A stretch of DNA of 64,000 nucleotides from positions 62,001 to 126,000 of the forward strand of contig JAUXSE010000056.1 of the NCBI GenBank assembly GCA_030681515.1, read 5' to 3'. Position numbers and translations under genes: made by a program. Origin of the DNA: Geothrix sp. GTDB taxonomy: Bacteria > Acidobacteriota > Holophagae > Holophagales > Holophagaceae. How positions within the stretch are numbered: position 1 is the first letter of the stretch; each line of letters begins with the position of its first letter. Below the pieces are notes generated by a model. The model searched no databases and was not told the origin of the DNA. It saw only the letters and a program-made list of their open reading frames with translations. Shown here piece after piece: positions 1-64,000 of the stretch.

Positions 1-2855
1 ACCTGGCCTGGGGGGCGCAGCCGAACCTGGTGGACGACCTGGCGGCGCTGAACCGCCTGATCTCGGATCATCCCTGCTTCCTGGATGGCGCCGAGGTGCG
101 CCGTCTCAGCGCCGATGATGCGCCGGTGCTGGCCCTCCTGCGGATCTCGGCGGAAGGGTTCGACCAGGTGCTGGTGCTGGTGAACCTGGATGGGGACGCG
201 TCCCGGACCTGCCGCGTCGAGGCTCCCATCTGGATCGGCCTGGACGAACCGGGCCTGGATCTCCTGGGCCAGCCCCCGCCGGAACCGTGGAGCCTTCCGG
301 ACGGTGGCCGCGAGCTGCTCCTCCCGCCCGGCGCGAGCTTCTGCCTGGCGACCCAGGCTGCCCCCCGGGGCCTCTCCGGCGAAGCCTACCGGCGCGCCCG
401 GGCCCAGGCGGCCTGGGCCCTCCAGTCCCTCGCCGCGGTCCACCCTGCCGAGGCCATCGGCCCGGGCCACTGGCAGAAGTTGGCCGCAACCGCGGCACGG
501 GATCCCGAGGCGTTCCTGGCCGCGCTGCCCCATGTGGATGGGGACCTCCTCCGCCGGGATCTGCTGGCGGCCCTGGATGCGGCCCTCGCGGTTCCGGCCT
601 TCCCCCGGGTGACCCTCTGGCGGGCGGAGGATGTCCGGCGCGTGAGCCTGGTGGCGCCGGACCACTGGCTGCTGCTGAAGGATCCCTCCCCCTTTCACGC
701 CACTCTGCGCATGGCGGGCCATCCCGATCTGCACCTGCGGAGCGTGGCGATGGAGGAGGGATTCATCGTGGCCCTGCCGCCCCGTCCAGCGCGGAAGGGG
801 GAGGCCATCCTCACCCTCCAGCGCCATGCAGCGGGCGCGGGCCTCCTCCAGGCTGATCTCCGCTTCCTGCCCGGGCTTCCGGATCCGCCGCGACCGGGCC
901 GCGGGGGTCTGGCCCTGCTCACCAATGGGCGCGGCGGCATGGCGCGGCTGCACGGGGATCTCGGCGCCATCGCCTCGAAGTACGACTGCCTCCTGGCGGC
1001 GAATCTCCACCCCTCGGCCCCCTCGGACCGCCAGGTGCTGGCCAAGCGCCTGCGGGCCTGGGTGAACGCGGACGGCTTCATCACCCCCCTGGATGGGCGC
1101 AGCCTCGCGAGCTTCGAGGCCGGCCCTCCGGCCCGGTGGTCCTTCCTCGCCAGTGCGGGCGATGGACGCCGGGTGGCGGTCCACCTCGAAGCCGACATGC
1201 CCCCGGATCAGAACGCGGTGGTGCTGCGCTGGTCGCGGCCCACTGCCTCGGGCGCGGATACGGACCTGCCCGAACGGCACCAGGTGCGCCTCACCGTGCG
1301 CCTTGACCTGGAAGACCGGTCTTTCCACGGGGAGACTCGCCTTGATGTGGGGACGGAAGGCCATTTCCTGGCCGTCACCCGAACCTTGACGGATCGGGTG
1401 GGCTTCCGCTTCGCGCCCGGCACCGATCGCCACCTGGAGGCGTGGACCGAGGGCGGGGCGTACCATCCGCAGCCCGAAGCCTGCCTGGGCATTCCCCATC
1501 CGGTGGAAGGCCCCCGAGGGCTGGCGGATTCCGGGGATGCCTGGAGCCCCGGCTGGTTCGACCACTCCCTGCCGCCGGGATCCCAGGTGCGGATGACGGT
1601 CAGCGCCGAGACGGAGGCCATGCCCGAATCCCCACCCTCTGAGGCGCCCCTGCCGCTCGATTTCCCGGAGCGCCTCCATCGGGCCCTGCAGGCCTTCCTC
1701 GCCTGCCGCGAGGAGGGGCTCACCGTCATCGCCGGCTATCCCTGGTTCCTGGACTGGGGCCGCGACACGCTCATCGTCTGCCGGGGGCTGCTGACTTCGG
1801 GGCAGACGGAGGAGGCCGGGGTCATCCTCCGCACCTTCGCGGCCCTGGAAGACGGCGGGACCCTGCCCAACATGCTCGGCGCCGACAGCACCGCGGATCG
1901 CGATACCTCGGATGCCCCCCTCTGGCTGGCGGTGGCCTGCGAGGAGGCCTTGGAATACCTGGGGCCGGCCTTCTTCCAGGCGGAGGTGGGCGAGCGCACC
2001 GTGGCCGATGTGCTGACCTCTCTCGGCGAGCATCTGAGGATCGGCGCCCGCAACGGGGTGCGCATGGATCCCGCTTCCGGTCTGCTCTGGAGCCCCGCCC
2101 ACTTCACCTGGATGGACACCCGCTACCCCATGGGCACGCCGCGGGAAGGCTATCCCGTGGAGATCCAGGCCCTGTGGATCCGCCTGCTGCGGCTGCTGGA
2201 CCGGATGGTGGCGCCCAGCGACGGCGAGCCCTGGTCCGCCACCGCCGCCCGGGCCGAGGCTTCGCTCGATCTCTTCTGGCTCGATGCCCGGGGCTGGTTC
2301 GCGGATGTGCTGCTGGCCGCGAAAGGGGTGGCCGCCAAGGACGCCCTGCCCACCGATCACCTCCGTCCCAACCAGCTTTTCCTGGTCTCCCTGGGGCTGG
2401 TGACAGGGGACCGGGCCCGGCGCGCCGTGGCCGCCTCCGCCCGCCACCTGCTGGTGCCCGGCGGCCTGCGCAGCCTGGCGCCCCTGCCCGTTGTCGTGCC
2501 CCTGCCCATCCCCGCGCCCGGGGGCGGCACCCTCAATGATCCCCTGCATCCCTACCAGGGCCGCTACGAAGGCGACGAGGATACCCGCCGCAAGCCCGCC
2601 TACCACAACGGCACCGCCTGGGTCTGGCAATTGCCGCTGCTCTGCGAAGCCCTGGACCTGGCCTGGGACGGCGATCCCGCCGCCCGCGCCACGGCCCGCG
2701 CCTGGCTGGGCTCCGTGGCGCCCCTGCTGGACATAGGCTGCCTTGGCCAGTTGCCCGAAATCCTCGACGGCGACGCCCCCCATGCGGCACGGGGCTGCGA
2801 CGCCCAGGCCTGGAGCGTCAGCGAGGCGCTGCGGGTGTGGGAGAAGCTGGGCTGA
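1..2855 (+). CDS. Glycogen debranching enzyme (amylo-alpha-1,6-glucosidase), C-terminal part of a larger fusion; 5' end outside window
   Basis: The frame is open from the window edge; a GTG at 30 is available but the coding sense continues upstream of it, so I read this as a truncated gene. The first ~100 residues look like the C-terminal beta domain of a GH13 amylase-type enzyme. A debranching-enzyme N-terminal region follows (TNGRGGMARLHGD, then AANLHPSAPSDRQVL). From about residue 550 there is the (alpha/alpha)6 glucosidase domain, with the signature FLDWGRDTLIVCRGLL and later YHNGTAWVWQLPLL. Role inferred from family: removal of alpha-1,6 branches during glycogen breakdown in the cytoplasm. 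glgB and glgP lie downstream. The GH13 part cannot be assigned without the missing 5' end. Confidence 0.8.
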   Translation, partial: LAWGAQPNLVDDLAALNRLISDHPCFLDGAEVRRLSADDAPVLALLRISAEGFDQVLVLVNLDGDASRTCRVEAPIWIGLDEPGLDLLGQPPPEPWSLPDGGRELLLPPGASFCLATQAAPRGLSGEAYRRARAQAAWALQSLAAVHPAEAIGPGHWQKLAATAARDPEAFLAALPHVDGDLLRRDLLAALDAALAVPAFPRVTLWRAEDVRRVSLVAPDHWLLLKDPSPFHATLRMAGHPDLHLRSVAMEEGFIVALPPRPARKGEAILTLQRHAAGAGLLQADLRFLPGLPDPPRPGRGGLALLTNGRGGMARLHGDLGAIASKYDCLLAANLHPSAPSDRQVLAKRLRAWVNADGFITPLDGRSLASFEAGPPARWSFLASAGDGRRVAVHLEADMPPDQNAVVLRWSRPTASGADTDLPERHQVRLTVRLDLEDRSFHGETRLDVGTEGHFLAVTRTLTDRVGFRFAPGTDRHLEAWTEGGAYHPQPEACLGIPHPVEGPRGLADSGDAWSPGWFDHSLPPGSQVRMTVSAETEAMPESPPSEAPLPLDFPERLHRALQAFLACREEGLTVIAGYPWFLDWGRDTLIVCRGLLTSGQTEEAGVILRTFAALEDGGTLPNMLGADSTADRDTSDAPLWLAVACEEALEYLGPAFFQAEVGERTVADVLTSLGEHLRIGARNGVRMDPASGLLWSPAHFTWMDTRYPMGTPREGYPVEIQALWIRLLRLLDRMVAPSDGEPWSATAARAEASLDLFWLDARGWFADVLLAAKGVAAKDALPTDHLRPNQLFLVSLGLVTGDRARRAVAASARHLLVPGGLRSLAPLPVVVPLPIPAPGGGTLNDPLHPYQGRYEGDEDTRRKPAYHNGTAWVWQLPLLCEALDLAWDGDPAARATARAWLGSVAPLLDIGCLGQLPEILDGDAPHAARGCDAQAWSVSEALRVWEKLG

Positions 2856-2920
2856 GGAGGAGCCCGTGTGCCGCGTTGCGGAGTTTCTCCGTCAGTTCCA
2901 GGGCGATGGTCTTGAGGGTG

Positions 2921-3253
2921 TTACTTACCCCCAACCGCCTTGCTCGCTTCCTTCACCGTCACCGCAGTCTTCCGAATGATGTCCTGAAAGGCGGCACTGG
3001 TACTGGCCCAGCCCACCACATCCACCTTGTAGGGCAGATCGGATTCGGAAAAGTCATCCGCCAGGGCCGCGCTGACGGCGAGGCTCAGAGGCACGTCAGT
3101 GATCACGGCGAGATCCAGATCGGAGTATTCCTTGGCGGTCCATGTGGCACGGGAACCAAAGGCCCAGACTTCGAATTGGGGCACCCGCTTTTGCAGGATG
3201 CCGTGAACCAGCTCCCAATGATCCGGGCGCATATCGATCCGCGGCATCTCCAT
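2921..3253 (-). CDS. MNT-type nucleotidyltransferase, antitoxin-like partner of the adjacent HEPN protein
   Basis: About 110 residues with the minimal nucleotidyltransferase signature GSRATW...SDLDLAV, in which the two Asp residues would bind metal. The start is the ATG at 3253, which overlaps the stop of the HEPN gene by one base (TGATG), so the pair is translationally coupled. A longer open frame extends upstream but lies inside the HEPN gene. Such HI0073/HI0074-like pairs are known as toxin-antitoxin or nucleotide-modifying modules. The gene contains ATC-GAT for Ile-Asp, which the surrounding glycogen genes avoid, consistent with acquisition. Confidence 0.8.
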   Translation of the reverse strand: MEMPRIDMRPDHWELVHGILQKRVPQFEVWAFGSRATWTAKEYSDLDLAVITDVPLSLAVSAALADDFSESDLPYKVDVVGWASTSAAFQDIIRKTAVTVKEASKAVGGK

Positions 3254-3657
3254 CAGGCTTGCCGCTGCTGGATCTGGCCGCACAGGTAGCGGGCTTCTTC
3301 GAGGAAGGCCGGGATTCCGCCCACAACTTCCAGCGCGACTCCCTCGTCGTAGGTGTGGCTGGTCTTGGAGCGCATATCGCGGTAGGTCTTCCAGGTGGGC
3401 CAGTCGCCCAGCAACAGGCCCTGTTCATTCCCTGAGCGAATCAAATCCTGAAAAGGCATGCGGTCGAAATCATCGGGCGTCGGCGAAGACGCCTCCAGGT
3501 AGCGCTTCAGCATTTTGTGGCCAATCTCGTACGTAAACTCGAAGCGTTGCACCAGCCCGTCCCGGATCAAGGTCTGCGAGGTATCGCGCCCATAGGCTTC
3601 CAGCCCCTCCTCAAGACGGGCGATGGCATTCACAAGTGGGGTGAGATCCAGGGTCAC
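3253..3657 (-). CDS. HEPN-domain protein, HI0074-like nucleotidyltransferase substrate-binding partner
   Basis: A helical protein of 134 residues. Features shared with the HI0074 family are FEFTYEIGHKMLKRYLE in the first half and TWKTYRDMRSKTSHTYDE, which carries the RxxxxxH-type HEPN motif. I chose the GTG at 3657 (VTLDLTPLV) because family members usually begin MTLDFS-like; the open frame continues 13 codons further but with low-complexity Gly/Phe sequence. It is the first gene of a two-gene minus-strand unit inserted between plus-strand glycogen genes. Toxin activity is inferred from the family. Confidence 0.75.
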   Translation of the reverse strand: MTLDLTPLVNAIARLEEGLEAYGRDTSQTLIRDGLVQRFEFTYEIGHKMLKRYLEASSPTPDDFDRMPFQDLIRSGNEQGLLLGDWPTWKTYRDMRSKTSHTYDEGVALEVVGGIPAFLEEARYLCGQIQQRQA

Positions 3658-3891
3658 GCCGCCCCCAAAACAAAAAAAACCGCCAGGATTGCGCACTCTT
3701 TGAGGAACTGGTTCGAGTTCGTGTTCATCGATTCATTGTGTCGGTAGGCAGGCCGGATAGGTAGAGCGATCGTGCGGGAGGCGGAAAATTCACGACTCCC
3801 ATCTCCTTATCAGGACCGCTCCATTCCGGGACGATATAGGCCCACCCAATTCAAGCTCCATGCCTGCCTCCATCGCGCCATAGAATGACCC

Positions 3892-5820
3892 ATGGAACCT
3901 GCCCGCCTCGCCTCGACCTTGGGCGACCTGGATTTGCACCTGCTGGGCGAGGGGACGCATCTGCGGGCCTACGAAAAGCTGGGGGCGCATCCCCGGGTCG
4001 TGGACGGCACCGCGGGGGTGAGCTTCGCGGTCTGGGCGCCCAATGCGATCTCCGTGGGCGTGGTGGGGGATTTCAACGGCTGGGACGGCCGCGCCCATCC
4101 GTTGCATCCCGCGGGTCCCAACGGGTTCTGGGAGATCTTCGTGCCTGGTTTGGTGCCGGGGATGCTCTACAAGTTCGAGATCCACGGCCCGGATGGCAGC
4201 CTGCTGCCCCTCAAGGCAGACCCCTACGCCTTCCGGTGCGAGCGGGCGCCCGGCACGGCCTCCATCGTCCACGGCCTGCCTGGCTACGCCTGGGGCGACG
4301 GCGCGTGGATGGATCTGCGCCGGGGGACGAAAGCCCACGCGGCGCCCCTCAGCATCTACGAGCTCCACCTGGGCTCCTGGCGGCGGCGGCCGGACGGCGC
4401 CTTCATGAGCTACCGGGAGATCGCCGCGGACCTGGCCCCCTATGCGAGCTGGCTGGGCTTCACCCATGTGCAGCTGCTGCCCATCATGGAGCACCCCTAC
4501 GATCCCTCCTGGGGCTACCAGCCCCTGGGCCTGTTCGCGCCCACCAGCCGCTTCGGCGGGCCGGAGGACTTCAAGGCTTTCGTGGACACCCTGCATCAGG
4601 CCGGCCTGGGGGTCCTCCTCGACTGGGTGCCCGCCCACTTCCCCGAGGACGCCCACGGCCTGGCGGCCTTCGACGGCACCCATCTCTATGAGCACGCGGA
4701 TCCCCGCCAGGGCCGCCACATGGACTGGGGCACGCTGATCTACAACTACGGCCGCGCCGAAGTGCAGAACTACCTCATCTCGAATGCCCTCTTCTGGCTC
4801 GACCAGTTCCATGTGGACGGACTGCGGGTGGATGCGGTGGCGGCGATGCTCTATCTGGACTACAGCCGGGAAGCGGGCCAGTGGATCCCCAACCGGGACG
4901 GAGGCCGGGAAAACCTGGAAGCCGTGGCCTTCCTGCGCCGCCTGAACGAGGTGGTCTACGCCCAGTTCCCCGACACCTTCACCGTGGCCGAGGAATCCAC
5001 GGCCTGGCCCGGCGTCTCCCGGCCCACGGACCAGGGCGGCCTCGGCTTCGGCTTCAAGTGGGACATGGGCTGGATGCACGACACTCTGCGCTACCTGGGC
5101 CAGGGCATGATGGCGCGGCCCCACCATCACGACGACATCACCTTCTCCATGCTCTACCACGATGCGGAGAACTATGTGCTTCCGCTTTCGCACGACGAGG
5201 TGGTTCACGAGAAGCGGAGTCTGCTGGACCGGATGCCCGGCGAACCCTGGGAGCGCCTGGCGAACCTGCGCCTGCTCTACGCCTGGCTCTACGCCCACGG
5301 CGGCAAGAAGCTGCTCTTCATGGGTGGCGAGTTCGCCCAGGGGCGCGAATGGAATCACGATACCGCCCTGGATTGGGGCCTGCTCGATCGGCCCGAGAAC
5401 AAGGGCATCCATGACCTGGTGCGCGATCTCAACGGGCTCTACCGCCGCCACCCGGCCCTGCACGAGGGGGACTGCCAGGTCGGCGGGTTCTCGTGGATTG
5501 ACTGCGGCGACCGGTTCAACAGCGTGCTCACGCTGCTGCGCAGGGCTGCGGATCCCGGGGACTTCGTGGCCATCGCCTTCAACTTCACGGCACGCCCCCG
5601 GCACGGCTACCGCATCGGCGTGCCCGCGCCCGGCGCCTACGCCGAGCTGCTGAACACGGATTCCGCGCACTACGGCGGACGGAACCTGGGCAACACTGGG
5701 CGCGTCGAGACCGAAGCCATCCCCGCCCACGGGTTCCCGCAGTCCCTGAACCTCACCCTGCCACCGCTCGCGGCGCTGTTCCTCCAGCCTGAACCGCCTT
5801 CCCCCGCGCCACGCCACTAG
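3892..5820 (+). CDS. glgB: 1,4-alpha-glucan branching enzyme
   Basis: 642 residues, the length of short bacterial branching enzymes. The N-terminal CBM48-type domain contains [23 protein letters not shown]. The GH13 barrel holds HLGSWRR, the [12 protein letters not shown] motif, the nucleophile motif [11 protein letters not shown] and the acid/base region [28 protein letters not shown] and [15 protein letters not shown] complete the family signature. It transfers alpha-1,4 segments to form alpha-1,6 branches in glycogen. glgP begins 8 bp after its stop, so the two are probably co-transcribed. Confidence 0.96.
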
Positions 5821-5828
5821 GAACGATC

Positions 5829-7955
5829 ATGGACAAGCTCATCCCCAAGCTGCAGAAGCTCACCCAGAACCTGTGGTGGACCTGGAAACCCGAGGTGCGG
5901 ACCATCTTCCGGGATCTGGATCTGGATCTGTACCACAAGGCCCACCAGAACCCCATGTCCGTGCTCAAGCAGATCACGCCCGAACAGCTCGAACAGCGTG
6001 CGGCGGATGTGGACGTGCCCGCCCGGGTGGACCGGGCCTTGCGCCAGCTGCAGGAGTACCTCACGCCGGTCACCACCTGGGGTCTCACCCACGCGGGGGC
6101 CATGCGGTCCCGCCCCATCGCCTACTTCTGCATGGAGTTCGGCATCCACGAATCCCTGCCCATCTATTCCGGCGGCCTGGGCATCCTGGCGGGCGACCAC
6201 CTGAAGGCCGCCTCGGACCTGGGCGTGCCCCTGGTGGGCGTGGGCCTGCTCTACCACGAGGGCTACACGAGCCAGGTGCTGGACGCCAGCTTCTGGCAGC
6301 AGGACGTGGTGGAACCCTACGACATCGCGGACCTGCCGCTGGTTCCCACCCTGGATCGCCACGGTGAGCCCGTGCAGGTCTCCGTGGAACTGCCCGGGCG
6401 GCTGGTGCATGCCGCGGTTCTCGAAGTGCAGGTGGGCCGCATCCGCCTCCTCCTTCTGGACACCCGCGTCAAGCAGAATGCTCCGAAGGATGTGGCCCTC
6501 GCCGCCCGCCTCTACGGCGGCGACCAGCGCATGCGCATGGAGCAGGAGCTGCTGCTGGGCGTGGGTGGCGCCCGGGCCCTGCGCGCCCTCGGCATCACGG
6601 CCAGCGTCTTCCACCTCAACGAGGGTCATTCCGCCTTCGCCCTGCTGGAACGGGCGCGGCACCGCATCCAGGCGGACGGCATGGACCCCCACAAGGCCCT
6701 GCAGGAAGTCGCCTCGTCCACCGTGTTCACCACGCATACCCCCGTGGACGCCGGCCACGACCGCTTCCCCGCGGACCTGGCCGGGGAGCATCTGCGGCCC
6801 CTGGCCGAGGGACTGAAACTGCCCCTCGACGAGGTCATGGGCCTGGGGCGGATCAATCCCCACGACCACGGCTCGCCCTTCCTCCCCACGGTGCTGGCCC
6901 TCAAGCTGTCCCGCCGCGCCAACGGCGTGTCCGCCCTGCACGGCGTGGTGTCCCGCAGGATGTGGAACCACCTGTACCCCGGGCTGCGGGAAGATGCCGT
7001 CCCCATCGGCCATGTCACCAATGGCGTTCACCTGCCCACCTGGCTGGCCACCGAGATGAACCATCTGTACGAATCGCACCTCGGCGTGTGCTATCAGAGC
7101 GCCCTCACCCGCCCCGATACCTGGACGAAAATCCTGCCCGTGTCCTCCGCCGAGATCTGGGAGACCAAGCAGGTGCTGAAGGCCCGGACCATCCGCTTCA
7201 TCCGGAAACGCAGCGCCGATATGCGCGCGCGCCTGGGCCTGCCGGAAATTGATCCGGCGCCCCTGGACCCGGACGCCCTCACCATCGGCTTCGCCCGCCG
7301 CTTCGTGCCCTACAAGCGGCCCGACCTGCTCTTCACCGATCTGGACCGCCTGGACCGCCTGGTGAACGACCCCGAGCGCCCCGTGAACCTCATCTTCTCG
7401 GGCCGCGCCCACCCGGCGGACCAGACGGGCAAGGCCCTCATCCAGAAGGTGGCGCGGATCCTGGAGGATCCCCGCTTCCGCCACCGGATCCTCTTCATCG
7501 AGAACTACAACATCCACGTGGGACGGATGCTCTACCAGGGCATTGACGCCTGGCTCAACAACCCCCAGCGCCCCCTGGAGGCCTGCGGCACCAGCGGCAT
7601 GAAGGTGGTGCTCAACGGTGGCCTGCACATTTCGGTGCGGGATGGCTGGTGGGCCGAGGCCTACGATGGCGAGAACGGCTTCGCCATCGGCACCGGGGAG
7701 ATCCACGCGGACCAGGCCATCCAGGATCAGCGCGATGCCGACGACCTCTTCCGCGTGCTGGAGGAAGAGGTCGTGCCGATGTACTACGAAGACCGCAACG
7801 CCGCTGGCGTCCCCCGCTGCTGGGTGGACCGCGTGAAACATTCCATCCGCACCCTGGCCTGGCGCTTCAACGCCGATCGCATGGTGCAGGACTACGTCCA
7901 GCACCTCTACCTGCCCGCCGCCATCGGCAGCAGCTGCCAGATGCCGCCGCCCTGA
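5829..7955 (+). CDS. glgP: Alpha-glucan phosphorylase (GT35, short form)
   Basis: 708 residues. The protein begins with an N-terminal helical region (LTQNLWWTWKPEV). It then carries FCMEFGIHESLPIYSGGLGILAGDHLKAASDLG, typical of the short phosphorylase branch. The pyridoxal-phosphate site lies in CGTSGMKVVLNGG, whose Lys would carry the cofactor. FARRFVPYKRPDLLF is the C-terminal lobe signature. Role: phosphorolysis of alpha-1,4-glucan to glucose-1-phosphate. It lies immediately downstream of glgB and ends before a strong perfect hairpin. It contains the Ile-Asp pairs EIDP and GIDA, both written ATT-GAY. Confidence 0.95.
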   Translation: MDKLIPKLQKLTQNLWWTWKPEVRTIFRDLDLDLYHKAHQNPMSVLKQITPEQLEQRAADVDVPARVDRALRQLQEYLTPVTTWGLTHAGAMRSRPIAYFCMEFGIHESLPIYSGGLGILAGDHLKAASDLGVPLVGVGLLYHEGYTSQVLDASFWQQDVVEPYDIADLPLVPTLDRHGEPVQVSVELPGRLVHAAVLEVQVGRIRLLLLDTRVKQNAPKDVALAARLYGGDQRMRMEQELLLGVGGARALRALGITASVFHLNEGHSAFALLERARHRIQADGMDPHKALQEVASSTVFTTHTPVDAGHDRFPADLAGEHLRPLAEGLKLPLDEVMGLGRINPHDHGSPFLPTVLALKLSRRANGVSALHGVVSRRMWNHLYPGLREDAVPIGHVTNGVHLPTWLATEMNHLYESHLGVCYQSALTRPDTWTKILPVSSAEIWETKQVLKARTIRFIRKRSADMRARLGLPEIDPAPLDPDALTIGFARRFVPYKRPDLLFTDLDRLDRLVNDPERPVNLIFSGRAHPADQTGKALIQKVARILEDPRFRHRILFIENYNIHVGRMLYQGIDAWLNNPQRPLEACGTSGMKVVLNGGLHISVRDGWWAEAYDGENGFAIGTGEIHADQAIQDQRDADDLFRVLEEEVVPMYYEDRNAAGVPRCWVDRVKHSIRTLAWRFNADRMVQDYVQHLYLPAAIGSSCQMPPP

Positions 7956-7968
7956 CCGACCGCCGGGT

Positions 7969-8001
7969 AATTCTGCAGGCTCCGGGGGAGCCTGCAGAAT
8001 T
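7969..8001. terminator. Perfect 15-bp hairpin downstream of glgP
   Basis: A 15-bp stem (7969-7983 pairs perfectly with 7987-8001) closes a GGG loop. It starts 13 bases after the glgP stop. No T-run follows, so it is either a non-canonical terminator or an RNA-stabilising 3' hairpin. Confidence 0.5.
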
Positions 8002-8096
8002 GGGACCCGGCGAGGAGGTCATGCCACGCGACCGCCGGGAAAAACCCTCGTATCGCCCCCCGAGCGGACGATACTTGGAGTCCGGGAACTTCCGCC

Positions 8097-8726
8097 ATGA
8101 CCGCAACCTCTCCTGCCCCGCCGACCGCCAGGCGCCCTGATCTGGAGCGCCGGGCCTTCCTCGACCTGCTCCGGATGGCCAATACCCTGGCGGATCCGGA
8201 GGGGATCGCCCGGCAGCTGGTGGTCCTCGCCCGGCATCTGTCGGGCTGCGAGGCCGTGGCCATCCGGTTGAAGGCCGGGCCGGGCTTCCCCTATGCCGCG
8301 AGCCTGGGTTTCCCGGCGCGCTTCCTGGTCCTGGAGGATGACCTCTGTGCCAAGGACGGGGACGGCCACCTCCTGCGGGACGAGCACCGGAAGCCGATCC
8401 TGGCCTGCCTCTGCGGCCAGGTGCTATCCGGCCGGGTGGATCGCGCCCAGCCCTGGTTCACGGACCGCGGCAGCTTCATCACCGCCTCCACCAGTGCGCT
8501 CCTGGCCTCCCCATCCGGAATCCAGCTCCTGGGGTCCACCCGCAACCCATGCCATGTGGAGGGCTACGAAACCGTCGGCCTCTTCCCCATCCGGCGGGAC
8601 GATGTGACCTACGGCCTGATCCAGTGCAACGACCGGCGGCCCGGCCGGCTCACACCGGAAGCCATTGACCTGATGGAAAACCTCGCCGTCAGCGCCTCGC
8701 ATCTGTTCCAGCTGGCCATGGCGTAA
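8097..8726 (+). CDS. Stand-alone GAF-domain protein with conserved cysteine motif
   Basis: 209 residues and essentially one GAF domain, with a leading helix (LERRAFLDLLRMANTLADPEGIA). The segment ACLCGQVLSG...GSFITAST...TRNPCHVEGYETVGLFPIR matches a GAF subclass normally found inside sensor kinases. There, CxCG and the distal Cys are conserved and followed by EGYES-like and FPIR motifs. No kinase, cyclase or DNA-binding domain is attached. The ligand and partner are unknown. It sits between glgP and pgi, which converges on it with a gap of only 4 bp. Cysteine-based metal or redox sensing is a guess. Confidence 0.75.
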   Translation: MTATSPAPPTARRPDLERRAFLDLLRMANTLADPEGIARQLVVLARHLSGCEAVAIRLKAGPGFPYAASLGFPARFLVLEDDLCAKDGDGHLLRDEHRKPILACLCGQVLSGRVDRAQPWFTDRGSFITASTSALLASPSGIQLLGSTRNPCHVEGYETVGLFPIRRDDVTYGLIQCNDRRPGRLTPEAIDLMENLAVSASHLFQLAMA

Positions 8727-8730
8727 GGGG

Positions 8731-9864
8731 CTATAGTCCCAGCCGCCGGAAGGTCCGCCGCTTGCCGTCCTCCACCTCGGGCTGGTCGAAGGGATCCAGG
8801 TCCAGGGCCATGCCGAGCAGACCCACGATGGCCTGCCAGGCCATCATGAAGGCGCCCACTTCCAGCTCTGTGAGCGCAGGCATGGACCAGCGCAGGACGG
8901 GCACGCCCGCCACCCCCAGGGCTTCGGCGGTGCCTTCGGCCTGGGCGCGCAGGATATCGGCGCCCTGAAGCCCGGCGAGGCCGGGATAGGGCGATCCCGG
9001 CGGCGGATCCAGCCGTTCCCGCGCGGGGGTTCCATCCACCGTCATCACGATCACGCCCAGGTTGCGGGGGCCCGCCATCCACCGCTGCAGCTGGCTGTGC
9101 TGATCCACCGGCCCCACGGCGCGGATGGGCGTGAAGCCCTTGCGGCTGCCGTCCTTCGCCACCTTGCCCAGGGACTCCGCGATGAGCTGCACCCACCAGG
9201 CGGACAGGCTGTCCAGGCGCATGGCATAGGGCATGAGCACCCATTCGGTGATGCCCTTCTGGTGCGCGTCCAGCAGCCGTTCCACGGTGGTGGCGATGCG
9301 GTCGCGCCAGGGGCCCTGGTCCGCGTCGAGTTGGGCGATGACCTGGCGGCCACCCCGCAGGAAGGCCGAAGCGTCACGCCCCATCCAGGCCAGGGGCAGG
9401 GTCCCGATGGGCGTGAAGGCCGAGAAGCGCCCGCCGACCTCCACCGGAAGGGGCAGGAGGCGGCATCCCATCGCCCGGCCCCAGGTGGCCAGGGGATTCG
9501 CGTCGTCCTGGGTGATGAGGATCGGCGCGGCGAGCTCCGCGAAACCCGGCAGAGATCGCAACCGGGCGATCCAGGTCCAGAGTTCCAGGGTCTTGCCGCT
9601 CTTGGAGGCGAAGACCATCTGATCCCCGGGCTGGAGGTGGAAGTCCGGCGCCGGCTCGGGCGACGCCAGGGTCACCCAGTTCCGGAAGGCCCGGTCATCC
9701 CCGAAAGCCCGGAGGAGGGTTTCCGAAGGCAGCAGGGAGCCGCCGATGCCGCACCAGAGCAGGCGCTTCGCGGGATCGGGGGCGGGCAGGGCCGGATCGG
9801 CCACCTGCCGCCAGCCCCCCATGGGATGCGTCTCGATGGCGTGCCAGTGGGTGTGGATATCCAT
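8731..9864 (-). CDS. pgi: Glucose-6-phosphate isomerase
   Basis: 377 residues. Sugar-isomerase features: GIGGSLLPSETLL near residue 38, the phosphate-binding loop FASKSGKTLELW, and LMPYAMRLDSLSAWWVQLIAESLGK followed by RKGFTPI. The ATG at 9864 lies one base after the glgA stop (TGA-C-ATG), so the two genes are coupled; longer in-frame extension runs into glgA and is rejected. It interconverts glucose-6-phosphate and fructose-6-phosphate, linking glycogen synthesis to central carbon flow. It is shorter than the ~550-residue enterobacterial enzyme, as in many non-proteobacterial forms. Confidence 0.9.
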   Translation of the reverse strand: MDIHTHWHAIETHPMGGWRQVADPALPAPDPAKRLLWCGIGGSLLPSETLLRAFGDDRAFRNWVTLASPEPAPDFHLQPGDQMVFASKSGKTLELWTWIARLRSLPGFAELAAPILITQDDANPLATWGRAMGCRLLPLPVEVGGRFSAFTPIGTLPLAWMGRDASAFLRGGRQVIAQLDADQGPWRDRIATTVERLLDAHQKGITEWVLMPYAMRLDSLSAWWVQLIAESLGKVAKDGSRKGFTPIRAVGPVDQHSQLQRWMAGPRNLGVIVMTVDGTPARERLDPPPGSPYPGLAGLQGADILRAQAEGTAEALGVAGVPVLRWSMPALTELEVGAFMMAWQAIVGLLGMALDLDPFDQPEVEDGKRRTFRRLGL

Positions 9865-9865
9865 G

Positions 9866-11299
9866 TCAGGAGCCCCTCGAAGGGATGGTCGCATACAGGT
9901 CGAGGTAGGCCCGGGCCGGCGCCTCCCAACTGAAATCCGCCGCCATGGCCCGCCGCTGCACCTGCCGCCAGGCGGGGGGATCGGCATGCAGGTCGAGCGC
10001 GCCGTTGATGGCTTCGCCCAGGGCCCAGCCGTTGGCCGCCTCGAACTGGAAGCCGGTGGCGGTGCCGTCCGCCAGTGTGTCCGGCGACACGCCCACCACG
10101 GTATCGGCCAGTCCCCCGGTGCGCCGCACCAGGGGCAGGGCCCCGTAGACCTGGGCGTAGAGCTGGGTGAGGCCGCAGGGTTCCTGGCGCGAGGGCACCA
10201 GGAGCACGTCCGCCGCCGCGAAGGCCCGGTGGGCCAGGGCCTCGTCGTAGCCGATGAACACGGCCACGCGGCCGGGATGGCGCCGCGCCGCCTGGCGGAA
10301 GGCTCCCTCCGCATGGAAATCCCCGGTCCCGAGCACGGCCAACTGGGCGCCCCGGGCCACCAGATGATCCACGTTCTCCAGCACGAGATCGAGACCCTTG
10401 AGGGGATCCAGGCGGCTCACCGCCGCGAACAGGGGCGCGGCCGCACCCTCCTGGAGGCCCATCCGGCGCTGGAAATCCGGGCGGTTCGGCGCCCGGCGGG
10501 CCGGGTGCTTCAGGTCGTAGTGGCAGACGAGATGCGGATCCTTCGCCGGGTTCCACACCTCATGGTCCACGCCGTTGAGGATCCCGCGAAGGCTCCCGTT
10601 CCGGTGGGCCAGCAGGCCCTCCAGCCCGTGCCCGCCGGCCACCTGGATCTCCCGCGCATAGGTGGGGCTCACGGTGCTGAGCCGGTCCGCGAGGTTCAAT
10701 CCGGCCTTGAGAAAGCCGATGTCGCCGTGGAATTCGACGCCCTCGGGGGTGAAGGCGTGGCGCGGAAGCCGCAGCTCGCCGAGCATCGAGGCCGGGAACC
10801 GTCCCTGGAAGGCGATGTTGTGGATGGTCATCACCGTGGCGGGCCGCGGGCCCTCGCCGTAGGCCACGTAGGCCGGCATGAGGCCCGTGGGCCAGTCGTG
10901 GCCGTGGAGGATCTGGGGCCGCCAGCCCTCGGCATCCCCGGCGCGGCCCAGATGCGCCGCGGCCCAGGCCAGGGCGGCGAAGCGCCGGGCCAGGTCCTCC
11001 GGATGGCCATAGGGACCGCCGGGCCGGTCGAAGAAGGCGGGCTGGTCCAGCAGGTACAGGGGCAGGCCGGGGGCTTCGGCCCGGAGGATGCGGGCGGGAC
11101 CGCCTCCCATGAGATCCGGGAGGTGGGCGACCTCGCCCTGGGTTCCCACCGCCGCCAGCAGGGCCGGATAGGCCGGGAGCAGCAGCCGGACATCGGCCCC
11201 CAGGGCGCGCAGGGCCCGGGGCAGGGCCGCCATCACATCGCCCAGCCCGCCGACCTTGACATGGGGAAACAGCTCGGACGCGACGAATAGAATTCTCAA
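9866..11299 (-). CDS. glgA: Glycogen synthase (ADP-glucose, GT5)
   Basis: 477 residues beginning MRILFVASELFPHVKVGGLGDV, where KVGGLGD is the ADP-glucose-binding motif. Later motifs are HGHDWPTGLMPAY, VSRLDPLKGLDLV and PSRQEPCGLTQLYA, all GT5 hallmarks. The start is TTG at 11299, preceded nine bases upstream by AGGAG. That AGGAG lies in the inverted terminal sequence of a small inserted element separating glgA from glgC. Reads glgC-glgA-pgi on the minus strand. Extends alpha-1,4-glucan from ADP-glucose. Confidence 0.95.
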   Translation of the reverse strand: MRILFVASELFPHVKVGGLGDVMAALPRALRALGADVRLLLPAYPALLAAVGTQGEVAHLPDLMGGGPARILRAEAPGLPLYLLDQPAFFDRPGGPYGHPEDLARRFAALAWAAAHLGRAGDAEGWRPQILHGHDWPTGLMPAYVAYGEGPRPATVMTIHNIAFQGRFPASMLGELRLPRHAFTPEGVEFHGDIGFLKAGLNLADRLSTVSPTYAREIQVAGGHGLEGLLAHRNGSLRGILNGVDHEVWNPAKDPHLVCHYDLKHPARRAPNRPDFQRRMGLQEGAAAPLFAAVSRLDPLKGLDLVLENVDHLVARGAQLAVLGTGDFHAEGAFRQAARRHPGRVAVFIGYDEALAHRAFAAADVLLVPSRQEPCGLTQLYAQVYGALPLVRRTGGLADTVVGVSPDTLADGTATGFQFEAANGWALGEAINGALDLHADPPAWRQVQRRAMAADFSWEAPARAYLDLYATIPSRGS

Positions 11300-11300
11300 A

Positions 11301-11578
11301 CCCTAGGGCTCCTAATTAAACCCCACGGCGCCGCGCGAGGGGTGCCGGGCGAGCGAGGCGAGGAAGGCGAGTCGAAGCGTAGCAGGTACTACGCGCGACG
11401 AGCGTGACGAGGCATCGCGACGCCCGCCACCCCTCGCCCGAAGGGATGAAGCAAGCCGAGCGCCCCGCGGCGTCAGGTCCCTTGAACAACGAACCACGTT
11501 GCCCTGCGGGCCCTTCCTTGCGGTGCATCTCGGCTGGCTTCATCGCGGCATCGTCGGGTTTAATTAGGAGCCCTAGGG
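11301..11578. mobile_element. MITE-like insertion with perfect 23-bp inverted ends between glgC and glgA
   Basis: 11301-11323 and 11556-11578 are exact reverse complements. The outermost 8 bp, CCCTAGGG, are palindromic and could be a target duplication; the inner 15 bp (GGGTTTAATTAGGAG on the right) would then be the true terminal repeat. The body has no credible gene. It contains large complementary segments: GAGGGGTG near 11336 with CACCCCTC near 11428, GCGTAG/CTACGC around the GTAC at 11384, and GATGAAGC...GCCGAG near 11444 with CTCGGCT...GCTTCATC near 11530. The right end overlaps the glgC stop codon and the left end provides the glgA Shine-Dalgarno. No transposase is visible. Confidence 0.75.
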
Positions 11579-12838
11579 CTCCATCTGGTTCAGCATGCGC
11601 TGGGAGACGAGGGTGACGCCCCCCGCCGTGCGGTAGAAACGGCGGGCGTCCTCCTCGGGATCCTCGCCCACCACCAGGCCTTCGGGGATGCGGCAGTCCC
11701 GGGCCACGATGCAGCGGCGCAGGCGGGCATGGCGCCCGATATGGCAGTCCGGCAGCACCATGGTTCCGTCGAGACGCGCGTGGGAGTGGACGGACACGCG
11801 GCTGGACAGCAGGGAATGATGCACATGGGCGCCGGAGATGATGCAGCCGCCGGATACCAGGCTGGAGAGGGCCACCCCGTTGCGCATCTCGCCCGCGTGG
11901 ACGAACTTCGCGGGCGCCAGCTGTTCCTGGTGCGTGGTGACGGGCCAGGCCTCGTCGTAGAGGTTCAGGGCGGGCAGCACGGTGGTGAGATCCATATTGG
12001 CCTCCCAGTAGGAATCCACGCCGCCCACATCGCGCCAGTAGGGTTCCGGGTGCCCTGCGTTCGGGATGCAGCTGCGCTCGAAACGGTGGGCGAAGACCCT
12101 GGCTTCCTGCACCAGCCTGGGGATGATGTCCTTGCCGAAATCGTGGCCGGAATCCGGATCCTCCGCGTCGAGACGGAGCGCCTTGTAGAGGAATTCCGCG
12201 TTGAACAGGTAGATGCCCATGGAGGCGAAGGCCCGGTCAGGCTTGCCGGGGATCGGCGGCGGATCCTCCGGCTTCTCCACGAAGGACACGATGCGATCGT
12301 CCTCGTCCACCTGGGCGATGCCGAAGCCCCGTGCCGCGTTCCGGGGCACCTCCAGGCAGGCGATGGTCATGTCGGCCTCCTGGTCGAGGTGGTCCTGGAG
12401 GAACACCTTGTAGTCCATGCGGTAGATGTGGTCTCCCGCGAGGATCAGCACCGTCTTGGGATGCGCCGCCTGGATGCTGGTGATGTTCTGATACACCGCG
12501 TCGGCCGTCCCGCTGTACCAGGCGTTCTTGTCGAAACTCTGCTGGGCCGGGAGCACGTGGACATACTCGTTCAGCTTGCCGGCCAGGAAGGTCCATCCGA
12601 ACTGGAGGTGCTCCAGCAGGCGATGCGAGTTGTACTGCGTCAGCACCATGATCCGGCGGAACCCCGAATTCACGCAGTTCGACAGGGTGAAATCAATGAT
12701 GCGGTACTTGCCGCCGAAATCGAGTCCGGGCTTGGAGTACTGGTCCGTGAGATCCATCAGGCGCTTCCCGCGCCCGCCGGCCATCACCAGCGCGATGGTG
12801 TGCCGAGGAGAGAGTCGCGATTCCGAGATCGTCAACAT
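11573..12838 (-). CDS. glgC: Glucose-1-phosphate adenylyltransferase (ADP-glucose pyrophosphorylase)
   Basis: 421 residues. The nucleotidyltransferase core has ALVMAGGRGKRLMDLTDQYSKP near the N terminus. It is followed by YRIIDFTLSNCVNSG, AWYSGTADAVYQNI, LAGDHIYRMDY and GVDSYWEANMDL. A left-handed beta-helix C-terminal part follows. The ATG at 12838 is preceded by AAGGA at a good distance; an in-frame ATG 8 codons upstream is less likely. It makes ADP-glucose, the committed step of glycogen synthesis. Its TAG stop lies within the right end of the inserted element, leaving the protein apparently intact. Confidence 0.95.
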   Translation of the reverse strand: MLTISESRLSPRHTIALVMAGGRGKRLMDLTDQYSKPGLDFGGKYRIIDFTLSNCVNSGFRRIMVLTQYNSHRLLEHLQFGWTFLAGKLNEYVHVLPAQQSFDKNAWYSGTADAVYQNITSIQAAHPKTVLILAGDHIYRMDYKVFLQDHLDQEADMTIACLEVPRNAARGFGIAQVDEDDRIVSFVEKPEDPPPIPGKPDRAFASMGIYLFNAEFLYKALRLDAEDPDSGHDFGKDIIPRLVQEARVFAHRFERSCIPNAGHPEPYWRDVGGVDSYWEANMDLTTVLPALNLYDEAWPVTTHQEQLAPAKFVHAGEMRNGVALSSLVSGGCIISGAHVHHSLLSSRVSVHSHARLDGTMVLPDCHIGRHARLRRCIVARDCRIPEGLVVGEDPEEDARRFYRTAGGVTLVSQRMLNQMEP

Positions 12839-12860
12839 GGGAGTCCTTGGGGCTGAGTGC

Positions 12861-13115
12861 ATGATAGCCGTGGCTGAAGGATGCGGAAGGACTTACCCTG
12901 AACCGGTGCGACGCGCGGACCCCCTTCCCACTCCCAGTGAGGGCCTAGCCCTTTGCGAGTATCTGTACCTGGACGGGACGGGCCTCCGGTTGATGCGTCA
13001 CCTCCTGCCTGAGGGCGCCTCCGAGGCCGATGCCTTGAGGCTACGCAACCGGCTGAAACGCGCCCAGCGCCGTCCAAGCCGATGCATGGCTGAACAGGAC
13101 GAGGCGGAGGGCTGA
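12861..13115 (+). CDS. Small hypothetical protein coupled to a nucleotidyltransferase-like gene
   Basis: An 84-codon reading from an ATG at 12861; a GTG at 12907 or the ATG in LMRHLLPEG are alternative starts. The C-terminal half (EGASEADALRLRNRLKRAQRR) is basic and helical. The TGA stop overlaps the next ATG by one base (TGATG), which is the main support for it being real. Not recognised; by position it could be the antitoxin or regulator of a two-gene module. Start uncertain. Confidence 0.45.
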   Translation: MIAVAEGCGRTYPEPVRRADPLPTPSEGLALCEYLYLDGTGLRLMRHLLPEGASEADALRLRNRLKRAQRRPSRCMAEQDEAEG

Positions 13116-13633
13116 TGCTGGACCCCCGTCTGACCTCCCACCTTGATCGTCATGGGATTCCCTATTGCCTCATCGGTGGGCTGGCCCTTGCCGCGTGGGG
13201 CGTCGCGCGCTATACCGCAGACGCCGACCTGCTTTCGCTGGATGCCAGGATTCTCGACAACACCCTCTGGTCGGCGTGGGGAACCGAACCACCCAAAATC
13301 ACCAAGGGCGATATCGATGACCCGCTTGGCGGCGTGGTGCGGTTTCCTGGCCCGCCCCGCCAGGACCTGATCCTGGGTCGAGGGGCGGCCGCGCGTATTG
13401 CGCTGGAAACCTCCGAACGATCTGAGTCCTTTCCATGCCCAGTGGCCTCGCCGCTCGGATTGATTCTTTTGAAACTGGAAGCCGGCAGCCCCCAGGACGC
13501 CGCCGATATCCTGGCCCTGCTGGGAAACGCTCAAGCTCTGGGGCGTCCATCGCTGGAGGGGGAGGTGGCCTCCATGGTTTCGCAGCTCACCCATGAAGCC
13601 CGAGCCTTCTGGGTCAAGATTTCAGTGTTCTGA
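13115..13633 (+). CDS. Nucleotidyltransferase-like protein (AbiEii-type fold candidate)
   Basis: 172 residues starting MLDPRLTSHLDRHGIPYCLIGGLALAAWGVARYTADADLL. IGGLALAAWG followed by a T-x-D-x-D pattern resembles the nucleotidyltransferase fold seen in AbiEii-like toxins and MNT-like proteins. The coupled start with the small upstream gene suggests a toxin-antitoxin-type pair. It carries ATC-GAT for Ile-Asp (GDIDDP), unlike the core genes here. Its end overlaps the convergent aat gene by 12 bp. Assignment rests on a short motif only. Confidence 0.6.
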   Translation: MLDPRLTSHLDRHGIPYCLIGGLALAAWGVARYTADADLLSLDARILDNTLWSAWGTEPPKITKGDIDDPLGGVVRFPGPPRQDLILGRGAAARIALETSERSESFPCPVASPLGLILLKLEAGSPQDAADILALLGNAQALGRPSLEGEVASMVSQLTHEARAFWVKISVF

Positions 13634-14283
13634 CCAGCTTCCAGCTTTCCCTTCGGCGCGCAGCGCCATAGCCAGTTCCGCCAGGAACTGGCTCCGCGTA
13701 ACCACCCGGAACCCGTACGCGAGCAGCCCCTCGTGGGGCAGCTGGCCGTCCAGCAGGGTGAAACCCCAGGCGGCAAGCTGCGCATCCAGAGCCGCCAAGG
13801 CGGCACGGCTGGCCTCGGGTTCGAGACTGAACATGCTCTCCCCGAAGAAGGCGCCCCCCAGCGATACCCCGTAGAGCCCGCCCCGCAGCGCCCCGTCCCG
13901 CCAGGCCTCCACGCTGTGGGCGTGGCCCGCGCGGTGCAGCGCGATGTAGGCCTCGCGCATCTCCGGGGTGATCCAGGTGCCCTCCTGGCCGGGGCGCGGA
14001 ACGAGGGAGCAGTGGCCGATGACCACCTCGAAGGCTGTATCCCACCGGATCTCGAAGGGGTGCTGCCGCAGGCTCCGGCGGCTGCGGGCCGAAAGGTGGA
14101 GGTGGCCGGGGCGCAGGAGGGCCCGCTCCAGGGGCGACCACCAGAGCAGCGGGTCATCCTCGCCGTACCAGGGGAAGATGCCGCTGCGGTAGGCCAGGAG
14201 GAGGCGCGCCACGCTGAGGTCGCCGCCGATGGCCAGGAGGCCGTCCTCCGCCTGTTCCGGATCCGGGAAGGCCAGCTGTCGCG

Positions 14284-14302
<19 letters not shown>
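13622..14302 (-). CDS. aat: Leucyl/phenylalanyl-tRNA--protein transferase
   Basis: 226 residues. Family features are GLLAIGGDLSVARLLLAYRSGIFPWY, LLWWSPLERALL, TWITPEMREAYIALH, HSVEAWRDGALRGGLYGVSLGGAFFGESMFS and LLDGQLPHEGLLAYGF. I chose GTG at 14302 (VPVFRL), which overlaps the clpA 3' end by 19 bp; no ATG fits. It adds Leu or Phe to proteins with basic N termini, creating N-degrons. Its coupling to clpA and clpS places substrate tagging, adaptor and unfoldase in one operon. Confidence 0.93.
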
Positions 14303-16522
<2,220 letters not shown>

Positions 16523-16530
<8 letters not shown>

Positions 16531-16840
16531 GGTCGGCCTCCACGGTGAGCAGCAGGGGGAAGCCATCGCGCTCCGCCAGCTGGCGGCCCCGCTCGGCGCG
16601 GGTCTCGGCCACATCCTTCGTATAGGTCCCCGCCACGCCCACGCCCGCCTTGTGCACCGCCAGCATGATGACGGTGGCCTCGGGTTCAGACTTGTGGAAG
16701 ACGGTCTTCAGCAGCCACACCACGAACTCCTGGGTGGTGTAGTCGTCGTTGTGCAGGAGCACCTTCCACATCCCCGGCTCGCGCGCCTTCGCGCCCTTGC
16801 GGGTGAGGACCTGGCCCTCCTCCTTCACCTGCCTGGCCAT
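16523..16840 (-). CDS. clpS: ATP-dependent Clp protease adaptor ClpS
   Basis: 105 residues. Signature: MWKVLLHNDDYTTQEFVVWLLKTVF, the N-degron-binding NDDYT segment, then AVHKAGVGVAGTYTKDVAETR. The ATG at 16840 is preceded by GGGAGG, which lies in the tail of the upstream gene; that gene's stop is only one base away. It recognises N-terminal Leu, Phe, Tyr or Trp and hands substrates to ClpA. It is followed directly by clpA and aat. Confidence 0.94.
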
Positions 16841-16841
16841 G

Positions 16842-17819
16842 TCAGACGATGCCTCCCGGGGAACCAGAATAGCGGGAGGAAGGCTTGAAGGTACCGGCGG
16901 CGCGATCGTCGGACACGAAGTCGACCAGCTCACCGGCCGCGTTGAACCGCAATTCCGCGTTGATGGTGTTCTCGCGGAGGGTGAATTGGGCCCTCGCCGT
17001 GGTGGCATCAACGGGCTCCCAGGCAATGAGGGGGGAGACCAGCGCACCCGGAGCCAGGACGCAAAGGTCATTGAAGAGCGTCACGGTTTCCGCCCGCGTC
17101 AAGTCTGGCCCCTTCAGGTCCACCATGGTGATGGCCGAAAGCAGCCGGACCCGCATGGTGGCCCCGCCTTCGTCGAAGGCATGCAGCACGTCCACCGGCA
17201 GGCCCTTCATGACAGCATCCATCTTGAAGAACCGCCGGGGTGGATCCACGGTGTTGAGTTGTTCGGCGGTGAAGTCCATCCAGGGGCTGGTGGCGCTGCT
17301 GCGGATGCGACCCTTCCAGGTCGCGCAGAAATTCCGGATCCGGGGCCGACCCAGGGCGCCCGCGACGCGGACATAGCGTCGCACCGGTTCAGGCAGGGGC
17401 GCCAGGTCTGCCTCGGTGAGCATCGGCGACAAGGCGACCCTCCGAACCTGGTCCAGGTGCCGTTCGTACTTGGCGCCAAGGCTCAGGGGGCCGCGCGAGG
17501 CGAAGCCGTACAGCACTCCCACCAGCAGCACCAGGTTGACCAGGGTGCCCACCTTGGCGTCGCCCCAGGACAACGCGATGATGCCCTGCGAGACGATCAG
17601 GGCGAGGGCTCCCGGGAGCCACCACCAGCGGGGCCAGACCACCAGGGCGGCCATGGTGGCGACCAGCAGAATGGCGGCAGCCAGCCAGAGCAGGCCCAGG
17701 CGGCGCGAGATCGGGTGGGTGAGCTGGGGCAGTTCGGCGAAGCCGAAGGCCTTGGTGAAGCCCAGCAGGTGGATGAGGCCGTGGATCACGACGACGATGA
17801 TGAAGACGGTCCGGATCAT
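16842..17819 (-). CDS. Membrane protein with DUF6544-like region, possibly shortened at the C terminus
   Basis: 325 residues. Four predicted membrane segments occupy roughly residues 1-115. A soluble domain follows, with LPEPVRRYVRVAGALGRPRI, FFKMDAVMKGLPVDVLHAFDEGGATMRVRLLSAI and LNAAGELVDFVSDDR-like endings typical of the DUF6544 family. From memory, relatives continue past this point with a WSTP...GEAxW segment. Here the sequence changes to RAAGTFKPSSRYSGSPGGIV and stops one base before clpS. The end may therefore be truncated or replaced. Function unknown. Confidence 0.65.
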   Translation of the reverse strand: MIRTVFIIVVVIHGLIHLLGFTKAFGFAELPQLTHPISRRLGLLWLAAAILLVATMAALVVWPRWWWLPGALALIVSQGIIALSWGDAKVGTLVNLVLLVGVLYGFASRGPLSLGAKYERHLDQVRRVALSPMLTEADLAPLPEPVRRYVRVAGALGRPRIRNFCATWKGRIRSSATSPWMDFTAEQLNTVDPPRRFFKMDAVMKGLPVDVLHAFDEGGATMRVRLLSAITMVDLKGPDLTRAETVTLFNDLCVLAPGALVSPLIAWEPVDATTARAQFTLRENTINAELRFNAAGELVDFVSDDRAAGTFKPSSRYSGSPGGIV

Positions 17820-17879
17820 GGTGGCTTCTCGAAGGCTATGGAGATCCTGATCTCAATAATGTCAGAGCGACCCGGATCC

Positions 17880-18224
17880 CTATGCGTCGGCCTGGGCCAT
17901 GTGAAGGAACCCGCCCCTCATCAGCTCACGAATGAACAAGGCCGTCCGCAGGGTGGTATCGGGTTCACCCGGGAAGCGGCCAGAAATCACGCGGGCAATC
18001 CCGGCCACGGTGCGGCTCCCATCGCAGGCCTGCCACACGGCCGTGCCGCGAGCATCCAGCTTCACCCGGTAGGCGGGCTTCTTCATCATCCGCAGCAGCC
18101 AGCCCCAGCGCGGCGACAGGATCTTGGGGCGCAGCAGGATCAGGTTGCCGTCTTCGCAGGGTTCGGAGGCCAGGGCCTGGACGGGCACCAGAGCGAGGAA
18201 GGCTTCATCGGGGAAGGGATTCAT
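17880..18224 (-). CDS. PqqD-family peptide-binding protein
   Basis: 114 residues. The core YRVKLDARGTAVWQACDGSRTVAGIARVISGRF matches the RiPP-recognition-element fold of PqqD (LDxxGTAVWxLCDGxxTVxEI). No radical-SAM PqqE-like gene or precursor peptide is visible nearby, so it is an orphan. A PQQ role cannot be claimed; many such small PqqD-like proteins stand alone. Confidence 0.75.
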   Translation of the reverse strand: MNPFPDEAFLALVPVQALASEPCEDGNLILLRPKILSPRWGWLLRMMKKPAYRVKLDARGTAVWQACDGSRTVAGIARVISGRFPGEPDTTLRTALFIRELMRGGFLHMAQADA

Positions 18225-18270
18225 CGATCACCTGAGACGGGATTTTGGAAGAGCGGGAAAGGAATTGAAA

Positions 18271-18351
18271 CCGCAGATGTCGCAGATGGGCGCAGATAAA
18301 AAACAAGGACCATCCTGCGTTTTGCATCTGCGAAATCTGCGTCATCTGCGG
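18271..18351. repeat. Minimal inverted iteron element, CGCAGAT family
   Basis: Three CGCAGAT units (from 18272, 18281 and 18291) face three ATCTGCG units (from 18326, 18335 and 18344), spaced about 9-10 bp. They enclose an A/T-rich spacer with its own small AGGA/TCCT hairpin. The whole 81 bp can fold back on itself. It lies between the pqqD-like gene and the end of the OPT transporter gene. The same unit recurs at 44322-44347. Confidence 0.85.
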
Positions 18352-18368
18352 TTAATACCCAAAAGCCT

Positions 18369-18390
18369 GGGGCGCGGTTTCCCGCGCCCC
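18369..18390 (-). terminator. Hairpin downstream of the OPT transporter gene
   Basis: GGGGCGCGG (18369-18377) pairs with CCGCGCCCC (18382-18390). Read on the minus strand it is followed by AGGCTTTT. It lies 19 bases beyond the stop of the minus-strand transporter gene, fitting a rho-independent terminator with a weak U-tract. Confidence 0.55.
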
Positions 18391-18408
18391 ATTTCGGCCT
18401 GTAACGAC

Positions 18409-20523
18409 TTAGAAGTTTGCGCTGGGCGGCGCAGGCTCGTCGGCGGCACCGGCATTGGCCAGGGGCACCCTCACCAGGTAGATGGCGATGCCGACCAGGA
18501 TCAGGAGGCTGATCCAGAACATCCCCGGGTTGGCGAAGATCTTGTACTTCACCTCGAAGAAGGCGAAGGAGGCGAAGAGCAGGCCCACGAGAGCCTCACC
18601 CGCGATCAGCCCCGCCGCCAGCAGCACGCCGTTGTTCTCCACGCGCACCTTCTGGGCCTCGTTCAGGCCCCGCTTGGCGCTGAGCATCTCCACGGTGCCC
18701 TTGATGAGGCCGCCGATGAAGATGGCGAAGGTGGTCTCCAGGGGCAGGTACATGCCCACCGATACCAGCATGGGGCTCTTCACCTGCATGAGGATGAAGG
18801 CGAAGCCCATCATCATGCCGACGATGATGAGCGGCCAGGCCATCTTGCCTTCCACGATGCCCTTGCTGAGGAGGGCCATGAGGCCCGCCTGGGGCGCGGC
18901 CAGCTGCTTGGAACCGAAGCCGGCATCCAGGGACAGCACGGCCTTCTTCTGATCCGCGGGGAGCTGCTTCACCTGGTCCAGCGTGTAGGTCTGGCCATCG
19001 GGGGCAGTCACGACCTGCACCTGCTGAGCCGTCAGCTCGGCGATGCGCTTGGTGCCCTGGGCGGTGATATCGCCTTCGTGCAGCACCATCAAGGGGATGA
19101 ACAACACGATGGAGGCCAGGGCCACGCCGAGCAGGTCGCCCATCTCCATGCGCCAGGGGGTGCCGCCCAGGATGTGGCCGGCCTTGAGATCCTGGAGCAT
19201 CTCACCGGCCACGGCCGCGCTCACGCAGACCACGGCGGCCACGCCCAGCACGGCGGCCACGCCCTCCCGGCCCTTGACGCCGAGGACCACCATCACGAGG
19301 GCGGTGATCACCAGGGCCGTCAGGGTCAGGCCGGAGATCGGGTTGTTGCTCGATCCCATGATGCCCACCAGGTAGCCGCTGATGGCCGAGAAGAAGAAGC
19401 CCAGGATCACCACCACCAGGGCCGCCACCAACGAGACCAGCGGGCTCACCTGGAAGATGCGCCAGGTGATGAAGAAGGTCACCAGGGCGGCGAAGCCCAG
19501 GCCACCCATGACATAGGTGAAGGGCAGGTCCTTGTTGACGCGGTCCACCACGTGCTCGCCGGCGGCGGCCTTCTTCACGTCGGAGACGGAGCGGCTGAGG
19601 CCCGTGGCCAGGCTCTTGCGCATCTTGAAGAGGGTGAAGCCGGCGCCCACGAGCATGCCGCCGATGGCGATGGGGCGGACGATGAACTTCCAGACCGAGT
19701 AGGACAGCGCGATCCAGTCCCCTTCCGGCGCGGCCTCGGGCAGGACGCCGGGGGCCAGGAAGTAGGTGATGATGGGCACCAGCAGGCCCCAGGCGATGAT
19801 GCCGCCGGAGAAGTTCAGGGCGCCGAGCCGGGGTCCGATGATGTAGCCCACACCCATGTAGGCCGGGCTGATGCCGGGGGAGCTGAGCAGCATGCCGCCC
19901 CCGACCTTGGCCTTCCAGCCCTGGACCAGGTTGATGGCCGTGGCCTTGAAGCCCACGAACTTCTCCCAGGTGCTGGCGAAGAGGGAGAGCTGCACCAGGG
20001 TCTGCACCACCGCGCCGATGCCCATGGCACCGAAGAGGAACTTGGTGCCGCTGCCGCCCCGGGCGCCGGCCTTGTGGATCTCGGCGGCGGCCACGCTCTC
20101 GGGATAGGGCAGTTCGGCATCCTCCACCATCACGCGGCGGAGCAGGGCCACGAACATGATGCCCAACACGCCGCCCGCGAACATGATCAGCGAGCTGGTG
20201 ACGTAGTTGCCGGCGGTGAAGAACTTGGGCCAGATGCCGCTGATGACGAAGGCGGGGATGGTGAAGATGGCCCCGGCGGCCACGGATTCGCCGATGCTGC
20301 CCACGGTGCGGGCCATGTTCTCTTCCAGGATGGTGCCCTTCATCAGCTTGATGAGGGCCATGCCGATGACCGCCGCGGGATAGGTGGCGGCGATGGTCAT
20401 GCCGGCCTTCAGCCCCAGGTAGGCGTTGGCGGAGCCGAGCACCACGGCCATGACGAGGCCGATGAGCACCGCCCGCAGGGAGAACTCCCGCATGTTCTGG
20501 TCGGAAGGGACAAAGGGTTGCAT
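18409..20523 (-). CDS. OPT-family oligopeptide transporter
   Basis: 704 residues with about 15 hydrophobic segments. The N terminus (EFSLRAVLIGLVMAVVLGSANAYLGLKAGMTIAATYPAAVIGMAL) is the characteristic first half-repeat of OPT transporters, followed by ARTVGSIGESVAAGAIFTIPAF. The central ITAQGTKRIAEL stretch is a soluble loop. It is predicted to be an inner-membrane importer of oligopeptides or metal chelates. It is divergently transcribed from the patatin gene, and the 163-bp spacer contains a GTCCGCC/GGGCGGAC hairpin. Confidence 0.9.
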   Translation of the reverse strand: MQPFVPSDQNMREFSLRAVLIGLVMAVVLGSANAYLGLKAGMTIAATYPAAVIGMALIKLMKGTILEENMARTVGSIGESVAAGAIFTIPAFVISGIWPKFFTAGNYVTSSLIMFAGGVLGIMFVALLRRVMVEDAELPYPESVAAAEIHKAGARGGSGTKFLFGAMGIGAVVQTLVQLSLFASTWEKFVGFKATAINLVQGWKAKVGGGMLLSSPGISPAYMGVGYIIGPRLGALNFSGGIIAWGLLVPIITYFLAPGVLPEAAPEGDWIALSYSVWKFIVRPIAIGGMLVGAGFTLFKMRKSLATGLSRSVSDVKKAAAGEHVVDRVNKDLPFTYVMGGLGFAALVTFFITWRIFQVSPLVSLVAALVVVILGFFFSAISGYLVGIMGSSNNPISGLTLTALVITALVMVVLGVKGREGVAAVLGVAAVVCVSAAVAGEMLQDLKAGHILGGTPWRMEMGDLLGVALASIVLFIPLMVLHEGDITAQGTKRIAELTAQQVQVVTAPDGQTYTLDQVKQLPADQKKAVLSLDAGFGSKQLAAPQAGLMALLSKGIVEGKMAWPLIIVGMMMGFAFILMQVKSPMLVSVGMYLPLETTFAIFIGGLIKGTVEMLSAKRGLNEAQKVRVENNGVLLAAGLIAGEALVGLLFASFAFFEVKYKIFANPGMFWISLLILVGIAIYLVRVPLANAGAADEPAPPSANF

Positions 20524-20686
20524 CGGTGCTCCTGAAAAGGCACGGGGGAGGTATGGCTCCTGAGAACGGTGGAAGGGGATAGTCTAGACCGGATTCCGTC
20601 CGCCGGGGCCGCGGGCGGACAGGGCGCCCGGTCCGGTTCCCCAATCCGGTTGGGGTATGCTCGCTATTAACCCATGAGGATCCTTC

Positions 20687-21625
20687 ATGCGCCTGATGCA
20701 CACCCTTGCGATCGCTGGATTGACGCTTCTCCTGGCCTGTCAAACCGTGCCTCCCGTCACCGTTCCGCAGACCCCCATCGTCCAGGTACCGCAGGTGCCT
20801 CCCCCGAAGCCCAGGATCGCCCTCGTGCTGGGCGGGGGCGCCGCCCGGGGCTTCGCCCACGTGGGGGTCATCCGGGCGCTGGAACAGGAGAAGATCCCCA
20901 TAGACATGGTGGTGGGCACCAGTGTCGGCGGCCTCATCGGCGCCATCTACGCCTCGGATCTCAGCAGCTTCGATCTCGAATGGACCGCCTTCCAGCTTGA
21001 AAAAGACGATCTCTTCGATTTCGGGGTCATGAATGCCGTCACGGGCATGGGGTTCGCCAAGGGCGACAAGCTGGAAGCCTGGGTGAAGAGTCATATCAAG
21101 ACGGCGAACATCGAGAACCTGAAGATCCCCTTCGCCGCCGTGGCGACCGATCTCAACTGGGGCTACAAAGTGGTCCTCGACAGCGGTTCGGTGGCCCGCG
21201 CCATCCGGGCGAGCGCCGCCATCCCGGGTGTCTTCCAGCCGGTCCAGCACCAGGGCAAGATCCTGGTGGACGGCGGCGTGGTGGACAACATCCCCATCTC
21301 CGTGGCCAAGGCCAAGGGCGCGGACATCGTGATCGCCGTGGACATCAGCGGGAACCTGGGGAACACGAACATCACCAACCTCCTGGGCGTCAGCCTCCAG
21401 GCCACGAACATCATGTTCGCCCTCAATGTCGAGCAGTCCAAGAAGAACGCCGACATCCTCATCACGCCCGCCGGCATCGGCGACATCGGGATGCTCGACT
21501 TCACCCAGAAGAAACGCTGCATGCAGGCCGGCATCGAGGCCACGCAGAAGTCCATCCCGAACATCCACAGGGTCATCGCCGCCTGGGTCGCCGCCCACAC
21601 CCAGCCAGCCGCGCCCGTTCGCTGA
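20687..21625 (+). CDS. Patatin-like phospholipase lipoprotein
   Basis: 312 residues. An N-terminal signal ends in the lipobox LLLAC, so it is probably lipid-anchored, followed by a Pro-rich linker. The patatin domain has the oxyanion loop GGGAARGFAH, the nucleophile elbow GTSVGG (Ser) and the catalytic Asp in VDGGVVDN. Predicted to be a periplasm-facing acyl hydrolase related to RssA. Its Ile-Asp pair (IPIDM) uses the rare ATA-GAC, one instance of the window-wide avoidance of ATC-GAY. Confidence 0.9.
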   Translation: MRLMHTLAIAGLTLLLACQTVPPVTVPQTPIVQVPQVPPPKPRIALVLGGGAARGFAHVGVIRALEQEKIPIDMVVGTSVGGLIGAIYASDLSSFDLEWTAFQLEKDDLFDFGVMNAVTGMGFAKGDKLEAWVKSHIKTANIENLKIPFAAVATDLNWGYKVVLDSGSVARAIRASAAIPGVFQPVQHQGKILVDGGVVDNIPISVAKAKGADIVIAVDISGNLGNTNITNLLGVSLQATNIMFALNVEQSKKNADILITPAGIGDIGMLDFTQKKRCMQAGIEATQKSIPNIHRVIAAWVAAHTQPAAPVR

Positions 21626-21710
21626 TCCGCTGACGGAGGCGCCACCGGATCTGCCTGTCCGCCCGGTCAGGAGGGGTCCAAGCACCCACTGGGCCCGCTC
21701 CCGGCAGGGA

Positions 21711-23357
21711 TCAATTCACCAGCACCTTCACATCCGGGTAGCCCATCAGCTTGAGGATGAAATAGTTGGCGGCCGCCTCTCCGGGATCATCGGAGAAGCA
21801 GACAAGCTCCGCATATCTCGGGACCCCGGCCTTGGCGAGAATGTTCCAGATGTCTTTCGCGGCTTTCGGCGTGCCGTCGGCATTCAGCAGTTCGGTGTAC
21901 GGCACATGAACCACTGCGCCATCCTGAGCCTTGGCGGACACATGCTTGCCTGAAGCGAGAAACACTTTGGGGTACAGGCCATGGGTGCTTCCTGGATCCG
22001 TGATGATCACATCCTTGCGGACATTCACCGGGTAGGTCGTGGGGAGTATGGGCACATCCTGGGGCGCCTTCCTGGGGCCCACCACGGTCGCCTCCTTGGT
22101 CACGGCGAAACCACGCTGGACCCATTTTTCGAGGGAGTCCATCAGGATGGATACCTTTTTCTGCCCCAGGCGCTCCAGCATGACGAAGGCCAGGGCCGAC
22201 TCTTTGGTCACCCCCGCGCCTGACATCACCACCGCTTCATGCGACGCATGGACGCCGGCTGGACCCAGAATCTCAGCCAGCTTGCCGGGATGGGCGAGGG
22301 TGCCCGTGAACACCTCTGCAGGGATGTTCAGCGCAAAAGGCACATGCCCTTCATTGAATGCGTCCGCGGGCCGCACATCCACGACGCTGACTTGCGCGAC
22401 TCCGTACATTCTCAGCATCCGGCCGCCCCAGGTCTTCAGCCAGTTTGCGTCTCTCATGAGAAACGGGGCGTCGTAGGTCCAGTACGGCAGTTCCCTTTGA
22501 TCCTGCAGCCATCCAATCTCGGACTCGCTGTAAAGTTTCACATTGGGGTAGTTCAACATGAACTTAAGGGCGAAGAACGGCACGCTGGCGGCGATTCCGC
22601 CCCCGCAATAGGTATAGATCCGCTGTTCCGCCTTGACCCCCAGGTAGTCGAGCATCCTCTTGATTTCCTCAGCCGTCTTGAAGGTCTTGTCCGGATGGTA
22701 GAAATCGGCGCTGGGCAACAGGATGCCGTTCGGGATGTGTCCGGCCCGGTCGAAGAACGCGAGCTCTCCAAAGTGCCAGTTGGCGTCCAAGGCCTCCACC
22801 AGGGCATGGCTCCCCCGGTCTCCGCTGGCGGTCAGAAATTCCGGCAGCTTGGCCCTCGCGTCCTCGTTCATCCTTGTGATGCGGAAAGACCCTTTCTGCG
22901 GGGCAGGCGTGGGATCGTTCGTGACTGCCCCGCCGGAGGCCTGCCACTTGGAAAGTCCGCCGTCCAGGATGAAAAGATCCTTTGCGGGAAAGCCGTGATA
23001 GTAGAGGTCGTAGAAGAGTCTGGTCGCCATCATGGGGGCGCCCCGGTCGTAGATGACGATTTTCTTGCCGGCGCTGATTCCCCAGGACTGGAAGCGCTGC
23101 TCCATCTCGGAAACCGGAACTTCCCGGCCTCCATACGTGAACAGGTCCACGCTTACCGCGCCGGGGATGTGTTGGGCCGCGTACATCTGCGCGGGTGAGG
23201 CGTCGAGGATCAGGACATCCGCCTTCTTGAGATTGTTCTCAAGCCAATGGACAGGGACCAGGTTGCCCTTGATCCCTTCGGCCGCCGCCATGGGCTGCGC
23301 CAGGAGCAGGCAGACCGCCACCGCAAAAAGGAAGCCGTACCTCCCTACCTTCAACAT
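21711..23357 (-). CDS. Secreted multi-module rhodanese (sulfurtransferase)
   Basis: 548 residues from the ATG at 23357 with AGGAGG upstream; longer frame extension overlaps the divergent methyltransferase gene and is rejected. A signal peptide (FLFAVAVCLLLAQPMAAA) is present. Four rhodanese-like modules can be read. The first has Asp at the loop position (IVIYDRGAPM). The second has the catalytic-type loop YCGGGIAAS with Cys near residue 250. The third has Ser (VVMSGAGVTK). The last has LVCFSDDPGEAA. It is predicted to be periplasmic; substrate unknown. No sulfur-oxidation genes are adjacent. Confidence 0.85.
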   Translation of the reverse strand: MLKVGRYGFLFAVAVCLLLAQPMAAAEGIKGNLVPVHWLENNLKKADVLILDASPAQMYAAQHIPGAVSVDLFTYGGREVPVSEMEQRFQSWGISAGKKIVIYDRGAPMMATRLFYDLYYHGFPAKDLFILDGGLSKWQASGGAVTNDPTPAPQKGSFRITRMNEDARAKLPEFLTASGDRGSHALVEALDANWHFGELAFFDRAGHIPNGILLPSADFYHPDKTFKTAEEIKRMLDYLGVKAEQRIYTYCGGGIAASVPFFALKFMLNYPNVKLYSESEIGWLQDQRELPYWTYDAPFLMRDANWLKTWGGRMLRMYGVAQVSVVDVRPADAFNEGHVPFALNIPAEVFTGTLAHPGKLAEILGPAGVHASHEAVVMSGAGVTKESALAFVMLERLGQKKVSILMDSLEKWVQRGFAVTKEATVVGPRKAPQDVPILPTTYPVNVRKDVIITDPGSTHGLYPKVFLASGKHVSAKAQDGAVVHVPYTELLNADGTPKAAKDIWNILAKAGVPRYAELVCFSDDPGEAAANYFILKLMGYPDVKVLVN

Positions 23358-23465
23358 GTCGTCCTCCTGTGTCCCCGGGATTGGAATGTGTTCGCCAGGC
23401 CGATCTTCCGGTTTAGTCCGCCCCGTCCCTTCGCATACCCTGAAGCCTCGCCAAGGCCCGGACCC

Positions 23466-24230
23466 ATGCCCACCCTCACCAGCAAGGCCAACCCCCGCTT
23501 CAAGGCCCTCCAGGCCCGCCTCCGGCCCGGCGGTCCCCGGCGTGAGGCCACCCTGCTGCTGGGCGAAAAGCTCATCGAGGCCTGGGCCGAGGCCCGGCAG
23601 TCCCCCGCCGGGAAACGCCTCCGTCCGGCCCTCTGGCTGCGCCTGGAAGGGGCCGGTCCCCATCCCCTGGAGGCCGGTCTGGGCGTGGAGACCCAGGTGC
23701 TCGGCGAGGCCCTCATGCGGGAACTGGCCGATGCGGGCAGCCCTCCGGAGCACGCCCTGGTGATGGAGCTGGGCCCTGAACCCGCCGGACCCCTGCCCCC
23801 CCGCGTGATCGGCGCCTGGGGCATCCAGGATCCGGGGAACCTCGGCGCCATCCTCCGCAGTGCCGCCGCCTTCGGCTTCCAGGAGGCCCTGCTGGGCCCC
23901 GGCTGCGCCGATCCCTTTCACCCCAGGACCCTGCGGGGCAGCATGGGCGCCGCCTTTCTGCTGCCCCTTCGACGGGTGGACACGCTGAAGCTCGATCCAG
24001 GCCACTGGTTTGCCCTGGAGGGTGGCCCCGGATCGGTGCCCCTGGCCGAGGCCGATCTGGCCGAACCCCTGCGCCTTTGGGTCGGCAATGAAGGCCACGG
24101 CTGGTCGGGCGTGGACCTGCCCGGCGCGGTCCAGCGCCTGGCCATCCCCATCCAGGGCGTCGAAAGCCTCAACGCCGCCGTGGCCGCGGGTATCGCCTGC
24201 TACGAAGTGGCGCGGAAATGGATCCGATGA
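23466..24230 (+). CDS. SpoU/TrmH-family RNA 2'-O-methyltransferase
   Basis: 254 residues from the ATG at 23466 (MPTLTSKANPRFKAL). The three SPOUT motifs are GIQDPGNLGAILRSAAAFG, LRLWVGNEGHG and IPIQGVESLNAAVAAGIA, which form the knotted SAM-binding site. An N-terminal substrate-binding domain covers residues 1-~95. It methylates rRNA or tRNA; the exact target is not deducible. It is the first gene of a tightly packed run with lnt, a GNAT and maf. Confidence 0.92.
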   Translation: MPTLTSKANPRFKALQARLRPGGPRREATLLLGEKLIEAWAEARQSPAGKRLRPALWLRLEGAGPHPLEAGLGVETQVLGEALMRELADAGSPPEHALVMELGPEPAGPLPPRVIGAWGIQDPGNLGAILRSAAAFGFQEALLGPGCADPFHPRTLRGSMGAAFLLPLRRVDTLKLDPGHWFALEGGPGSVPLAEADLAEPLRLWVGNEGHGWSGVDLPGAVQRLAIPIQGVESLNAAVAAGIACYEVARKWIR

Positions 24231-25735
24231 AGCTCCCCTCTCTCCTCCGCCCCCTCGAATCCGCCGTTCTGGCGGGCCTCTTCGCGCTGGCCTTCCGTTT
24301 TCCCGGCGCCCTGGGCGGGTGGCTGGAACCGGTGGTGGCACTGGCCTTTCCGCTGCTGCTGATGGAGGGCGCCTTCCGGGGGCGGAAGGCCCTCTGGCTG
24401 TGGCTATCGCTGTTCGGCGGACTCATCCTGCTCTTCCTCTGGGTGCCCGCGATGCTCGCGTCCAAGGGCGGCCTGCCCGGGCCCATGGCCCTGCTGGGCC
24501 TGGGCCTGCTTTCGGGATGGGAGGCCTCCGGTCTCCTCCTGGTGGTCCTGGGGGCGCGGTGGATGCACCGCCGCGCGGGGGCCCTCGGCGCGGCCTTCGG
24601 CGCGGCCCTGGCCATCCTCGTCTGGGAGGCCTGGGGCTTCCACGTCTACACCTGGAACTGGGGGGCGGCCTTCGGCTCCCTGCCCTGGACGGCGCGATCG
24701 GCGGCCTTCCTGGGAGCCCCCGGCCTTTCGGCCCTGGCCTGGGGCACGGGGGCCTGGGCCGCGGCGGGTCTGGCGGAAGGCGCGCCCCTGCGGCGGATCC
24801 TCGCCGGACCCGGCTTCATGGCGGGCTTGCTGCTCCTGCTGGGAGGCGCCTGGTTCCTGCTGCCCCGGGAGGCCGGACGCCAGCTGGACGTGGCCATGAT
24901 CCAGCCCAACTTCCCCGCGGGCCAGCGGTGGCCGGGGATGGAGGCCGAGATGTGGCGGCGCAGCGATGCCCTGCTGAAGGCCCAGGGCTGGCCCCGCGCC
25001 GGACGAACCACGCTGCTGCTCTGGCCGGAGAGCTCCGTCCTGGGCCGGGACGACCGGCAGCCGGATCCGCGCCTCTCCGCCGAGGCCGCGTCCCGCGGCG
25101 TGGCCTGGCTCTTCGGAACGGAGGGCGGATCCTTCAACCTGGTGCGCGGCGAGACGGCGGGGCGCCCCAGCTTCATCTTCGCCAAGACGGAGCCCATGCC
25201 CTTCGGCGAGCGCACCCCGGGGCCCGAGGCCTTCCGGCGATGGATGGACCGGCAGATGGGCTTCGTTTCCCAGGAGGCGGGCGAACTCGCCGAAGGATGC
25301 GCCTTCGCCGTGCCCACGGCGGCCGGCGAGGTGCGCGTCCATCCCCTCATCTGCAGCGAGGCGCTCATGCCCGAGCGGGCCCGTCGCGGCCTGGCGCTGG
25401 GCCAAGCCAACCTGCTGAGCAACCATACCAACGACGGCTGGTTCGACCGCAGCATCGCCACGGACCTGCATGCGGCCCAGATCCGCCTGCGGGCCCCGGA
25501 ACTGGGCGTGCCGCTGCTGCGCGCCACCCTCACGGGGAAATCCGGCGTGTTCCGGGAGGATGGCCGCTTCCAGTTGTGGGGCGAGCCCCTCAGCGAAGGG
25601 GCCCATGCAATGGATCTCCAGTGGCGGCCGATCCGCACTCCCGCGCGATCCGCGTGGCTGCTTCCGCTCCTGATGGCCACTCTGCTGGCGGGATGCCTCC
25701 TGCTAACATGGAAGCCCTTTCCCCGGAAACCCTGA
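24227..25735 (+). CDS. lnt: Apolipoprotein N-acyltransferase
   Basis: 502 residues. About six membrane helices precede a nitrilase-type periplasmic domain. The probable catalytic triad lies in LWPESSVLG (Glu), FAKTEPMPFGERTPG (Lys) and HPLICSEALMP (Cys). The ATG at 24227 overlaps the upstream stop as ATGA; an in-frame ATG at 24218 is an alternative. It adds the third acyl chain to lipoproteins, consistent with lipobox proteins encoded at 20687 and 53414. A final membrane helix is present. Confidence 0.92.
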   Translation: MKLPSLLRPLESAVLAGLFALAFRFPGALGGWLEPVVALAFPLLLMEGAFRGRKALWLWLSLFGGLILLFLWVPAMLASKGGLPGPMALLGLGLLSGWEASGLLLVVLGARWMHRRAGALGAAFGAALAILVWEAWGFHVYTWNWGAAFGSLPWTARSAAFLGAPGLSALAWGTGAWAAAGLAEGAPLRRILAGPGFMAGLLLLLGGAWFLLPREAGRQLDVAMIQPNFPAGQRWPGMEAEMWRRSDALLKAQGWPRAGRTTLLLWPESSVLGRDDRQPDPRLSAEAASRGVAWLFGTEGGSFNLVRGETAGRPSFIFAKTEPMPFGERTPGPEAFRRWMDRQMGFVSQEAGELAEGCAFAVPTAAGEVRVHPLICSEALMPERARRGLALGQANLLSNHTNDGWFDRSIATDLHAAQIRLRAPELGVPLLRATLTGKSGVFREDGRFQLWGEPLSEGAHAMDLQWRPIRTPARSAWLLPLLMATLLAGCLLLTWKPFPRKP

Positions 25736-26235
25736 TGGATCGTGATTTCCTCGTACCCGAGCCGCTGGCGACGCCCCAGGGCACCGTGGCCTTCCTTGAC
25801 GAGACCTGGAGCGTGGACCCCAGGGAGCTCCAGATCTTCTTCCAGGCCGAGCAGGTCTACTGGACCGCCGACCGCACCATCGAGCAGTGGCGGCGGCTGC
25901 TGGCCTGTTCCCGGATGCTCACGGCCCGGCTGGTGCCCGAAGGCCACCGCGGCGGGCGCCTGGTGGGGGCCACGCGGCTCTGGTCCGACCATGCCTACGA
26001 GGCCAAGCTCTACGATGTGGTAATGGCCAAGGATCTCATGGGGTTCGGCATCGCCTCGGAACTGGTGAAGTGGGCCCTGCGCCATCCCTGGGTGGGGGAT
26101 GTCCACCGGTTCGTGCTCGAGACCCGCGATGCCTCCGAGTTCTACCCGCGCTTCGGATTCCGGATGGGCCACGAGTTGGACAGCCTTCACATGCGGGTGA
26201 AGACGGCCGATCTCCAGGCGCGGGGGCTCCGGTGA
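25735..26235 (+). CDS. GNAT-family N-acetyltransferase
   Basis: 166 residues. The acyl-CoA-binding region is weakly conserved: VVMAKDLMGFGIASELVKWALRHP, with the later strand FVLETRDASEFYPRFGFRMG typical of the GNAT C-terminal half. The ATG at 25735 overlaps the lnt stop (TGATG); an in-frame ATG at 25708 is possible. The target is unknown. It sits in the trmH-lnt-maf run and is coupled on both sides. Confidence 0.85.
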   Translation: MDRDFLVPEPLATPQGTVAFLDETWSVDPRELQIFFQAEQVYWTADRTIEQWRRLLACSRMLTARLVPEGHRGGRLVGATRLWSDHAYEAKLYDVVMAKDLMGFGIASELVKWALRHPWVGDVHRFVLETRDASEFYPRFGFRMGHELDSLHMRVKTADLQARGLR

Positions 26236-26864
26236 CCGATACGCTGCCCGGCCTGCCTGAAACCGCCCTCCAGCCCCTCATCCTGGCCAGCGGCAGCCCG
26301 CGCCGCCGCCACTGGCTGGAGGCCATGCGCATCCCCTTCGAACTGCAGGCCCCCCAGGTGGACGAAACGCCCCTGCTGGACGAGGATCCCCGCGACCTGG
26401 TGCTCCGGCTGGCCGAACTCAAGGCCGAAATCATCGCCCGCCGCAATCCGGGCCGCTGGATCATGGCCGCGGACACCACGGTGGCCGTGGACCACCACAC
26501 CCTGAACAAGCCCGTGGATGTGGAGGACGCGGTGCGGATGCTCACCCTGATCCAGGGCCGGGCCCACGAGGTCCACACCGGTTTCTGCCTCCAGAAGAAC
26601 GACACCATCCACAGCTTCGTGGACACGACCCAGGTCTTCTTCCGGCCGCTGACCGAGGCCCAGATCCGCTGGTACATCGGCACCCGCGAGCCCATGGACA
26701 AGGCGGGGGCCTACGCCATCCAGGGCATCGGGGCCCTCTTCATCGAAGCGGTGGTGGGCAGTTTCTCCACGGTGATGGGTCTCCCGGTGGAAAGGATGGG
26801 GGCCCTCTTCGGGCACCTGGGCCTGCTGAAGCCCTGGATGGGGTTCCCGAAGGGGGGGTCCTGA
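26232..26864 (+). CDS. maf: Maf-family nucleoside triphosphate pyrophosphatase
   Basis: 210 residues from a GTG at 26232 that overlaps the upstream stop (GTGA). Signatures: LILASGSPRRRHWLEAM, MAADTTVAVD, KPVDVEDAVRMLTLIQGRAHEVHTGF, YIGTREPMDKAGAYAIQGIGALFIE and the C-terminal GLPVERM. It hydrolyses non-canonical or modified NTPs (dTTP/UTP-type in many homologues) in the cytoplasm. Confidence 0.93.
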   Translation: MTDTLPGLPETALQPLILASGSPRRRHWLEAMRIPFELQAPQVDETPLLDEDPRDLVLRLAELKAEIIARRNPGRWIMAADTTVAVDHHTLNKPVDVEDAVRMLTLIQGRAHEVHTGFCLQKNDTIHSFVDTTQVFFRPLTEAQIRWYIGTREPMDKAGAYAIQGIGALFIEAVVGSFSTVMGLPVERMGALFGHLGLLKPWMGFPKGGS

Positions 26865-27131
26865 CCGGATCAGCCTGGAAATCCGGTCCCCTTTCCTGGA
26901 GGAAATCGTCCTTTCGGATGACCCGAATATAGACCACCCAAAAATCCTCTTAAAAGCCTGGAAACACCTCAGAAAAAATAGGTAAACATCCGGGTTCTAC
27001 TGCTCTATCATCGTGATTTGCGACACAACCTGCCCGCTTGCCGCCCTGGGGCCTCCCGGCTCTGGGCATGGCCTGATGTCTCCCACTGATTTCAGACATT
27101 TTTCCCTCCATCCACGTCCAAGGGGTTGTGC
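26865..27131 (+). promoter_or_regulatory. Intergenic region upstream of the respiratory operon, probable promoter zone
   Basis: 267 bp without a gene, noticeably more A/T-rich (around 26930-26990) than its surroundings. It must drive the ~13.6-kb act-cta operon, which begins at 27132. I see no convincing sigma-70 pair, FNR-type or other named operator. AAGGGG upstream of 27132 serves as ribosome-binding site. Confidence 0.4.
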
Positions 27132-27695
27132 ATGCACCGATTCGACCAAGCGTTCCGCTTCGTCCTGCCGGCCGCGGCCGTGGCGGTCCTCGCCACCATC
27201 CTGAGCGTGGGGTGGTTCACCCAGCCGGACCGCTTCGCCAAGGGCTACGCGCCCGAGCAGCCCATCCCCTTCTCCCACGAGCTCCACGCCGGGACCCTCC
27301 GGATGCCCTGCCAGTACTGCCATTCCGGCGCAGACAAGTCCCGGCACGCGGGCATCCCCAGCGTGGATCTCTGCATGGGCTGCCACAAGGTCACCAGGGC
27401 CGACCGCCCCGCCATCCAGAAACTGGCCCGGATCGCCAACTCCGGCGCGCCCCTGCCCTGGCAGCGGGTCCACACCCTGCCCGACCATGTCTTCTTCGAC
27501 CACCGCCCCCACGTGAACGCCGGGATCGCCTGTCAGAACTGCCACGGCGAAGTGCAGACCATGAAGGTCGTCACCCGCGACATGGGCATGCGCATGGGCA
27601 ACTGCCTGGCCTGCCACCGGGATCCCCACGCCGCGCTGCCGGCGGACTCGAAGATCACCAAGGGCGCCGAACACTGCGCCGCCTGCCACCGCTAG
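27132..27695 (+). CDS. actA: Alternative Complex III pentaheme cytochrome c subunit ActA
   Basis: 187 residues. One N-terminal membrane anchor (FVLPAAAVAVLATILSVGWF) is followed by five CxxCH heme sites: CQYCH, CMGCH, CQNCH, CLACH and CAACH. This is the ActA count. The ATG at 27132 fits the AAGGGG ribosome-binding site better than the in-frame TTG at 27126. It is periplasmic and relays electrons from the quinol-oxidising core. First gene of the act-cta operon. Confidence 0.93.
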   Translation: MHRFDQAFRFVLPAAAVAVLATILSVGWFTQPDRFAKGYAPEQPIPFSHELHAGTLRMPCQYCHSGADKSRHAGIPSVDLCMGCHKVTRADRPAIQKLARIANSGAPLPWQRVHTLPDHVFFDHRPHVNAGIACQNCHGEVQTMKVVTRDMGMRMGNCLACHRDPHAALPADSKITKGAEHCAACHR

Positions 27696-27707
27696 GAGAA
27701 ACCGACG

Positions 27708-27899
27708 ATGGCCGCTGTGGACCGCAAGCCCGTTCTCGACCGCCTGGCCGCCCTGGTGGCGGGTCCCTTCCTGCTGGGGCGGCGAGCCCTGAACCTCGAC
27801 TGGGCCCAGGCCGAGGGCGGTCCCCCCAAGCCGCCCCCCGCAGCGCCCGCGCCCATCGCCATCACCCCCCCCCCACACGCCATCAAGCGCCGCGGATGA
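27708..27899 (+). CDS. Small proline-rich protein between actA and actB
   Basis: 63 residues: a basic N-terminal part (DRKPVLDRLAALVAGPFLLGRRAL) and a Pro/Ala-rich tail. A good ribosome-binding site (AGGAG, ten bases before the ATG) and exact placement, 12 bp after actA and 4 bp before actB, support translation. No family recognised. It could be a small accessory subunit of ACIII. Confidence 0.6.
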   Translation: MAAVDRKPVLDRLAALVAGPFLLGRRALNLDWAQAEGGPPKPPPAAPAPIAITPPPHAIKRRG

Positions 27900-27903
27900 C
27901 CCG

Positions 27904-30900
27904 ATGAAGACCCGACTTCCCGAACATGGCCCCGTCGAGACCCCGCGGTTCTGGCGCACCCTCGATGAGCGCATCGAGACGCCGGAGGCCCAGCGGGCCG
28001 CCCAGGACGAGTTCCTCCCCGGTGCCGTCCCCGGGCCCTTCGACGATGTCCATGGCCTGCCGCCCCAGAGCGGGTTCTCCCGCCGCGACTTTCTGGGCCT
28101 GGTGAGCGCCACCGCCGCCCTGGCCGCCACCGTGGCCTGCGACCGCAAGGGCCAGGGCACCGTGGTGCCCTACACCCGGCGCCCGGTGGAGATCGTGCCC
28201 GGCGTGGCCAACTACTACGCCAGCGCCTTCCAGGAGGGCCGCCGCGTCTATCCCGTGCTGGTGAAGACCCGGGAGGGCCGCCCCATCCACATCACGGGCA
28301 ACGACGAACACCCGGGCGTGAAGGGCAAGACCAGCCCCCGCGCCATGGCCGATGTGCTGCGCCTCTACGATCCCGACCGCCTTCGCGCGCCCAAGGCCGA
28401 GGGCCGGACCGTGGGCTGGGCCGAGGCTGAAAGCCGCCTCCACGGCGCCCTGGTGGCCGCCAAAGCCGCAGGCAGGCCCGTGCTGCTGATCTCGGGCGCC
28501 GTGGCCTCGCCCACGCGGAAGGCCCTGCTGGCGGACCTCAAGGCCGCCCTCCCCGCCCTGGAGCATCTGGCCTTCGAGCCCGCCGCCGGGGATGCCGCCG
28601 AGGAGGCCGCCCAGGCCAGCTTCGGGCAGTCCGTGGACCTCCAGCCCCGGCTGGCCAAGGCGAAGGTCATCCTGTCCCTGGGTGCCGACTTCCTCAATGG
28701 CGAGGATCCCGAAGCGCTTGGCGCCTGGGGCGCCAAGCGAAGGTTGAAGAACGCGAAGGATGAGATCAACCGCCTGTGGGTGCTGGAAGGCCCCCTGACG
28801 CTGACCGGCACCAACGCGGACGTGCGGGTTCCGGTGTCGCCTTCGCGCCTGGGCGCCATGGCTTACGCCCTGGCGAAGGAACTGGCCGCCAAGGGCGTGG
28901 CTGTGCCGGCCGGCACAGACCTTTCCTCTATCTCGGCGGGCGTGCCCGCCGAGCTCGGAGAAACCTCCAAGCTCTGGTCAAACCTGGTGAAGGATCTCCA
29001 TCGCGCGGGCCGGAACGCCGTGGTCCTCTGCGGCGCCCAGATGCCCGTCGAGGCCCACCAGGCCGCCCATCTGCTGAATGCCATGCTTGGTTCGGAGGCC
29101 ATCTCCGGGCGCGCCGCGGAGCCCCTGGCCACCGTGAGGGATCTCGATGCCGCCGTGCAGGGCATGGCCGCCGGACGCTACGCCGCCGCGATCTTCTGGG
29201 ACGTGAACCCGGCCTTCGCCTTCCCCAGGGCTTCCGCTTGGAAGGAGGCCGTCGCCAAGGTGCCCTTCCGCGCCTGGATCGGCCTCATGGAGGACGAGAC
29301 CGCCGCCCAGTGCCAGGTGCTGTTGCCCGAGAATCACTGGCTCGAAAGCTGGGGGGATTTCACCACCGGGAGCGCCGAGGTCCTCCAGCAGCCCACCATC
29401 GGCACCCTCTACGACACCCGCCACGGCGAGGAGGTGCTCCTCGGAGTCATCCGGGCCCTGGGAGGCCACGCCCCGGCGAGCTACCACGCCTACCTCCAGG
29501 GCCGCTGGCAGAAGTCCCTTCCCCTGGGCACCTCCTTCGAGCAGGCCCTCCACGACGGCCTGGTGAAGATCGAATCCAAGGCGGCCCTCCCCGCCTTCCG
29601 GGGCGCCTCCGTGGCCGCCGCCGCCAGGCGCGCCGCCGGCTCGAAAGCCGAGGGCCTGGAGCTGGTGCTGTTCCCCGGCTTCGCCACCCACGACGGCCGC
29701 CACGCCAACAACAGCTGGCTGCAGGAGACGCCGGATCCCATCACCAAGATGACCTGGGACAACCCGGTCTCCGTGTCGGTGCAGGATGCGAAGGCCCTGG
29801 GCATCCAGGAGGGCGATTTCGTCACCCTGTCCCTGGAGGGCGCCACCCTGCGCCTGCCCGCCATCCTCCAGCCCGGCCAGGCCAAGGGCGTGCTGGCCCT
29901 CGCGCTGGGCTACGGCCGCAGTACCGGCGGCGTGGCGAAGGGCGTGGGCGCCAACGCCTATCCCTTGATGGGCCTGGATCCCGCCAGCGCGAACGTCCGC
30001 CCGGGCGCGCGCCTCGCCAAGGCTGGCGGGAAGAAGGACCTCTCCCGCACCCAGAGCCACCACCGCATGGAGGGCCGGGACATCGTCCGCTCCCTCACCA
30101 TGGACGAATTCGCCCACAACCCCCAGGGGCATCACCACAAGCCCGAACTGGTCTCGCTCTACGAGGACCAGACCTTCCCGGATCACAAGTGGGGCATGGT
30201 CATTGACCTGGCCGCCTGCGTGGGCTGCTCGGCCTGCGTGGTCGCCTGCCAGTCCGAGAACAACGTGCCGGTGGTGGGGCCTGAGCAGGTGGCCCGCGGC
30301 CGGGAGATGCACTGGATCCGCATTGACCGCTACTACGAGGGCGAGCTGGAGAACCCCAAGGTGGTCCACCAGCCCATGCTCTGCCAGCACTGCGACAGCG
30401 CCCCCTGCGAGAATGTCTGCCCGGTGAACGCCACCAGCCACAGCCCGGACGGCCTCAACCAGATGGCCTACAACCGCTGCGTGGGCACCCGCTACTGTGG
30501 CAACAACTGCCCCTACAAGGTGCGCCGCTTCAACTTCCTGGAGTACACCGCCTACAAGACCGAGCCCGAGACCCTGGTGAACAACCCCGAGGTCACGGTC
30601 CGTCCCCGCGGCGTCATGGAGAAGTGCTCCTTCTGCGTGCAGCGCATCAACGATGTGAAGATCCGCGCCAAGGGCGAGGCCCGCGCCATCCTCGACGGCG
30701 AGATCACCACCGCCTGCATGGCGGGATGTCCCTCGGACGCCATCGTCTTCGGCGACCTGAAGGATCCCAAGAGCAAGGTCGCCCAGCTGGTGGCGGCCAG
30801 CCGCGCCTACCGCGTGCTGGAGGAACTGGGCGCCAAGCCCGCCATCACCTACCTGGCCGATCTGAAGAACCCCCCTCCAAACGGGGCCTCAAGCGAGGGA

Positions 30901-30918
30901 GGTCCCCATGCGAGCTGA
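27904..30918 (+). CDS. actB: Alternative Complex III iron-sulfur subunit ActB (molybdopterin-like plus ferredoxin-like fusion)
   Basis: 1004 residues. A twin-arginine signal (SRRDFLGLVSATAALAATVAC) lies near residue 60. The large domain related to molybdopterin oxidoreductases covers ~80-740; ActB proteins are known to lack the Mo cofactor. From ~765 there is a NrfC-like [Fe-S] domain with CVGCSACVVACQ, CQHCDSAPCENVCP, CVGTRYCGNNCP, CSFCVQR and CMAGCP clusters. It couples quinol oxidation to cytochrome reduction at the periplasmic face. Its end overlaps actC by 11 bp. Confidence 0.94.
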   Translation: MKTRLPEHGPVETPRFWRTLDERIETPEAQRAAQDEFLPGAVPGPFDDVHGLPPQSGFSRRDFLGLVSATAALAATVACDRKGQGTVVPYTRRPVEIVPGVANYYASAFQEGRRVYPVLVKTREGRPIHITGNDEHPGVKGKTSPRAMADVLRLYDPDRLRAPKAEGRTVGWAEAESRLHGALVAAKAAGRPVLLISGAVASPTRKALLADLKAALPALEHLAFEPAAGDAAEEAAQASFGQSVDLQPRLAKAKVILSLGADFLNGEDPEALGAWGAKRRLKNAKDEINRLWVLEGPLTLTGTNADVRVPVSPSRLGAMAYALAKELAAKGVAVPAGTDLSSISAGVPAELGETSKLWSNLVKDLHRAGRNAVVLCGAQMPVEAHQAAHLLNAMLGSEAISGRAAEPLATVRDLDAAVQGMAAGRYAAAIFWDVNPAFAFPRASAWKEAVAKVPFRAWIGLMEDETAAQCQVLLPENHWLESWGDFTTGSAEVLQQPTIGTLYDTRHGEEVLLGVIRALGGHAPASYHAYLQGRWQKSLPLGTSFEQALHDGLVKIESKAALPAFRGASVAAAARRAAGSKAEGLELVLFPGFATHDGRHANNSWLQETPDPITKMTWDNPVSVSVQDAKALGIQEGDFVTLSLEGATLRLPAILQPGQAKGVLALALGYGRSTGGVAKGVGANAYPLMGLDPASANVRPGARLAKAGGKKDLSRTQSHHRMEGRDIVRSLTMDEFAHNPQGHHHKPELVSLYEDQTFPDHKWGMVIDLAACVGCSACVVACQSENNVPVVGPEQVARGREMHWIRIDRYYEGELENPKVVHQPMLCQHCDSAPCENVCPVNATSHSPDGLNQMAYNRCVGTRYCGNNCPYKVRRFNFLEYTAYKTEPETLVNNPEVTVRPRGVMEKCSFCVQRINDVKIRAKGEARAILDGEITTACMAGCPSDAIVFGDLKDPKSKVAQLVAASRAYRVLEELGAKPAITYLADLKNPPPNGASSEGGPHAS

Positions 30919-32311
30919 TGCCGCCAACCTGCCCGGCGACATCCCGGAGGGCCTGATCGAGCCGTCGCTCACCGTGGGCAAGGTCACGCCCGGCAGCCTC
31001 GACGACCAGGTGCTGGCCTTCCCCGAGACCCGGCCCCCGAAGCAGTGGTACATCGGCCTGGCCATCACGCTCACGGCCCTGTTCACCGGCCTCGGCTTCA
31101 TCGGCTACACCTTCTTCACGGGCATCGGCGCCTGGGGCAACAACAGCCCCGTCTTCTGGGCCTTCGACATCATCAACTTCGTGTTCTGGGTGGGCATCGG
31201 CCACGCCGGCACGCTGATCTCGGCCATCCTCTTCCTCTTCCGCAAGCGGTGGCGCAATGCCATCGCGCGGTTCGCCGAAGCCATGACGATCTTCGCGGTC
31301 ATGTGCGCCGTGATCTTCCCGCTGATCCACGTGGGGCGGCCCTGGCTGGCCTTCTGGCTCTTCCCCTACCCGAACCAGCGCGCCCTGTGGACCAACTTCC
31401 GGTCCCCGCTGCTCTGGGACGTCTTCGCGGTGAACACCTACTTCTCCGTGTCCCTGATGTTCTGGTACCTGGGCCTGATCCCCGACATCGCCTCCATGCG
31501 CGACCGGACCACCAGCCGGCTCCGCAGGACCATCTACACCGTGCTGGCCCTGGGCTGGCGCGGCGCCGCCTCCCACTGGCAGCACTACGAAAAGGCCTAC
31601 CTGCTGCTGGCGGGCCTCGCCACGGGCCTGGTGCTGTCCGTGCATTCGGTGGTGAGCTTCGACTTCGCCACCTCCGTCGTGCCCGGCTGGCACATGACCA
31701 TCTTCCCGCCCTACTTCGTGGCGGGGGCCATCTTCGCCGGGTTCGCCATGGTGGTGATGGTGCTGGTGGTGGTGCGCGAAACCATGCAGCTGAAGAACCT
31801 CATCACCATGCGCCACCTGGACGTGATGAACAAGGTCATCCTCGCCATGAGCTGCATCATGGGCTACAGCTACATGATGGAGGGCTTCACGGCCTGGTAT
31901 TCCATGAACGAGTACCTCCATCACGGCTTCATGAACATCATCACCGGCACCTATGGATGGGCCGGCTGGCTCACCATCAGCTGCAACATCCTCATCCCCC
32001 AGATCCTCTGGTTCAAGAAGGCCCGCGCCAGCTATTTCTGGATGATCTTCATCGCCATCGGAGTGACCATCGGGATGTGGTTCGAGCGCTTCGTCATCAT
32101 CGTGATCTCGCTGCACCAGGACTACCTGCCCTCCGCCTGGCGCGTCTACCGGCCCACCATGACGGACTTCGGCATCCTGCTCGGCACCTTCGGGCTCTTC
32201 TTCACCCTGGTCCTCATCTTCGCCCGGGTGCTGCCGGTCATCGCCACCACCGAAGTGAAGGCGATCCTGCCCGATGCACAGCCTCACCATGGAGACGATC
32301 ACCATGCCTGA
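30908..32311 (+). CDS. actC: Alternative Complex III NrfD-like membrane subunit ActC
   Basis: 467 residues with about ten membrane helices, including FVFWVGIGHAGTLISAILFLFR and LVLSVHSVVSFDFATSVVPGWHMTIFPPYFVAGAIFAGFAMV, the NrfD/PsrC hallmark around the quinol site. The N terminus lies in the cytoplasm (SLDDQVLAFPETRPPKQWY). It overlaps actB upstream and the actDE fusion gene downstream by 8 bp. Predicted quinol-oxidising membrane subunit. Confidence 0.94.
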   Translation: MRADAANLPGDIPEGLIEPSLTVGKVTPGSLDDQVLAFPETRPPKQWYIGLAITLTALFTGLGFIGYTFFTGIGAWGNNSPVFWAFDIINFVFWVGIGHAGTLISAILFLFRKRWRNAIARFAEAMTIFAVMCAVIFPLIHVGRPWLAFWLFPYPNQRALWTNFRSPLLWDVFAVNTYFSVSLMFWYLGLIPDIASMRDRTTSRLRRTIYTVLALGWRGAASHWQHYEKAYLLLAGLATGLVLSVHSVVSFDFATSVVPGWHMTIFPPYFVAGAIFAGFAMVVMVLVVVRETMQLKNLITMRHLDVMNKVILAMSCIMGYSYMMEGFTAWYSMNEYLHHGFMNIITGTYGWAGWLTISCNILIPQILWFKKARASYFWMIFIAIGVTIGMWFERFVIIVISLHQDYLPSAWRVYRPTMTDFGILLGTFGLFFTLVLIFARVLPVIATTEVKAILPDAQPHHGDDHHA

Positions 32312-33464
32312 GACGACCCCCATGCCTGCGCGGTCCTTCGCCGTCCTCGGCCTCTTCGACACGCCCAATGCCCTGATGAAGGCCATCCCCCAGGTGCGGG
32401 TCGCGAACCTCGGCACCGTGGAGGCCTACACGCCCTATCCCATCCACGGCATGGACGAGGCCCTGGGCCTGCGCCGCTCGCCCCTGGGCGGCATGGTGCT
32501 GGTCATGGGCATCCTGGGGGCGCTCACGGCCTTCGGCTTCCAGTACTGGATCAGCGCCATTGACTATCCCATCGTCACCGGCGGCAAGCCGCCCTCATCC
32601 TGGGAAGCCTTCATCCCCATCATGTTCGAAGTGATGGTGCTCTTCGCCACCTTCACGGCGGGCCTCGGGATGCTGTTCCTGCTGAACAAGCTGCCCTTCT
32701 TCGGACACCCGGTGCTGTCCTCCAAGGCCATCACGGGCATCACCCGCGACCGCTACGGCCTGGCCATCGAGGCCGAGAGCGAGGCCTTCGACAGCACCGC
32801 CGCGGCCCAAGCGCTCAAAGAAGCCGGCGCCGTGGAGGTCGAGATCCTCCCCGCCCCGGACCGCAGCCCCTTCCTCACCAGCGACTTCATCCTGCGCACC
32901 CTCGGCGGCATCTTCGCGGCCTGCGTGGTGTCGGGCATCGTGATGTTCCTGACCATCAAGTGGTTCCCCCTGCTGGCCCCCATGAAGTACATGCAGGATC
33001 AGCCGCGGCTTGATGCCCAGAGGGCCTCCGCCTTCTTCAAGGACGGCCATGGCATGCAGATGCCCGTGGCCGGCACCGTGGCCCGCGGGTACCTGCCCAC
33101 CGCCACCGGAACCCAGGAGGCCGCGGTTGCCCTGGTGAATCCCCTGCCCCGCACCAGGGAGGTCTTCGCCGTGGGGCGCAAGGCCTACGCGAACCGCTGC
33201 GAAGTCTGCCATGGCGCCATCGGCAACGGCGTGGGCAGCCTCACCGCGGCCTACGGCGGCAAGCCCGCCAACCTGCAGGCCCAGCAGTTCCGCGACTACC
33301 CGGACGGCAAGATCTACTGGGCCATCGTGAACGGGAAGAATGCCATGCCCTCGCAGGCCGCGGATCTCACCGAGACCCAGCGGTGGTCGGTGGTGCACTA
33401 CGTGCGCGCCCTCCAGCGCGCCCAGAACGCCAAGGATGAAGACCTGAAGGTGGCCACTCCATGA
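32304..33464 (+). CDS. Alternative Complex III ActD-ActE fusion (DUF3341 membrane domain plus monoheme cytochrome c)
   Basis: 386 residues from the ATG at 32304 (MPETTPMPARSFAVLGLFD). Residues 1-~185 are ActD-like (DUF3341: FDTPNALMKAIPQVR, two membrane helices, FGHPVLSSKAITGITRDRYGLAIEA). Residues ~205-386 are ActE-like: one membrane helix, then a cytochrome c domain with CEVCH and a distal Met in NAMPSQA. In Rhodothermus the two are separate genes. The junction lies in the ALKEAGAVEVEILPAPDRSP linker. No stop or frameshift lies between the halves. Confidence 0.88.
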   Translation: MPETTPMPARSFAVLGLFDTPNALMKAIPQVRVANLGTVEAYTPYPIHGMDEALGLRRSPLGGMVLVMGILGALTAFGFQYWISAIDYPIVTGGKPPSSWEAFIPIMFEVMVLFATFTAGLGMLFLLNKLPFFGHPVLSSKAITGITRDRYGLAIEAESEAFDSTAAAQALKEAGAVEVEILPAPDRSPFLTSDFILRTLGGIFAACVVSGIVMFLTIKWFPLLAPMKYMQDQPRLDAQRASAFFKDGHGMQMPVAGTVARGYLPTATGTQEAAVALVNPLPRTREVFAVGRKAYANRCEVCHGAIGNGVGSLTAAYGGKPANLQAQQFRDYPDGKIYWAIVNGKNAMPSQAADLTETQRWSVVHYVRALQRAQNAKDEDLKVATP

Positions 33465-34624
33465 TCCGGAATCCCATGAGCCAGAACAAGCCAGCCTCCC
33501 CCCTTCTCTGGGGCGCCGTGGCCCTCGGCGCCCTGGGCGTCCTCGGCAGCTATGCCATCGCGGGACCCGAGCGTTTCTGGGCCAACTGGGTGCTGTGGTT
33601 CGTCCTCATCTTCACCCTGGGCCTCGGTTCCCTGTTCATCGTGGCCCTCGAACACCTGGTGAACGCCAAGTGGAGCGTGCCCGTGCGGCGGCTTCCCGAG
33701 CGCCTCGCCACCCTGTTGATTCCCGCCATTCCCATCGGCCTCATCGGCCTGGGGGCCCTCCCCGTGCTCTACCCCGGCGCCCGGCCCGAGGCGGCCCACC
33801 ATCCCATCCTGGCGGGCAAGGCCTTCTGGCTGAGCCTGCCCTTCTTCTCCGTCCGCACCCTCATCGCCTTCGCCCTCTGCCTGATCGGCCTGGCGGTGCT
33901 GGTGGGCGGTTCCATGAAGCAGGACGCCACGAAGGATCCCGCCTTCAACTTCCGCGCCCGCAGGTTCGCCCCGGCCTTCATGGCGATCTTCGCGCTGGTG
34001 ATCACCCTGGTGGCCTTCGACTGGATCTCGGGCCTCACGCCCGAGTGGTACAGCGACATCTTCGGCGTCTACGTCTTCGCCGGCGCCTTCCTCAGCGGCC
34101 TCGCCGCCACGGTGCTTTCCGTCCTGTACCTCCAGGGCCAGGACCGCCTTGAGGGCGTGCGTGCCGACCACCTCTACAACCTGGGCGCCTTCCTCTTCGC
34201 CTTCACCGTGTTCTGGTCCTACATCGGCTTCGCCCAGTACATGCTGATGTGGTACGCCAACTTCCCCGACGAAGTCATCTACTACAAGGTGCGCCTCGCG
34301 GGATCCTGGCGGGCCATCACCATCGCGCTGGCGGCCCTGCACTTCATTCTGCCCTTCTTCGCCCTGGTGACCCGGGAGGCCAAGAAGGATCCCAAACGCC
34401 TGCGCCGCGTGGCCTACCTCATGCTCGGGGCCCATGTCCTCGACATGTACTGGCTCATCTTCCCCGTGCTCGGCGCGAAGCCCCACTTCTCCTGGCCCGA
34501 GCTCAGCTTCGCCCTCTTCTTCCTGGGCGGGATCCTCCTCTGGATCCGTGGCGCCATGCAGAAGGGCGAGGACATGCCCGTGGGCGATCCCTTCCTCCGC
34601 GAGGGTCTGGAGTTCCGCCTATGA
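33461..34624 (+). CDS. actF: Alternative Complex III membrane subunit ActF
   Basis: 387 residues and about ten hydrophobic helices. It resembles ActC-type subunits but with the ActF pattern (FVLIFTLGLGSLFIVALEHLVNAKWSVPVRR, FDWISGLTPEWYSDIFGVYVFAGAFLSGLA, FWSYIGFAQYMLMWYANFPDE). The ATG at 33461 overlaps the upstream stop (ATGA), and its own stop overlaps the next start the same way. It anchors the complex and possibly contributes to ion movement. Confidence 0.92.
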   Translation: MIRNPMSQNKPASPLLWGAVALGALGVLGSYAIAGPERFWANWVLWFVLIFTLGLGSLFIVALEHLVNAKWSVPVRRLPERLATLLIPAIPIGLIGLGALPVLYPGARPEAAHHPILAGKAFWLSLPFFSVRTLIAFALCLIGLAVLVGGSMKQDATKDPAFNFRARRFAPAFMAIFALVITLVAFDWISGLTPEWYSDIFGVYVFAGAFLSGLAATVLSVLYLQGQDRLEGVRADHLYNLGAFLFAFTVFWSYIGFAQYMLMWYANFPDEVIYYKVRLAGSWRAITIALAALHFILPFFALVTREAKKDPKRLRRVAYLMLGAHVLDMYWLIFPVLGAKPHFSWPELSFALFFLGGILLWIRGAMQKGEDMPVGDPFLREGLEFRL

Positions 34625-35322
34625 AGCTCGACGACTACCTTTCCCCGGAGGAACTGAAGCGCCTCGCCTCCGCCCTGCTGGTGGTACTCGGCTTCATCAG
34701 CATCGCCGCCTTCTTCGGCTTCACCGTGGTGCCCGGCCTGCGCTACCAGGCCCACACCACGCCCGATGCGCCGATCCAGGCCGTTCAGGGCGAGACCGGC
34801 TGGCTGGATCCCACGGACTACCCCGCCATGGCCCGGGAGATCCTCCCGCCCATTGATCCGGCCACCGTCATGACGCCCAATCCCAAGCTCATGGCCCGGG
34901 GGGAGGCCCTCTATGCCCAGACCTGCGCCACCTGCCATGGCGCCGATGGCAAGGGCAACGGCCCCGGCGGCACGGGCCTCACCCCCAAGCCCCGCGACTT
35001 CGCCGTGAAGGCCGGCTGGAAGAACGGCACCCGCCTCGAAGACATCTACCGGACCCTCGACGAGGGCATCAAGGGCAGCTCCATGGCCTCCTACAATTAC
35101 CTTTCCAAAAAAGACCGCATGGCCCTGGCCCACGTCGTGCAATCGCTGGGCACCTTCGATCACGGCGCCAGCGACCCCAAGGCCATCGCCAGCCTGGAGA
35201 AGCTCTTCGCCAGCGCCGGCGAGGTCATCCCCAATCGCATCCCCGTGGCCCGGGCCGTGGCCATCCTCTGCCGTGAATATGCAGAGGCCAAGCCCCCGGC
35301 TCCCGCGTCCACGATCCGATGA
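34621..35322 (+). CDS. Membrane-anchored monoheme cytochrome c, extra to the standard act set
   Basis: 233 residues. One N-terminal membrane helix (ALLVVLGFISIAAFFGFTVV) is followed by a class-I cytochrome c domain with CATCH (GEALYAQTCATCHGADGKGNG) and a candidate distal Met in SSMASYNYLS. It lies between actF and sco, ATGA-coupled to both. Probably carries electrons from ACIII to the caa3 oxidase; whether it is a stable subunit is unknown. Confidence 0.88.
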   Translation: MKLDDYLSPEELKRLASALLVVLGFISIAAFFGFTVVPGLRYQAHTTPDAPIQAVQGETGWLDPTDYPAMAREILPPIDPATVMTPNPKLMARGEALYAQTCATCHGADGKGNGPGGTGLTPKPRDFAVKAGWKNGTRLEDIYRTLDEGIKGSSMASYNYLSKKDRMALAHVVQSLGTFDHGASDPKAIASLEKLFASAGEVIPNRIPVARAVAILCREYAEAKPPAPASTIR

Positions 35323-36173
35323 GGTCCCCCATGATCACCCGCTCGCTCCGCCGAACCCTCCTCCTTCTCGCCCTCGCGGCCCTGACTGGGTTTCCGGCAC
35401 CCCTGAGGGCCCAGGCTCCCGGCCAACCCATCCCTCCGGCCCCGGCACCCACCTTCACGCCCCAGGAAGTCGGCATTGACGAAAAACTCGGCGCCACCAT
35501 CCCCCTCGATCTGGAATTGAAGGACGAGGATGGCAAGCCCGTCACCCTGCGCCAGCTCATTGACAAGCCCACCATCCTCACCCTCAACTACTTCCGCTGC
35601 GCCGGCATCTGCACCCCGCAGCTCAGCGGCGTGGCCGAGGTGCTGAACCGCACCGAGGCCATTCCGGGCCGGGACTTCCAGGTACTCACCGTGAGTTTCG
35701 ACGAGCGGGACGATCCGGAAGTCGCGGCCCAGAAGCGCACCAACTACCTGGGGGAGATCACCCGGCCCTTCCCGCCCGCCGCCTGGCGCTTCCTCACCGG
35801 GCCCGGCGCCACCACCCGGGCCCTGGCGGATGCCGTGGGCTTCAAGTTCAAGCGAGTGGATGAGGACTTCGTCCACGCCGCGGCGATCATCTTCATCAGC
35901 CCCAAGGGACAGGTCACCCGCTACATGTACGGCACCTCGTACCTGCCCGCCGATCTGCAGCTGGCGGCCCAGGAGGCCGCGCGCGGCGAGGCCCAGCCCA
36001 CCATCAAGAAGTTCCTGAAGTTCTGTTTCAGCTATGACCCGGTGGGGCGCAAGTACGTCCTGAGCACCACGACCATCGGCGCCACCTTCACCATCCTGGC
36101 GGCGGTGGTCTTCCTGATCGTGCTGGTCCGCCGGGGCCGCAAGTCCAGGATCAAGGCAGAGGAGGGCGAATGA
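35319..36173 (+). CDS. SCO1/SenC-family copper chaperone
   Basis: 284 residues with an N-terminal signal or anchor and a C-terminal membrane helix (FTILAAVVFLIVLV). The copper site is CAGIC (FRCAGICTPQ) plus the His in EDFVHAAAIIFISPKG, with FDERDDPEVAAQKR between. The start is either ATG 35319 (ATGA overlap) or ATG 35331. Delivers copper to, or reduces, the CuA site of the oxidase subunit II encoded downstream. Confidence 0.92.
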   Translation: MRSPMITRSLRRTLLLLALAALTGFPAPLRAQAPGQPIPPAPAPTFTPQEVGIDEKLGATIPLDLELKDEDGKPVTLRQLIDKPTILTLNYFRCAGICTPQLSGVAEVLNRTEAIPGRDFQVLTVSFDERDDPEVAAQKRTNYLGEITRPFPPAAWRFLTGPGATTRALADAVGFKFKRVDEDFVHAAAIIFISPKGQVTRYMYGTSYLPADLQLAAQEAARGEAQPTIKKFLKFCFSYDPVGRKYVLSTTTIGATFTILAAVVFLIVLVRRGRKSRIKAEEGE

Positions 36174-37795
36174 GCAGCACCCATGCTTCCACGGCGCAGC
36201 CCAGCTACCTGGTGGACACCGGGGCCCGCCAGGGCCTGATGGCCTGGCTGACCTCCACGGACCACAAGCGCGTGGGCCTGCTGTACCTCTACTCGATGGT
36301 CAGCTTCTTCTTCGTGGGAGCGATCATCGGCCTGGTCATGCGGCTGGTGCAGCTGACCACCTTCGAGAAGCTGATCACGGCCCAGACCTACAACGCCCTG
36401 TTCACGCTCCACGGCGTGATCATGATCTTCCTGTTCGTGATCCCGGGGCTGCCGGCGGTCTTCGGAAACTTCTTCCTGCCCATCCTCATCGGTGCCAAGG
36501 ACGTGGCCTTTCCCCGGCTGAACCTGGCCTCCTGGTACTTCTACATGGCCGGCGCCATCCTCGCCGTCCTGGCGCTCTTCACCGGCGGCGGCGCGCCGGA
36601 CACGGGCTGGACCTTCTACGCCCCCTTCAGCCTGAAGACCGGCACCAACGTCTCCCTGGCCGTCTTCGCCGCCTTCATCCTCGGTTTCTCCTCGATGCTC
36701 ACGGGCATCAATTTCATCACCACCATCCACCGCATGCGGGCCCCCGGCATGTCCTGGTTCCGCATGCCCCTGATGGTCTGGGCGATCTACTCCACCGCCT
36801 GGATCCAGCTGCTGGCCACCCCCATCGTGGCCATCACCCTGGTGCTGGTGATCCTCGAACGGTTCTTCGGCATCGGCATCTTCGACCCCGCCAAGGGCGG
36901 CGATCCCCTGCTCTACCAGCACCTGTTCTGGATCTACTCCCATCCGGCGGTCTACATCATGATCCTGCCGGCCATGGGGGCCATTTCCGAGATCATCCCC
37001 ACCTTCGCCAAACGCACGATCTTCGGCTACAAGGCCATCGCGTTCAGTTCCATGTCCATCGCGGGCGTGGGCAGCCTGGTCTGGGCCCACCACATGTTCA
37101 CCAGCGGCATGAGCAACCTGGCCCAGCTCGTCTTCTCCCTGCTGACGATGATCGTGGCGGTGCCAAGCGCCATCAAGGTCTTCAACTGGGTGAGCACGCT
37201 CTACAAGGGCAGCATTGATTTCCAGCCGCCGCTCTTCTTCGCGCTCTCCTTCATCTTCCTGTTCTGCATCGGCGGCCTCACGGGCGTGATGCAGGGGGCC
37301 CTGGCCATCAACGTCCACATCCACGACACCTACTTCATCGTGGGCCACTTCCACTACGTGATGTTCGGCGGCACCGGCTTCGCCTTCTTCGCGGCCCTGC
37401 TCTACTGGTTCCCCAAGATGTTCGGGAAGATGTATTCCAAGAAAGCCATCTACGCCTCCTGGTACCCCATGTTCATCGGCTTCAACATGCTCTACTTCGG
37501 CATGCTGATCCTCGGGATGATGGGCATGCCCCGCCGCTACTACGTCCACCTGCCGCAGTACCACACCCTGCACGTGGTGGCCACCGTGGGCAGCTGGCTG
37601 CTGGTGCTGGGCCTCCTGATGTTCTTCGGAGCCCTGCTCTACGCGATCTTCAAGGGAGAAAAGGCCGAGGACAACCCCTGGGGCGGCGTGACGCTGGAAT
37701 GGACCATCCCCAGCCCGCCCCCGCTTGAGAACTTCGAGGAGATTCCCATCGTCACCCGCGGCCCCTATCACTTCGAGCCGCAGGCCAAATCATGA
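36170..37795 (+). CDS. ctaD: Cytochrome c oxidase subunit I, A2-type (caa3)
   Basis: 541 residues and 12 helices. Heme and CuB ligands are visible in LFTLHGVIMIFLF, WIYSHPAVYIMILPAMG, WAHHMFTSG and HDTYFIVGHFHYVMFGG. The helix-VI motif is YSHPAVY rather than GHPEVY. In the A2 subfamily the Tyr-Ser pair replaces the Glu at the end of the D-channel. This matches the Rhodothermus-type caa3 partner of ACIII. Reduces O2 to water with proton pumping. Confidence 0.95.
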   Translation: MSSTHASTAQPSYLVDTGARQGLMAWLTSTDHKRVGLLYLYSMVSFFFVGAIIGLVMRLVQLTTFEKLITAQTYNALFTLHGVIMIFLFVIPGLPAVFGNFFLPILIGAKDVAFPRLNLASWYFYMAGAILAVLALFTGGGAPDTGWTFYAPFSLKTGTNVSLAVFAAFILGFSSMLTGINFITTIHRMRAPGMSWFRMPLMVWAIYSTAWIQLLATPIVAITLVLVILERFFGIGIFDPAKGGDPLLYQHLFWIYSHPAVYIMILPAMGAISEIIPTFAKRTIFGYKAIAFSSMSIAGVGSLVWAHHMFTSGMSNLAQLVFSLLTMIVAVPSAIKVFNWVSTLYKGSIDFQPPLFFALSFIFLFCIGGLTGVMQGALAINVHIHDTYFIVGHFHYVMFGGTGFAFFAALLYWFPKMFGKMYSKKAIYASWYPMFIGFNMLYFGMLILGMMGMPRRYYVHLPQYHTLHVVATVGSWLLVLGLLMFFGALLYAIFKGEKAEDNPWGGVTLEWTIPSPPPLENFEEIPIVTRGPYHFEPQAKS

Positions 37796-38475
37796 GCGCC
37801 GCCCCAGAGACCAAGGTGATTCCCTCCTCCCTGGGTCCCGACTCCGAAGGCTCCACAGGAGCCTCCTCCGTCACCCAGGGGTCGGGACACCGCGACGACT
37901 TCGGCTCGCGCCTGGGCATGTGGCTCTTCCTGGTGACGGAGATGGTCCTCTTCGGCGGCCTCTTCATCGCCTACTCCTACATGCGCTACCGCTACCCCGC
38001 GGAGTTCCATCACGGCGGCGGGGAGCTGAACGCCACCCTGGGCATCATCAACACCCTGGTGCTCCTCACCAGCAGCCTCACGGTGGTGCTCGCCATCGTG
38101 GCCGTCCAGCGGGCCGAGAAGAAGCGCGCCATGGCCTTCCTGGGCGGCACCCTGGTCCTGGGTGTGACCTTCCTGGTGATCAAGGGCTTCGAGTGGGCCG
38201 CCAAGTTCCACCATGGCCTCTACCCGAACTCCGCCCACCTGGCCACGCTGCCCCCGGGCGAACAGGTCTTCTTCGGCCTCTACTTCACGATGACCGGCCT
38301 GCACGGGGTGCACGTCATCGTGGGTCTCGCCGTGCTGGGCGTCATGCTCTGGTGGGTGGCCACGGATCGCATCCGCCAGGACCGCTATATCCACCTGGAG
38401 AACGGCGGCCTGTACTGGCACCTCGTGGACGTGATCTGGATCTTCCTCCTCCCGCTGTTCTACCTCGCTGCGTAA
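37792..38475 (+). CDS. ctaE: Cytochrome c oxidase subunit III
   Basis: 227 residues. A polar N-terminal extension is followed by about five helices with FGSRLGMWLFLVTEMVLFGGLF, YMRYRYPAEFHHG and FTMTGLHGVHVIVGL, then YWHLVDVIWIFLLPLFYL, all subunit III signatures. It is ATGA-coupled to ctaD. Stabilises the proton-pumping core. Confidence 0.94.
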   Translation: MSAAPETKVIPSSLGPDSEGSTGASSVTQGSGHRDDFGSRLGMWLFLVTEMVLFGGLFIAYSYMRYRYPAEFHHGGGELNATLGIINTLVLLTSSLTVVLAIVAVQRAEKKRAMAFLGGTLVLGVTFLVIKGFEWAAKFHHGLYPNSAHLATLPPGEQVFFGLYFTMTGLHGVHVIVGLAVLGVMLWWVATDRIRQDRYIHLENGGLYWHLVDVIWIFLLPLFYLAA

Positions 38476-38479
38476 GGGC

Positions 38480-38788
38480 ATGGCCATGAGCGAACACGCC
38501 GAACACGCTGTTGACCACACCCAGGAACATCCGGGCTACGGCCTCTTCATCAAGGTGTGGATCGCGTTGCTGATCCTCACCGGCTGCCTGGTGGGCGTCA
38601 GCCACCTGGGCCAGACCGCCGCCGTATGGGGGCTGCTCACCCTGACCCCCCTCAAGGCGGGCCTCGTCTTCTACTACTTCATGCACCTGAAGTACGAGGG
38701 TCCGCTGTTCAAGATCGTGGTCTTGGTGACCCTCGGCACCCTGCTGATCTTCTTCGCCCTGCTCTTCTCCGACGTCGCTTTCCGCTGA
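38480..38788 (+). CDS. ctaF: Cytochrome c oxidase subunit IV (prokaryotic type)
   Basis: 102 residues with a His-rich N terminus (SEHAEHAVDHTQEHPG) and three helices, including LKAGLVFYYFMHLKYEG, the COX4_pro hallmark. It lies 4 bp after ctaE and 8 bp before ctaC. Small structural subunit of the oxidase. Confidence 0.9.
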   Translation: MAMSEHAEHAVDHTQEHPGYGLFIKVWIALLILTGCLVGVSHLGQTAAVWGLLTLTPLKAGLVFYYFMHLKYEGPLFKIVVLVTLGTLLIFFALLFSDVAFR

Positions 38789-38796
38789 GGCCCGCC

Positions 38797-39750
38797 ATGG
38801 AATGGATGAACCAAGCCGCCCTCTCAGCCCAGAAGTCCGACGCGGTCTTCTTCTACGTCTTCGGCCTGTCGGTGGTCTTCCTGCTCTTCATCACGGCGCT
38901 GATGATCTACTTCGTCGTGCGGTACAGCCGCAAGCGCCATCCTGTCGCCGAGCAGATCGAAGGGCACGTGGGCCTCGAGATCGTGTGGACCACCGTCCCC
39001 CTCCTGCTGTTCCTGTCCATCTTCTACTACGGCTGGACCAACTACGAGTACATGCGCCAGGCCCCCCGCGACGCCATGGTCATCCAGGTGACCGCCCGCC
39101 AATGGAGCTGGTCCTTCGAATACCCCAACGGCAAGAAGACCAAGGTGCTCTTCGCCCCCATCGGCAAGCCCATGAAGGTGGAGGTCCGCAGCGCCGACGT
39201 GGTGCACGGGTTCTTCATCCCATCCTTCCGCCTCAAGATTGACGCCGTGCCCAGCCGCACCAACACCACCTGGTTCCAGGCCACCAAGCTCGGCTCGTAC
39301 GACATCCAATGCACCGTGATCTGCGGCGTGGACCATAGCCTCATGCTCAGCAAGGTCATCGTGGTGCCCGAGGACGAGTTCAAGGCCTGGTATTTCGGCG
39401 GCGAGGATGCACCGGAACCTGGCAAGAACCTCCGCGCCGCCGAGGCCCATCCCGGCCTCAAGGACATGCCCCTGGGCCTGGCCGTGCTCACCGCCAAGGG
39501 CTGCCTCGCCTGCCATTCCGTGGACGGCAAGCCCAAGGTCGGCCCCACCCTCAAGGCCCTCTACGGCCGGGAACAACAGATCCTCGTCGCCGGCGCCTAC
39601 AAGAACATCACCGTGGACGACGCCTACCTGCGCCGGTCCATCACGAATCCCATGGACCAGGTGGTGCGCGGCTACCCGCCCGCCATGCCCCCGACCCCGC
39701 TCAGCGGGCAGGAACTGGACGAAGTCGTGCGCTACATCAAGGGCCTATGA
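38797..39750 (+). CDS. ctaC: Cytochrome c oxidase subunit II with fused cytochrome c domain
   Basis: 317 residues. Two N-terminal helices are followed by the CuA domain, with ligands in VVHGFF and CTVICGVDHSLM (Cys-x3-Cys-x3-His-x2-Met). A C-terminal cytochrome c carries CLACH (KGCLACHSVDGKPKVGP) and a distal Met near PPAMPPT, making this a caa3 oxidase. The ATG at 38797 follows ctaF. It is the last oxidase subunit; subunit I and III genes precede it. Confidence 0.95.
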   Translation: MEWMNQAALSAQKSDAVFFYVFGLSVVFLLFITALMIYFVVRYSRKRHPVAEQIEGHVGLEIVWTTVPLLLFLSIFYYGWTNYEYMRQAPRDAMVIQVTARQWSWSFEYPNGKKTKVLFAPIGKPMKVEVRSADVVHGFFIPSFRLKIDAVPSRTNTTWFQATKLGSYDIQCTVICGVDHSLMLSKVIVVPEDEFKAWYFGGEDAPEPGKNLRAAEAHPGLKDMPLGLAVLTAKGCLACHSVDGKPKVGPTLKALYGREQQILVAGAYKNITVDDAYLRRSITNPMDQVVRGYPPAMPPTPLSGQELDEVVRYIKGL

Positions 39751-39843
39751 CCGTCCGGGGGACCGGGCTTGCGCCCTACACCCCCGGGACCCCCGCGCCC
39801 TCGCCCAGCCAAGCTGGGCTCCGGCTTGACCAGGAGTAATGTT

Positions 39844-40737
39844 TTGAGCGTGGCCGCCCTGCCCCTCCCCAAGCCCAGCCCCCTCTCGACCTTCCTGGAG
39901 CTGACCAAGCTCCGGATCTCGGGGGCCTCCACCTTCACGGCGGCGGCGGGGTACGTGGCTTTCCTGCGGGGCGCGGACGGGGGCCTGGTCACGACCCTCC
40001 TGGGCATCCTGCTGCTGGCCATGGGCAGCAGCGCCCTGAACGAGGTGCAGGAGCACAAGTACGACGCCCTGATGCCCCGCACCGCGAACCGGCCCATCCC
40101 GCGGGGCGATCTCTCCCCGGCCCGGGCGGCCCTCATCGCCGTGGCCCTGGCCATCGCCGGCTTCCTGCTCCTGCTCGTGGCCCACAACCTGACCTCGGCC
40201 CTGCTCGGAGCCCTGGCCATGGCCTGGTACAACGGCTTCTACACGCCCCTGAAGCGCATCAGCGCCTTCGCCGTGGTGCCGGGTTCCCTCATCGGCGCCC
40301 TGCCCCCCGCCATCGGCTGGACCGCCGCGGGCGGCAGCCTGGCGGATCCCTCGGTGCTGGCCCTCGCCTTCGTCTTCTTCATCTGGCAGGTGCCCCATTT
40401 CTGGCTGCTGGTGGGCCTGCACGCCGAAGGCTATGAGGAGGCCGGCTACCCCACCCTGGTGGGCGTCTTCGGGCGGCCCCGGCTGTCCCGGCTCACCTTC
40501 ACCTGGATCTGTGGCACCGCCGCCGCCTGCGGGCTGCTGCCCCTGTTCCGCGTGCTGGGGTCCCGGCCCGCGGAGATCCTGCTGGGCCTCGGCGCCCTTT
40601 GGCTCATCCTCGGCTCGCTGCCCCTGCTGAGGCCCGGCCAGGATGCCACCCTCTACCGCCGCGTCTTCATGAACATCAACCTGTTCGCCCTCGTGCTCAC
40701 CGCCGCCGTCATCCTGGATCCGTTCTTCAGCCGGTGA
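39844..40737 (+). CDS. ctaB: Protoheme IX farnesyltransferase (heme O synthase)
   Basis: 297 residues with about eight helices. The UbiA-type motif NEVQEHKYDALMPRTANRPIPRG holds the Asp-rich allylic pyrophosphate site, and WQVPHFWLL is typical of heme O synthases. I chose TTG at 39844, nine bases after AGGAG; longer in-frame starts reach back into a Pro-rich spacer. Supplies heme O/A for the caa3 oxidase encoded directly upstream. Confidence 0.92.
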   Translation: MSVAALPLPKPSPLSTFLELTKLRISGASTFTAAAGYVAFLRGADGGLVTTLLGILLLAMGSSALNEVQEHKYDALMPRTANRPIPRGDLSPARAALIAVALAIAGFLLLLVAHNLTSALLGALAMAWYNGFYTPLKRISAFAVVPGSLIGALPPAIGWTAAGGSLADPSVLALAFVFFIWQVPHFWLLVGLHAEGYEEAGYPTLVGVFGRPRLSRLTFTWICGTAAACGLLPLFRVLGSRPAEILLGLGALWLILGSLPLLRPGQDATLYRRVFMNINLFALVLTAAVILDPFFSR

Positions 40738-40806
40738 AGTTTTCAAGAACTTGACAGGATTAACCCTGTCCCAGTCTTTTCAGTCCCCTGCGCTACACTC
40801 CCGTCC

Positions 40807-43800
40807 GTGGACGTGACGCGCTTTCTCGGGACCCACCGCTACACCTGGCTCATGGAACTGGGCCGGGGCGAGGGCTGCGCCTGGCACCTGATGCGCCGGG
40901 AATTGGATGGGGCCCGCTTCCTCGCGCAGCTCTGGTCGCCCCTGCCCACGGACCGCGATCTCGATCACATGCGGGATACCTTCCTGGCACGGTTCCTGGA
41001 CGCGGAGGCGCTGGACCCCGTCATCTCCCACCTTGGGTTCGACGGGGAGCAGGCCTGGTACCTCCAGGCCCTCCAGGGCACGCCCCTTTCGCGCCTCTGG
41101 GCCGGGTGGGGTGAAGCACAACGCGAAGCCCTGATGCGCCATCTCCGGGAACGATTGGCCCAGGATCCCCATCCCCGGTGCCTGCATCCCGAAGGAATCA
41201 CCTTCCGGCCCGGCCTCCTCCAGATCCCGCGGGTCCTCGGCCCGGCCCCCTGGACCCTGGAGGAGATCCCGGGGTTCCTGTCCCGCACGGCCCCGGCCCC
41301 GGCCCTGTCCGAGGATCTGCCCTGGAACCACCCCCGGGACCTCTCCGGTCCCATCTCCCGGCCCTTCCGGGGCCGCGGCCAGGAACTGCCCTATCTCAAG
41401 TCCCTGATGCTGGGCTTCAGCGCGCCCATTCCCATGGAGCGCATCGTCCTGCTCCAGGGGGAGGAGGGGGTGGGCAAGGAGCATCTGGCGGCCTGGGCCT
41501 GCGCCGTGGCCGAAAGCGAGGGCATCTGGGTCCATCACCTGGCCGCTTCCGCGGACGAATCCGCGGGGCGCTTCCTCGGACGCCTGGTCGAGGCGCTGCT
41601 GCTGGGCAGCGAAGTGGATCTCTATGCCGAGCGCCCCGAGGCCGCCAAGGCCCTGTCCCTTCGCGTGCAGGCCTTCTCCTTCCTCACCGGAGGGCGGCAC
41701 CTGAACCGCCAGGACGCAGGCCCCGAACCCGAGGAGATCAAGGCGGCCCTGGACGCCCTGGATTTCGCGGGCCTGATCCATCCCCGCCTCATCCATCTCT
41801 CGGGCCTGGACCGGGCCACGCCGGAGGTGCTGGCCCTGATCCGCGAACTGGTCCACGCCTCCACCGTCCCCTGGCTCCTCTCGCTGACCACCGGCGCCCA
41901 GGGGGCCGGGTTGAAGCCGCTCATCGCCCAATTGAAGGGGGAGACCTCCGCCGCGGTGGTGGGCGTGAACCGCCTGGAAGACGAGGATCTGGGCCTGGTG
42001 CTCGAGGATCTGCTGGGCCGTCACGACCTTCCCAAGACCTTCCGTTCAGACCTCATCACCCAGAGCCTGGGCAATCCCGGGCTGTTGCGGAACTTCCTGG
42101 AACTGGCCCAGCAGGCGGGCGCCCTGGCCTGGGAGCGGGGGACCTGGATCCTGGTCCCCGGCCAGTCCACGGTTCTGAAGGCCGAAGACGACCTCATGCG
42201 CCAGATCTTCCTGGGCCGGCTGCAGCGGCTCACCCCCGCCTCGGCCACCCTGGTGCGGCTGCTGGCCCTGGCCGAGCGGGCCCTGCCCACCAGCGCCATG
42301 GGCCGCCTGCTCGGGCTCCAGGACGAGGCCCTTGAGGATGCCCTGCAGGGGGCCCAGGGATCGAGGCTGGTGCAGATCCAGCGGGGCCAGGCCATGATCC
42401 CGGATCCCCGCTGGCGCGAGCTGGTGCTGGCCCACACGCCCCAACCCGAGCTCAAGCGGCTGGCCCGCGCCCTGGTGGCGGTGCTCCAGGAACAGGGCGC
42501 CGCCTGTCCGGTGATCCTCCAGTCCCTGGCCTCGGACGAGGCCACCGCCCTGGCCTCGATGCTGGCGGCCATCGGCCAGGGGCCACCGGGACCGCCCCAG
42601 GAGGTCGCCCGGGCCGTGCACCAGGCGCTCCAGTTGAAGCCCACCCCCTGGGAGGAGGCCCGCCTGCACGAGCATCTGGCCGATGCCTGGGCCCTCGGAC
42701 CCCCGGCCATCCAAAGCCCGTGGACCCCGACCGACCCGGAGGCGCCCCCGGACCACCCCCCCGCCGAGCACACGCTGGACGCCCTCGGCCGCGCCCTGGC
42801 GGCTCTGGCGCGGGCCCCCCAGCGGGAAGAGATCCGCCTGGCAGAGGCGCGCCTGCATCGCAAGCGCGCCATGATGCACCTCCATCTGCGCCATCCCGCG
42901 GAGGCGCAGGAGGCCCTCATGGCCGCCGCCGCGCGGCTGGCGGATCATCCCCTCCATCCCGAGCAGCCCCGGCTGCGGCTGGCCCTGGGCCAGCTGCACC
43001 TGCTCCAGGGCCACCCCACCAAGGGCATCCGCGCCCTGGAGGAAGGGCTCCAACCCCAAAGCGGGTTCAAGCCCCTGCCCCAGGATCAGGCCGCCCTCCT
43101 GCTGGAGCTTGGCCGGGCCCTCAGCGGCCAGTCCCAGTTCCTCCGGGCGGCGGCCCTGCTCCAATCGGCCCAGCGGCTGCTCGAACACGGCCAGGACTTC
43201 CGCCACCTGGTCCCGGTCCAGATCACCCTGGCCCAGGTGCGGCTGGCCCAGGGCCAGTCCGAGGTCGGCATCGGCCTCCTGCGCGAGGCCCTTCAGACCG
43301 CCCGGATGCAGGGCGACCTCGCCCTCCAGGCCCAGGGTCACCTGGCCCTGGGCCTGGTCCGCAGCCTCCAGCAGTTCCTGGGCCCCGCCCTGTCCCATCT
43401 GGATCGTGCCCTCACGCGGGCCCAGCGGCTGGGCGACACCGCCCAGATGTCCCTCATCCATATCTGGCGGGCCCGCACCTTGGCCGCCCTGGGCGATGCC
43501 GTGGCCGCGGACCACGCCCAGTTCCAGGCCCTGGCGGCCCAACCGCCCCTGATGTCCCCCGAGGAGCAGGGGGATCAGCTTTTCCTTCAGGCCGAGGTGG
43601 CCCTGTTCCGGAGTGCCTGGCGGGACACGGCCCGCCTTTTCAAGGCCGCCGCCGAACACTACGAAGCCACCGGATTGCTGTGGCGCCAGCGGCTGGCCCT
43701 GCTCCGGTACAGCCAGGCCGTGGCCTGGGAGGCCCGGCACGCCAGGCTGGAGGCTCCCGAGCAGGGCTGGGCGATCCTGGAGAACCTGAAGGGGCCCGTC

Positions 43801-44238
43801 GAGGGATCCGGGTCCCGCTGGCTGGATCTGGAATGGCACCGGGCCCACGCCCTGCTGCTGTCCACCGTGCCGGCCACCGAAGCCGTGGTGCAGGAGGCCC
43901 TGCAGGCCTGGAGCGAGGTCCAGGCCGCGGCCCGGGACCTGCAGTTCCCCGCCCAGATCCTCGAGGCCAGCGCGGAAGGGGCGCAACTGCTGCTCTCCCG
44001 GGGGGAGAAACTCGGCGCCCGGTCGCGCATGCAGGACGCCTTTCCCAGCTTCCAGCAGCTCTGGGCGCGCCTGCCGGAAAGCCACGAAACCGGCTTCCTG
44101 GGCCGGGAGGATCTGCACCGCTTCCGCCAGGCCGTCGAAGCCGTGGGCCTGCGCTTCGTCCTGCCCGAGCGCACCGATCCCCTCGTGGACTGGACCCCCA
44201 CCCAGATGAACCTGCCCGCATTTTCTGATCCCGAATGA
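40807..44238 (+). CDS. Large protein with degenerate kinase-like N terminus, P-loop NTPase and TPR-like repeats
   Basis: 1143 residues from GTG 40807. Residues 1-~165 vaguely follow a protein-kinase N lobe and early C lobe but lack a recognisable HRD or DFG. A P-loop (LLQGEEGVGKEHLA) lies near residue 217. A possible Walker B/sensor region is RLIHLSGLDRATPEVLALIREL near 327, as in AAA_16/STAND ATPases. The rest (~610-1090) is Ala/Leu-rich helical repeats with TPR spacing, e.g. QAALLLELGRALSGQSQFLRAA. It is probably a regulatory scaffold. No DNA-binding domain seen; its input and targets are unknown. Confidence 0.7.
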   Translation: MDVTRFLGTHRYTWLMELGRGEGCAWHLMRRELDGARFLAQLWSPLPTDRDLDHMRDTFLARFLDAEALDPVISHLGFDGEQAWYLQALQGTPLSRLWAGWGEAQREALMRHLRERLAQDPHPRCLHPEGITFRPGLLQIPRVLGPAPWTLEEIPGFLSRTAPAPALSEDLPWNHPRDLSGPISRPFRGRGQELPYLKSLMLGFSAPIPMERIVLLQGEEGVGKEHLAAWACAVAESEGIWVHHLAASADESAGRFLGRLVEALLLGSEVDLYAERPEAAKALSLRVQAFSFLTGGRHLNRQDAGPEPEEIKAALDALDFAGLIHPRLIHLSGLDRATPEVLALIRELVHASTVPWLLSLTTGAQGAGLKPLIAQLKGETSAAVVGVNRLEDEDLGLVLEDLLGRHDLPKTFRSDLITQSLGNPGLLRNFLELAQQAGALAWERGTWILVPGQSTVLKAEDDLMRQIFLGRLQRLTPASATLVRLLALAERALPTSAMGRLLGLQDEALEDALQGAQGSRLVQIQRGQAMIPDPRWRELVLAHTPQPELKRLARALVAVLQEQGAACPVILQSLASDEATALASMLAAIGQGPPGPPQEVARAVHQALQLKPTPWEEARLHEHLADAWALGPPAIQSPWTPTDPEAPPDHPPAEHTLDALGRALAALARAPQREEIRLAEARLHRKRAMMHLHLRHPAEAQEALMAAAARLADHPLHPEQPRLRLALGQLHLLQGHPTKGIRALEEGLQPQSGFKPLPQDQAALLLELGRALSGQSQFLRAAALLQSAQRLLEHGQDFRHLVPVQITLAQVRLAQGQSEVGIGLLREALQTARMQGDLALQAQGHLALGLVRSLQQFLGPALSHLDRALTRAQRLGDTAQMSLIHIWRARTLAALGDAVAADHAQFQALAAQPPLMSPEEQGDQLFLQAEVALFRSAWRDTARLFKAAAEHYEATGLLWRQRLALLRYSQAVAWEARHARLEAPEQGWAILENLKGPVEGSGSRWLDLEWHRAHALLLSTVPATEAVVQEALQAWSEVQAAARDLQFPAQILEASAEGAQLLLSRGEKLGARSRMQDAFPSFQQLWARLPESHETGFLGREDLHRFRQAVEAVGLRFVLPERTDPLVDWTPTQMNLPAFSDPE

Positions 44239-44246
44239 AAAAGCTT

Positions 44247-44738
44247 GGACAGGATGAACAAGATTAAATGATTGATTAACAGGATTTAAATACAAATGAT
44301 TTCAATGAAATAACATCTAATCGCAGATGTCGCAGATTCACGCAGATGAAAACCGTGAGACATAGATCTGCTTGATTCTCGGCCTTGCTCCGCTTCTTGC
44401 GGGCCTTCAATGCCTCCACGAAGGACACGAAGAAGAAGAGACCAAGGGCACGAAGACAGGCCCCGGCGCTCCGGTGTGGGTTATCCGGGCCTTCGGCCCC
44501 CGGGCTCGCAGGGCGCGACCGGCTTTGCGGGCGGCGGCTCAAGCGGCCCATAAAAGCCGCCCTGGCCGCCGCCCACAAAGGGATGGCCCAGGGAAGGATG
44601 ATGGAGTTCGTGAACTTCCTGCGCCCATAGGGCGTCTTCGTGCCATTCGTGGTGATCTTTTCAAGCGGCGGGCCGAGAACCAGGGTGGCCTTTTTTGAAT
44701 CCTGTGAATCCATCTTTTCAATCCTGTTAATCCTGTCC
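44247..44738. repeat. Nested iteron element with cloverleaf-capable core (copy E)
   Basis: Outer layer: GGACAGGAT/GATTAACAGGATT iterons at 44247-44290 face AATCCTGT iterons at 44698-44738. Left middle layer: three CGCAGAT units (44322-44347). Inner layer: CACGAAG units (44417-44458) face CTTCGTG/ATTCGTG at 44633-44652. The core at 44478-44589 can fold with closing stem GGGTTATCC:GGATGGCCC (two G-T pairs), hairpin GGGCC/GGCCC, hairpin TCGC/GCGA, and a long stem beginning CTTTG and ending CAAAG. It fills the 557-bp gap between genes; small frames inside are not credible genes. Confidence 0.8.
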
Positions 44739-44795
44739 CCGCCTTTTGGTGGTTACATGGAAACCCACGGCTTCGACCTTCCAGCGGAGACCCCC

Positions 44796-45659
44796 ATGAG
44801 CCACCTGCCCGCCGAATCGCGTGCCCGCGTCACCCTGCCCCAACTGCACGCCTGGCACCAGGCGGGGCGGAAGCTGGTGATGACCACGGCCTACGACGCC
44901 GTCACCGCCCGCATCGCCGATGCCGCCGGGGTGGATGTCATCCTCGTGGGCGATAGCGTGGGAAACGTCTGCCTGGGCTTCGACAACACCCTGCCCGTGA
45001 GCATGGCCATGATGAACCACCATCTGGAGGCCGTGGCCCGCACCCACCCCACGGCCATGCTGATGGCCGACATGCCCTACCTGAGCTTCCACCTCAGCGT
45101 GGAGGACACCCTGCGCAATGCCGGTGGCTTCATTCAGCGGGGCGCCCAGGCGGTGAAGCTCGAAGGCGGCGCCAAGCGCGTGCCCATGATCCGCGCCCTG
45201 CTGGATGCCGAGATCCCGGTCATGGGCCACCTGGGCCTCACCCCCCAAAGCGTCAACCTCATGGGCGGCTTCAAAGTGCAGGGCAAGCAGGAGGCCAGTG
45301 CCCTGCGCCTGCTGGAAGACGCCCAGAAACTCCAGGAGGCCGGGTGTTTCAGCCTGCTGCTGGAAGGCATCCCCGCAGACCTGGCGGCCAAAGTGACCGA
45401 AACGGTGGAGATCCCCACCATCGGCATCGGGGCCGGGCCCCAGTGCTCGGGCCAGGTGCTGGTCTTCCACGATGTGCTGGGCCTGCTGCCCGGCACCTCC
45501 TCTAAGTTCGTCCGCCGCTATGCCGAAGGATTCGAGGACCTGCGGACCGCCCTGGCCGCCTGGGCCGAGGATGTCCGGGGGGGAGGGTTCCCGGATGGCC
45601 GGGAATCCTATACCCTTCCAGAAGCCGTTCGTCCGGCTTTGACCCAGTGGCGCCCCTGA
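44796..45659 (+). CDS. panB: 3-methyl-2-oxobutanoate hydroxymethyltransferase
   Basis: 287 residues from the ATG at 44796, which has GGAG upstream; an in-frame ATG at 44757 would add 13 residues and lies at the edge of the repeat element. Motifs: MTTAYDAVTARIADAAGVDVILVGDSVGNV (metal-binding Asp), MADMPYLSF, AVKLEGG, VMGHLGLTPQSVN and IGIGAGPQCSGQVLVFHDVLG. First committed step of pantothenate synthesis. panC follows 45 bp later. Confidence 0.94.
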   Translation: MSHLPAESRARVTLPQLHAWHQAGRKLVMTTAYDAVTARIADAAGVDVILVGDSVGNVCLGFDNTLPVSMAMMNHHLEAVARTHPTAMLMADMPYLSFHLSVEDTLRNAGGFIQRGAQAVKLEGGAKRVPMIRALLDAEIPVMGHLGLTPQSVNLMGGFKVQGKQEASALRLLEDAQKLQEAGCFSLLLEGIPADLAAKVTETVEIPTIGIGAGPQCSGQVLVFHDVLGLLPGTSSKFVRRYAEGFEDLRTALAAWAEDVRGGGFPDGRESYTLPEAVRPALTQWRP

Positions 45660-45704
45660 GGCACCCTTGGTAAGCTGGCAGGCACCTTCTGAAGGATCCC
45701 GCTT

Positions 45705-46601
45705 TTGTCCATGCGAGTCGTCCGTACCATCGCTGATTTGCGCGCCCTCCTGCGGCCCCTGAGGGAAGAAGGCAAGCGCATCGGCTTTGTTCCCACCATG
45801 GGATTCCTGCACGAGGGCCACGGGGCCCTCATCGGCCAGAGCGCCGCCCGCTGCGATGCCACCGTCGTGTCCATCTTCGTGAATCCGACCCAGTTCGGCC
45901 CCAGCGAAGACCTGGCCAGCTACCCCCGCGATCTGGAACGGGATCAGAACCTCTGCCTGGAGGCCGGGGCCACGGTGCTCTTCCTGCCCGAGGACTCCGA
46001 GATCTACCCCACCGGCTTCCAGACCCATGTGGAGCCCGGTCGCCTGGCCGAACCCCTCTGCGGGCGCTTCCGCCCGGGCCACTTCCGGGGCGTCGCCACC
46101 GTGGTGGCCAAGCTCTTCAACATGGTGCAGCCCGATCTGGCCTTCTTCGGCCAGAAGGACTTCCAGCAGACCGTGGTCATCCGGCGCATGGCGCGGGATC
46201 TGAACCTGCCCGTGGACGTGGTGGTGGTGCCCACCATCCGGGAAGCCGACGGCCTGGCCCTGAGCAGCCGGAACATCCACCTCGACGAGGACGCCCGGCG
46301 CCGGTCCCTCTGCATCAGCACGGGCCTGCTGGCCGCCAAGGCCGCCTTCGACGCTGGCGAGCGCGGGGCCGCGAAACTCCTCAAGATCACCCGGGGCCCC
46401 CTGGCCGGCGTGGATTCCATTCAGTACCTGGAGCTGGTGGACGTCCAGAACCTGCAGCCCATCAAGGGTCCGGTGGATCGCACGGCCGCCCTGTGCGTCG
46501 CCGCCTATGTCGGCAGCACCCGCCTCATTGACAACGTGATCCTGGCCCCCTCGGCGATGGACGCCAGCCTGAATGTGAGCCTGAGCGCCCAGAGCACCTA
46601 G
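45705..46601 (+). CDS. panC: Pantoate--beta-alanine ligase
   Basis: 298 residues. The nucleotidyl-transfer motif FVPTMGFLHEGHGALI is HIGH-like, followed by SIFVNPTQFGPSEDLASYPR, FGQKDFQQ and ALSSRNIHL. I prefer TTG at 45705, because AAGGA lies eight bases before it; the ATG at 45711 would be 14 bases away. Joins pantoate and beta-alanine. Together with panB and panD it completes a pantothenate cluster. Confidence 0.93.
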   Translation: MSMRVVRTIADLRALLRPLREEGKRIGFVPTMGFLHEGHGALIGQSAARCDATVVSIFVNPTQFGPSEDLASYPRDLERDQNLCLEAGATVLFLPEDSEIYPTGFQTHVEPGRLAEPLCGRFRPGHFRGVATVVAKLFNMVQPDLAFFGQKDFQQTVVIRRMARDLNLPVDVVVVPTIREADGLALSSRNIHLDEDARRRSLCISTGLLAAKAAFDAGERGAAKLLKITRGPLAGVDSIQYLELVDVQNLQPIKGPVDRTAALCVAAYVGSTRLIDNVILAPSAMDASLNVSLSAQST

Positions 46602-46624
46602 AGGCCCCCTGGGGCCGTGGAAAA

Positions 46625-46705
46625 GGGCCCCCCACCCGGAGGGCACTCCGGTTTCCGCACCCGGGTAGGATGAAGTCCTCCCCCGGCGGGTGTTCCGGGG
46701 GGCCC
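46625..46705 (+). other. Structured multibranch segment upstream of a secreted-protein gene
   Basis: GGGCCCCCC (46625-46633) pairs with GGGGGGCCC (46697-46705) and encloses two hairpins. One is CCGGAG/CTCCGG (46636-46641 with 46646-46651). The other is CACCCG/CGGGTG (46658-46663 with 46687-46692), capped by AGGA/TCCT. The closing stem ends nine bases before the GGGAGG ribosome-binding site of the next gene. It may be an RNA leader, the panC terminator region, or a remnant structured repeat. Confidence 0.5.
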
Positions 46706-46721
46706 ATTTCCGGGAGGACCC

Positions 46722-47204
46722 ATGCTCCGCCGATTCCTGAGCACCATCCTGATCGCCACCTTCACCCTTGGGGCCCTGCCTGCCGCCGCCCGGCCCGATG
46801 ATGACCGTCGCGGCCGGCGCGAGGACCGGGAGGACCGCAAATACTGGAAGGAGCAGGACAAGCACGAGCGGAAGTTCTGGAAGGAACGGGAGAAGGAGGC
46901 GCGCAAACACGAGCGCCACCGCTTCGACGATGACGATCGGGACCATGGCCGTGGACGCCGCCAGCTGGCCCCGCCCTGGATGAACGGCTACTGGCGTTCC
47001 GGTGAGCAGCGTCGCTATGTGGCCCTGGTGCCCGGCGATCCCTCCCGGATGTACGTGTTCCTGGATGGCCGCTGGGTGCTGCGCCAGGTCCGCGATCCCC
47101 GGGCCCGCCTGGATCTGGAAGGGGCCTTCCGCCTGCCCGTGGCCCCGCCCCCCATCGCCCCGCCCCGGATCGGCCTGGACCTGCACGTGGTCCTGTTCAA
47201 CTGA
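46722..47204 (+). CDS. Secreted, highly charged hypothetical protein
   Basis: 160 residues: a signal peptide (FLSTILIATFTLGALPAAARP), then ~55 residues almost entirely Asp, Arg, Glu, Lys and His (DDDRRGRREDREDRKYWKEQ and onward), probably helical. A C-terminal domain contains WMNGYWRSGEQRRYVALVPG and FLDGRWVLRQV. GGGAGG precedes the ATG. No family recognised; the layout is loosely like periplasmic RcnB-type proteins. It is inserted between panC and panD. Confidence 0.7.
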   Translation: MLRRFLSTILIATFTLGALPAAARPDDDRRGRREDREDRKYWKEQDKHERKFWKEREKEARKHERHRFDDDDRDHGRGRRQLAPPWMNGYWRSGEQRRYVALVPGDPSRMYVFLDGRWVLRQVRDPRARLDLEGAFRLPVAPPPIAPPRIGLDLHVVLFN

Positions 47205-47295
47205 TCGGAAATAATCGAGGATGGACCTGGGGCATTCCTGGGCCCATCCTTGTGCGTTGGCCGGGACTCTGCACGGAGCCTGGACCGGAGGATGC

Positions 47296-47694
47296 ATGCT
47301 GCGTCATTTCCTGCTCGGAAAGATCCATCGCGCCACGGTGACAAGGGCCGATCTGGATTACATGGGGTCCATCACCCTGGATCCGCTGCTCATCGAGGCC
47401 GCCGGCTTCATGGAGAACGAAAAGGTGGACATCTACGACGTGACCAACGGGTCGCGCCTGTCCACCTATGTGATCCCGGGCCTCCCGGGATCCGGCGAGG
47501 TCGGCATCAACGGCGCCGCCGCCCACCTCGTGCAGAAGGGCGACCTGGTCATCGTCGCCGCCTATGGCTGGATGACCGCCGAAGAAGCCGAGACCCAGGC
47601 TCCGAGGGTGGTCTTCGTGGACGAGCGCAACCGCATCACCGAGCGCCGCACCCAGGAACGCACCCCCCTCTGCGTGGCCGCCTTCACGGACTGA
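47296..47694 (+). CDS. panD: Aspartate 1-decarboxylase precursor
   Basis: 132 residues from the ATG at 47296 with GGAGG upstream. [29 protein letters not shown] contains the Gly-Ser self-cleavage site that yields the pyruvoyl cofactor, followed by [15 protein letters not shown] and [11 protein letters not shown]. Makes beta-alanine for PanC. Its length and processing site match the family. Confidence 0.95.
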
Positions 47695-47705
47695 AAAAGC
47701 CTTTC

Positions 47706-47912
47706 GCCGGTGATGCACAGTGATTCACGGTGATGGGGCCATCCTCACACGAGCATGGGCTCCACCCAGGGGCGGCCCCGCCGCGCCGGTTTGGGAGTGC
47801 GGCGGTGGCGCCCCTGGGTGACTTCCGGCCCTGCCGGAAGCCGCCTTCGGCGGGCCCAGGCGGAACTCATCCGCACCCTGCCTTATCACCGTCATCACTG
47901 TGCATCACCGGC
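47706..47912. repeat. Iteron-bounded cloverleaf element, copy A (207 bp)
   Basis: Left iterons: GCCGGTGAT (47706), CACAGTGAT (47716) and CACGGTGAT (47726), exactly 10 bp apart. Right iterons run ATCACCG, ATCACTG and ATCACCGGC, ending at 47912. Core 47754-47858: closing stem TGGGC/GCCCA, long stem CACCCAGG...CCTGGGTG (47763-47820), then hairpins CTTCCGGC/GCCGGAAG and CCGCC/GGCGG. It lies in the panD-rng spacer. Confidence 0.88.
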
Positions 47913-47925
47913 TGCCCTTTCTTTA

Positions 47926-47965
47926 AATCCTGTTAATCCATCTTTTCATCCTGTCAATCCTGTCC
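47926..47965. repeat. AATCCTGT-family iterons, right half only
   Basis: Several AATCCTGT or ATCCTGT units read toward CTGTCC. The array nearly matches the right outer arm of the nested element at 44698-44738, including the TCTTTTCA linker, but no left arm is present. It abuts copy A. The following 165 bp up to rng show no gene. Confidence 0.7.
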
Positions 47966-48130
47966 CCGCTTTTTTCCTTCTGAAGAATAAAAACCGTCTG
48001 TGGAACCTTTGGGTGTTGGCGTGGCATCCAAGGGTCATGGTAGAAAAGAGTCACCCTTCGGTCCGGTACGGCCCTGGGGCCCGCGGTGGGGGCATGGCGC
48101 CCAGCTGCACATTTCTGAAAGGTTGGTTTT

Positions 48131-49660
48131 ATGGAAGTCCGCAAGTCCCTGGTGGTCAATGCGACCCCTCTGGAGACGCGCATCGCCCTGCTTGAGAACG
48201 GCCAGCTCTGCGAGCTGTTTCTCGAACGGACGATGAACAAAAGCCAGGTGGGGGATGTGTACAAGGGCCGGGTGGCCAAGCTGCTGCCCGGCATGCAAAG
48301 CGCCTTCGTCGGCATCGGAGGCCTCAAGGACGGGTTCCTCTACCTGGACGATCCGGTCGTCCAGCGTCTCGGGGCGGACCTGTCCGCCGACGAGGAGGGC
48401 GAGGAGGCCACCGCCGAGGAACTGCCGCCCCCGCCGCCCCCCCTGCCGCCCTTGAAGGAGGGCGAGGAAACCCTGGTCCAGGTGGTGAAGGATCCCATCG
48501 GCTCCAAGGGGCCCCGGCTCTCCCGGCACCTGAGTTTTCCGGGCCGCTTCCTCGTCTTCATGCCCGGCATTGACCACATCGGCATTTCCCGCAAGATCAC
48601 CGATCCCGAAGAACGCGAGCGTTTGCGCGAGCTGATCCGCAGCCACGCCCAGCCCGGCGAGGGCTTCATCGTCCGCACCGCCGCCATCGGGGAGAAGGAT
48701 GAGGATCTGGTGGGCGACGTGGCCTTCCTGCGGCAGATGTGGCAGGAGATCCAGGCCAGGGCCGAAACCGTGCCCGCCCCCGGCCTGGTCTGGCAGGACC
48801 TGCGCCTGCTCCACAAGATCATGCGCGACATCTTCCGCGAGGAAGTCTCCACCTTCTGGGTGGACGATGCCGAAACCCACCGCGAGGTCCTGGCCTTCGT
48901 GGAGAAACTGCACCCCGAATGGGCCCACCGCGTGAAGCGGTTCACCTCCGACCTGCCCATCTTCGAGGCCTTCGCCATCGAGTCCGAGATTGATTCCGCC
49001 CGCCAGCCCAAGGTCTTCCTCAAGCATGGCGGTTCCATCGTGCTGAACCAGACCGAGGCCCTGGTCAGCGTGGACGTGAACACCGGCAAGTTCGTGGGGA
49101 AGAAGGATCTGGAAGAGACCGTCTACCTCACCAACCTCGAAGCCATCCCGGAGATCGTGCGCCAGCTGCGGCTGCGCAACCTGGGCGGCATCGTCGTCAT
49201 TGACTTCATTGACATGGTGGATCCGGCCCATCGCGACGAGGTGCTGACGCGGCTTCAGGAGGAGCTCCGGCGGGACCGCAACCATGCCCGCGCCGGGGGC
49301 ATCTCCGAATTCGGCCTGGTGGAGCTCACCCGCAAGCGCACCGGGCCCTCGCTCGAACGCCAGCTCACCCAGTCCTGCCCCGCCTGCAACGGCGTGGGCC
49401 GCACCCCGAGCCCCGAGACCTCCCTGCTCAAGGCCTACCGCGAACTGGTGCGCCTGGGCGAACGCCTGCGCGGCGCCGACGTGCGCCTGACCCTGCATCC
49501 CGATCTGTCGGGTTCCCTCCACCAGGAGGCCCGCGAGGGCCTGATGCAGCTGGCCCGGCTGCTGGGCGCCCGCGTCCAGTGGCTCGAACGCGCCGACACC
49601 CCCCGCCACGCCGTGGTCATGGACATCCAGATCCCCGGCCAGGCCAGCGCCAGCGCCTGA
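48131..49660 (+). CDS. rng: Ribonuclease G/E family endoribonuclease
   Basis: 509 residues, RNase G-sized. An N-terminal S1-type domain (GDVYKGRVAKLLPGMQSAFVGIG) is interrupted by a Glu/Pro-rich insertion (EEGEEATAEELPPPPPPLPP). The catalytic domain has VDVNTGKFVGKKDLEETVYLTNLEA and RQLRLRNLGGIVVIDFIDM with metal-binding Asp residues. The Zn-link CPACNGVG is near residue 418. AAAGG precedes the ATG. Cleaves single-stranded RNA in rRNA maturation and mRNA decay; pnp is also in this window. Confidence 0.93.
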   Translation: MEVRKSLVVNATPLETRIALLENGQLCELFLERTMNKSQVGDVYKGRVAKLLPGMQSAFVGIGGLKDGFLYLDDPVVQRLGADLSADEEGEEATAEELPPPPPPLPPLKEGEETLVQVVKDPIGSKGPRLSRHLSFPGRFLVFMPGIDHIGISRKITDPEERERLRELIRSHAQPGEGFIVRTAAIGEKDEDLVGDVAFLRQMWQEIQARAETVPAPGLVWQDLRLLHKIMRDIFREEVSTFWVDDAETHREVLAFVEKLHPEWAHRVKRFTSDLPIFEAFAIESEIDSARQPKVFLKHGGSIVLNQTEALVSVDVNTGKFVGKKDLEETVYLTNLEAIPEIVRQLRLRNLGGIVVIDFIDMVDPAHRDEVLTRLQEELRRDRNHARAGGISEFGLVELTRKRTGPSLERQLTQSCPACNGVGRTPSPETSLLKAYRELVRLGERLRGADVRLTLHPDLSGSLHQEAREGLMQLARLLGARVQWLERADTPRHAVVMDIQIPGQASASA

Positions 49661-49794
49661 GGGCGCTCGATAGCATCCCCCCCCCCTCCCCGCCATACTG
49701 GCCCATGCAGCCAAGGGCTCGCCAACCTGTCTGGGTAGCCTCAGCCATGAGGCCTTCCTTCCATCCACGCCAGCCAACGATCCGGATTCACCGC

Positions 49795-51405
49795 ATGCTT
49801 CTTTCCCGGTTCCTGTCGAGGCTTGGAAGCTGTGCGTGTCTGCTCGGCGCCAGTGCCTCCGCTCAGCTACCCCCGGGCTGGAGCCACCAGGAAGCCCTGG
49901 GCGTCAACCAAACCGGGGCCTGGTACGGGGCCGGCACCTGGTCCGGAGACAAACATGGAGCCCCGGCAACCTTCGTGGACAGCCTTGGCCTGGGCAATGC
50001 CCTCACGGGCCAGGGCACCCACCTCGAAGCAGGCTTCAAGGTGGGCCACTGGGATCTGGCCGGTCAGGTGAACGCCTGGCGGGATGGGGTGGGTAAATCC
50101 CGATTGATTCTCCAGCGGTTCCACCTCGCCTACCAATCCCAGGGGGGCTGGCGATCCGCCCTGGAACAGGAACCCCTGGTCTGGGGCTACGGCCTCAATG
50201 GGGGCTACGTGCTGGGCGAGGCCGCCCGCCCCTTCCCAAAAGTCCGGATCGAGTCTCCATTCATTGATGTCCGGATTCTCGGCGTGCCCCTGGGACAGTG
50301 GAAGGCCCAGGCCTTCCTGGGGCAAATCGAAGGACACAAGATCCCGGGCGAGAACAGCCAGGATCCCTCCTTCCGCGCCAACGCCATCGCCATCAACGGC
50401 GACCCCCAGCGGCCCTACCTCTCGGGCCTCCGGGCCGAGGCCCGGTTCGGTGAGAACACCGAGCTCTACCTGAACTACATCAACCTGTTCGGCGGCAGCC
50501 GCCTGGGCCAGACCCTGACCCAGGGCTACTCGATCCGGGATTGGGTCGTGTCTTTCTTCGGGCTGAAGGACTCCCTGGCGGAAGGACACATCGATCCCAT
50601 GGATCCGAACGGCCTGTCTAAACTGAGCGGCACCGGCAAGGTTCAAAGCGCGTCGAACTCGGATGTGGGCATCCGGGTCCGGCTATCCCCCCTGGAGCAG
50701 CTCACGGGTGCCCAGGATGTCCGGCTCTACATCACCCGGGGGTCCAAGGCCGTGAACACCCGGTTCCAGGTGTTCGTCCACCGGCCCTCCTATGCCATCG
50801 GTCGCGATCTCGACCGCGACTACCGGAACCTCTTCGTAGACTTCACCCCTCTTGAGGCCTGGCATCAGCAGCTGCGCTATGTGCTGCCTTCTCCCGCGGC
50901 GCCCAACGATGTCTTCGGTCTGCTCTTCCGGTGGGAGGCCCTGCGCCTCGGGGTGGAGTATCTGGATACGGTGAACTCGGTCTACAACAACTCCATGGCG
51001 GACTACCCCAACCACCGCAGCTTCGAGCACGGGACCTACCTGTCGGGCTTCTATCAGGAAGGGGATCCGCTGGGGAACGCCACGGCCGGCGAATCCCGGA
51101 CCTTCACCGCCCATGCCCAGATTGACTGGTCGCCCCAGTGGGCCACGCGATCGTGGCTGCTCCTCGGGGATCGCCCCTTCCGGGACTGGCCGTCCCTCTG
51201 GGAACTGGATCACCCGGGGGCCACGCCCGCCCGCAACCGGTTTGTGGAATTCCAGCAGGTGGTGGAGTGGCGGCCGGACCGGGTGCTGCTGGCCCGGGCC
51301 GGGGCCAGCGCCCAGCATCAGAGCGCCCACCTGAACGTGAGGGGAGATGCCCGCACGGGCTTCCGCTGGTTCATCGACCTCGGGTGGACCTGGCCTGCGA
51401 AATAG
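49795..51405 (+). CDS. Wzi-like capsule-assembly outer-membrane protein
   Basis: 536 residues from the ATG at 49795, which begins a signal peptide (MLLSRFLSRLGSCACLLGAS). Longer in-frame starts lie in an Arg/Pro-rich leader. The mature part is rich in alternating beta-strand patterns, e.g. GLRAEARFGENTELYLNYINL, LEQEPLVWGYG and the final WFIDLGWTW ending in Lys, as in 18-stranded Wzi barrels. Probably tethers or exports surface polysaccharide. It is the only long gene with mixed Ile-Asp codons: two ATT and two ATC. Start and family both moderately sure. Confidence 0.75.
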   Translation: MLLSRFLSRLGSCACLLGASASAQLPPGWSHQEALGVNQTGAWYGAGTWSGDKHGAPATFVDSLGLGNALTGQGTHLEAGFKVGHWDLAGQVNAWRDGVGKSRLILQRFHLAYQSQGGWRSALEQEPLVWGYGLNGGYVLGEAARPFPKVRIESPFIDVRILGVPLGQWKAQAFLGQIEGHKIPGENSQDPSFRANAIAINGDPQRPYLSGLRAEARFGENTELYLNYINLFGGSRLGQTLTQGYSIRDWVVSFFGLKDSLAEGHIDPMDPNGLSKLSGTGKVQSASNSDVGIRVRLSPLEQLTGAQDVRLYITRGSKAVNTRFQVFVHRPSYAIGRDLDRDYRNLFVDFTPLEAWHQQLRYVLPSPAAPNDVFGLLFRWEALRLGVEYLDTVNSVYNNSMADYPNHRSFEHGTYLSGFYQEGDPLGNATAGESRTFTAHAQIDWSPQWATRSWLLLGDRPFRDWPSLWELDHPGATPARNRFVEFQQVVEWRPDRVLLARAGASAQHQSAHLNVRGDARTGFRWFIDLGWTWPAK

Positions 51406-51411
51406 CCGGGC

Positions 51412-52092
51412 TCACCCCAGGCACGTCGGGCAGCGCATGCCGTCCTGCAACCCCTGGATGAGCTCGGGCACGCGGTCCAGGCTGCGCACCTCGTAGACCG
51501 GGGCATCGGCGTCATGGACGGGCCGCGGCAGGGCCTCGCGGTTCACCCAGATGGCGGTCCAGCCCGCGGCCAGGGCGCCCTCCACATCGTCGGTCCAGCT
51601 ATCGCCCACCATGGCGAGGTTGCCCGGAAAGATCCCCAGCTTCCGCTGCACCGCCTCGAAGGCGCCAGCCTCGGGCTTCAGGGCTCCGATCTCGGCGCTG
51701 AGCACCCGGGTGCGGATGCGCCCGGAAATGCCGAGGCGGTCCAGCAGCTCCAGGCCGAAGGTCTGGGTGTTGGACAGCAGGGCGACCCGCGCCAGATCGC
51801 GCACCGCCGCCACGGCTTCGGGAGTCCCGGCGAAGCACTCCGCCTGCCCCCCCGCCTCCAGGAAGGCCTGGGCCATGGCCTCCACCTGGGCGTCATCCAG
51901 GCTTGCGGGTACCCGCCAGGTCTCCAGGAAGGCCTGCACGGAAGGATAGGGACGGACCATGCCATCGCGCACCAGCGCCGCGAACAGATGGGCCTGGTCC
52001 GGGCGCAGCAATTCCCTCATCCGCTGGAAGGGGCTCCCCGCCGGGCTGAAGACCAGCGTGTTCCAGAGGTCGAAGACGACGGCGCGGATCAT
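51412..52092 (-). CDS. HAD-superfamily hydrolase
   Basis: 226 residues. Motif I is VVFDLWNTLVF (nucleophile Asp), motif II VALLSNTQTFG, motif III KPEAGAFEAVQRK, motif IV MVGDSWTDDVEGALAAG. This is a phosphoglycolate-phosphatase/dehalogenase-like subtype with a helical cap. A CPTC tetrad near the C terminus is unusual. No Shine-Dalgarno is visible: a heptamer tandem repeat lies immediately upstream of the ATG. Substrate unknown. Confidence 0.88.
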   Translation of the reverse strand: MIRAVVFDLWNTLVFSPAGSPFQRMRELLRPDQAHLFAALVRDGMVRPYPSVQAFLETWRVPASLDDAQVEAMAQAFLEAGGQAECFAGTPEAVAAVRDLARVALLSNTQTFGLELLDRLGISGRIRTRVLSAEIGALKPEAGAFEAVQRKLGIFPGNLAMVGDSWTDDVEGALAAGWTAIWVNREALPRPVHDADAPVYEVRSLDRVPELIQGLQDGMRCPTCLG

Positions 52093-52096
52093 CTAC

Positions 52097-52129
52097 GGCT
52101 GCGGGCTGCGGGCTGCGGGCTGCGGGCTG
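52097..52129. repeat. Tandem heptamer (GGCTGCG) repeat at the HAD gene start
   Basis: Four perfect GGCTGCG units (52097-52124) plus a partial fifth, only 4 bp from the ATG of the minus-strand HAD gene and in the place where its ribosome-binding site should be. It fills most of the gap to hepT. Confidence 0.85.
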
Positions 52130-52132
52130 GAG

Positions 52133-52489
52133 TCATTCAGCCCCCTCCTGTTCCAACAATCGGCTAAGCCCGTCCCGAAGAGCAGGAATATCCACCGAAG
52201 CCATGGTCCACAGCATGTCGAGGTTGATGTCGAAATAGCCATGAGCCATGCGGTCCCGAGATGCAGCCATGGCACGCCATGGGATATCGAGAGCCTTGGC
52301 CTGCGTTTCCAGAGGAATGTGTTTGGCAGCTTCCCCAATGGTGAGGACGAGGTACTGCAAAGCCAGCCGAAGCATCTCGTCCCTGTCGAGGTCCTCCCGG
52401 TTACGGTCTTCCACGAAATTCGCCATCCGGCCGCAGGCTTCCAGCATGTGCAGCAGGCGCACCCGGGTGTTTCCAGGATCAGACTTCAT
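52133..52489 (-). CDS. hepT: HepT-like HEPN ribonuclease toxin (DUF86)
   Basis: 118 residues from the ATG at 52489, which overlaps the mntA 3' end by 11 bp; a longer in-frame start is less likely. The HEPN active-site motif Rx4HxY is present in SRDRMAHGYFDIN, and QYLVLTIGEAAKHIP is typical of DUF86. Known HepT proteins cut RNA and are inactivated by MntA-catalysed AMPylation of the Tyr in this motif. Confidence 0.88.
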   Translation of the reverse strand: MKSDPGNTRVRLLHMLEACGRMANFVEDRNREDLDRDEMLRLALQYLVLTIGEAAKHIPLETQAKALDIPWRAMAASRDRMAHGYFDINLDMLWTMASVDIPALRDGLSRLLEQEGAE

Positions 52490-52799
52490 AGACCACCCTG
52501 GCCTCACGAAGAACCTGATCGCGGAAGTGTCGGCTCAAATCCTCCTGCGTGTTCAGATCCACGGGCAGTCCAAGCACATCCTGAAGTTCTTGCTGGAGCA
52601 TGAAAAAGCCCAGACCCGGCGTCTGGCCGGGCTCGAATGAGACAAGCAGATCCAGGTCGGAACCCTCGCACGCCTCTCCACGGGAGGCCGATCCGAACAG
52701 CGCCAGACGGGCGACATGGTACTTCCGGCAGAGCCCCTCGATGCTCCCCTGATGGGAAGCCAGTGATGCAGGTATGGGTGGGGTCAGTCTCTGGGCCAT
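52479..52799 (-). CDS. mntA: MntA-like nucleotidyltransferase antitoxin
   Basis: 106 residues with the signature LALFGSASRGEACEGSDLDLLVSFEPGQTPGL: GSxxRGE, then two metal-binding Asp residues. The downstream part (QQELQDVLGLPVDLNTQEDL) fits the MNT family. It precedes and overlaps hepT, the usual order of the MntA/HepT module. First module of a toxin-antitoxin cluster at 52133-54723. Confidence 0.88.
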   Translation of the reverse strand: MAQRLTPPIPASLASHQGSIEGLCRKYHVARLALFGSASRGEACEGSDLDLLVSFEPGQTPGLGFFMLQQELQDVLGLPVDLNTQEDLSRHFRDQVLREARVVYEV

Positions 52800-52868
52800 G
52801 GCGTCACCCTCGACAGTATGCAGGAGCCGGTTGGTTCCTTCACCCTCCGACCAACGATGATATGCCCC

Positions 52869-53414
52869 TCATCGCCCGCTGCCCTTGCTGGTGCGGAAGG
52901 GCACGCCGAACTCGATGCCCATGACCTCGAAGCGGGCTTCGCCCTTCAGGCTCCAGGTGGCGGGCTCGTGGCGTTGCACGGCCCCCGACAGCGGGCCCCA
53001 GGCGGCCTTCAGATCGGCGTAGCCCAGGGCCACCTCCACGCGGAGAACGCTGCGGCTCTTCGGCGCGATATCGGCGCCTTCCGGAAAACTCACCGATCCC
53101 AGCGCATGATCCGCGCCCCGGACATTCAGGCTCAGATCCGCCGCCACCCGCCGCGTGCGCAGGCGCTGGTCCGAAGGGTTGTCCACGCCCACCTCCAGCA
53201 GCAGCCGCAGCCGCGACTGCTCGATGGGGAAGGCCAACTCCACGCGGGGTTCCACCCGGTCCAGCGAAAAGCGCAACTGCCGGGCCGCCTCCTCGTAGCG
53301 CAGCGCCGGGTTGATGGCCTCGCAACCCAGGGACAGGAGACCCACCACGGAAAGACCAAGAACCTGGAGAAGCCTCGAAAATCCCAGGTGACGCCGAACA
53401 GACTTCGAAACCAC
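52869..53414 (-). CDS. LEA14/WHy-domain lipoprotein
   Basis: 181 residues. The signal peptide has lipobox LSLGC. The rest is one beta-rich domain (FSLDRVEPRVELAFPIEQSRLRLLLEVGVDNPSDQRLR...RVAADLSLNVRGADHALGS) with the NPSD turn and pattern of water-stress/LEA-2 domains. Such proteins are often orphan periplasmic lipoproteins. It separates mntA-hepT from vapBC. Confidence 0.75.
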   Translation of the reverse strand: MVSKSVRRHLGFSRLLQVLGLSVVGLLSLGCEAINPALRYEEAARQLRFSLDRVEPRVELAFPIEQSRLRLLLEVGVDNPSDQRLRTRRVAADLSLNVRGADHALGSVSFPEGADIAPKSRSVLRVEVALGYADLKAAWGPLSGAVQRHEPATWSLKGEARFEVMGIEFGVPFRTSKGSGR

Positions 53415-53437
53415 GGATACCTCCGGAAAGCTGAACG

Positions 53438-53827
53438 CTAAAGAACGGTTTGCGCGCCCTCGAACTTCCCGAGGGCCTTGTCGAAGGTGGCCAGGGGAAG
53501 ATGGCCCGCCTTCCGGGCGATTTCGAGGATGAGGCAGTCCTCGAAAGTCACCTTGCCCTTGGATTGGTAGAGCGCCAGGGCCGCACGAACCACCGCCGGG
53601 TCATCCAGCGACAGATCCTTATTGTCGATGATCCGCTTCATGGCTTCGACCAATTGCGGCTTCCCACAGTCGTAGACCGATTCCAGCACCCATACGGTTT
53701 CCACCAGGACCACATGGGAAACCCAGACGGGCGAGTGGTCCCGGATGAAGGCTTCCGCCGCAGGGCTCTGCACGAAGTCATCGCCCGTCAGCGCACGGAC
53801 CAGAACGTTGGTATCAACGGCCCGCAT
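53438..53827 (-). CDS. vapC: PIN-domain ribonuclease toxin (VapC-like)
   Basis: 129 residues beginning MRAVDTNVLVRALTGDD, where the first catalytic Asp is in VDTN. Further acidic residues are in VETVWVLE, FEDCLILEIAR and LATFDKAL. The ATG at 53827 overlaps the antitoxin gene by 14 bp. RIIDNKD is written ATC-GAC, unlike core genes in the window, consistent with horizontal acquisition. Predicted toxin that cuts tRNA or rRNA. Confidence 0.9.
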   Translation of the reverse strand: MRAVDTNVLVRALTGDDFVQSPAAEAFIRDHSPVWVSHVVLVETVWVLESVYDCGKPQLVEAMKRIIDNKDLSLDDPAVVRAALALYQSKGKVTFEDCLILEIARKAGHLPLATFDKALGKFEGAQTVL

Positions 53828-54074
53828 GCTTGGTCCTCGTCCTGACCTTGATGCCTTCCCGGATCTCTGCTTCCGTTTTGTGGAGACCCTGGGGGAGCTT
53901 GAGGGCACTCCGGACATCCGCCAGGGAATAAAGACCCGCCTTCTCGATGACCAGGCGCCCTTCCAGGGTGTCCCAGTTGATGACCTCTCCGGGCGCCAGC
54001 CCAAACAGCCGCATGACACTCACGGGAATGGAGACCTGTCCCTGGGCTGTGATTTTGGATTGCGCAAGGCTCAT
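53814..54074 (-). CDS. vapB: AbrB/SpoVT-type antitoxin (VapB-like)
   Basis: 86 residues: ITAQGQVSIPVSVMRLFGLAPGEVINWDTLEGRLVIEK is the swapped-hairpin AbrB DNA-binding fold, followed by a toxin-binding tail. GGAGGG precedes the ATG at 54074. It probably represses its own operon. Confidence 0.88.
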   Translation of the reverse strand: MSLAQSKITAQGQVSIPVSVMRLFGLAPGEVINWDTLEGRLVIEKAGLYSLADVRSALKLPQGLHKTEAEIREGIKVRTRTKHAGR

Positions 54075-54111
54075 GACATTGCCCTCCAGTCCATTACAAG
54101 GTTAATCCATC

Positions 54112-54121
54112 ACCACGTGGT
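54112..54121. promoter_or_regulatory. Palindrome upstream of vapB, candidate operator
   Basis: ACCACGTGGT is a perfect 10-bp palindrome 38 bp upstream of the vapB start. A TAACCTTGT segment lies between palindrome and gene and also occurs upstream of the neighbouring antitoxin-like gene at 54723. Operator function is inferred from position only. Confidence 0.3.
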
Positions 54122-54172
54122 TCCCAGGCTCAATTCATCCTCGCGCTGAGCGAAAAGGCAGTGCTTGGTCGT

Positions 54173-54451
54173 CTATTTCCTACCGTAGGTCTTGTCGTGA
54201 TCCTGGTCGAGGTCGAGAAAAACCAGGGTGTCCCCGTCAACCAGCACCTTGGCTCTTGGTCCCCTGTCCAGGCGGATGGACTGATAGGGCGGGTCTGTCT
54301 TGATGGGTTCCAGGTGGATACCCTTGGTTTCACGAAGCTGCTGCTCTGTTCGCGTTTCGACCTTCTCGACCAGGCGCCGGAAGGCATTGATCAGGCTGGC
54401 TTCCTGCCTGAGGAGCTTCAGCACGAAAGCATCGGGAAAGGACGGATTCAC
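54173..54451 (-). CDS. Hypothetical protein, toxin-like position in a two-gene module
   Basis: 92 residues, unrecognised. The N-terminal half is helical (FVLKLLRQEASLINAFRRLVEKVETRTEQQL). The C-terminal half is beta-like (YQSIRLDRGPRAKVLVDGDTLVFLDLDQDHDKTYGRK), recalling the end of RelE/ParE-type toxins where a basic strand and a terminal H-x-x-x-Y are found. ATGA-coupled to the upstream gene. The toxin role is inferred from the fold pattern and context. Confidence 0.6.
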   Translation of the reverse strand: MNPSFPDAFVLKLLRQEASLINAFRRLVEKVETRTEQQLRETKGIHLEPIKTDPPYQSIRLDRGPRAKVLVDGDTLVFLDLDQDHDKTYGRK

Positions 54452-54723
54452 TTCCGTCCATCCTTGGCGTTGCCCGACGTGATCTTGGCGTCCAGGGCCT
54501 TCACGCCCATGGTGCGGCCAGCCTTGTAGTCCTTCAGGGATGCCGCCGTCTGGGCCATGCTCTCGGGCGTCACCGCCCAGGACTCATGGACGGGGATGAT
54601 CCGAACCGGGGAGATGACCACCCGCCCATCCGGTAGGACTTCCACATCGGCAGGTTCGTTTGCGCCAATGGCAGCCTCTTTGGGCATGACAAATCGCCTC
54701 CGGCTGTCAGCCATCTGAAGCAT
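54448..54723 (-). CDS. Hypothetical protein, antitoxin-like position in a two-gene module
   Basis: 91 residues from the ATG at 54723, with GGAGG upstream. The N-terminal part includes RRFVMPKEAAIGANEPADVEVLPDGRVVISPVRIIPVHESW, a short beta-hairpin pattern that could be a small DNA-binding domain. The tail has MGVKALDAKI. It overlaps the next gene as ATGA and has its own promoter-like sequence. No family recognised. Confidence 0.6.
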   Translation of the reverse strand: MLQMADSRRRFVMPKEAAIGANEPADVEVLPDGRVVISPVRIIPVHESWAVTPESMAQTAASLKDYKAGRTMGVKALDAKITSGNAKDGRK

Positions 54724-54759
54724 GGTGTACCTCCAATGAGCCAATGGCCCCTTGGGACA

Positions 54760-54787
54760 AGGTTACAACGGTTCATTGGTGCGTCAA
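54760..54787 (-). promoter_or_regulatory. Candidate sigma-70-type promoter of the 54723-54173 module
   Basis: On the minus strand, TTGACG (54787-54782) is followed after 16 bases by TAACCT (54765-54760). The gene starts 36 bases downstream with a good ribosome-binding site. Confidence 0.45.
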
Positions 54788-54887
54788 GGGGCATTCAGAC
54801 TGTCGAACGTTTGTGCGCTAAGGCAACCACCCAGGCGTTCCCGCTTTTCTATCCCCGCCCATCCCCGGCAAAACAGGATCCTTCAAA

Positions 54888-55232
54888 TCAACCCCGGTAG
54901 ATCACGCAGTTGTCCGTGGTCTCGTAGACCTCGATCTGGCAGAGCATGGGCAGGGCGGGCTTGAGCTGTTCCCAGATCCACACGGAGATGTTCTCGGCCG
55001 TGGACAGGGGGATCAGGTCGTTCAGGAAGCGGTGGTCGAGCTTGGCGATCACCTTCTCCACCACCACCTTCGAGAGGTCGTCGAAGTCAATGATCATGCC
55101 CGTCTCCGGATCCACCGAGCCCTCCAGCAGCACGAAGAGCTTGTAGCTGTGGCCGTGCAGGTTCCGGCACTTGCCCGGGTGGTTGTAGATGAAATGGGCC
55201 GCTTCGAACCAGTACTCTTTGCGCAGGATCAT
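54888..55232 (-). CDS. queD: QueD/6-pyruvoyl-tetrahydropterin synthase family protein
   Basis: About 114 residues from the ATG at 55232 (MILRKEYWFEAAHF); a GTG at 55241 is an alternative. Zn-binding His residues and the catalytic Cys are in FEAAHFIYNHPGKCRNLHGHSY. GMIIDFDDLS and LDHRFLND follow, and VYETTDNCVIY is at the end. Probably 6-carboxytetrahydropterin synthase of the queuosine pathway. It is alone here; other que genes are not in the window. Confidence 0.9.
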   Translation of the reverse strand: MILRKEYWFEAAHFIYNHPGKCRNLHGHSYKLFVLLEGSVDPETGMIIDFDDLSKVVVEKVIAKLDHRFLNDLIPLSTAENISVWIWEQLKPALPMLCQIEVYETTDNCVIYRG

Positions 55233-55246
55233 GGCACTCACGATGA

Positions 55247-55272
55247 AAAGGCCCCGCGATGGCGGGGCCTTT
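55247..55272 (-). terminator. Terminator of the wecA-wza transcription unit
   Basis: An 11-bp stem AAAGGCCCCGC/GCGGGGCCTTT with a GATG loop. Read on the minus strand it follows the wza stop by 22 bases and ends in TTTTC. It lies just before the queD start, insulating queD from upstream transcription. Confidence 0.8.
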
Positions 55273-55294
55273 CATTCTACCAGCAGGCCTGCCG

Positions 55295-58090
55295 CTATTT
55301 GATGGCGTTCAGGATCAGGGCCAGCGGCGTCAGGGCCTGGAGGTTCTCCTGCCAGTTCGTATCGCGCCGGAAGCGCTGGGGCACCAGCACCGTATCGCCC
55401 GGTTCCACGGCCTTGCCCTCCACCCAGCTGTCCAGGATCCGGCCATCGGCCTTCAACAGGCGGATATTCGATGTGTCGGCGTTGCGCGTGGTGCCGCCCG
55501 CGAGTCTCAGCAGATCCGCCACCTTCATGCCCTTGGCCACCTTGTAGGTCGCGAAGGGACTCGCCGTTTCGCCCACCACATAGGCCGCCTCCGTGGCCCG
55601 GGGGATGATGACCTCATCCCCGTCCTGAAGTTCCACCTCGGCGTTGGCATCCGCGTTCATGATCCCGCGGAAATCCACCACCATCCGGTTCAAGCTGCCA
55701 GCCAGAAGACCGTGCAGGAGGGGGCTCTTCAGCAGCTGGCCCGAAAGGGTCTGGCGCTTGGTCTCGTTCAGCCGCTCAAGGATTTCATTGATGCCCTTGG
55801 CCGTGGGATCCTTCCCCGCCAGCCCGGATTCTTCCGCCGCCCGCTGGAGGGAAGTGTCCTGTGTGCTCATGCGCCGGAGGAAGATGCCGGCCTGAGGCAT
55901 GGCATCGGCAGTCAGTCCCCCGGCCCGCTGGATGAGGCTGCTCAGGGACGGCTTGGCCGAATCCAGGGTGTACGCTCCGGGGCGCGCCACCTGCCCGGTG
56001 ATCCGCACCGTCCGGTGCACCTTGTAGTCCGGCTTTTCGAAAAAGCTCAATTGATCATCGGGCTGGATGCGGGGGTTCACACCTTCATCCAGGAGCGCGA
56101 TGGGGCTGGAGGCTTCCGTGGACAGCAGCTTCGCGAGATCGAGCCGGATCACCTGGCTGGGCTTGCCATCCTGGGCGTGGGCCACTTCCGCCACCAGGCG
56201 ATCGGCGGATTTCGCTGGCACGCCCACGCGGAAGATCAGATCCGAAGCCCGCATCCCCTCATGGAAGGTGTAGGTTCCGGGCCGGGCCACGGGGCCCAAC
56301 ACCGTCACCAGCCGGGGCAGGCGCAGATCCTCCAGGCGGAACAGCTCGACACGATCCCGGTCCTCCAGCAGCAGGTTGTGCGCCGGGTCGCCGGCCAGGG
56401 CCTTGTCCACGTCGAAGGGCTGGAACCGGGTGGTCCCGTCCAGGGCCGTATGCACGATTTCGCCGCGGGCCCGGTAGGTGTCCGGCAGCACCTGCGCCTC
56501 GCGCTTCAGCAGCTCCGCCACGCGCATGCCCTCCGACCGGGCATACAAGCCCGGCACGCGAACCCAGCCAGATACTTCCACCACTGGACCAGTCCGTTCC
56601 CGGCGCACGGGGGCCGATAACACGTCCCCTCGACCCAACTGCACCCGGGCCGCCTCGCCCGCGGGCACATCCTGACCGCGGGTGATGCCCGATGGATCGC
56701 GGTGCCGCAGGGTGAGGATCCCCTCGCCGGCCTCCATGGCAAACCCCCCGGCGAAGCGCAGCGCATCGGCCGCGGTCTCCCCGGGTTTCACCTCGAACTG
56801 CATGGTCGGCGCCTGACCCCACTGTTCCCAGCGTCGCAGCCAGTCCGGCTGAATGGACGCTGACGGCGTGACGGGACGATTCGTCTCAGGATTGATCCGC
56901 ACGCGATGGTCGCCCACCGGGGTTTCCTTGAGCGCCACCAGCTGTCGCTTGAGGCTGAAATAGCGGTCTTCCAGAGCAGCCCGTTCCGTCAGGCTGAGGA
57001 CCACCGGAACCACCGGAACCCGAACCGCCCTGGGATCGCGGGGATCCTGTCCTGTGTCCGCCCCAGCAGGTTCCTTGTCGGGGGATAGCTGGGCTTCGAT
57101 GGCCTGGATTTCCCGCTGGAGGCGCACCCGCTGGTCCTTCAATGGATCCATTTCGACATCCTCCAGTTCGGATCGCTCGCCCCGCCTCGTCGGCCCGGCG
57201 GGCGCGGCCACCACCCGCTGGAAGGCCCCCTCCAGCAGCACCTGGTTCTGGGCCAGGGGCACGAAGACCATGTCGCCGTTCTGCAGGGCCAGGTTGGGAT
57301 TGCCCAGGCCCTCGGCCCGCAACGGATACAGATCCAGACCGAACACCTTCTGGCCGCCCCGCATCACCCGGATATCGCGGTAGCTGCCCACGGCGGTGGG
57401 GCCCCCGGCCAAACTCAGCACGTTCACCAGCGAACTGAGGCTGGACACCAGGTAGCTGCCGGGCTTGTAGACCTCGCCCATGACGAACACGCGCACTTCG
57501 CGCAGCTTGATCACCTGGAGATCCACGGTGGTGCGCGAGAACTGGCGGGACACCAGCCCCTGGACGACGGTCTTCGCCTTCCCCAGCGTCAGTCCGCCCA
57601 CCTTGGCGGTGCCGACCTTGGGGATCACGATCTCGCCGCGGCCATCCACCTGCACCGGCAGATCAAAGGTGGCGCTGCCAAAGACATTCAGATTCAGCCG
57701 GTCCCCCGTGCCCAGCACATAGTCCTCGGTGATGCCCCCCTCCGTGGTGGCCGAGGGTGTCGCCTGCCGGGTGTCGAACAGGTCCGCCGCGAACCGCCTG
57801 GCCCCTTTTTCCTTGGCCTTCAGCGCCCTGATCTCCATGTCCAGCCGGTAGTGCTCCCGGGCCTGGAGATCGTCCCTCACTCCCCCCATCCGGGCCGCGT
57901 CCAGATCATTCCCCTCGCGCTGGGCCTGCGACCCCCGGTTCGGCGTGGCATCCGGCCCCTGCACCGTCGGCGCCTGGGGTGCCGCCACGAACTGTTTGAG
58001 GTTCTGCAGGTCCAGTTCCGAGGGTGTCTGCGCGCCCACCGCCAGACAGATCCAGGCCAGCCCCATACGAATCAATAAACGCATATTCAT
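55295..58090 (-). CDS. Wza-family polysaccharide export protein with multiple SLBB domains
   Basis: 931 residues from the ATG at 58090 with GGTGGGA upstream; a TTG at 58102 is an alternative. A signal peptide (MGLAWICLAVGAQT) is present. The polysaccharide export domain is YVLGTGDRLNLNVFGSATFDLPVQVDGRGEIVIPKVGTAKVGGLTLGKAK. Five or more SLBB-type repeats follow, e.g. VFVMGEVYKPGSYLVSS, VTVLGPVARPGTYTFHEG, VRITGQVARPGAYTLDS and YVVGETASPFATYKVAKG. Predicted outer-membrane/periplasmic export channel. It is much longer than enteric Wza (~380 residues). Confidence 0.88.
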   Translation of the reverse strand: MNMRLLIRMGLAWICLAVGAQTPSELDLQNLKQFVAAPQAPTVQGPDATPNRGSQAQREGNDLDAARMGGVRDDLQAREHYRLDMEIRALKAKEKGARRFAADLFDTRQATPSATTEGGITEDYVLGTGDRLNLNVFGSATFDLPVQVDGRGEIVIPKVGTAKVGGLTLGKAKTVVQGLVSRQFSRTTVDLQVIKLREVRVFVMGEVYKPGSYLVSSLSSLVNVLSLAGGPTAVGSYRDIRVMRGGQKVFGLDLYPLRAEGLGNPNLALQNGDMVFVPLAQNQVLLEGAFQRVVAAPAGPTRRGERSELEDVEMDPLKDQRVRLQREIQAIEAQLSPDKEPAGADTGQDPRDPRAVRVPVVPVVLSLTERAALEDRYFSLKRQLVALKETPVGDHRVRINPETNRPVTPSASIQPDWLRRWEQWGQAPTMQFEVKPGETAADALRFAGGFAMEAGEGILTLRHRDPSGITRGQDVPAGEAARVQLGRGDVLSAPVRRERTGPVVEVSGWVRVPGLYARSEGMRVAELLKREAQVLPDTYRARGEIVHTALDGTTRFQPFDVDKALAGDPAHNLLLEDRDRVELFRLEDLRLPRLVTVLGPVARPGTYTFHEGMRASDLIFRVGVPAKSADRLVAEVAHAQDGKPSQVIRLDLAKLLSTEASSPIALLDEGVNPRIQPDDQLSFFEKPDYKVHRTVRITGQVARPGAYTLDSAKPSLSSLIQRAGGLTADAMPQAGIFLRRMSTQDTSLQRAAEESGLAGKDPTAKGINEILERLNETKRQTLSGQLLKSPLLHGLLAGSLNRMVVDFRGIMNADANAEVELQDGDEVIIPRATEAAYVVGETASPFATYKVAKGMKVADLLRLAGGTTRNADTSNIRLLKADGRILDSWVEGKAVEPGDTVLVPQRFRRDTNWQENLQALTPLALILNAIK

Positions 58091-58137
58091 TCCCACCGGC
58101 AAGGGTCCTATGGAACCATCACAACGCTAGCACGCGG

Positions 58138-59205
58138 TCAGGCCTGCGGGTGGGAACCCGAGGGATCATTCAGGAACGGGTGGCTGGGCTTCCCGAGCAG
58201 GGTCGGAACCGCCGGTTTGCGGATGGCCCGATCCACGAATACCACCGCGGCCAGCAGCGCCAGGGCGATGAAACCCACCGAGGATGTCACCTTCGCCCAG
58301 GGCCCATCCAGATCGCGGGTCATGGGAAGCGCCGCCAGAAAAAGCAGCAGCGGCGTGACCAGCCAGGCCCGGCCCTTCAAGTGATCCAGGAGCCAGTGAT
58401 GGAGATGGCTGCGATCCGCCCGCCCCAGGGGCCGTCGGGTGTACAAGCGGATGGCCACCACCGTGGTCACATCCAGCACCGGGTAGGCCATGAGCCAGAG
58501 CGCCAATCCCCGGTGGACCGGCAGGGCCTGGTTCATCACCAGGATGGCGAAGAGGGTGCCCAGGGCCAGGGATCCCGCATCCCCCAGGAAGTGGCGGGCC
58601 CTGGGAAAGTTCAGCGCCAGCAGCGCCACCAGCACGCCCCAGAGCGGCGCGGCCCCGGCCCCCAGCAGGAATCCGGGGCTCAGGCTCAGGGCCGCCAGCA
58701 GCAGGCAGGAGAAACCCAGGGACAGGCCGTTGAGCCCGTCAATGAGGTTGAAGGCGTGGGGCACCGCCCAGTACCACATGGTCAGCAGGGGGAAGAACAC
58801 CAGGGCGTGGTCGGGAATGTCCAGGCCGAAGAGCGTCATATTGATGCCGCTGTGCAGCAGCGCCCAGGTGTGCCCCGTGGCCAGTGGAATCGCCAGCAGC
58901 AGGCCGACGATGGCCTTCCAGCGGGCCCGCAGATTGAAGCGGTCATCCAGCGCGCCCATCCCGCCCATGCCCAGGACCGCCGTCCGTTCCAGGGCGGACA
59001 GACCGAGCGACGACCCGCCCAGCAGCTCCGCCCCCACCAGCACGGTCAGCAGGACCAGCCCCCCGACCCGGGGGACGGGCCGATCATGCCGTTTCCGTGC
59101 GGAGGGCTGATCCATCCAACCCCGGGGGCCCAGCCAGCGGCCCAGCACCATCACCAGGACCCAGGCGATCAGGGCGGAAACAAGGGTGATGCTGGCTACA
59201 GGCAA
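58138..59205 (-). CDS. WecA/MraY-like undecaprenyl-phosphate glycosyl-1-phosphate transferase
   Basis: 355 residues, about ten helices. PSARKRHDRPVPRVGGLVLL, GALDDRFNLRARWKAIVGL, FNLIDGLNGLSLGFSCLLLA and FLGDAGSLALGTLFA are the conserved Asp-rich cytoplasmic loops of the family. TTG at 59205 has GAGG upstream. It likely starts lipid-linked assembly of the polymer exported by the Wza-like protein encoded 47 bp downstream. Confidence 0.9.
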   Translation of the reverse strand: MPVASITLVSALIAWVLVMVLGRWLGPRGWMDQPSARKRHDRPVPRVGGLVLLTVLVGAELLGGSSLGLSALERTAVLGMGGMGALDDRFNLRARWKAIVGLLLAIPLATGHTWALLHSGINMTLFGLDIPDHALVFFPLLTMWYWAVPHAFNLIDGLNGLSLGFSCLLLAALSLSPGFLLGAGAAPLWGVLVALLALNFPRARHFLGDAGSLALGTLFAILVMNQALPVHRGLALWLMAYPVLDVTTVVAIRLYTRRPLGRADRSHLHHWLLDHLKGRAWLVTPLLLFLAALPMTRDLDGPWAKVTSSVGFIALALLAAVVFVDRAIRKPAVPTLLGKPSHPFLNDPSGSHPQA

Positions 59206-59419
59206 GTGGAACCTCGAAAACGGATGAAGCCGGGCGGTTACAAAAGCATGAGACTACCCCATCCGTGGATGGGTTGATCCCTTGAGGGTACTATTTCGGG
59301 AAGCGACCCGGTTGCATGAGGAAGGGGACCGAAACCCCCAGGTTCGGGCCGCCCCAGGAGGATTTCAACCTTCCCCCGCCCTGGAGAGATCGCTTCCTGT
59401 CGAAGGCAAGCCCCCTTTT

Positions 59420-59624
59420 GCCGGTGATCCACGGGGATGCACAGTGGTGGACGGTGATTGGGTGGAGGCAGCTTCCGCATGGGCCCGCCGGAGGCGGCCT
59501 CCGGCTTGGCCGGAGGTCATGGGGGCGTCAGGGCTGCGCCCCCCAAAAGGCGCAACCCTGACACCCCCCATGGAGCCCATGCTGGCGATGGGGCAGTATC
59601 ACCGGGATCACTGGAATCACCGGC
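59420..59624. repeat. Iteron-bounded cloverleaf element, copy B (205 bp), core inverted
   Basis: Left iterons GCCGGTGAT (59420), CACGGGGAT (59430), CACAGTGGT (59440) and GACGGTGAT (59450), exactly 10 bp apart. Right iterons ATCACCG, ATCACTG and ATCACCGGC, ending at 59624. Core 59478-59581 is in the opposite orientation to copies A and C: closing stem CATGGGC/GCCCATG, hairpins CCGCC/GGCGG and CCTCCGGC/GCCGGAGG, then a long stem 59518-59540 with 59549-59572. The long-stem sequence is unrelated to A and C yet almost fully self-complementary. The element ends 36 bp before the GxxExxY gene. Confidence 0.88.
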
Positions 59625-59660
59625 TGAAGTAGCCTTTCACCTACAGATCTGGAGGTACCC

Positions 59661-60029
59661 ATGCAAGAGAACGACTCCCTGACGGAACGGATCATCGGCT
59701 GCGCCTTCCAGGTCGCAAATACCTCGGGGCACGGTTTCCTGGAGAAGGTCTACGAGAACGCGCTGGCCCATGAACTGCGCAAAGCCGGTCTGCGCGTCGA
59801 TCAGCAACACGGCTTGGAGGTCCACTACGACGGGGTGCTGGTGGGCGAATTCCAGGTGGATCTTCTTGTGGAGGGCCGGGTCCTGGTGGAACTCAAGGCT
59901 GTCGCTGGCCTACAGGATGCTCATGTGGCCCAGTGCCTCAACTACCTCAAGGCGAGCGGGAGAACGGTCTGTCTGCTGTTCAACTTCGGCAAGAGTCTCC
60001 AGTTCCGGCGGCTGATGATGGGCAAGTGA
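59661..60029 (+). CDS. GxxExxY-family protein (PD-(D/E)XK-like nuclease fold)
   Basis: 122 residues, complete, with GGAGG before the ATG. The family motif is HGFLEKVYENALAHEL (G-x-x-E-x-x-Y). The putative nuclease core is GEFQVDLLVEGRVLVELKAV, with Asp, then Glu-x-Lys, as in PD-(D/E)XK enzymes. AQCLNYLKASG and LLFNFGKSLQFRRL complete the family pattern. The function of the family is unknown. Here it is bracketed by two copies of the same structured repeat, 36 bp upstream and 26 bp downstream, and has no other gene partner. Confidence 0.9.
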   Translation: MQENDSLTERIIGCAFQVANTSGHGFLEKVYENALAHELRKAGLRVDQQHGLEVHYDGVLVGEFQVDLLVEGRVLVELKAVAGLQDAHVAQCLNYLKASGRTVCLLFNFGKSLQFRRLMMGK

Positions 60030-60055
60030 TGCGCAACCTGAGAGAAAAGCTTTTT

Positions 60056-60260
60056 GCCGGTGATGGACGGTGATTACGGTGATTCGGCCGTTCGTGCTCA
60101 AGCATGGGCTCCACCCAGGGGAGCCGTCGCCGCGCCCTTTGAAAGCGCGGCGATGGCTCCCCTGGGTGACTTCCGGCCCCGCCGGAAGCCGCCTCTGGCG
60201 GGCCCATGCGGCGGTCCTCCGGACCTTTGCTTTATCACCGAAATCACTGAAATCACCGGC
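60056..60260. repeat. Iteron-bounded cloverleaf element, copy C (205 bp)
   Basis: Left iterons GCCGGTGAT (60056), GACGGTGAT (60066) and ACGGTGAT (60076). Right iterons ATCACCG, ATCACTG and ATCACCGGC, ending at 60260. Core 60103-60208: closing stem CATGGGC/GCCCATG (7 perfect pairs), long stem 60112-60168 starting CACCCAGGGGAGCC and ending GGCTCCCCTGGGTG, hairpins CTTCCGGC/GCCGGAAG and CCGCC/GGCGG. Compared with copy A the long stem has changed on both sides in a matching way (GGGGC:GCCCC versus GGGGA:TCCCC). Confidence 0.88.
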
Positions 60261-60447
60261 TAAACAAAGCAGTTCGTACAGAAGCAACTGAAACGCCGAT
60301 GGCCGGCCCGTGCTATGCTGACCAGGCCGATTTTCACCTGCTCCCCTTCGGCGGCGACCTCTGCAGGAAGCCCACCTCCCCCTCCTGGCTCAGGACTCGG
60401 CGGACGGGTTTCATGGAGCGATCGCGGGGGTCCCGGACGCGTGAGCC

Positions 60448-60481
60448 GGACTCAGGGGAGTCCATGTGGGCCCGAGGGCCC
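60448..60481 (+). promoter_or_regulatory. Structured pnp leader
   Basis: Two hairpins lie directly before the pnp ribosome-binding site. GGACTC/GAGTCC (60448-60453 with 60458-60463) is followed by GGGCCC/GGGCCC (60468-60473 with 60476-60481). The second abuts AGGAG at 60482. In enteric bacteria a pnp leader hairpin mediates autoregulation; a similar role here is inference. The rest of the spacer (60261-60447) shows no gene. Confidence 0.5.
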
Positions 60482-60491
60482 AGGAGAACGC

Positions 60492-62672
<2,181 letters not shown>

Positions 62673-62692
62673 ACGTCCACGCCAACGGATGA

Positions 62693-62720
62693 AGAAGAGG
62701 CCCGGTTTCGGGCCTCTTCT
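62693..62720 (+). terminator. pnp terminator
   Basis: A 12-bp stem AGAAGAGGCCCG/CGGGCCTCTTCT with a GTTT loop, starting 20 bases after the pnp stop, followed by CATGTAG rather than a clean T-run. A nearly identical hairpin recurs at 63949-63971. Confidence 0.75.
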
Positions 62721-62750
62721 CATGTAGAGAGAAAGCACAAAAAACACTTT

Positions 62751-62964
62751 GCCGGTGATCCACGATGATAAACGGTGATCCCCTCCCGCAAGGGTCATCC
62801 GGGCCTGCGGCCCCCGGGCGCGCAGGCGCGACCGGCTGGGTGGGCGGCGGCCCGGGCGGCCCCAAAAGCCGCCATGGCCGCCGCCCACCCAGGGATGACC
62901 CGGAGAGTACGCCCCGCCTCCCCATCACCGTGCATCGCTGTTCATCAGGCTTTTCATCACCGGC
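62751..62964. repeat. Iteron-bounded cloverleaf element, copy D (214 bp), second core class
   Basis: Left iterons GCCGGTGAT (62751), CACGATGAT (62761) and AACGGTGAT (62771), 10 bp apart. Right iterons ATCACCG, ATCGCTG and ATCAGG, and finally ATCACCGGC ending at 62964. Core 62792-62901: closing stem GGGTCATCC/GGATGACCC, hairpin GGGCC/GGCCC, hairpin CGCG/CGCG, long stem starting CTGGGTGGGCGGCGG and ending CCGCCGCCCACCCAG. The iterons match copies A-C; the core sequence matches copy E. Confidence 0.87.
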
Positions 62965-63009
62965 AAATTTGCTTTTCATCCCCGGCCGCCCCCAGCGGGA
63001 GTAGCGATC

Positions 63010-63045
63010 TTGAATGTTCCATGGTATCTGTTATATTGATACCAT
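63010..63045 (+). promoter_or_regulatory. Promoter with overlapping operator, probably leaderless
   Basis: TTGAAT (63010-63015), 16-base spacer, TATATT (63032-63037). ATGGTATC (63021-63028) and GATACCAT (63038-63045) form an inverted repeat around the -10 box. The final AT of the operator is the first two bases of the next gene's ATG (63044), about where transcription should start. Confidence 0.65.
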
Positions 63046-63241
63046 GAACCCCATGGAGATCATCCCTCTGTTCGATCGCTACCTCGGCGACCTCAGGGAC
63101 TGCATCACCCTTCAGCCCACGGCGGAAGAGCTTGGTGCAGCCGCATCCTGGCTGGTCCAGCAGGATCTCCATCCGGAGTGGCCCCTCCATGTGCACTCCA
63201 CCCTGAGCGACCTGGCGCGGAGGCTTGGTCATGGGATTTAA
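63044..63241 (+). CDS. Small hypothetical protein, first gene of an operator-controlled pair
   Basis: 65 residues (MNPMEIIPLFDRYLGDLRDC...STLSDLARRLGHGI). LSDLARRLGHGI is helical, but no complete helix-turn-helix is evident. It starts inside the operator, so the mRNA would be leaderless. It overlaps the next gene by 11 bp. Likely the regulatory or antitoxin partner; family not recognised. Confidence 0.6.
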   Translation: MNPMEIIPLFDRYLGDLRDCITLQPTAEELGAAASWLVQQDLHPEWPLHVHSTLSDLARRLGHGI

Positions 63242-63914
63242 GCGCACCCTCGGCCCGCCCGCCCTGATCGAGGGCGATGCCTTGACCGCCGCGATGGTGG
63301 GGATCGGAATGAACTTCGCGTCCCCTCCATCTCCGGATCCCAACATCGAGGACACCCTTCTCGCCGCCTCTGTCGAAGGCCTGGATCACGAGGATTACCG
63401 TGTCCTTTCCGTGCTCGTGAGTTGGCTGGAAATCCACGCGGCCTGGATCAACGCCGACCGGATGACCACCCTCACATCACGGCATTCCTCTGACCGCGTA
63501 CGAGCCTTCTGGAGTGCCGTGGGGGGATGGTTGTTCAAGGACCGGCGATTCGCCCGCATGGCCAGGATCTACACGGGGCCCCGGCTGGACTTGTTGGCGT
63601 CTGGCACCGCCTTCCATCTCAGGCGCTCTGGGGAAGACCCCAGATTCGCCGGAGGCCCCCTCGTGGTCCCAGGCAAAGTGTTGCGCGACCGGAAAGCCGA
63701 TGTGCTCACCCCGGCCGAACTCGCCCGGAAGCACAGGGCCTACCGCCGCCGGATCCTGCTGGGCCCTTCCTACCGGGCTGACATGTGGGCAGAACTGGAG
63801 GCGGATCCTTCGATCCCCCCCGCTGATCTGGCGCGACGCACCTATGGGTCTTTCGCCACAGCCTGGCATGTCAAGCACGACTGGCAACTCCTCGCCGAGG
63901 CCCAGGCGACCTAG
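63231..63914 (+). CDS. Hypothetical protein, second gene of an operator-controlled pair
   Basis: 227 residues from the ATG at 63231 (MGFKRTLGPPALIEGDALTAAMVGIGMNFASPP). It is mostly helical, with VLSVLVSWLEIHAAWINADRM in the middle and a basic region (LARKHRAYRRRILLGPSYRADMWAELE). The end (DLARRTYGSFATAWHVKHDWQLL) looks like a helix-turn-helix-type segment. I do not recognise the family. The coupling and operator suggest a toxin-antitoxin or abortive-infection-type module, but that is inference. Confidence 0.65.
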   Translation: MGFKRTLGPPALIEGDALTAAMVGIGMNFASPPSPDPNIEDTLLAASVEGLDHEDYRVLSVLVSWLEIHAAWINADRMTTLTSRHSSDRVRAFWSAVGGWLFKDRRFARMARIYTGPRLDLLASGTAFHLRRSGEDPRFAGGPLVVPGKVLRDRKADVLTPAELARKHRAYRRRILLGPSYRADMWAELEADPSIPPADLARRTYGSFATAWHVKHDWQLLAEAQAT

Positions 63915-63948
63915 TGGTGCGTCATCTGCGTCAACGCCACCAATGAAC

Positions 63949-63971
63949 AAGAGGCCCGGTTCGGGCCTCTT
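63949..63971 (+). terminator. Terminator downstream of the 63044-63914 pair
   Basis: A 10-bp stem AAGAGGCCCG/CGGGCCTCTT with a GTT loop, 34 bases after the stop. The stem and the trailing CTCATGT match the pnp terminator at 62693-62720 almost base for base. Confidence 0.75.
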
Positions 63972-64000
63972 CTCATGTTGACGAAGTGATACAAAAGAAT

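Follow-up and report, generated by a model that had tools for sequence, protein, structure and literature searches.

GxxExxY genes and their flanking iteron arrays as one genetic unit, a candidate minimal mobile cassette

The 64,000-nucleotide stretch of a Geothrix sp. genome analysed here (the window) carries a small GxxExxY gene set between two copies of a repeat element with iteron ends. This arrangement raises the question of whether the gene and the repeats belong together and, if they do, whether the protein acts on the repeats and moves them, including copies that lack the gene. Such a system had been proposed from the sequence alone, by analogy to RAYT transposases and REP elements.

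The window gene and its elements

The features considered are the following:

59420..59624, minus strand: element B, an inverted copy of C with a cloverleaf core between inverted iteron ends of GGTGAT type
59420..59461, plus strand: left iteron array of B, GCCGGTGAT-CCACGGGGAT-GCACAGTGGT-GGACGGTGAT, degenerate, about 10-bp spacing, assigned from sequence
59598..59624, minus strand: right iteron array of B, ATCACCGGGATCACTGGAATCACCGGC, 9-bp spacing
59661..60029, plus strand: GxxExxY (PF13366, PDDEXK_3) gene, 122 aa, assigned from profile matches, alignment and predicted fold
60056..60260, plus strand: element C, a cloverleaf core between inverted GGTGAT iteron ends
60056..60083, plus strand: left iteron array of C, GCCGGTGATGGACGGTGATTACGGTGAT
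60234..60260, minus strand: right iteron array of C, ATCACCGAAATCACTGAAATCACCGGC
47706..47912, plus strand: element A, a gene-less copy of the C type
62751..62964, plus strand: element D, gene-less, GGTGAT-type ends, different hairpin core

With the end of B at 59624 and the start of C at 60056, the distances of 36 bp from B to the gene and 26 bp from the gene to C, given in the earlier note, are exact. A GGAGG ribosome site lies immediately 5' of the ORF, which is, as claimed, the sole GxxExxY gene of the window; the genome has five in total. Both B and C start with GCCGGTGAT and end with ATCACCGGC, with more GGTGAT-type units inward, 9-10 bp apart. The two elements are copies of one another in opposite orientation (45-nt inverted repeat, 89%), and their cores are predicted to form three-armed cloverleaf folds that beat 200 of 200 shuffles (z -3.8 and -9.9); no Rfam family was matched anywhere in the window. 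In the B-gene-C layout the outermost iterons keep the facing orientation of a single cassette. Similar elements occur at further places in the genome outside the window, and the genome contains 12 perfect GGTGAT triple ends.

Of the elements taken earlier for dispersed gene-less copies, A and D have the same ends and can be retained as such, although the core of D differs; an element 'E' was not identified. The same iteron ends are thus found with different hairpin cores (62751-62964 versus 59477-59588), and the core of B (59477-59588) was found again in the relatives G039, G020, G040 and G045. Iteron ends and cores may be exchangeable modules. Directly right of A, at 47914-47960, there is a second array with another motif (ATCCTGTTAATCC...ATCCTGTCAATCC), which is of the CAGGATT type found at the GxxExxY gene L002 of this genome.

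The ORF matches Pfam PDDEXK_3 (E=4.8e-39) and NCBIfam GxxExxY (1.5e-39), and membership of the GxxExxY / PDDEXK_3 family (TIGR04256, PF13366) is met over the whole profile (133.8 bits against a cut-off of 22; 135 against 35). An AlphaFold2 model built from 82 sequences has an alpha/beta fold with a pLDDT of 94.5. Its best structural match is Cas4 SSO0001 (Z 10.3), and further relatives are restriction-like nucleases, lambda and LHK exonucleases and Hjc, with tRNA splicing endonucleases lower in the list. A profile search of PDB sequences returned a marginal match only (E 0.05). Residues E28, D67 and E77 are invariant, K79, Q91 and Y95 are at least 90% conserved, and Q91-x3-Y95 fits the QxxxY motif, a mark of the RecB/Cas4/lambda-exonuclease clade. 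The confident model and the conserved E, D, ExK and QxxxY residues bear out the PD-(D/E)XK fold that had been predicted. We are confident, on the basis of the modelled structure, that the protein has a RecB/Cas4-like PD-(D/E)XK fold with intact catalytic residues; nuclease activity itself is inferred.

Iteron arrays at GxxExxY genes of the genome, the family and distant phyla

All five GxxExxY genes of the genome adjoin iterons, and the motif differs for each. GGTGAT arrays are absent at the other four genes, where a different short iteron lies directly beside the gene instead:

L001, gene between ftsA and ftsZ: CACGGAG-type iteron
L002: iteron CAGGATTAA
L004: iteron CACGGAA
L005: iteron CACGAAGGA

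Where arrays are present on both sides of a gene in this genome, the upstream array points to the gene and the downstream array is its reverse complement.

A GxxExxY gene is present in 48 of 61 genomes, with 0-10 copies per genome in the own genus. Among 97 distinct genes of the same family, a lagged-repeat score of at least 3 was reached by 67% of the upstream and 54% of the downstream flanks, compared with 17% for windows placed at random and 14% for those behind other ORFs. At least 20 7-mers were shared between the upstream and the reverse-complemented downstream flank for 46% of these genes and for 2% of the controls. The only lag peaks in the family flanks were at 8, 9 and 10 bp and their harmonics, whereas control DNA contained codon periodicity only. 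About 20% of the family genes had no clear array by the simple score. A scan of a collection of species genomes found 80 loci in at least a dozen phyla, one of them in a Methanosarcinales record; 74 were usable. Their lag spectrum had values of 0.51, 0.95 and 0.65 at 8, 9 and 10 bp (control 0.09, 0.17 and 0.06), and at least 20 inverted 7-mers were shared at 32% of the 74 genes and at 0 of 832 controls. The association expected by the earlier note beyond this genome is therefore strong within the family as well as in distant phyla, and far above chance.

Protein identity predicts the sharing of iteron words. For 4,441 gene pairs without homologous neighbourhoods rho was 0.217, and label permutations had a mean of 0.001 and an sd of 0.017, with a maximum of 0.058 among 500. 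Iterons were shared by 4% of the pairs below 40% protein identity, by 32% at 60-70% and by 68% above 70%. This co-divergence shows that gene and iterons are a unit, but it does not separate recognition of the iterons from joint travel without recognition. The proteins of L057 and L069 are 84% identical to that of the window and have arrays of another motif, CGAT/CGCTGAT, so iterons can change inside a close protein lineage too. GxxExxY genes and the short iteron arrays that surround them form one genetic unit.

In the commonest layout the gene lies inside one iteron-bounded element, and the element-gene-element order of the window belongs to a minority. The arrays are typically triplets with an iteron spacing of 8-10 bp, the spacings being identical at both ends and the arrays inverted between them; the iteron motif is specific to each gene lineage. 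Among the cross-phyla loci, chains of the degenerate core C[AG][CG]N[AG]A[GT] are present upstream at 56% (control 3.8%), and reversed chains downstream at 50% (control 2.7%); 40% have both (control 0.2%). This core describes the arrays and is no test of them, because it was picked after the loci were seen. A C precedes the outermost unit in 106 of 116 arrays and the second unit in only 2 of 116, which defines a terminus of the form 5'-AC-C[AG]. The only recognised content of ORFs inside the cassettes is PF13366, and no recognised transposase was found there. Iteron and cloverleaf had both been named as what the protein recognises: the iteron can stand as the constant part of the cassettes, while the cloverleaf is absent from most cassettes seen and was rejected as the recognised part.

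Occupied sites, empty sites and gene-less derivatives

The ftsA-ftsZ site consists of a short spacer only in 23 congeners and carries a cassette in G000, G044 and G053, a cassette with about 90 bp of the gene missing in G047, and a gene-less element with the same ends in G039. The cdsA-dxr site of G003 holds a cassette of about 490 bp, fitted exactly between the stop and the start codon; it is empty in G022, with 97% and 93% identity on its two sides, as well as in eight others. No target-site duplication was readable, the nearest empty site being different at the junction, and for the window's own site there is no clean empty counterpart, with relatives aligning only right of C. An empty site can alternatively reflect precise loss.

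Several sites are occupied in more than one genus with different iteron motifs, namely cdsA-dxr (L005, L055, L280 and L382), the site between the thiolase and hydroxyacyl-CoA dehydrogenase genes (L029, L038 and L387) and a pyrG site (L025 and L392). This suggests that certain sites are preferred, or that the cassettes are very old residents whose iterons have turned over; the occurrence of diverged iterons at the same sites in several genera fits long residence rather than rapid movement. At L055 (~5390-5450), the right array has an outer end (CGTGGAGG) positioned as a possible ribosome site for dxr downstream, and in this way the cassette may make up for the stop-start overlap that was lost.

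Mini-elements of ~70-120 bp, with the ends CACCACGGAGACACGGAG ... CTCCGTGTCTCCGTGGTG and a variable loop, are present at many unrelated intergenic sites in G044, G039, G053 and G047. Genomes in which the cognate gene was retrieved contain 98, 71, 54, 53, 24 and 12 CACGGAG pairs, the 13 gene-less genomes 0-3, and a reversed control pattern occurs 0-2 times everywhere. GGTGAT ends number up to 14 in gene carriers and 0-1 in gene-less genomes. The expectation that genomes without the gene would also lack the repeats was largely met, since none of the 13 genomes without any GxxExxY gene is rich in elements. In the element-rich G024 the cognate gene is present (L377); G013 and G019 have many CACGGAG pairs and no exactly matching gene among those retrieved.

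Two genomes contain multiplied GxxExxY sequences of another kind. The 49 matches in G005 could have been read as self-amplification with internal deletions. This was rejected, as the copies lie inside an insertion sequence with ~45 copies (L116-L145), which carries a mostly truncated GxxExxY cassette as a passenger and spreads it; the G005 copies were left out as evidence for cassette mobility. No copy of this insertion sequence without the passenger was found in G005, hence no base-exact empty site is available from that genome. In G023 (L338-L363), a distant GxxExxY-like stretch is present in several near-identical copies.

From the empty sites, the deletion derivatives and the copy numbers, the unit is likely mobile. 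The association, the mini-elements and the copy numbers support the view, put forward in the earlier note, of a gene-plus-repeat unit with non-autonomous dispersed copies and a logic like that of REPINs and RAYTs; any action of the protein on the repeats, be it recognition, processing or movement, is an inference.

Possible modes of spread

We think it probable, though by a limited measure, that the unit is a minimal mobile cassette of ~0.5 kb, encoding a nuclease for its own iterons and accompanied by non-autonomous derivatives; binding, cleavage and transposition are inferred, and action of the nuclease on the iterons is a reasoned inference. In such a scheme, the RecB/Cas4-like PD-(D/E)XK protein would bind its own iterons at both ends and would cut at the iterons, or at structures formed by single-stranded ends. 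Cutting could start excision or copying, with insertion completed by host repair, and elements that bear the ends without the gene (A, D and the mini-elements) would be moved in trans.

A parallel to these cassettes exists in PF05635 proteins, known from 23S rRNA intervening sequences (PMC4990558). PF05635 genes outside rRNA (L146-L175, L397-L425) also lie between inverted arrays, with units of 7 bp, sometimes 6 or 8 (e.g. TATCAGC, TAGGCAG and GCTTCAG). At the family level their lags are 1.74 at 7 and 1.58 at 14; in 29 PF05635 loci from the rest of the phylum the peak lags are 7 and 8 bp, the harmonics 14 and 16 also appear, and there is next to no signal at 9-10. Comparison of these peaks with those of GxxExxY indicates that the architecture is common and that the repeat period varies with the protein family. 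This dependence is the best indication obtained that arrays are shaped by their proteins. The parallel suggests that two unrelated proteins arrived at a common design. We are evenly divided on a broader proposal, in which iteron-bounded cassettes would be a general class of minimal mobile elements across prokaryotes, with at least two unrelated small proteins each reading its own array (a RecB/Cas4-like nuclease with 8-10-bp units and a four-helix protein with 7-8-bp units), and would explain a large share of the unexplained short intergenic tandem repeats in bacteria. The PF05635 system is also a possible explanation of heptanucleotide repeats reported from other bacteria.

The same parallel gives some room, albeit small, to an element acting at the RNA level like a 23S rRNA intervening sequence, in which the transcribed arrays would form a stem with the gene in the loop, the protein would act on RNA, and spread would go via an RNA copy or recombination. 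Besides the architecture common to PF05635 of rRNA intervening sequences (PMC4990558), the mini-elements are strong hairpins (z -4.7 and -6.7) and cassettes lie between operon genes, e.g. ftsA-ftsZ. However, the nearest folds are DNA nucleases, even if tRNA splicing endonucleases follow lower in the list. No clear strand bias of cassettes relative to their neighbours was seen with noisy, simple gene calls in GC-rich DNA, and no reverse transcriptase partner was seen, without a systematic search for one.

Slightly less credence still is given to a homing-type spread, in which the nuclease would cut gene-less elements of other origin and repair from a cassette would copy the gene in. Genes do often lie beside or between complete gene-less elements (in the window and at L028, L057, L069 and L080), and at ftsA-ftsZ one species has a gene-less element where others have cassettes; but the multiplication of gene-less elements only with the cognate gene would stay unexplained, unless the nuclease also spreads them. 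It is improbable that the iterons are operators for the protein or for a nucleoid protein, gene and sites being a regulon. Short direct repeats about one helical turn apart are a typical operator design, and similar Geobacter repeats were read as IHF/HU sites by earlier authors (PMC2700814), yet operators would not be expected to come as inverted arrays at insertion ends, to have empty sites and deletion derivatives, or to go with nuclease residues. Passive coincidence, through common tolerant intergenic sites or a gene that is a chance passenger of repeats or mobile elements, has a precedent in the insertion sequence of G005 and is nonetheless very improbable, since the iterons of the two ends match, diverge together with the protein at unrelated sites and have a period that varies with the protein family, and a gene that is merely a chance neighbour of the repeats is contradicted by the inverted 7-mer sharing and the co-divergence.

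Under the preferred reading, a mobile cassette with its own nuclease, the repeat arrays offer a testable substrate for the widespread GxxExxY family, which has no known function, and the link to GxxExxY turns scattered repeats into one system. The behaviour of gene and repeats as an insertable unit suggests an unrecognised kind of miniature mobile DNA and points to mobility through a Cas4/RecB-type nuclease without a recognisable transposase. The protein-iteron pairs, varying in sequence and spacing, are a natural series for studies of DNA recognition.

Few papers in the literature covered name GxxExxY, and the one examined mentions it only beside a reverse transcriptase and not with repeats; searches by accession, repeat sequence and architecture returned nothing relevant. 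Coverage of the literature was partial, and a prior report is possible. Cyanobacterial STRR are dispersed short tandem repeats in intergenic regions. For the inverted hepta- and octanucleotide tandem repeats of Geobacter a role as IHF/HU sites was suggested (PMC2700814), and TAACTGA repeats were considered possible translational sites (PMC4679880). Both resemble the iterons as short intergenic tandem units, the Geobacter ones in inverted pairs, but in the parts of these sources available they are not connected to GxxExxY or PF05635. The protein shares its fold and the E, D, ExK and QxxxY residues with the Cas4 / RecB / lambda-exonuclease clade, from which it differs as a minimal 122-aa domain with an iteron-array partner. 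The 23S rRNA intervening sequence (S23/PF05635) is likewise a small selfish insert with inverted ends and one small gene, whereas GxxExxY is an unrelated alpha/beta rather than four-helix protein, has an 8-10-bp rather than a 7-8-bp unit and does not lie in rRNA. Like insertion sequences and MITEs, GxxExxY cassettes have terminal inverted repeats, internal-deletion derivatives and empty sites; unlike them, they have no transposase gene, total ~0.5 kb and have ends built of iterons. A target duplication was not seen. REPINs and RAYTs (PMC3116915) are nearest in logic and have no parts in common with the present system. In both, cognate repeats flank the gene, gene-less inverted pairs are dispersed, and repeats and gene diverge together. 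However, GxxExxY is a PD-(D/E)XK nuclease by fold and RAYT a Y1/HUH transposase; the GxxExxY ends are triplets of direct iterons inverted between the ends, whereas REPs are single short palindromes; and the GxxExxY gene often lies within one element. The novelty rests on the unrelated protein and the design of the ends, and would be smaller if all units of a gene plus dispersed repeats were counted as one kind.
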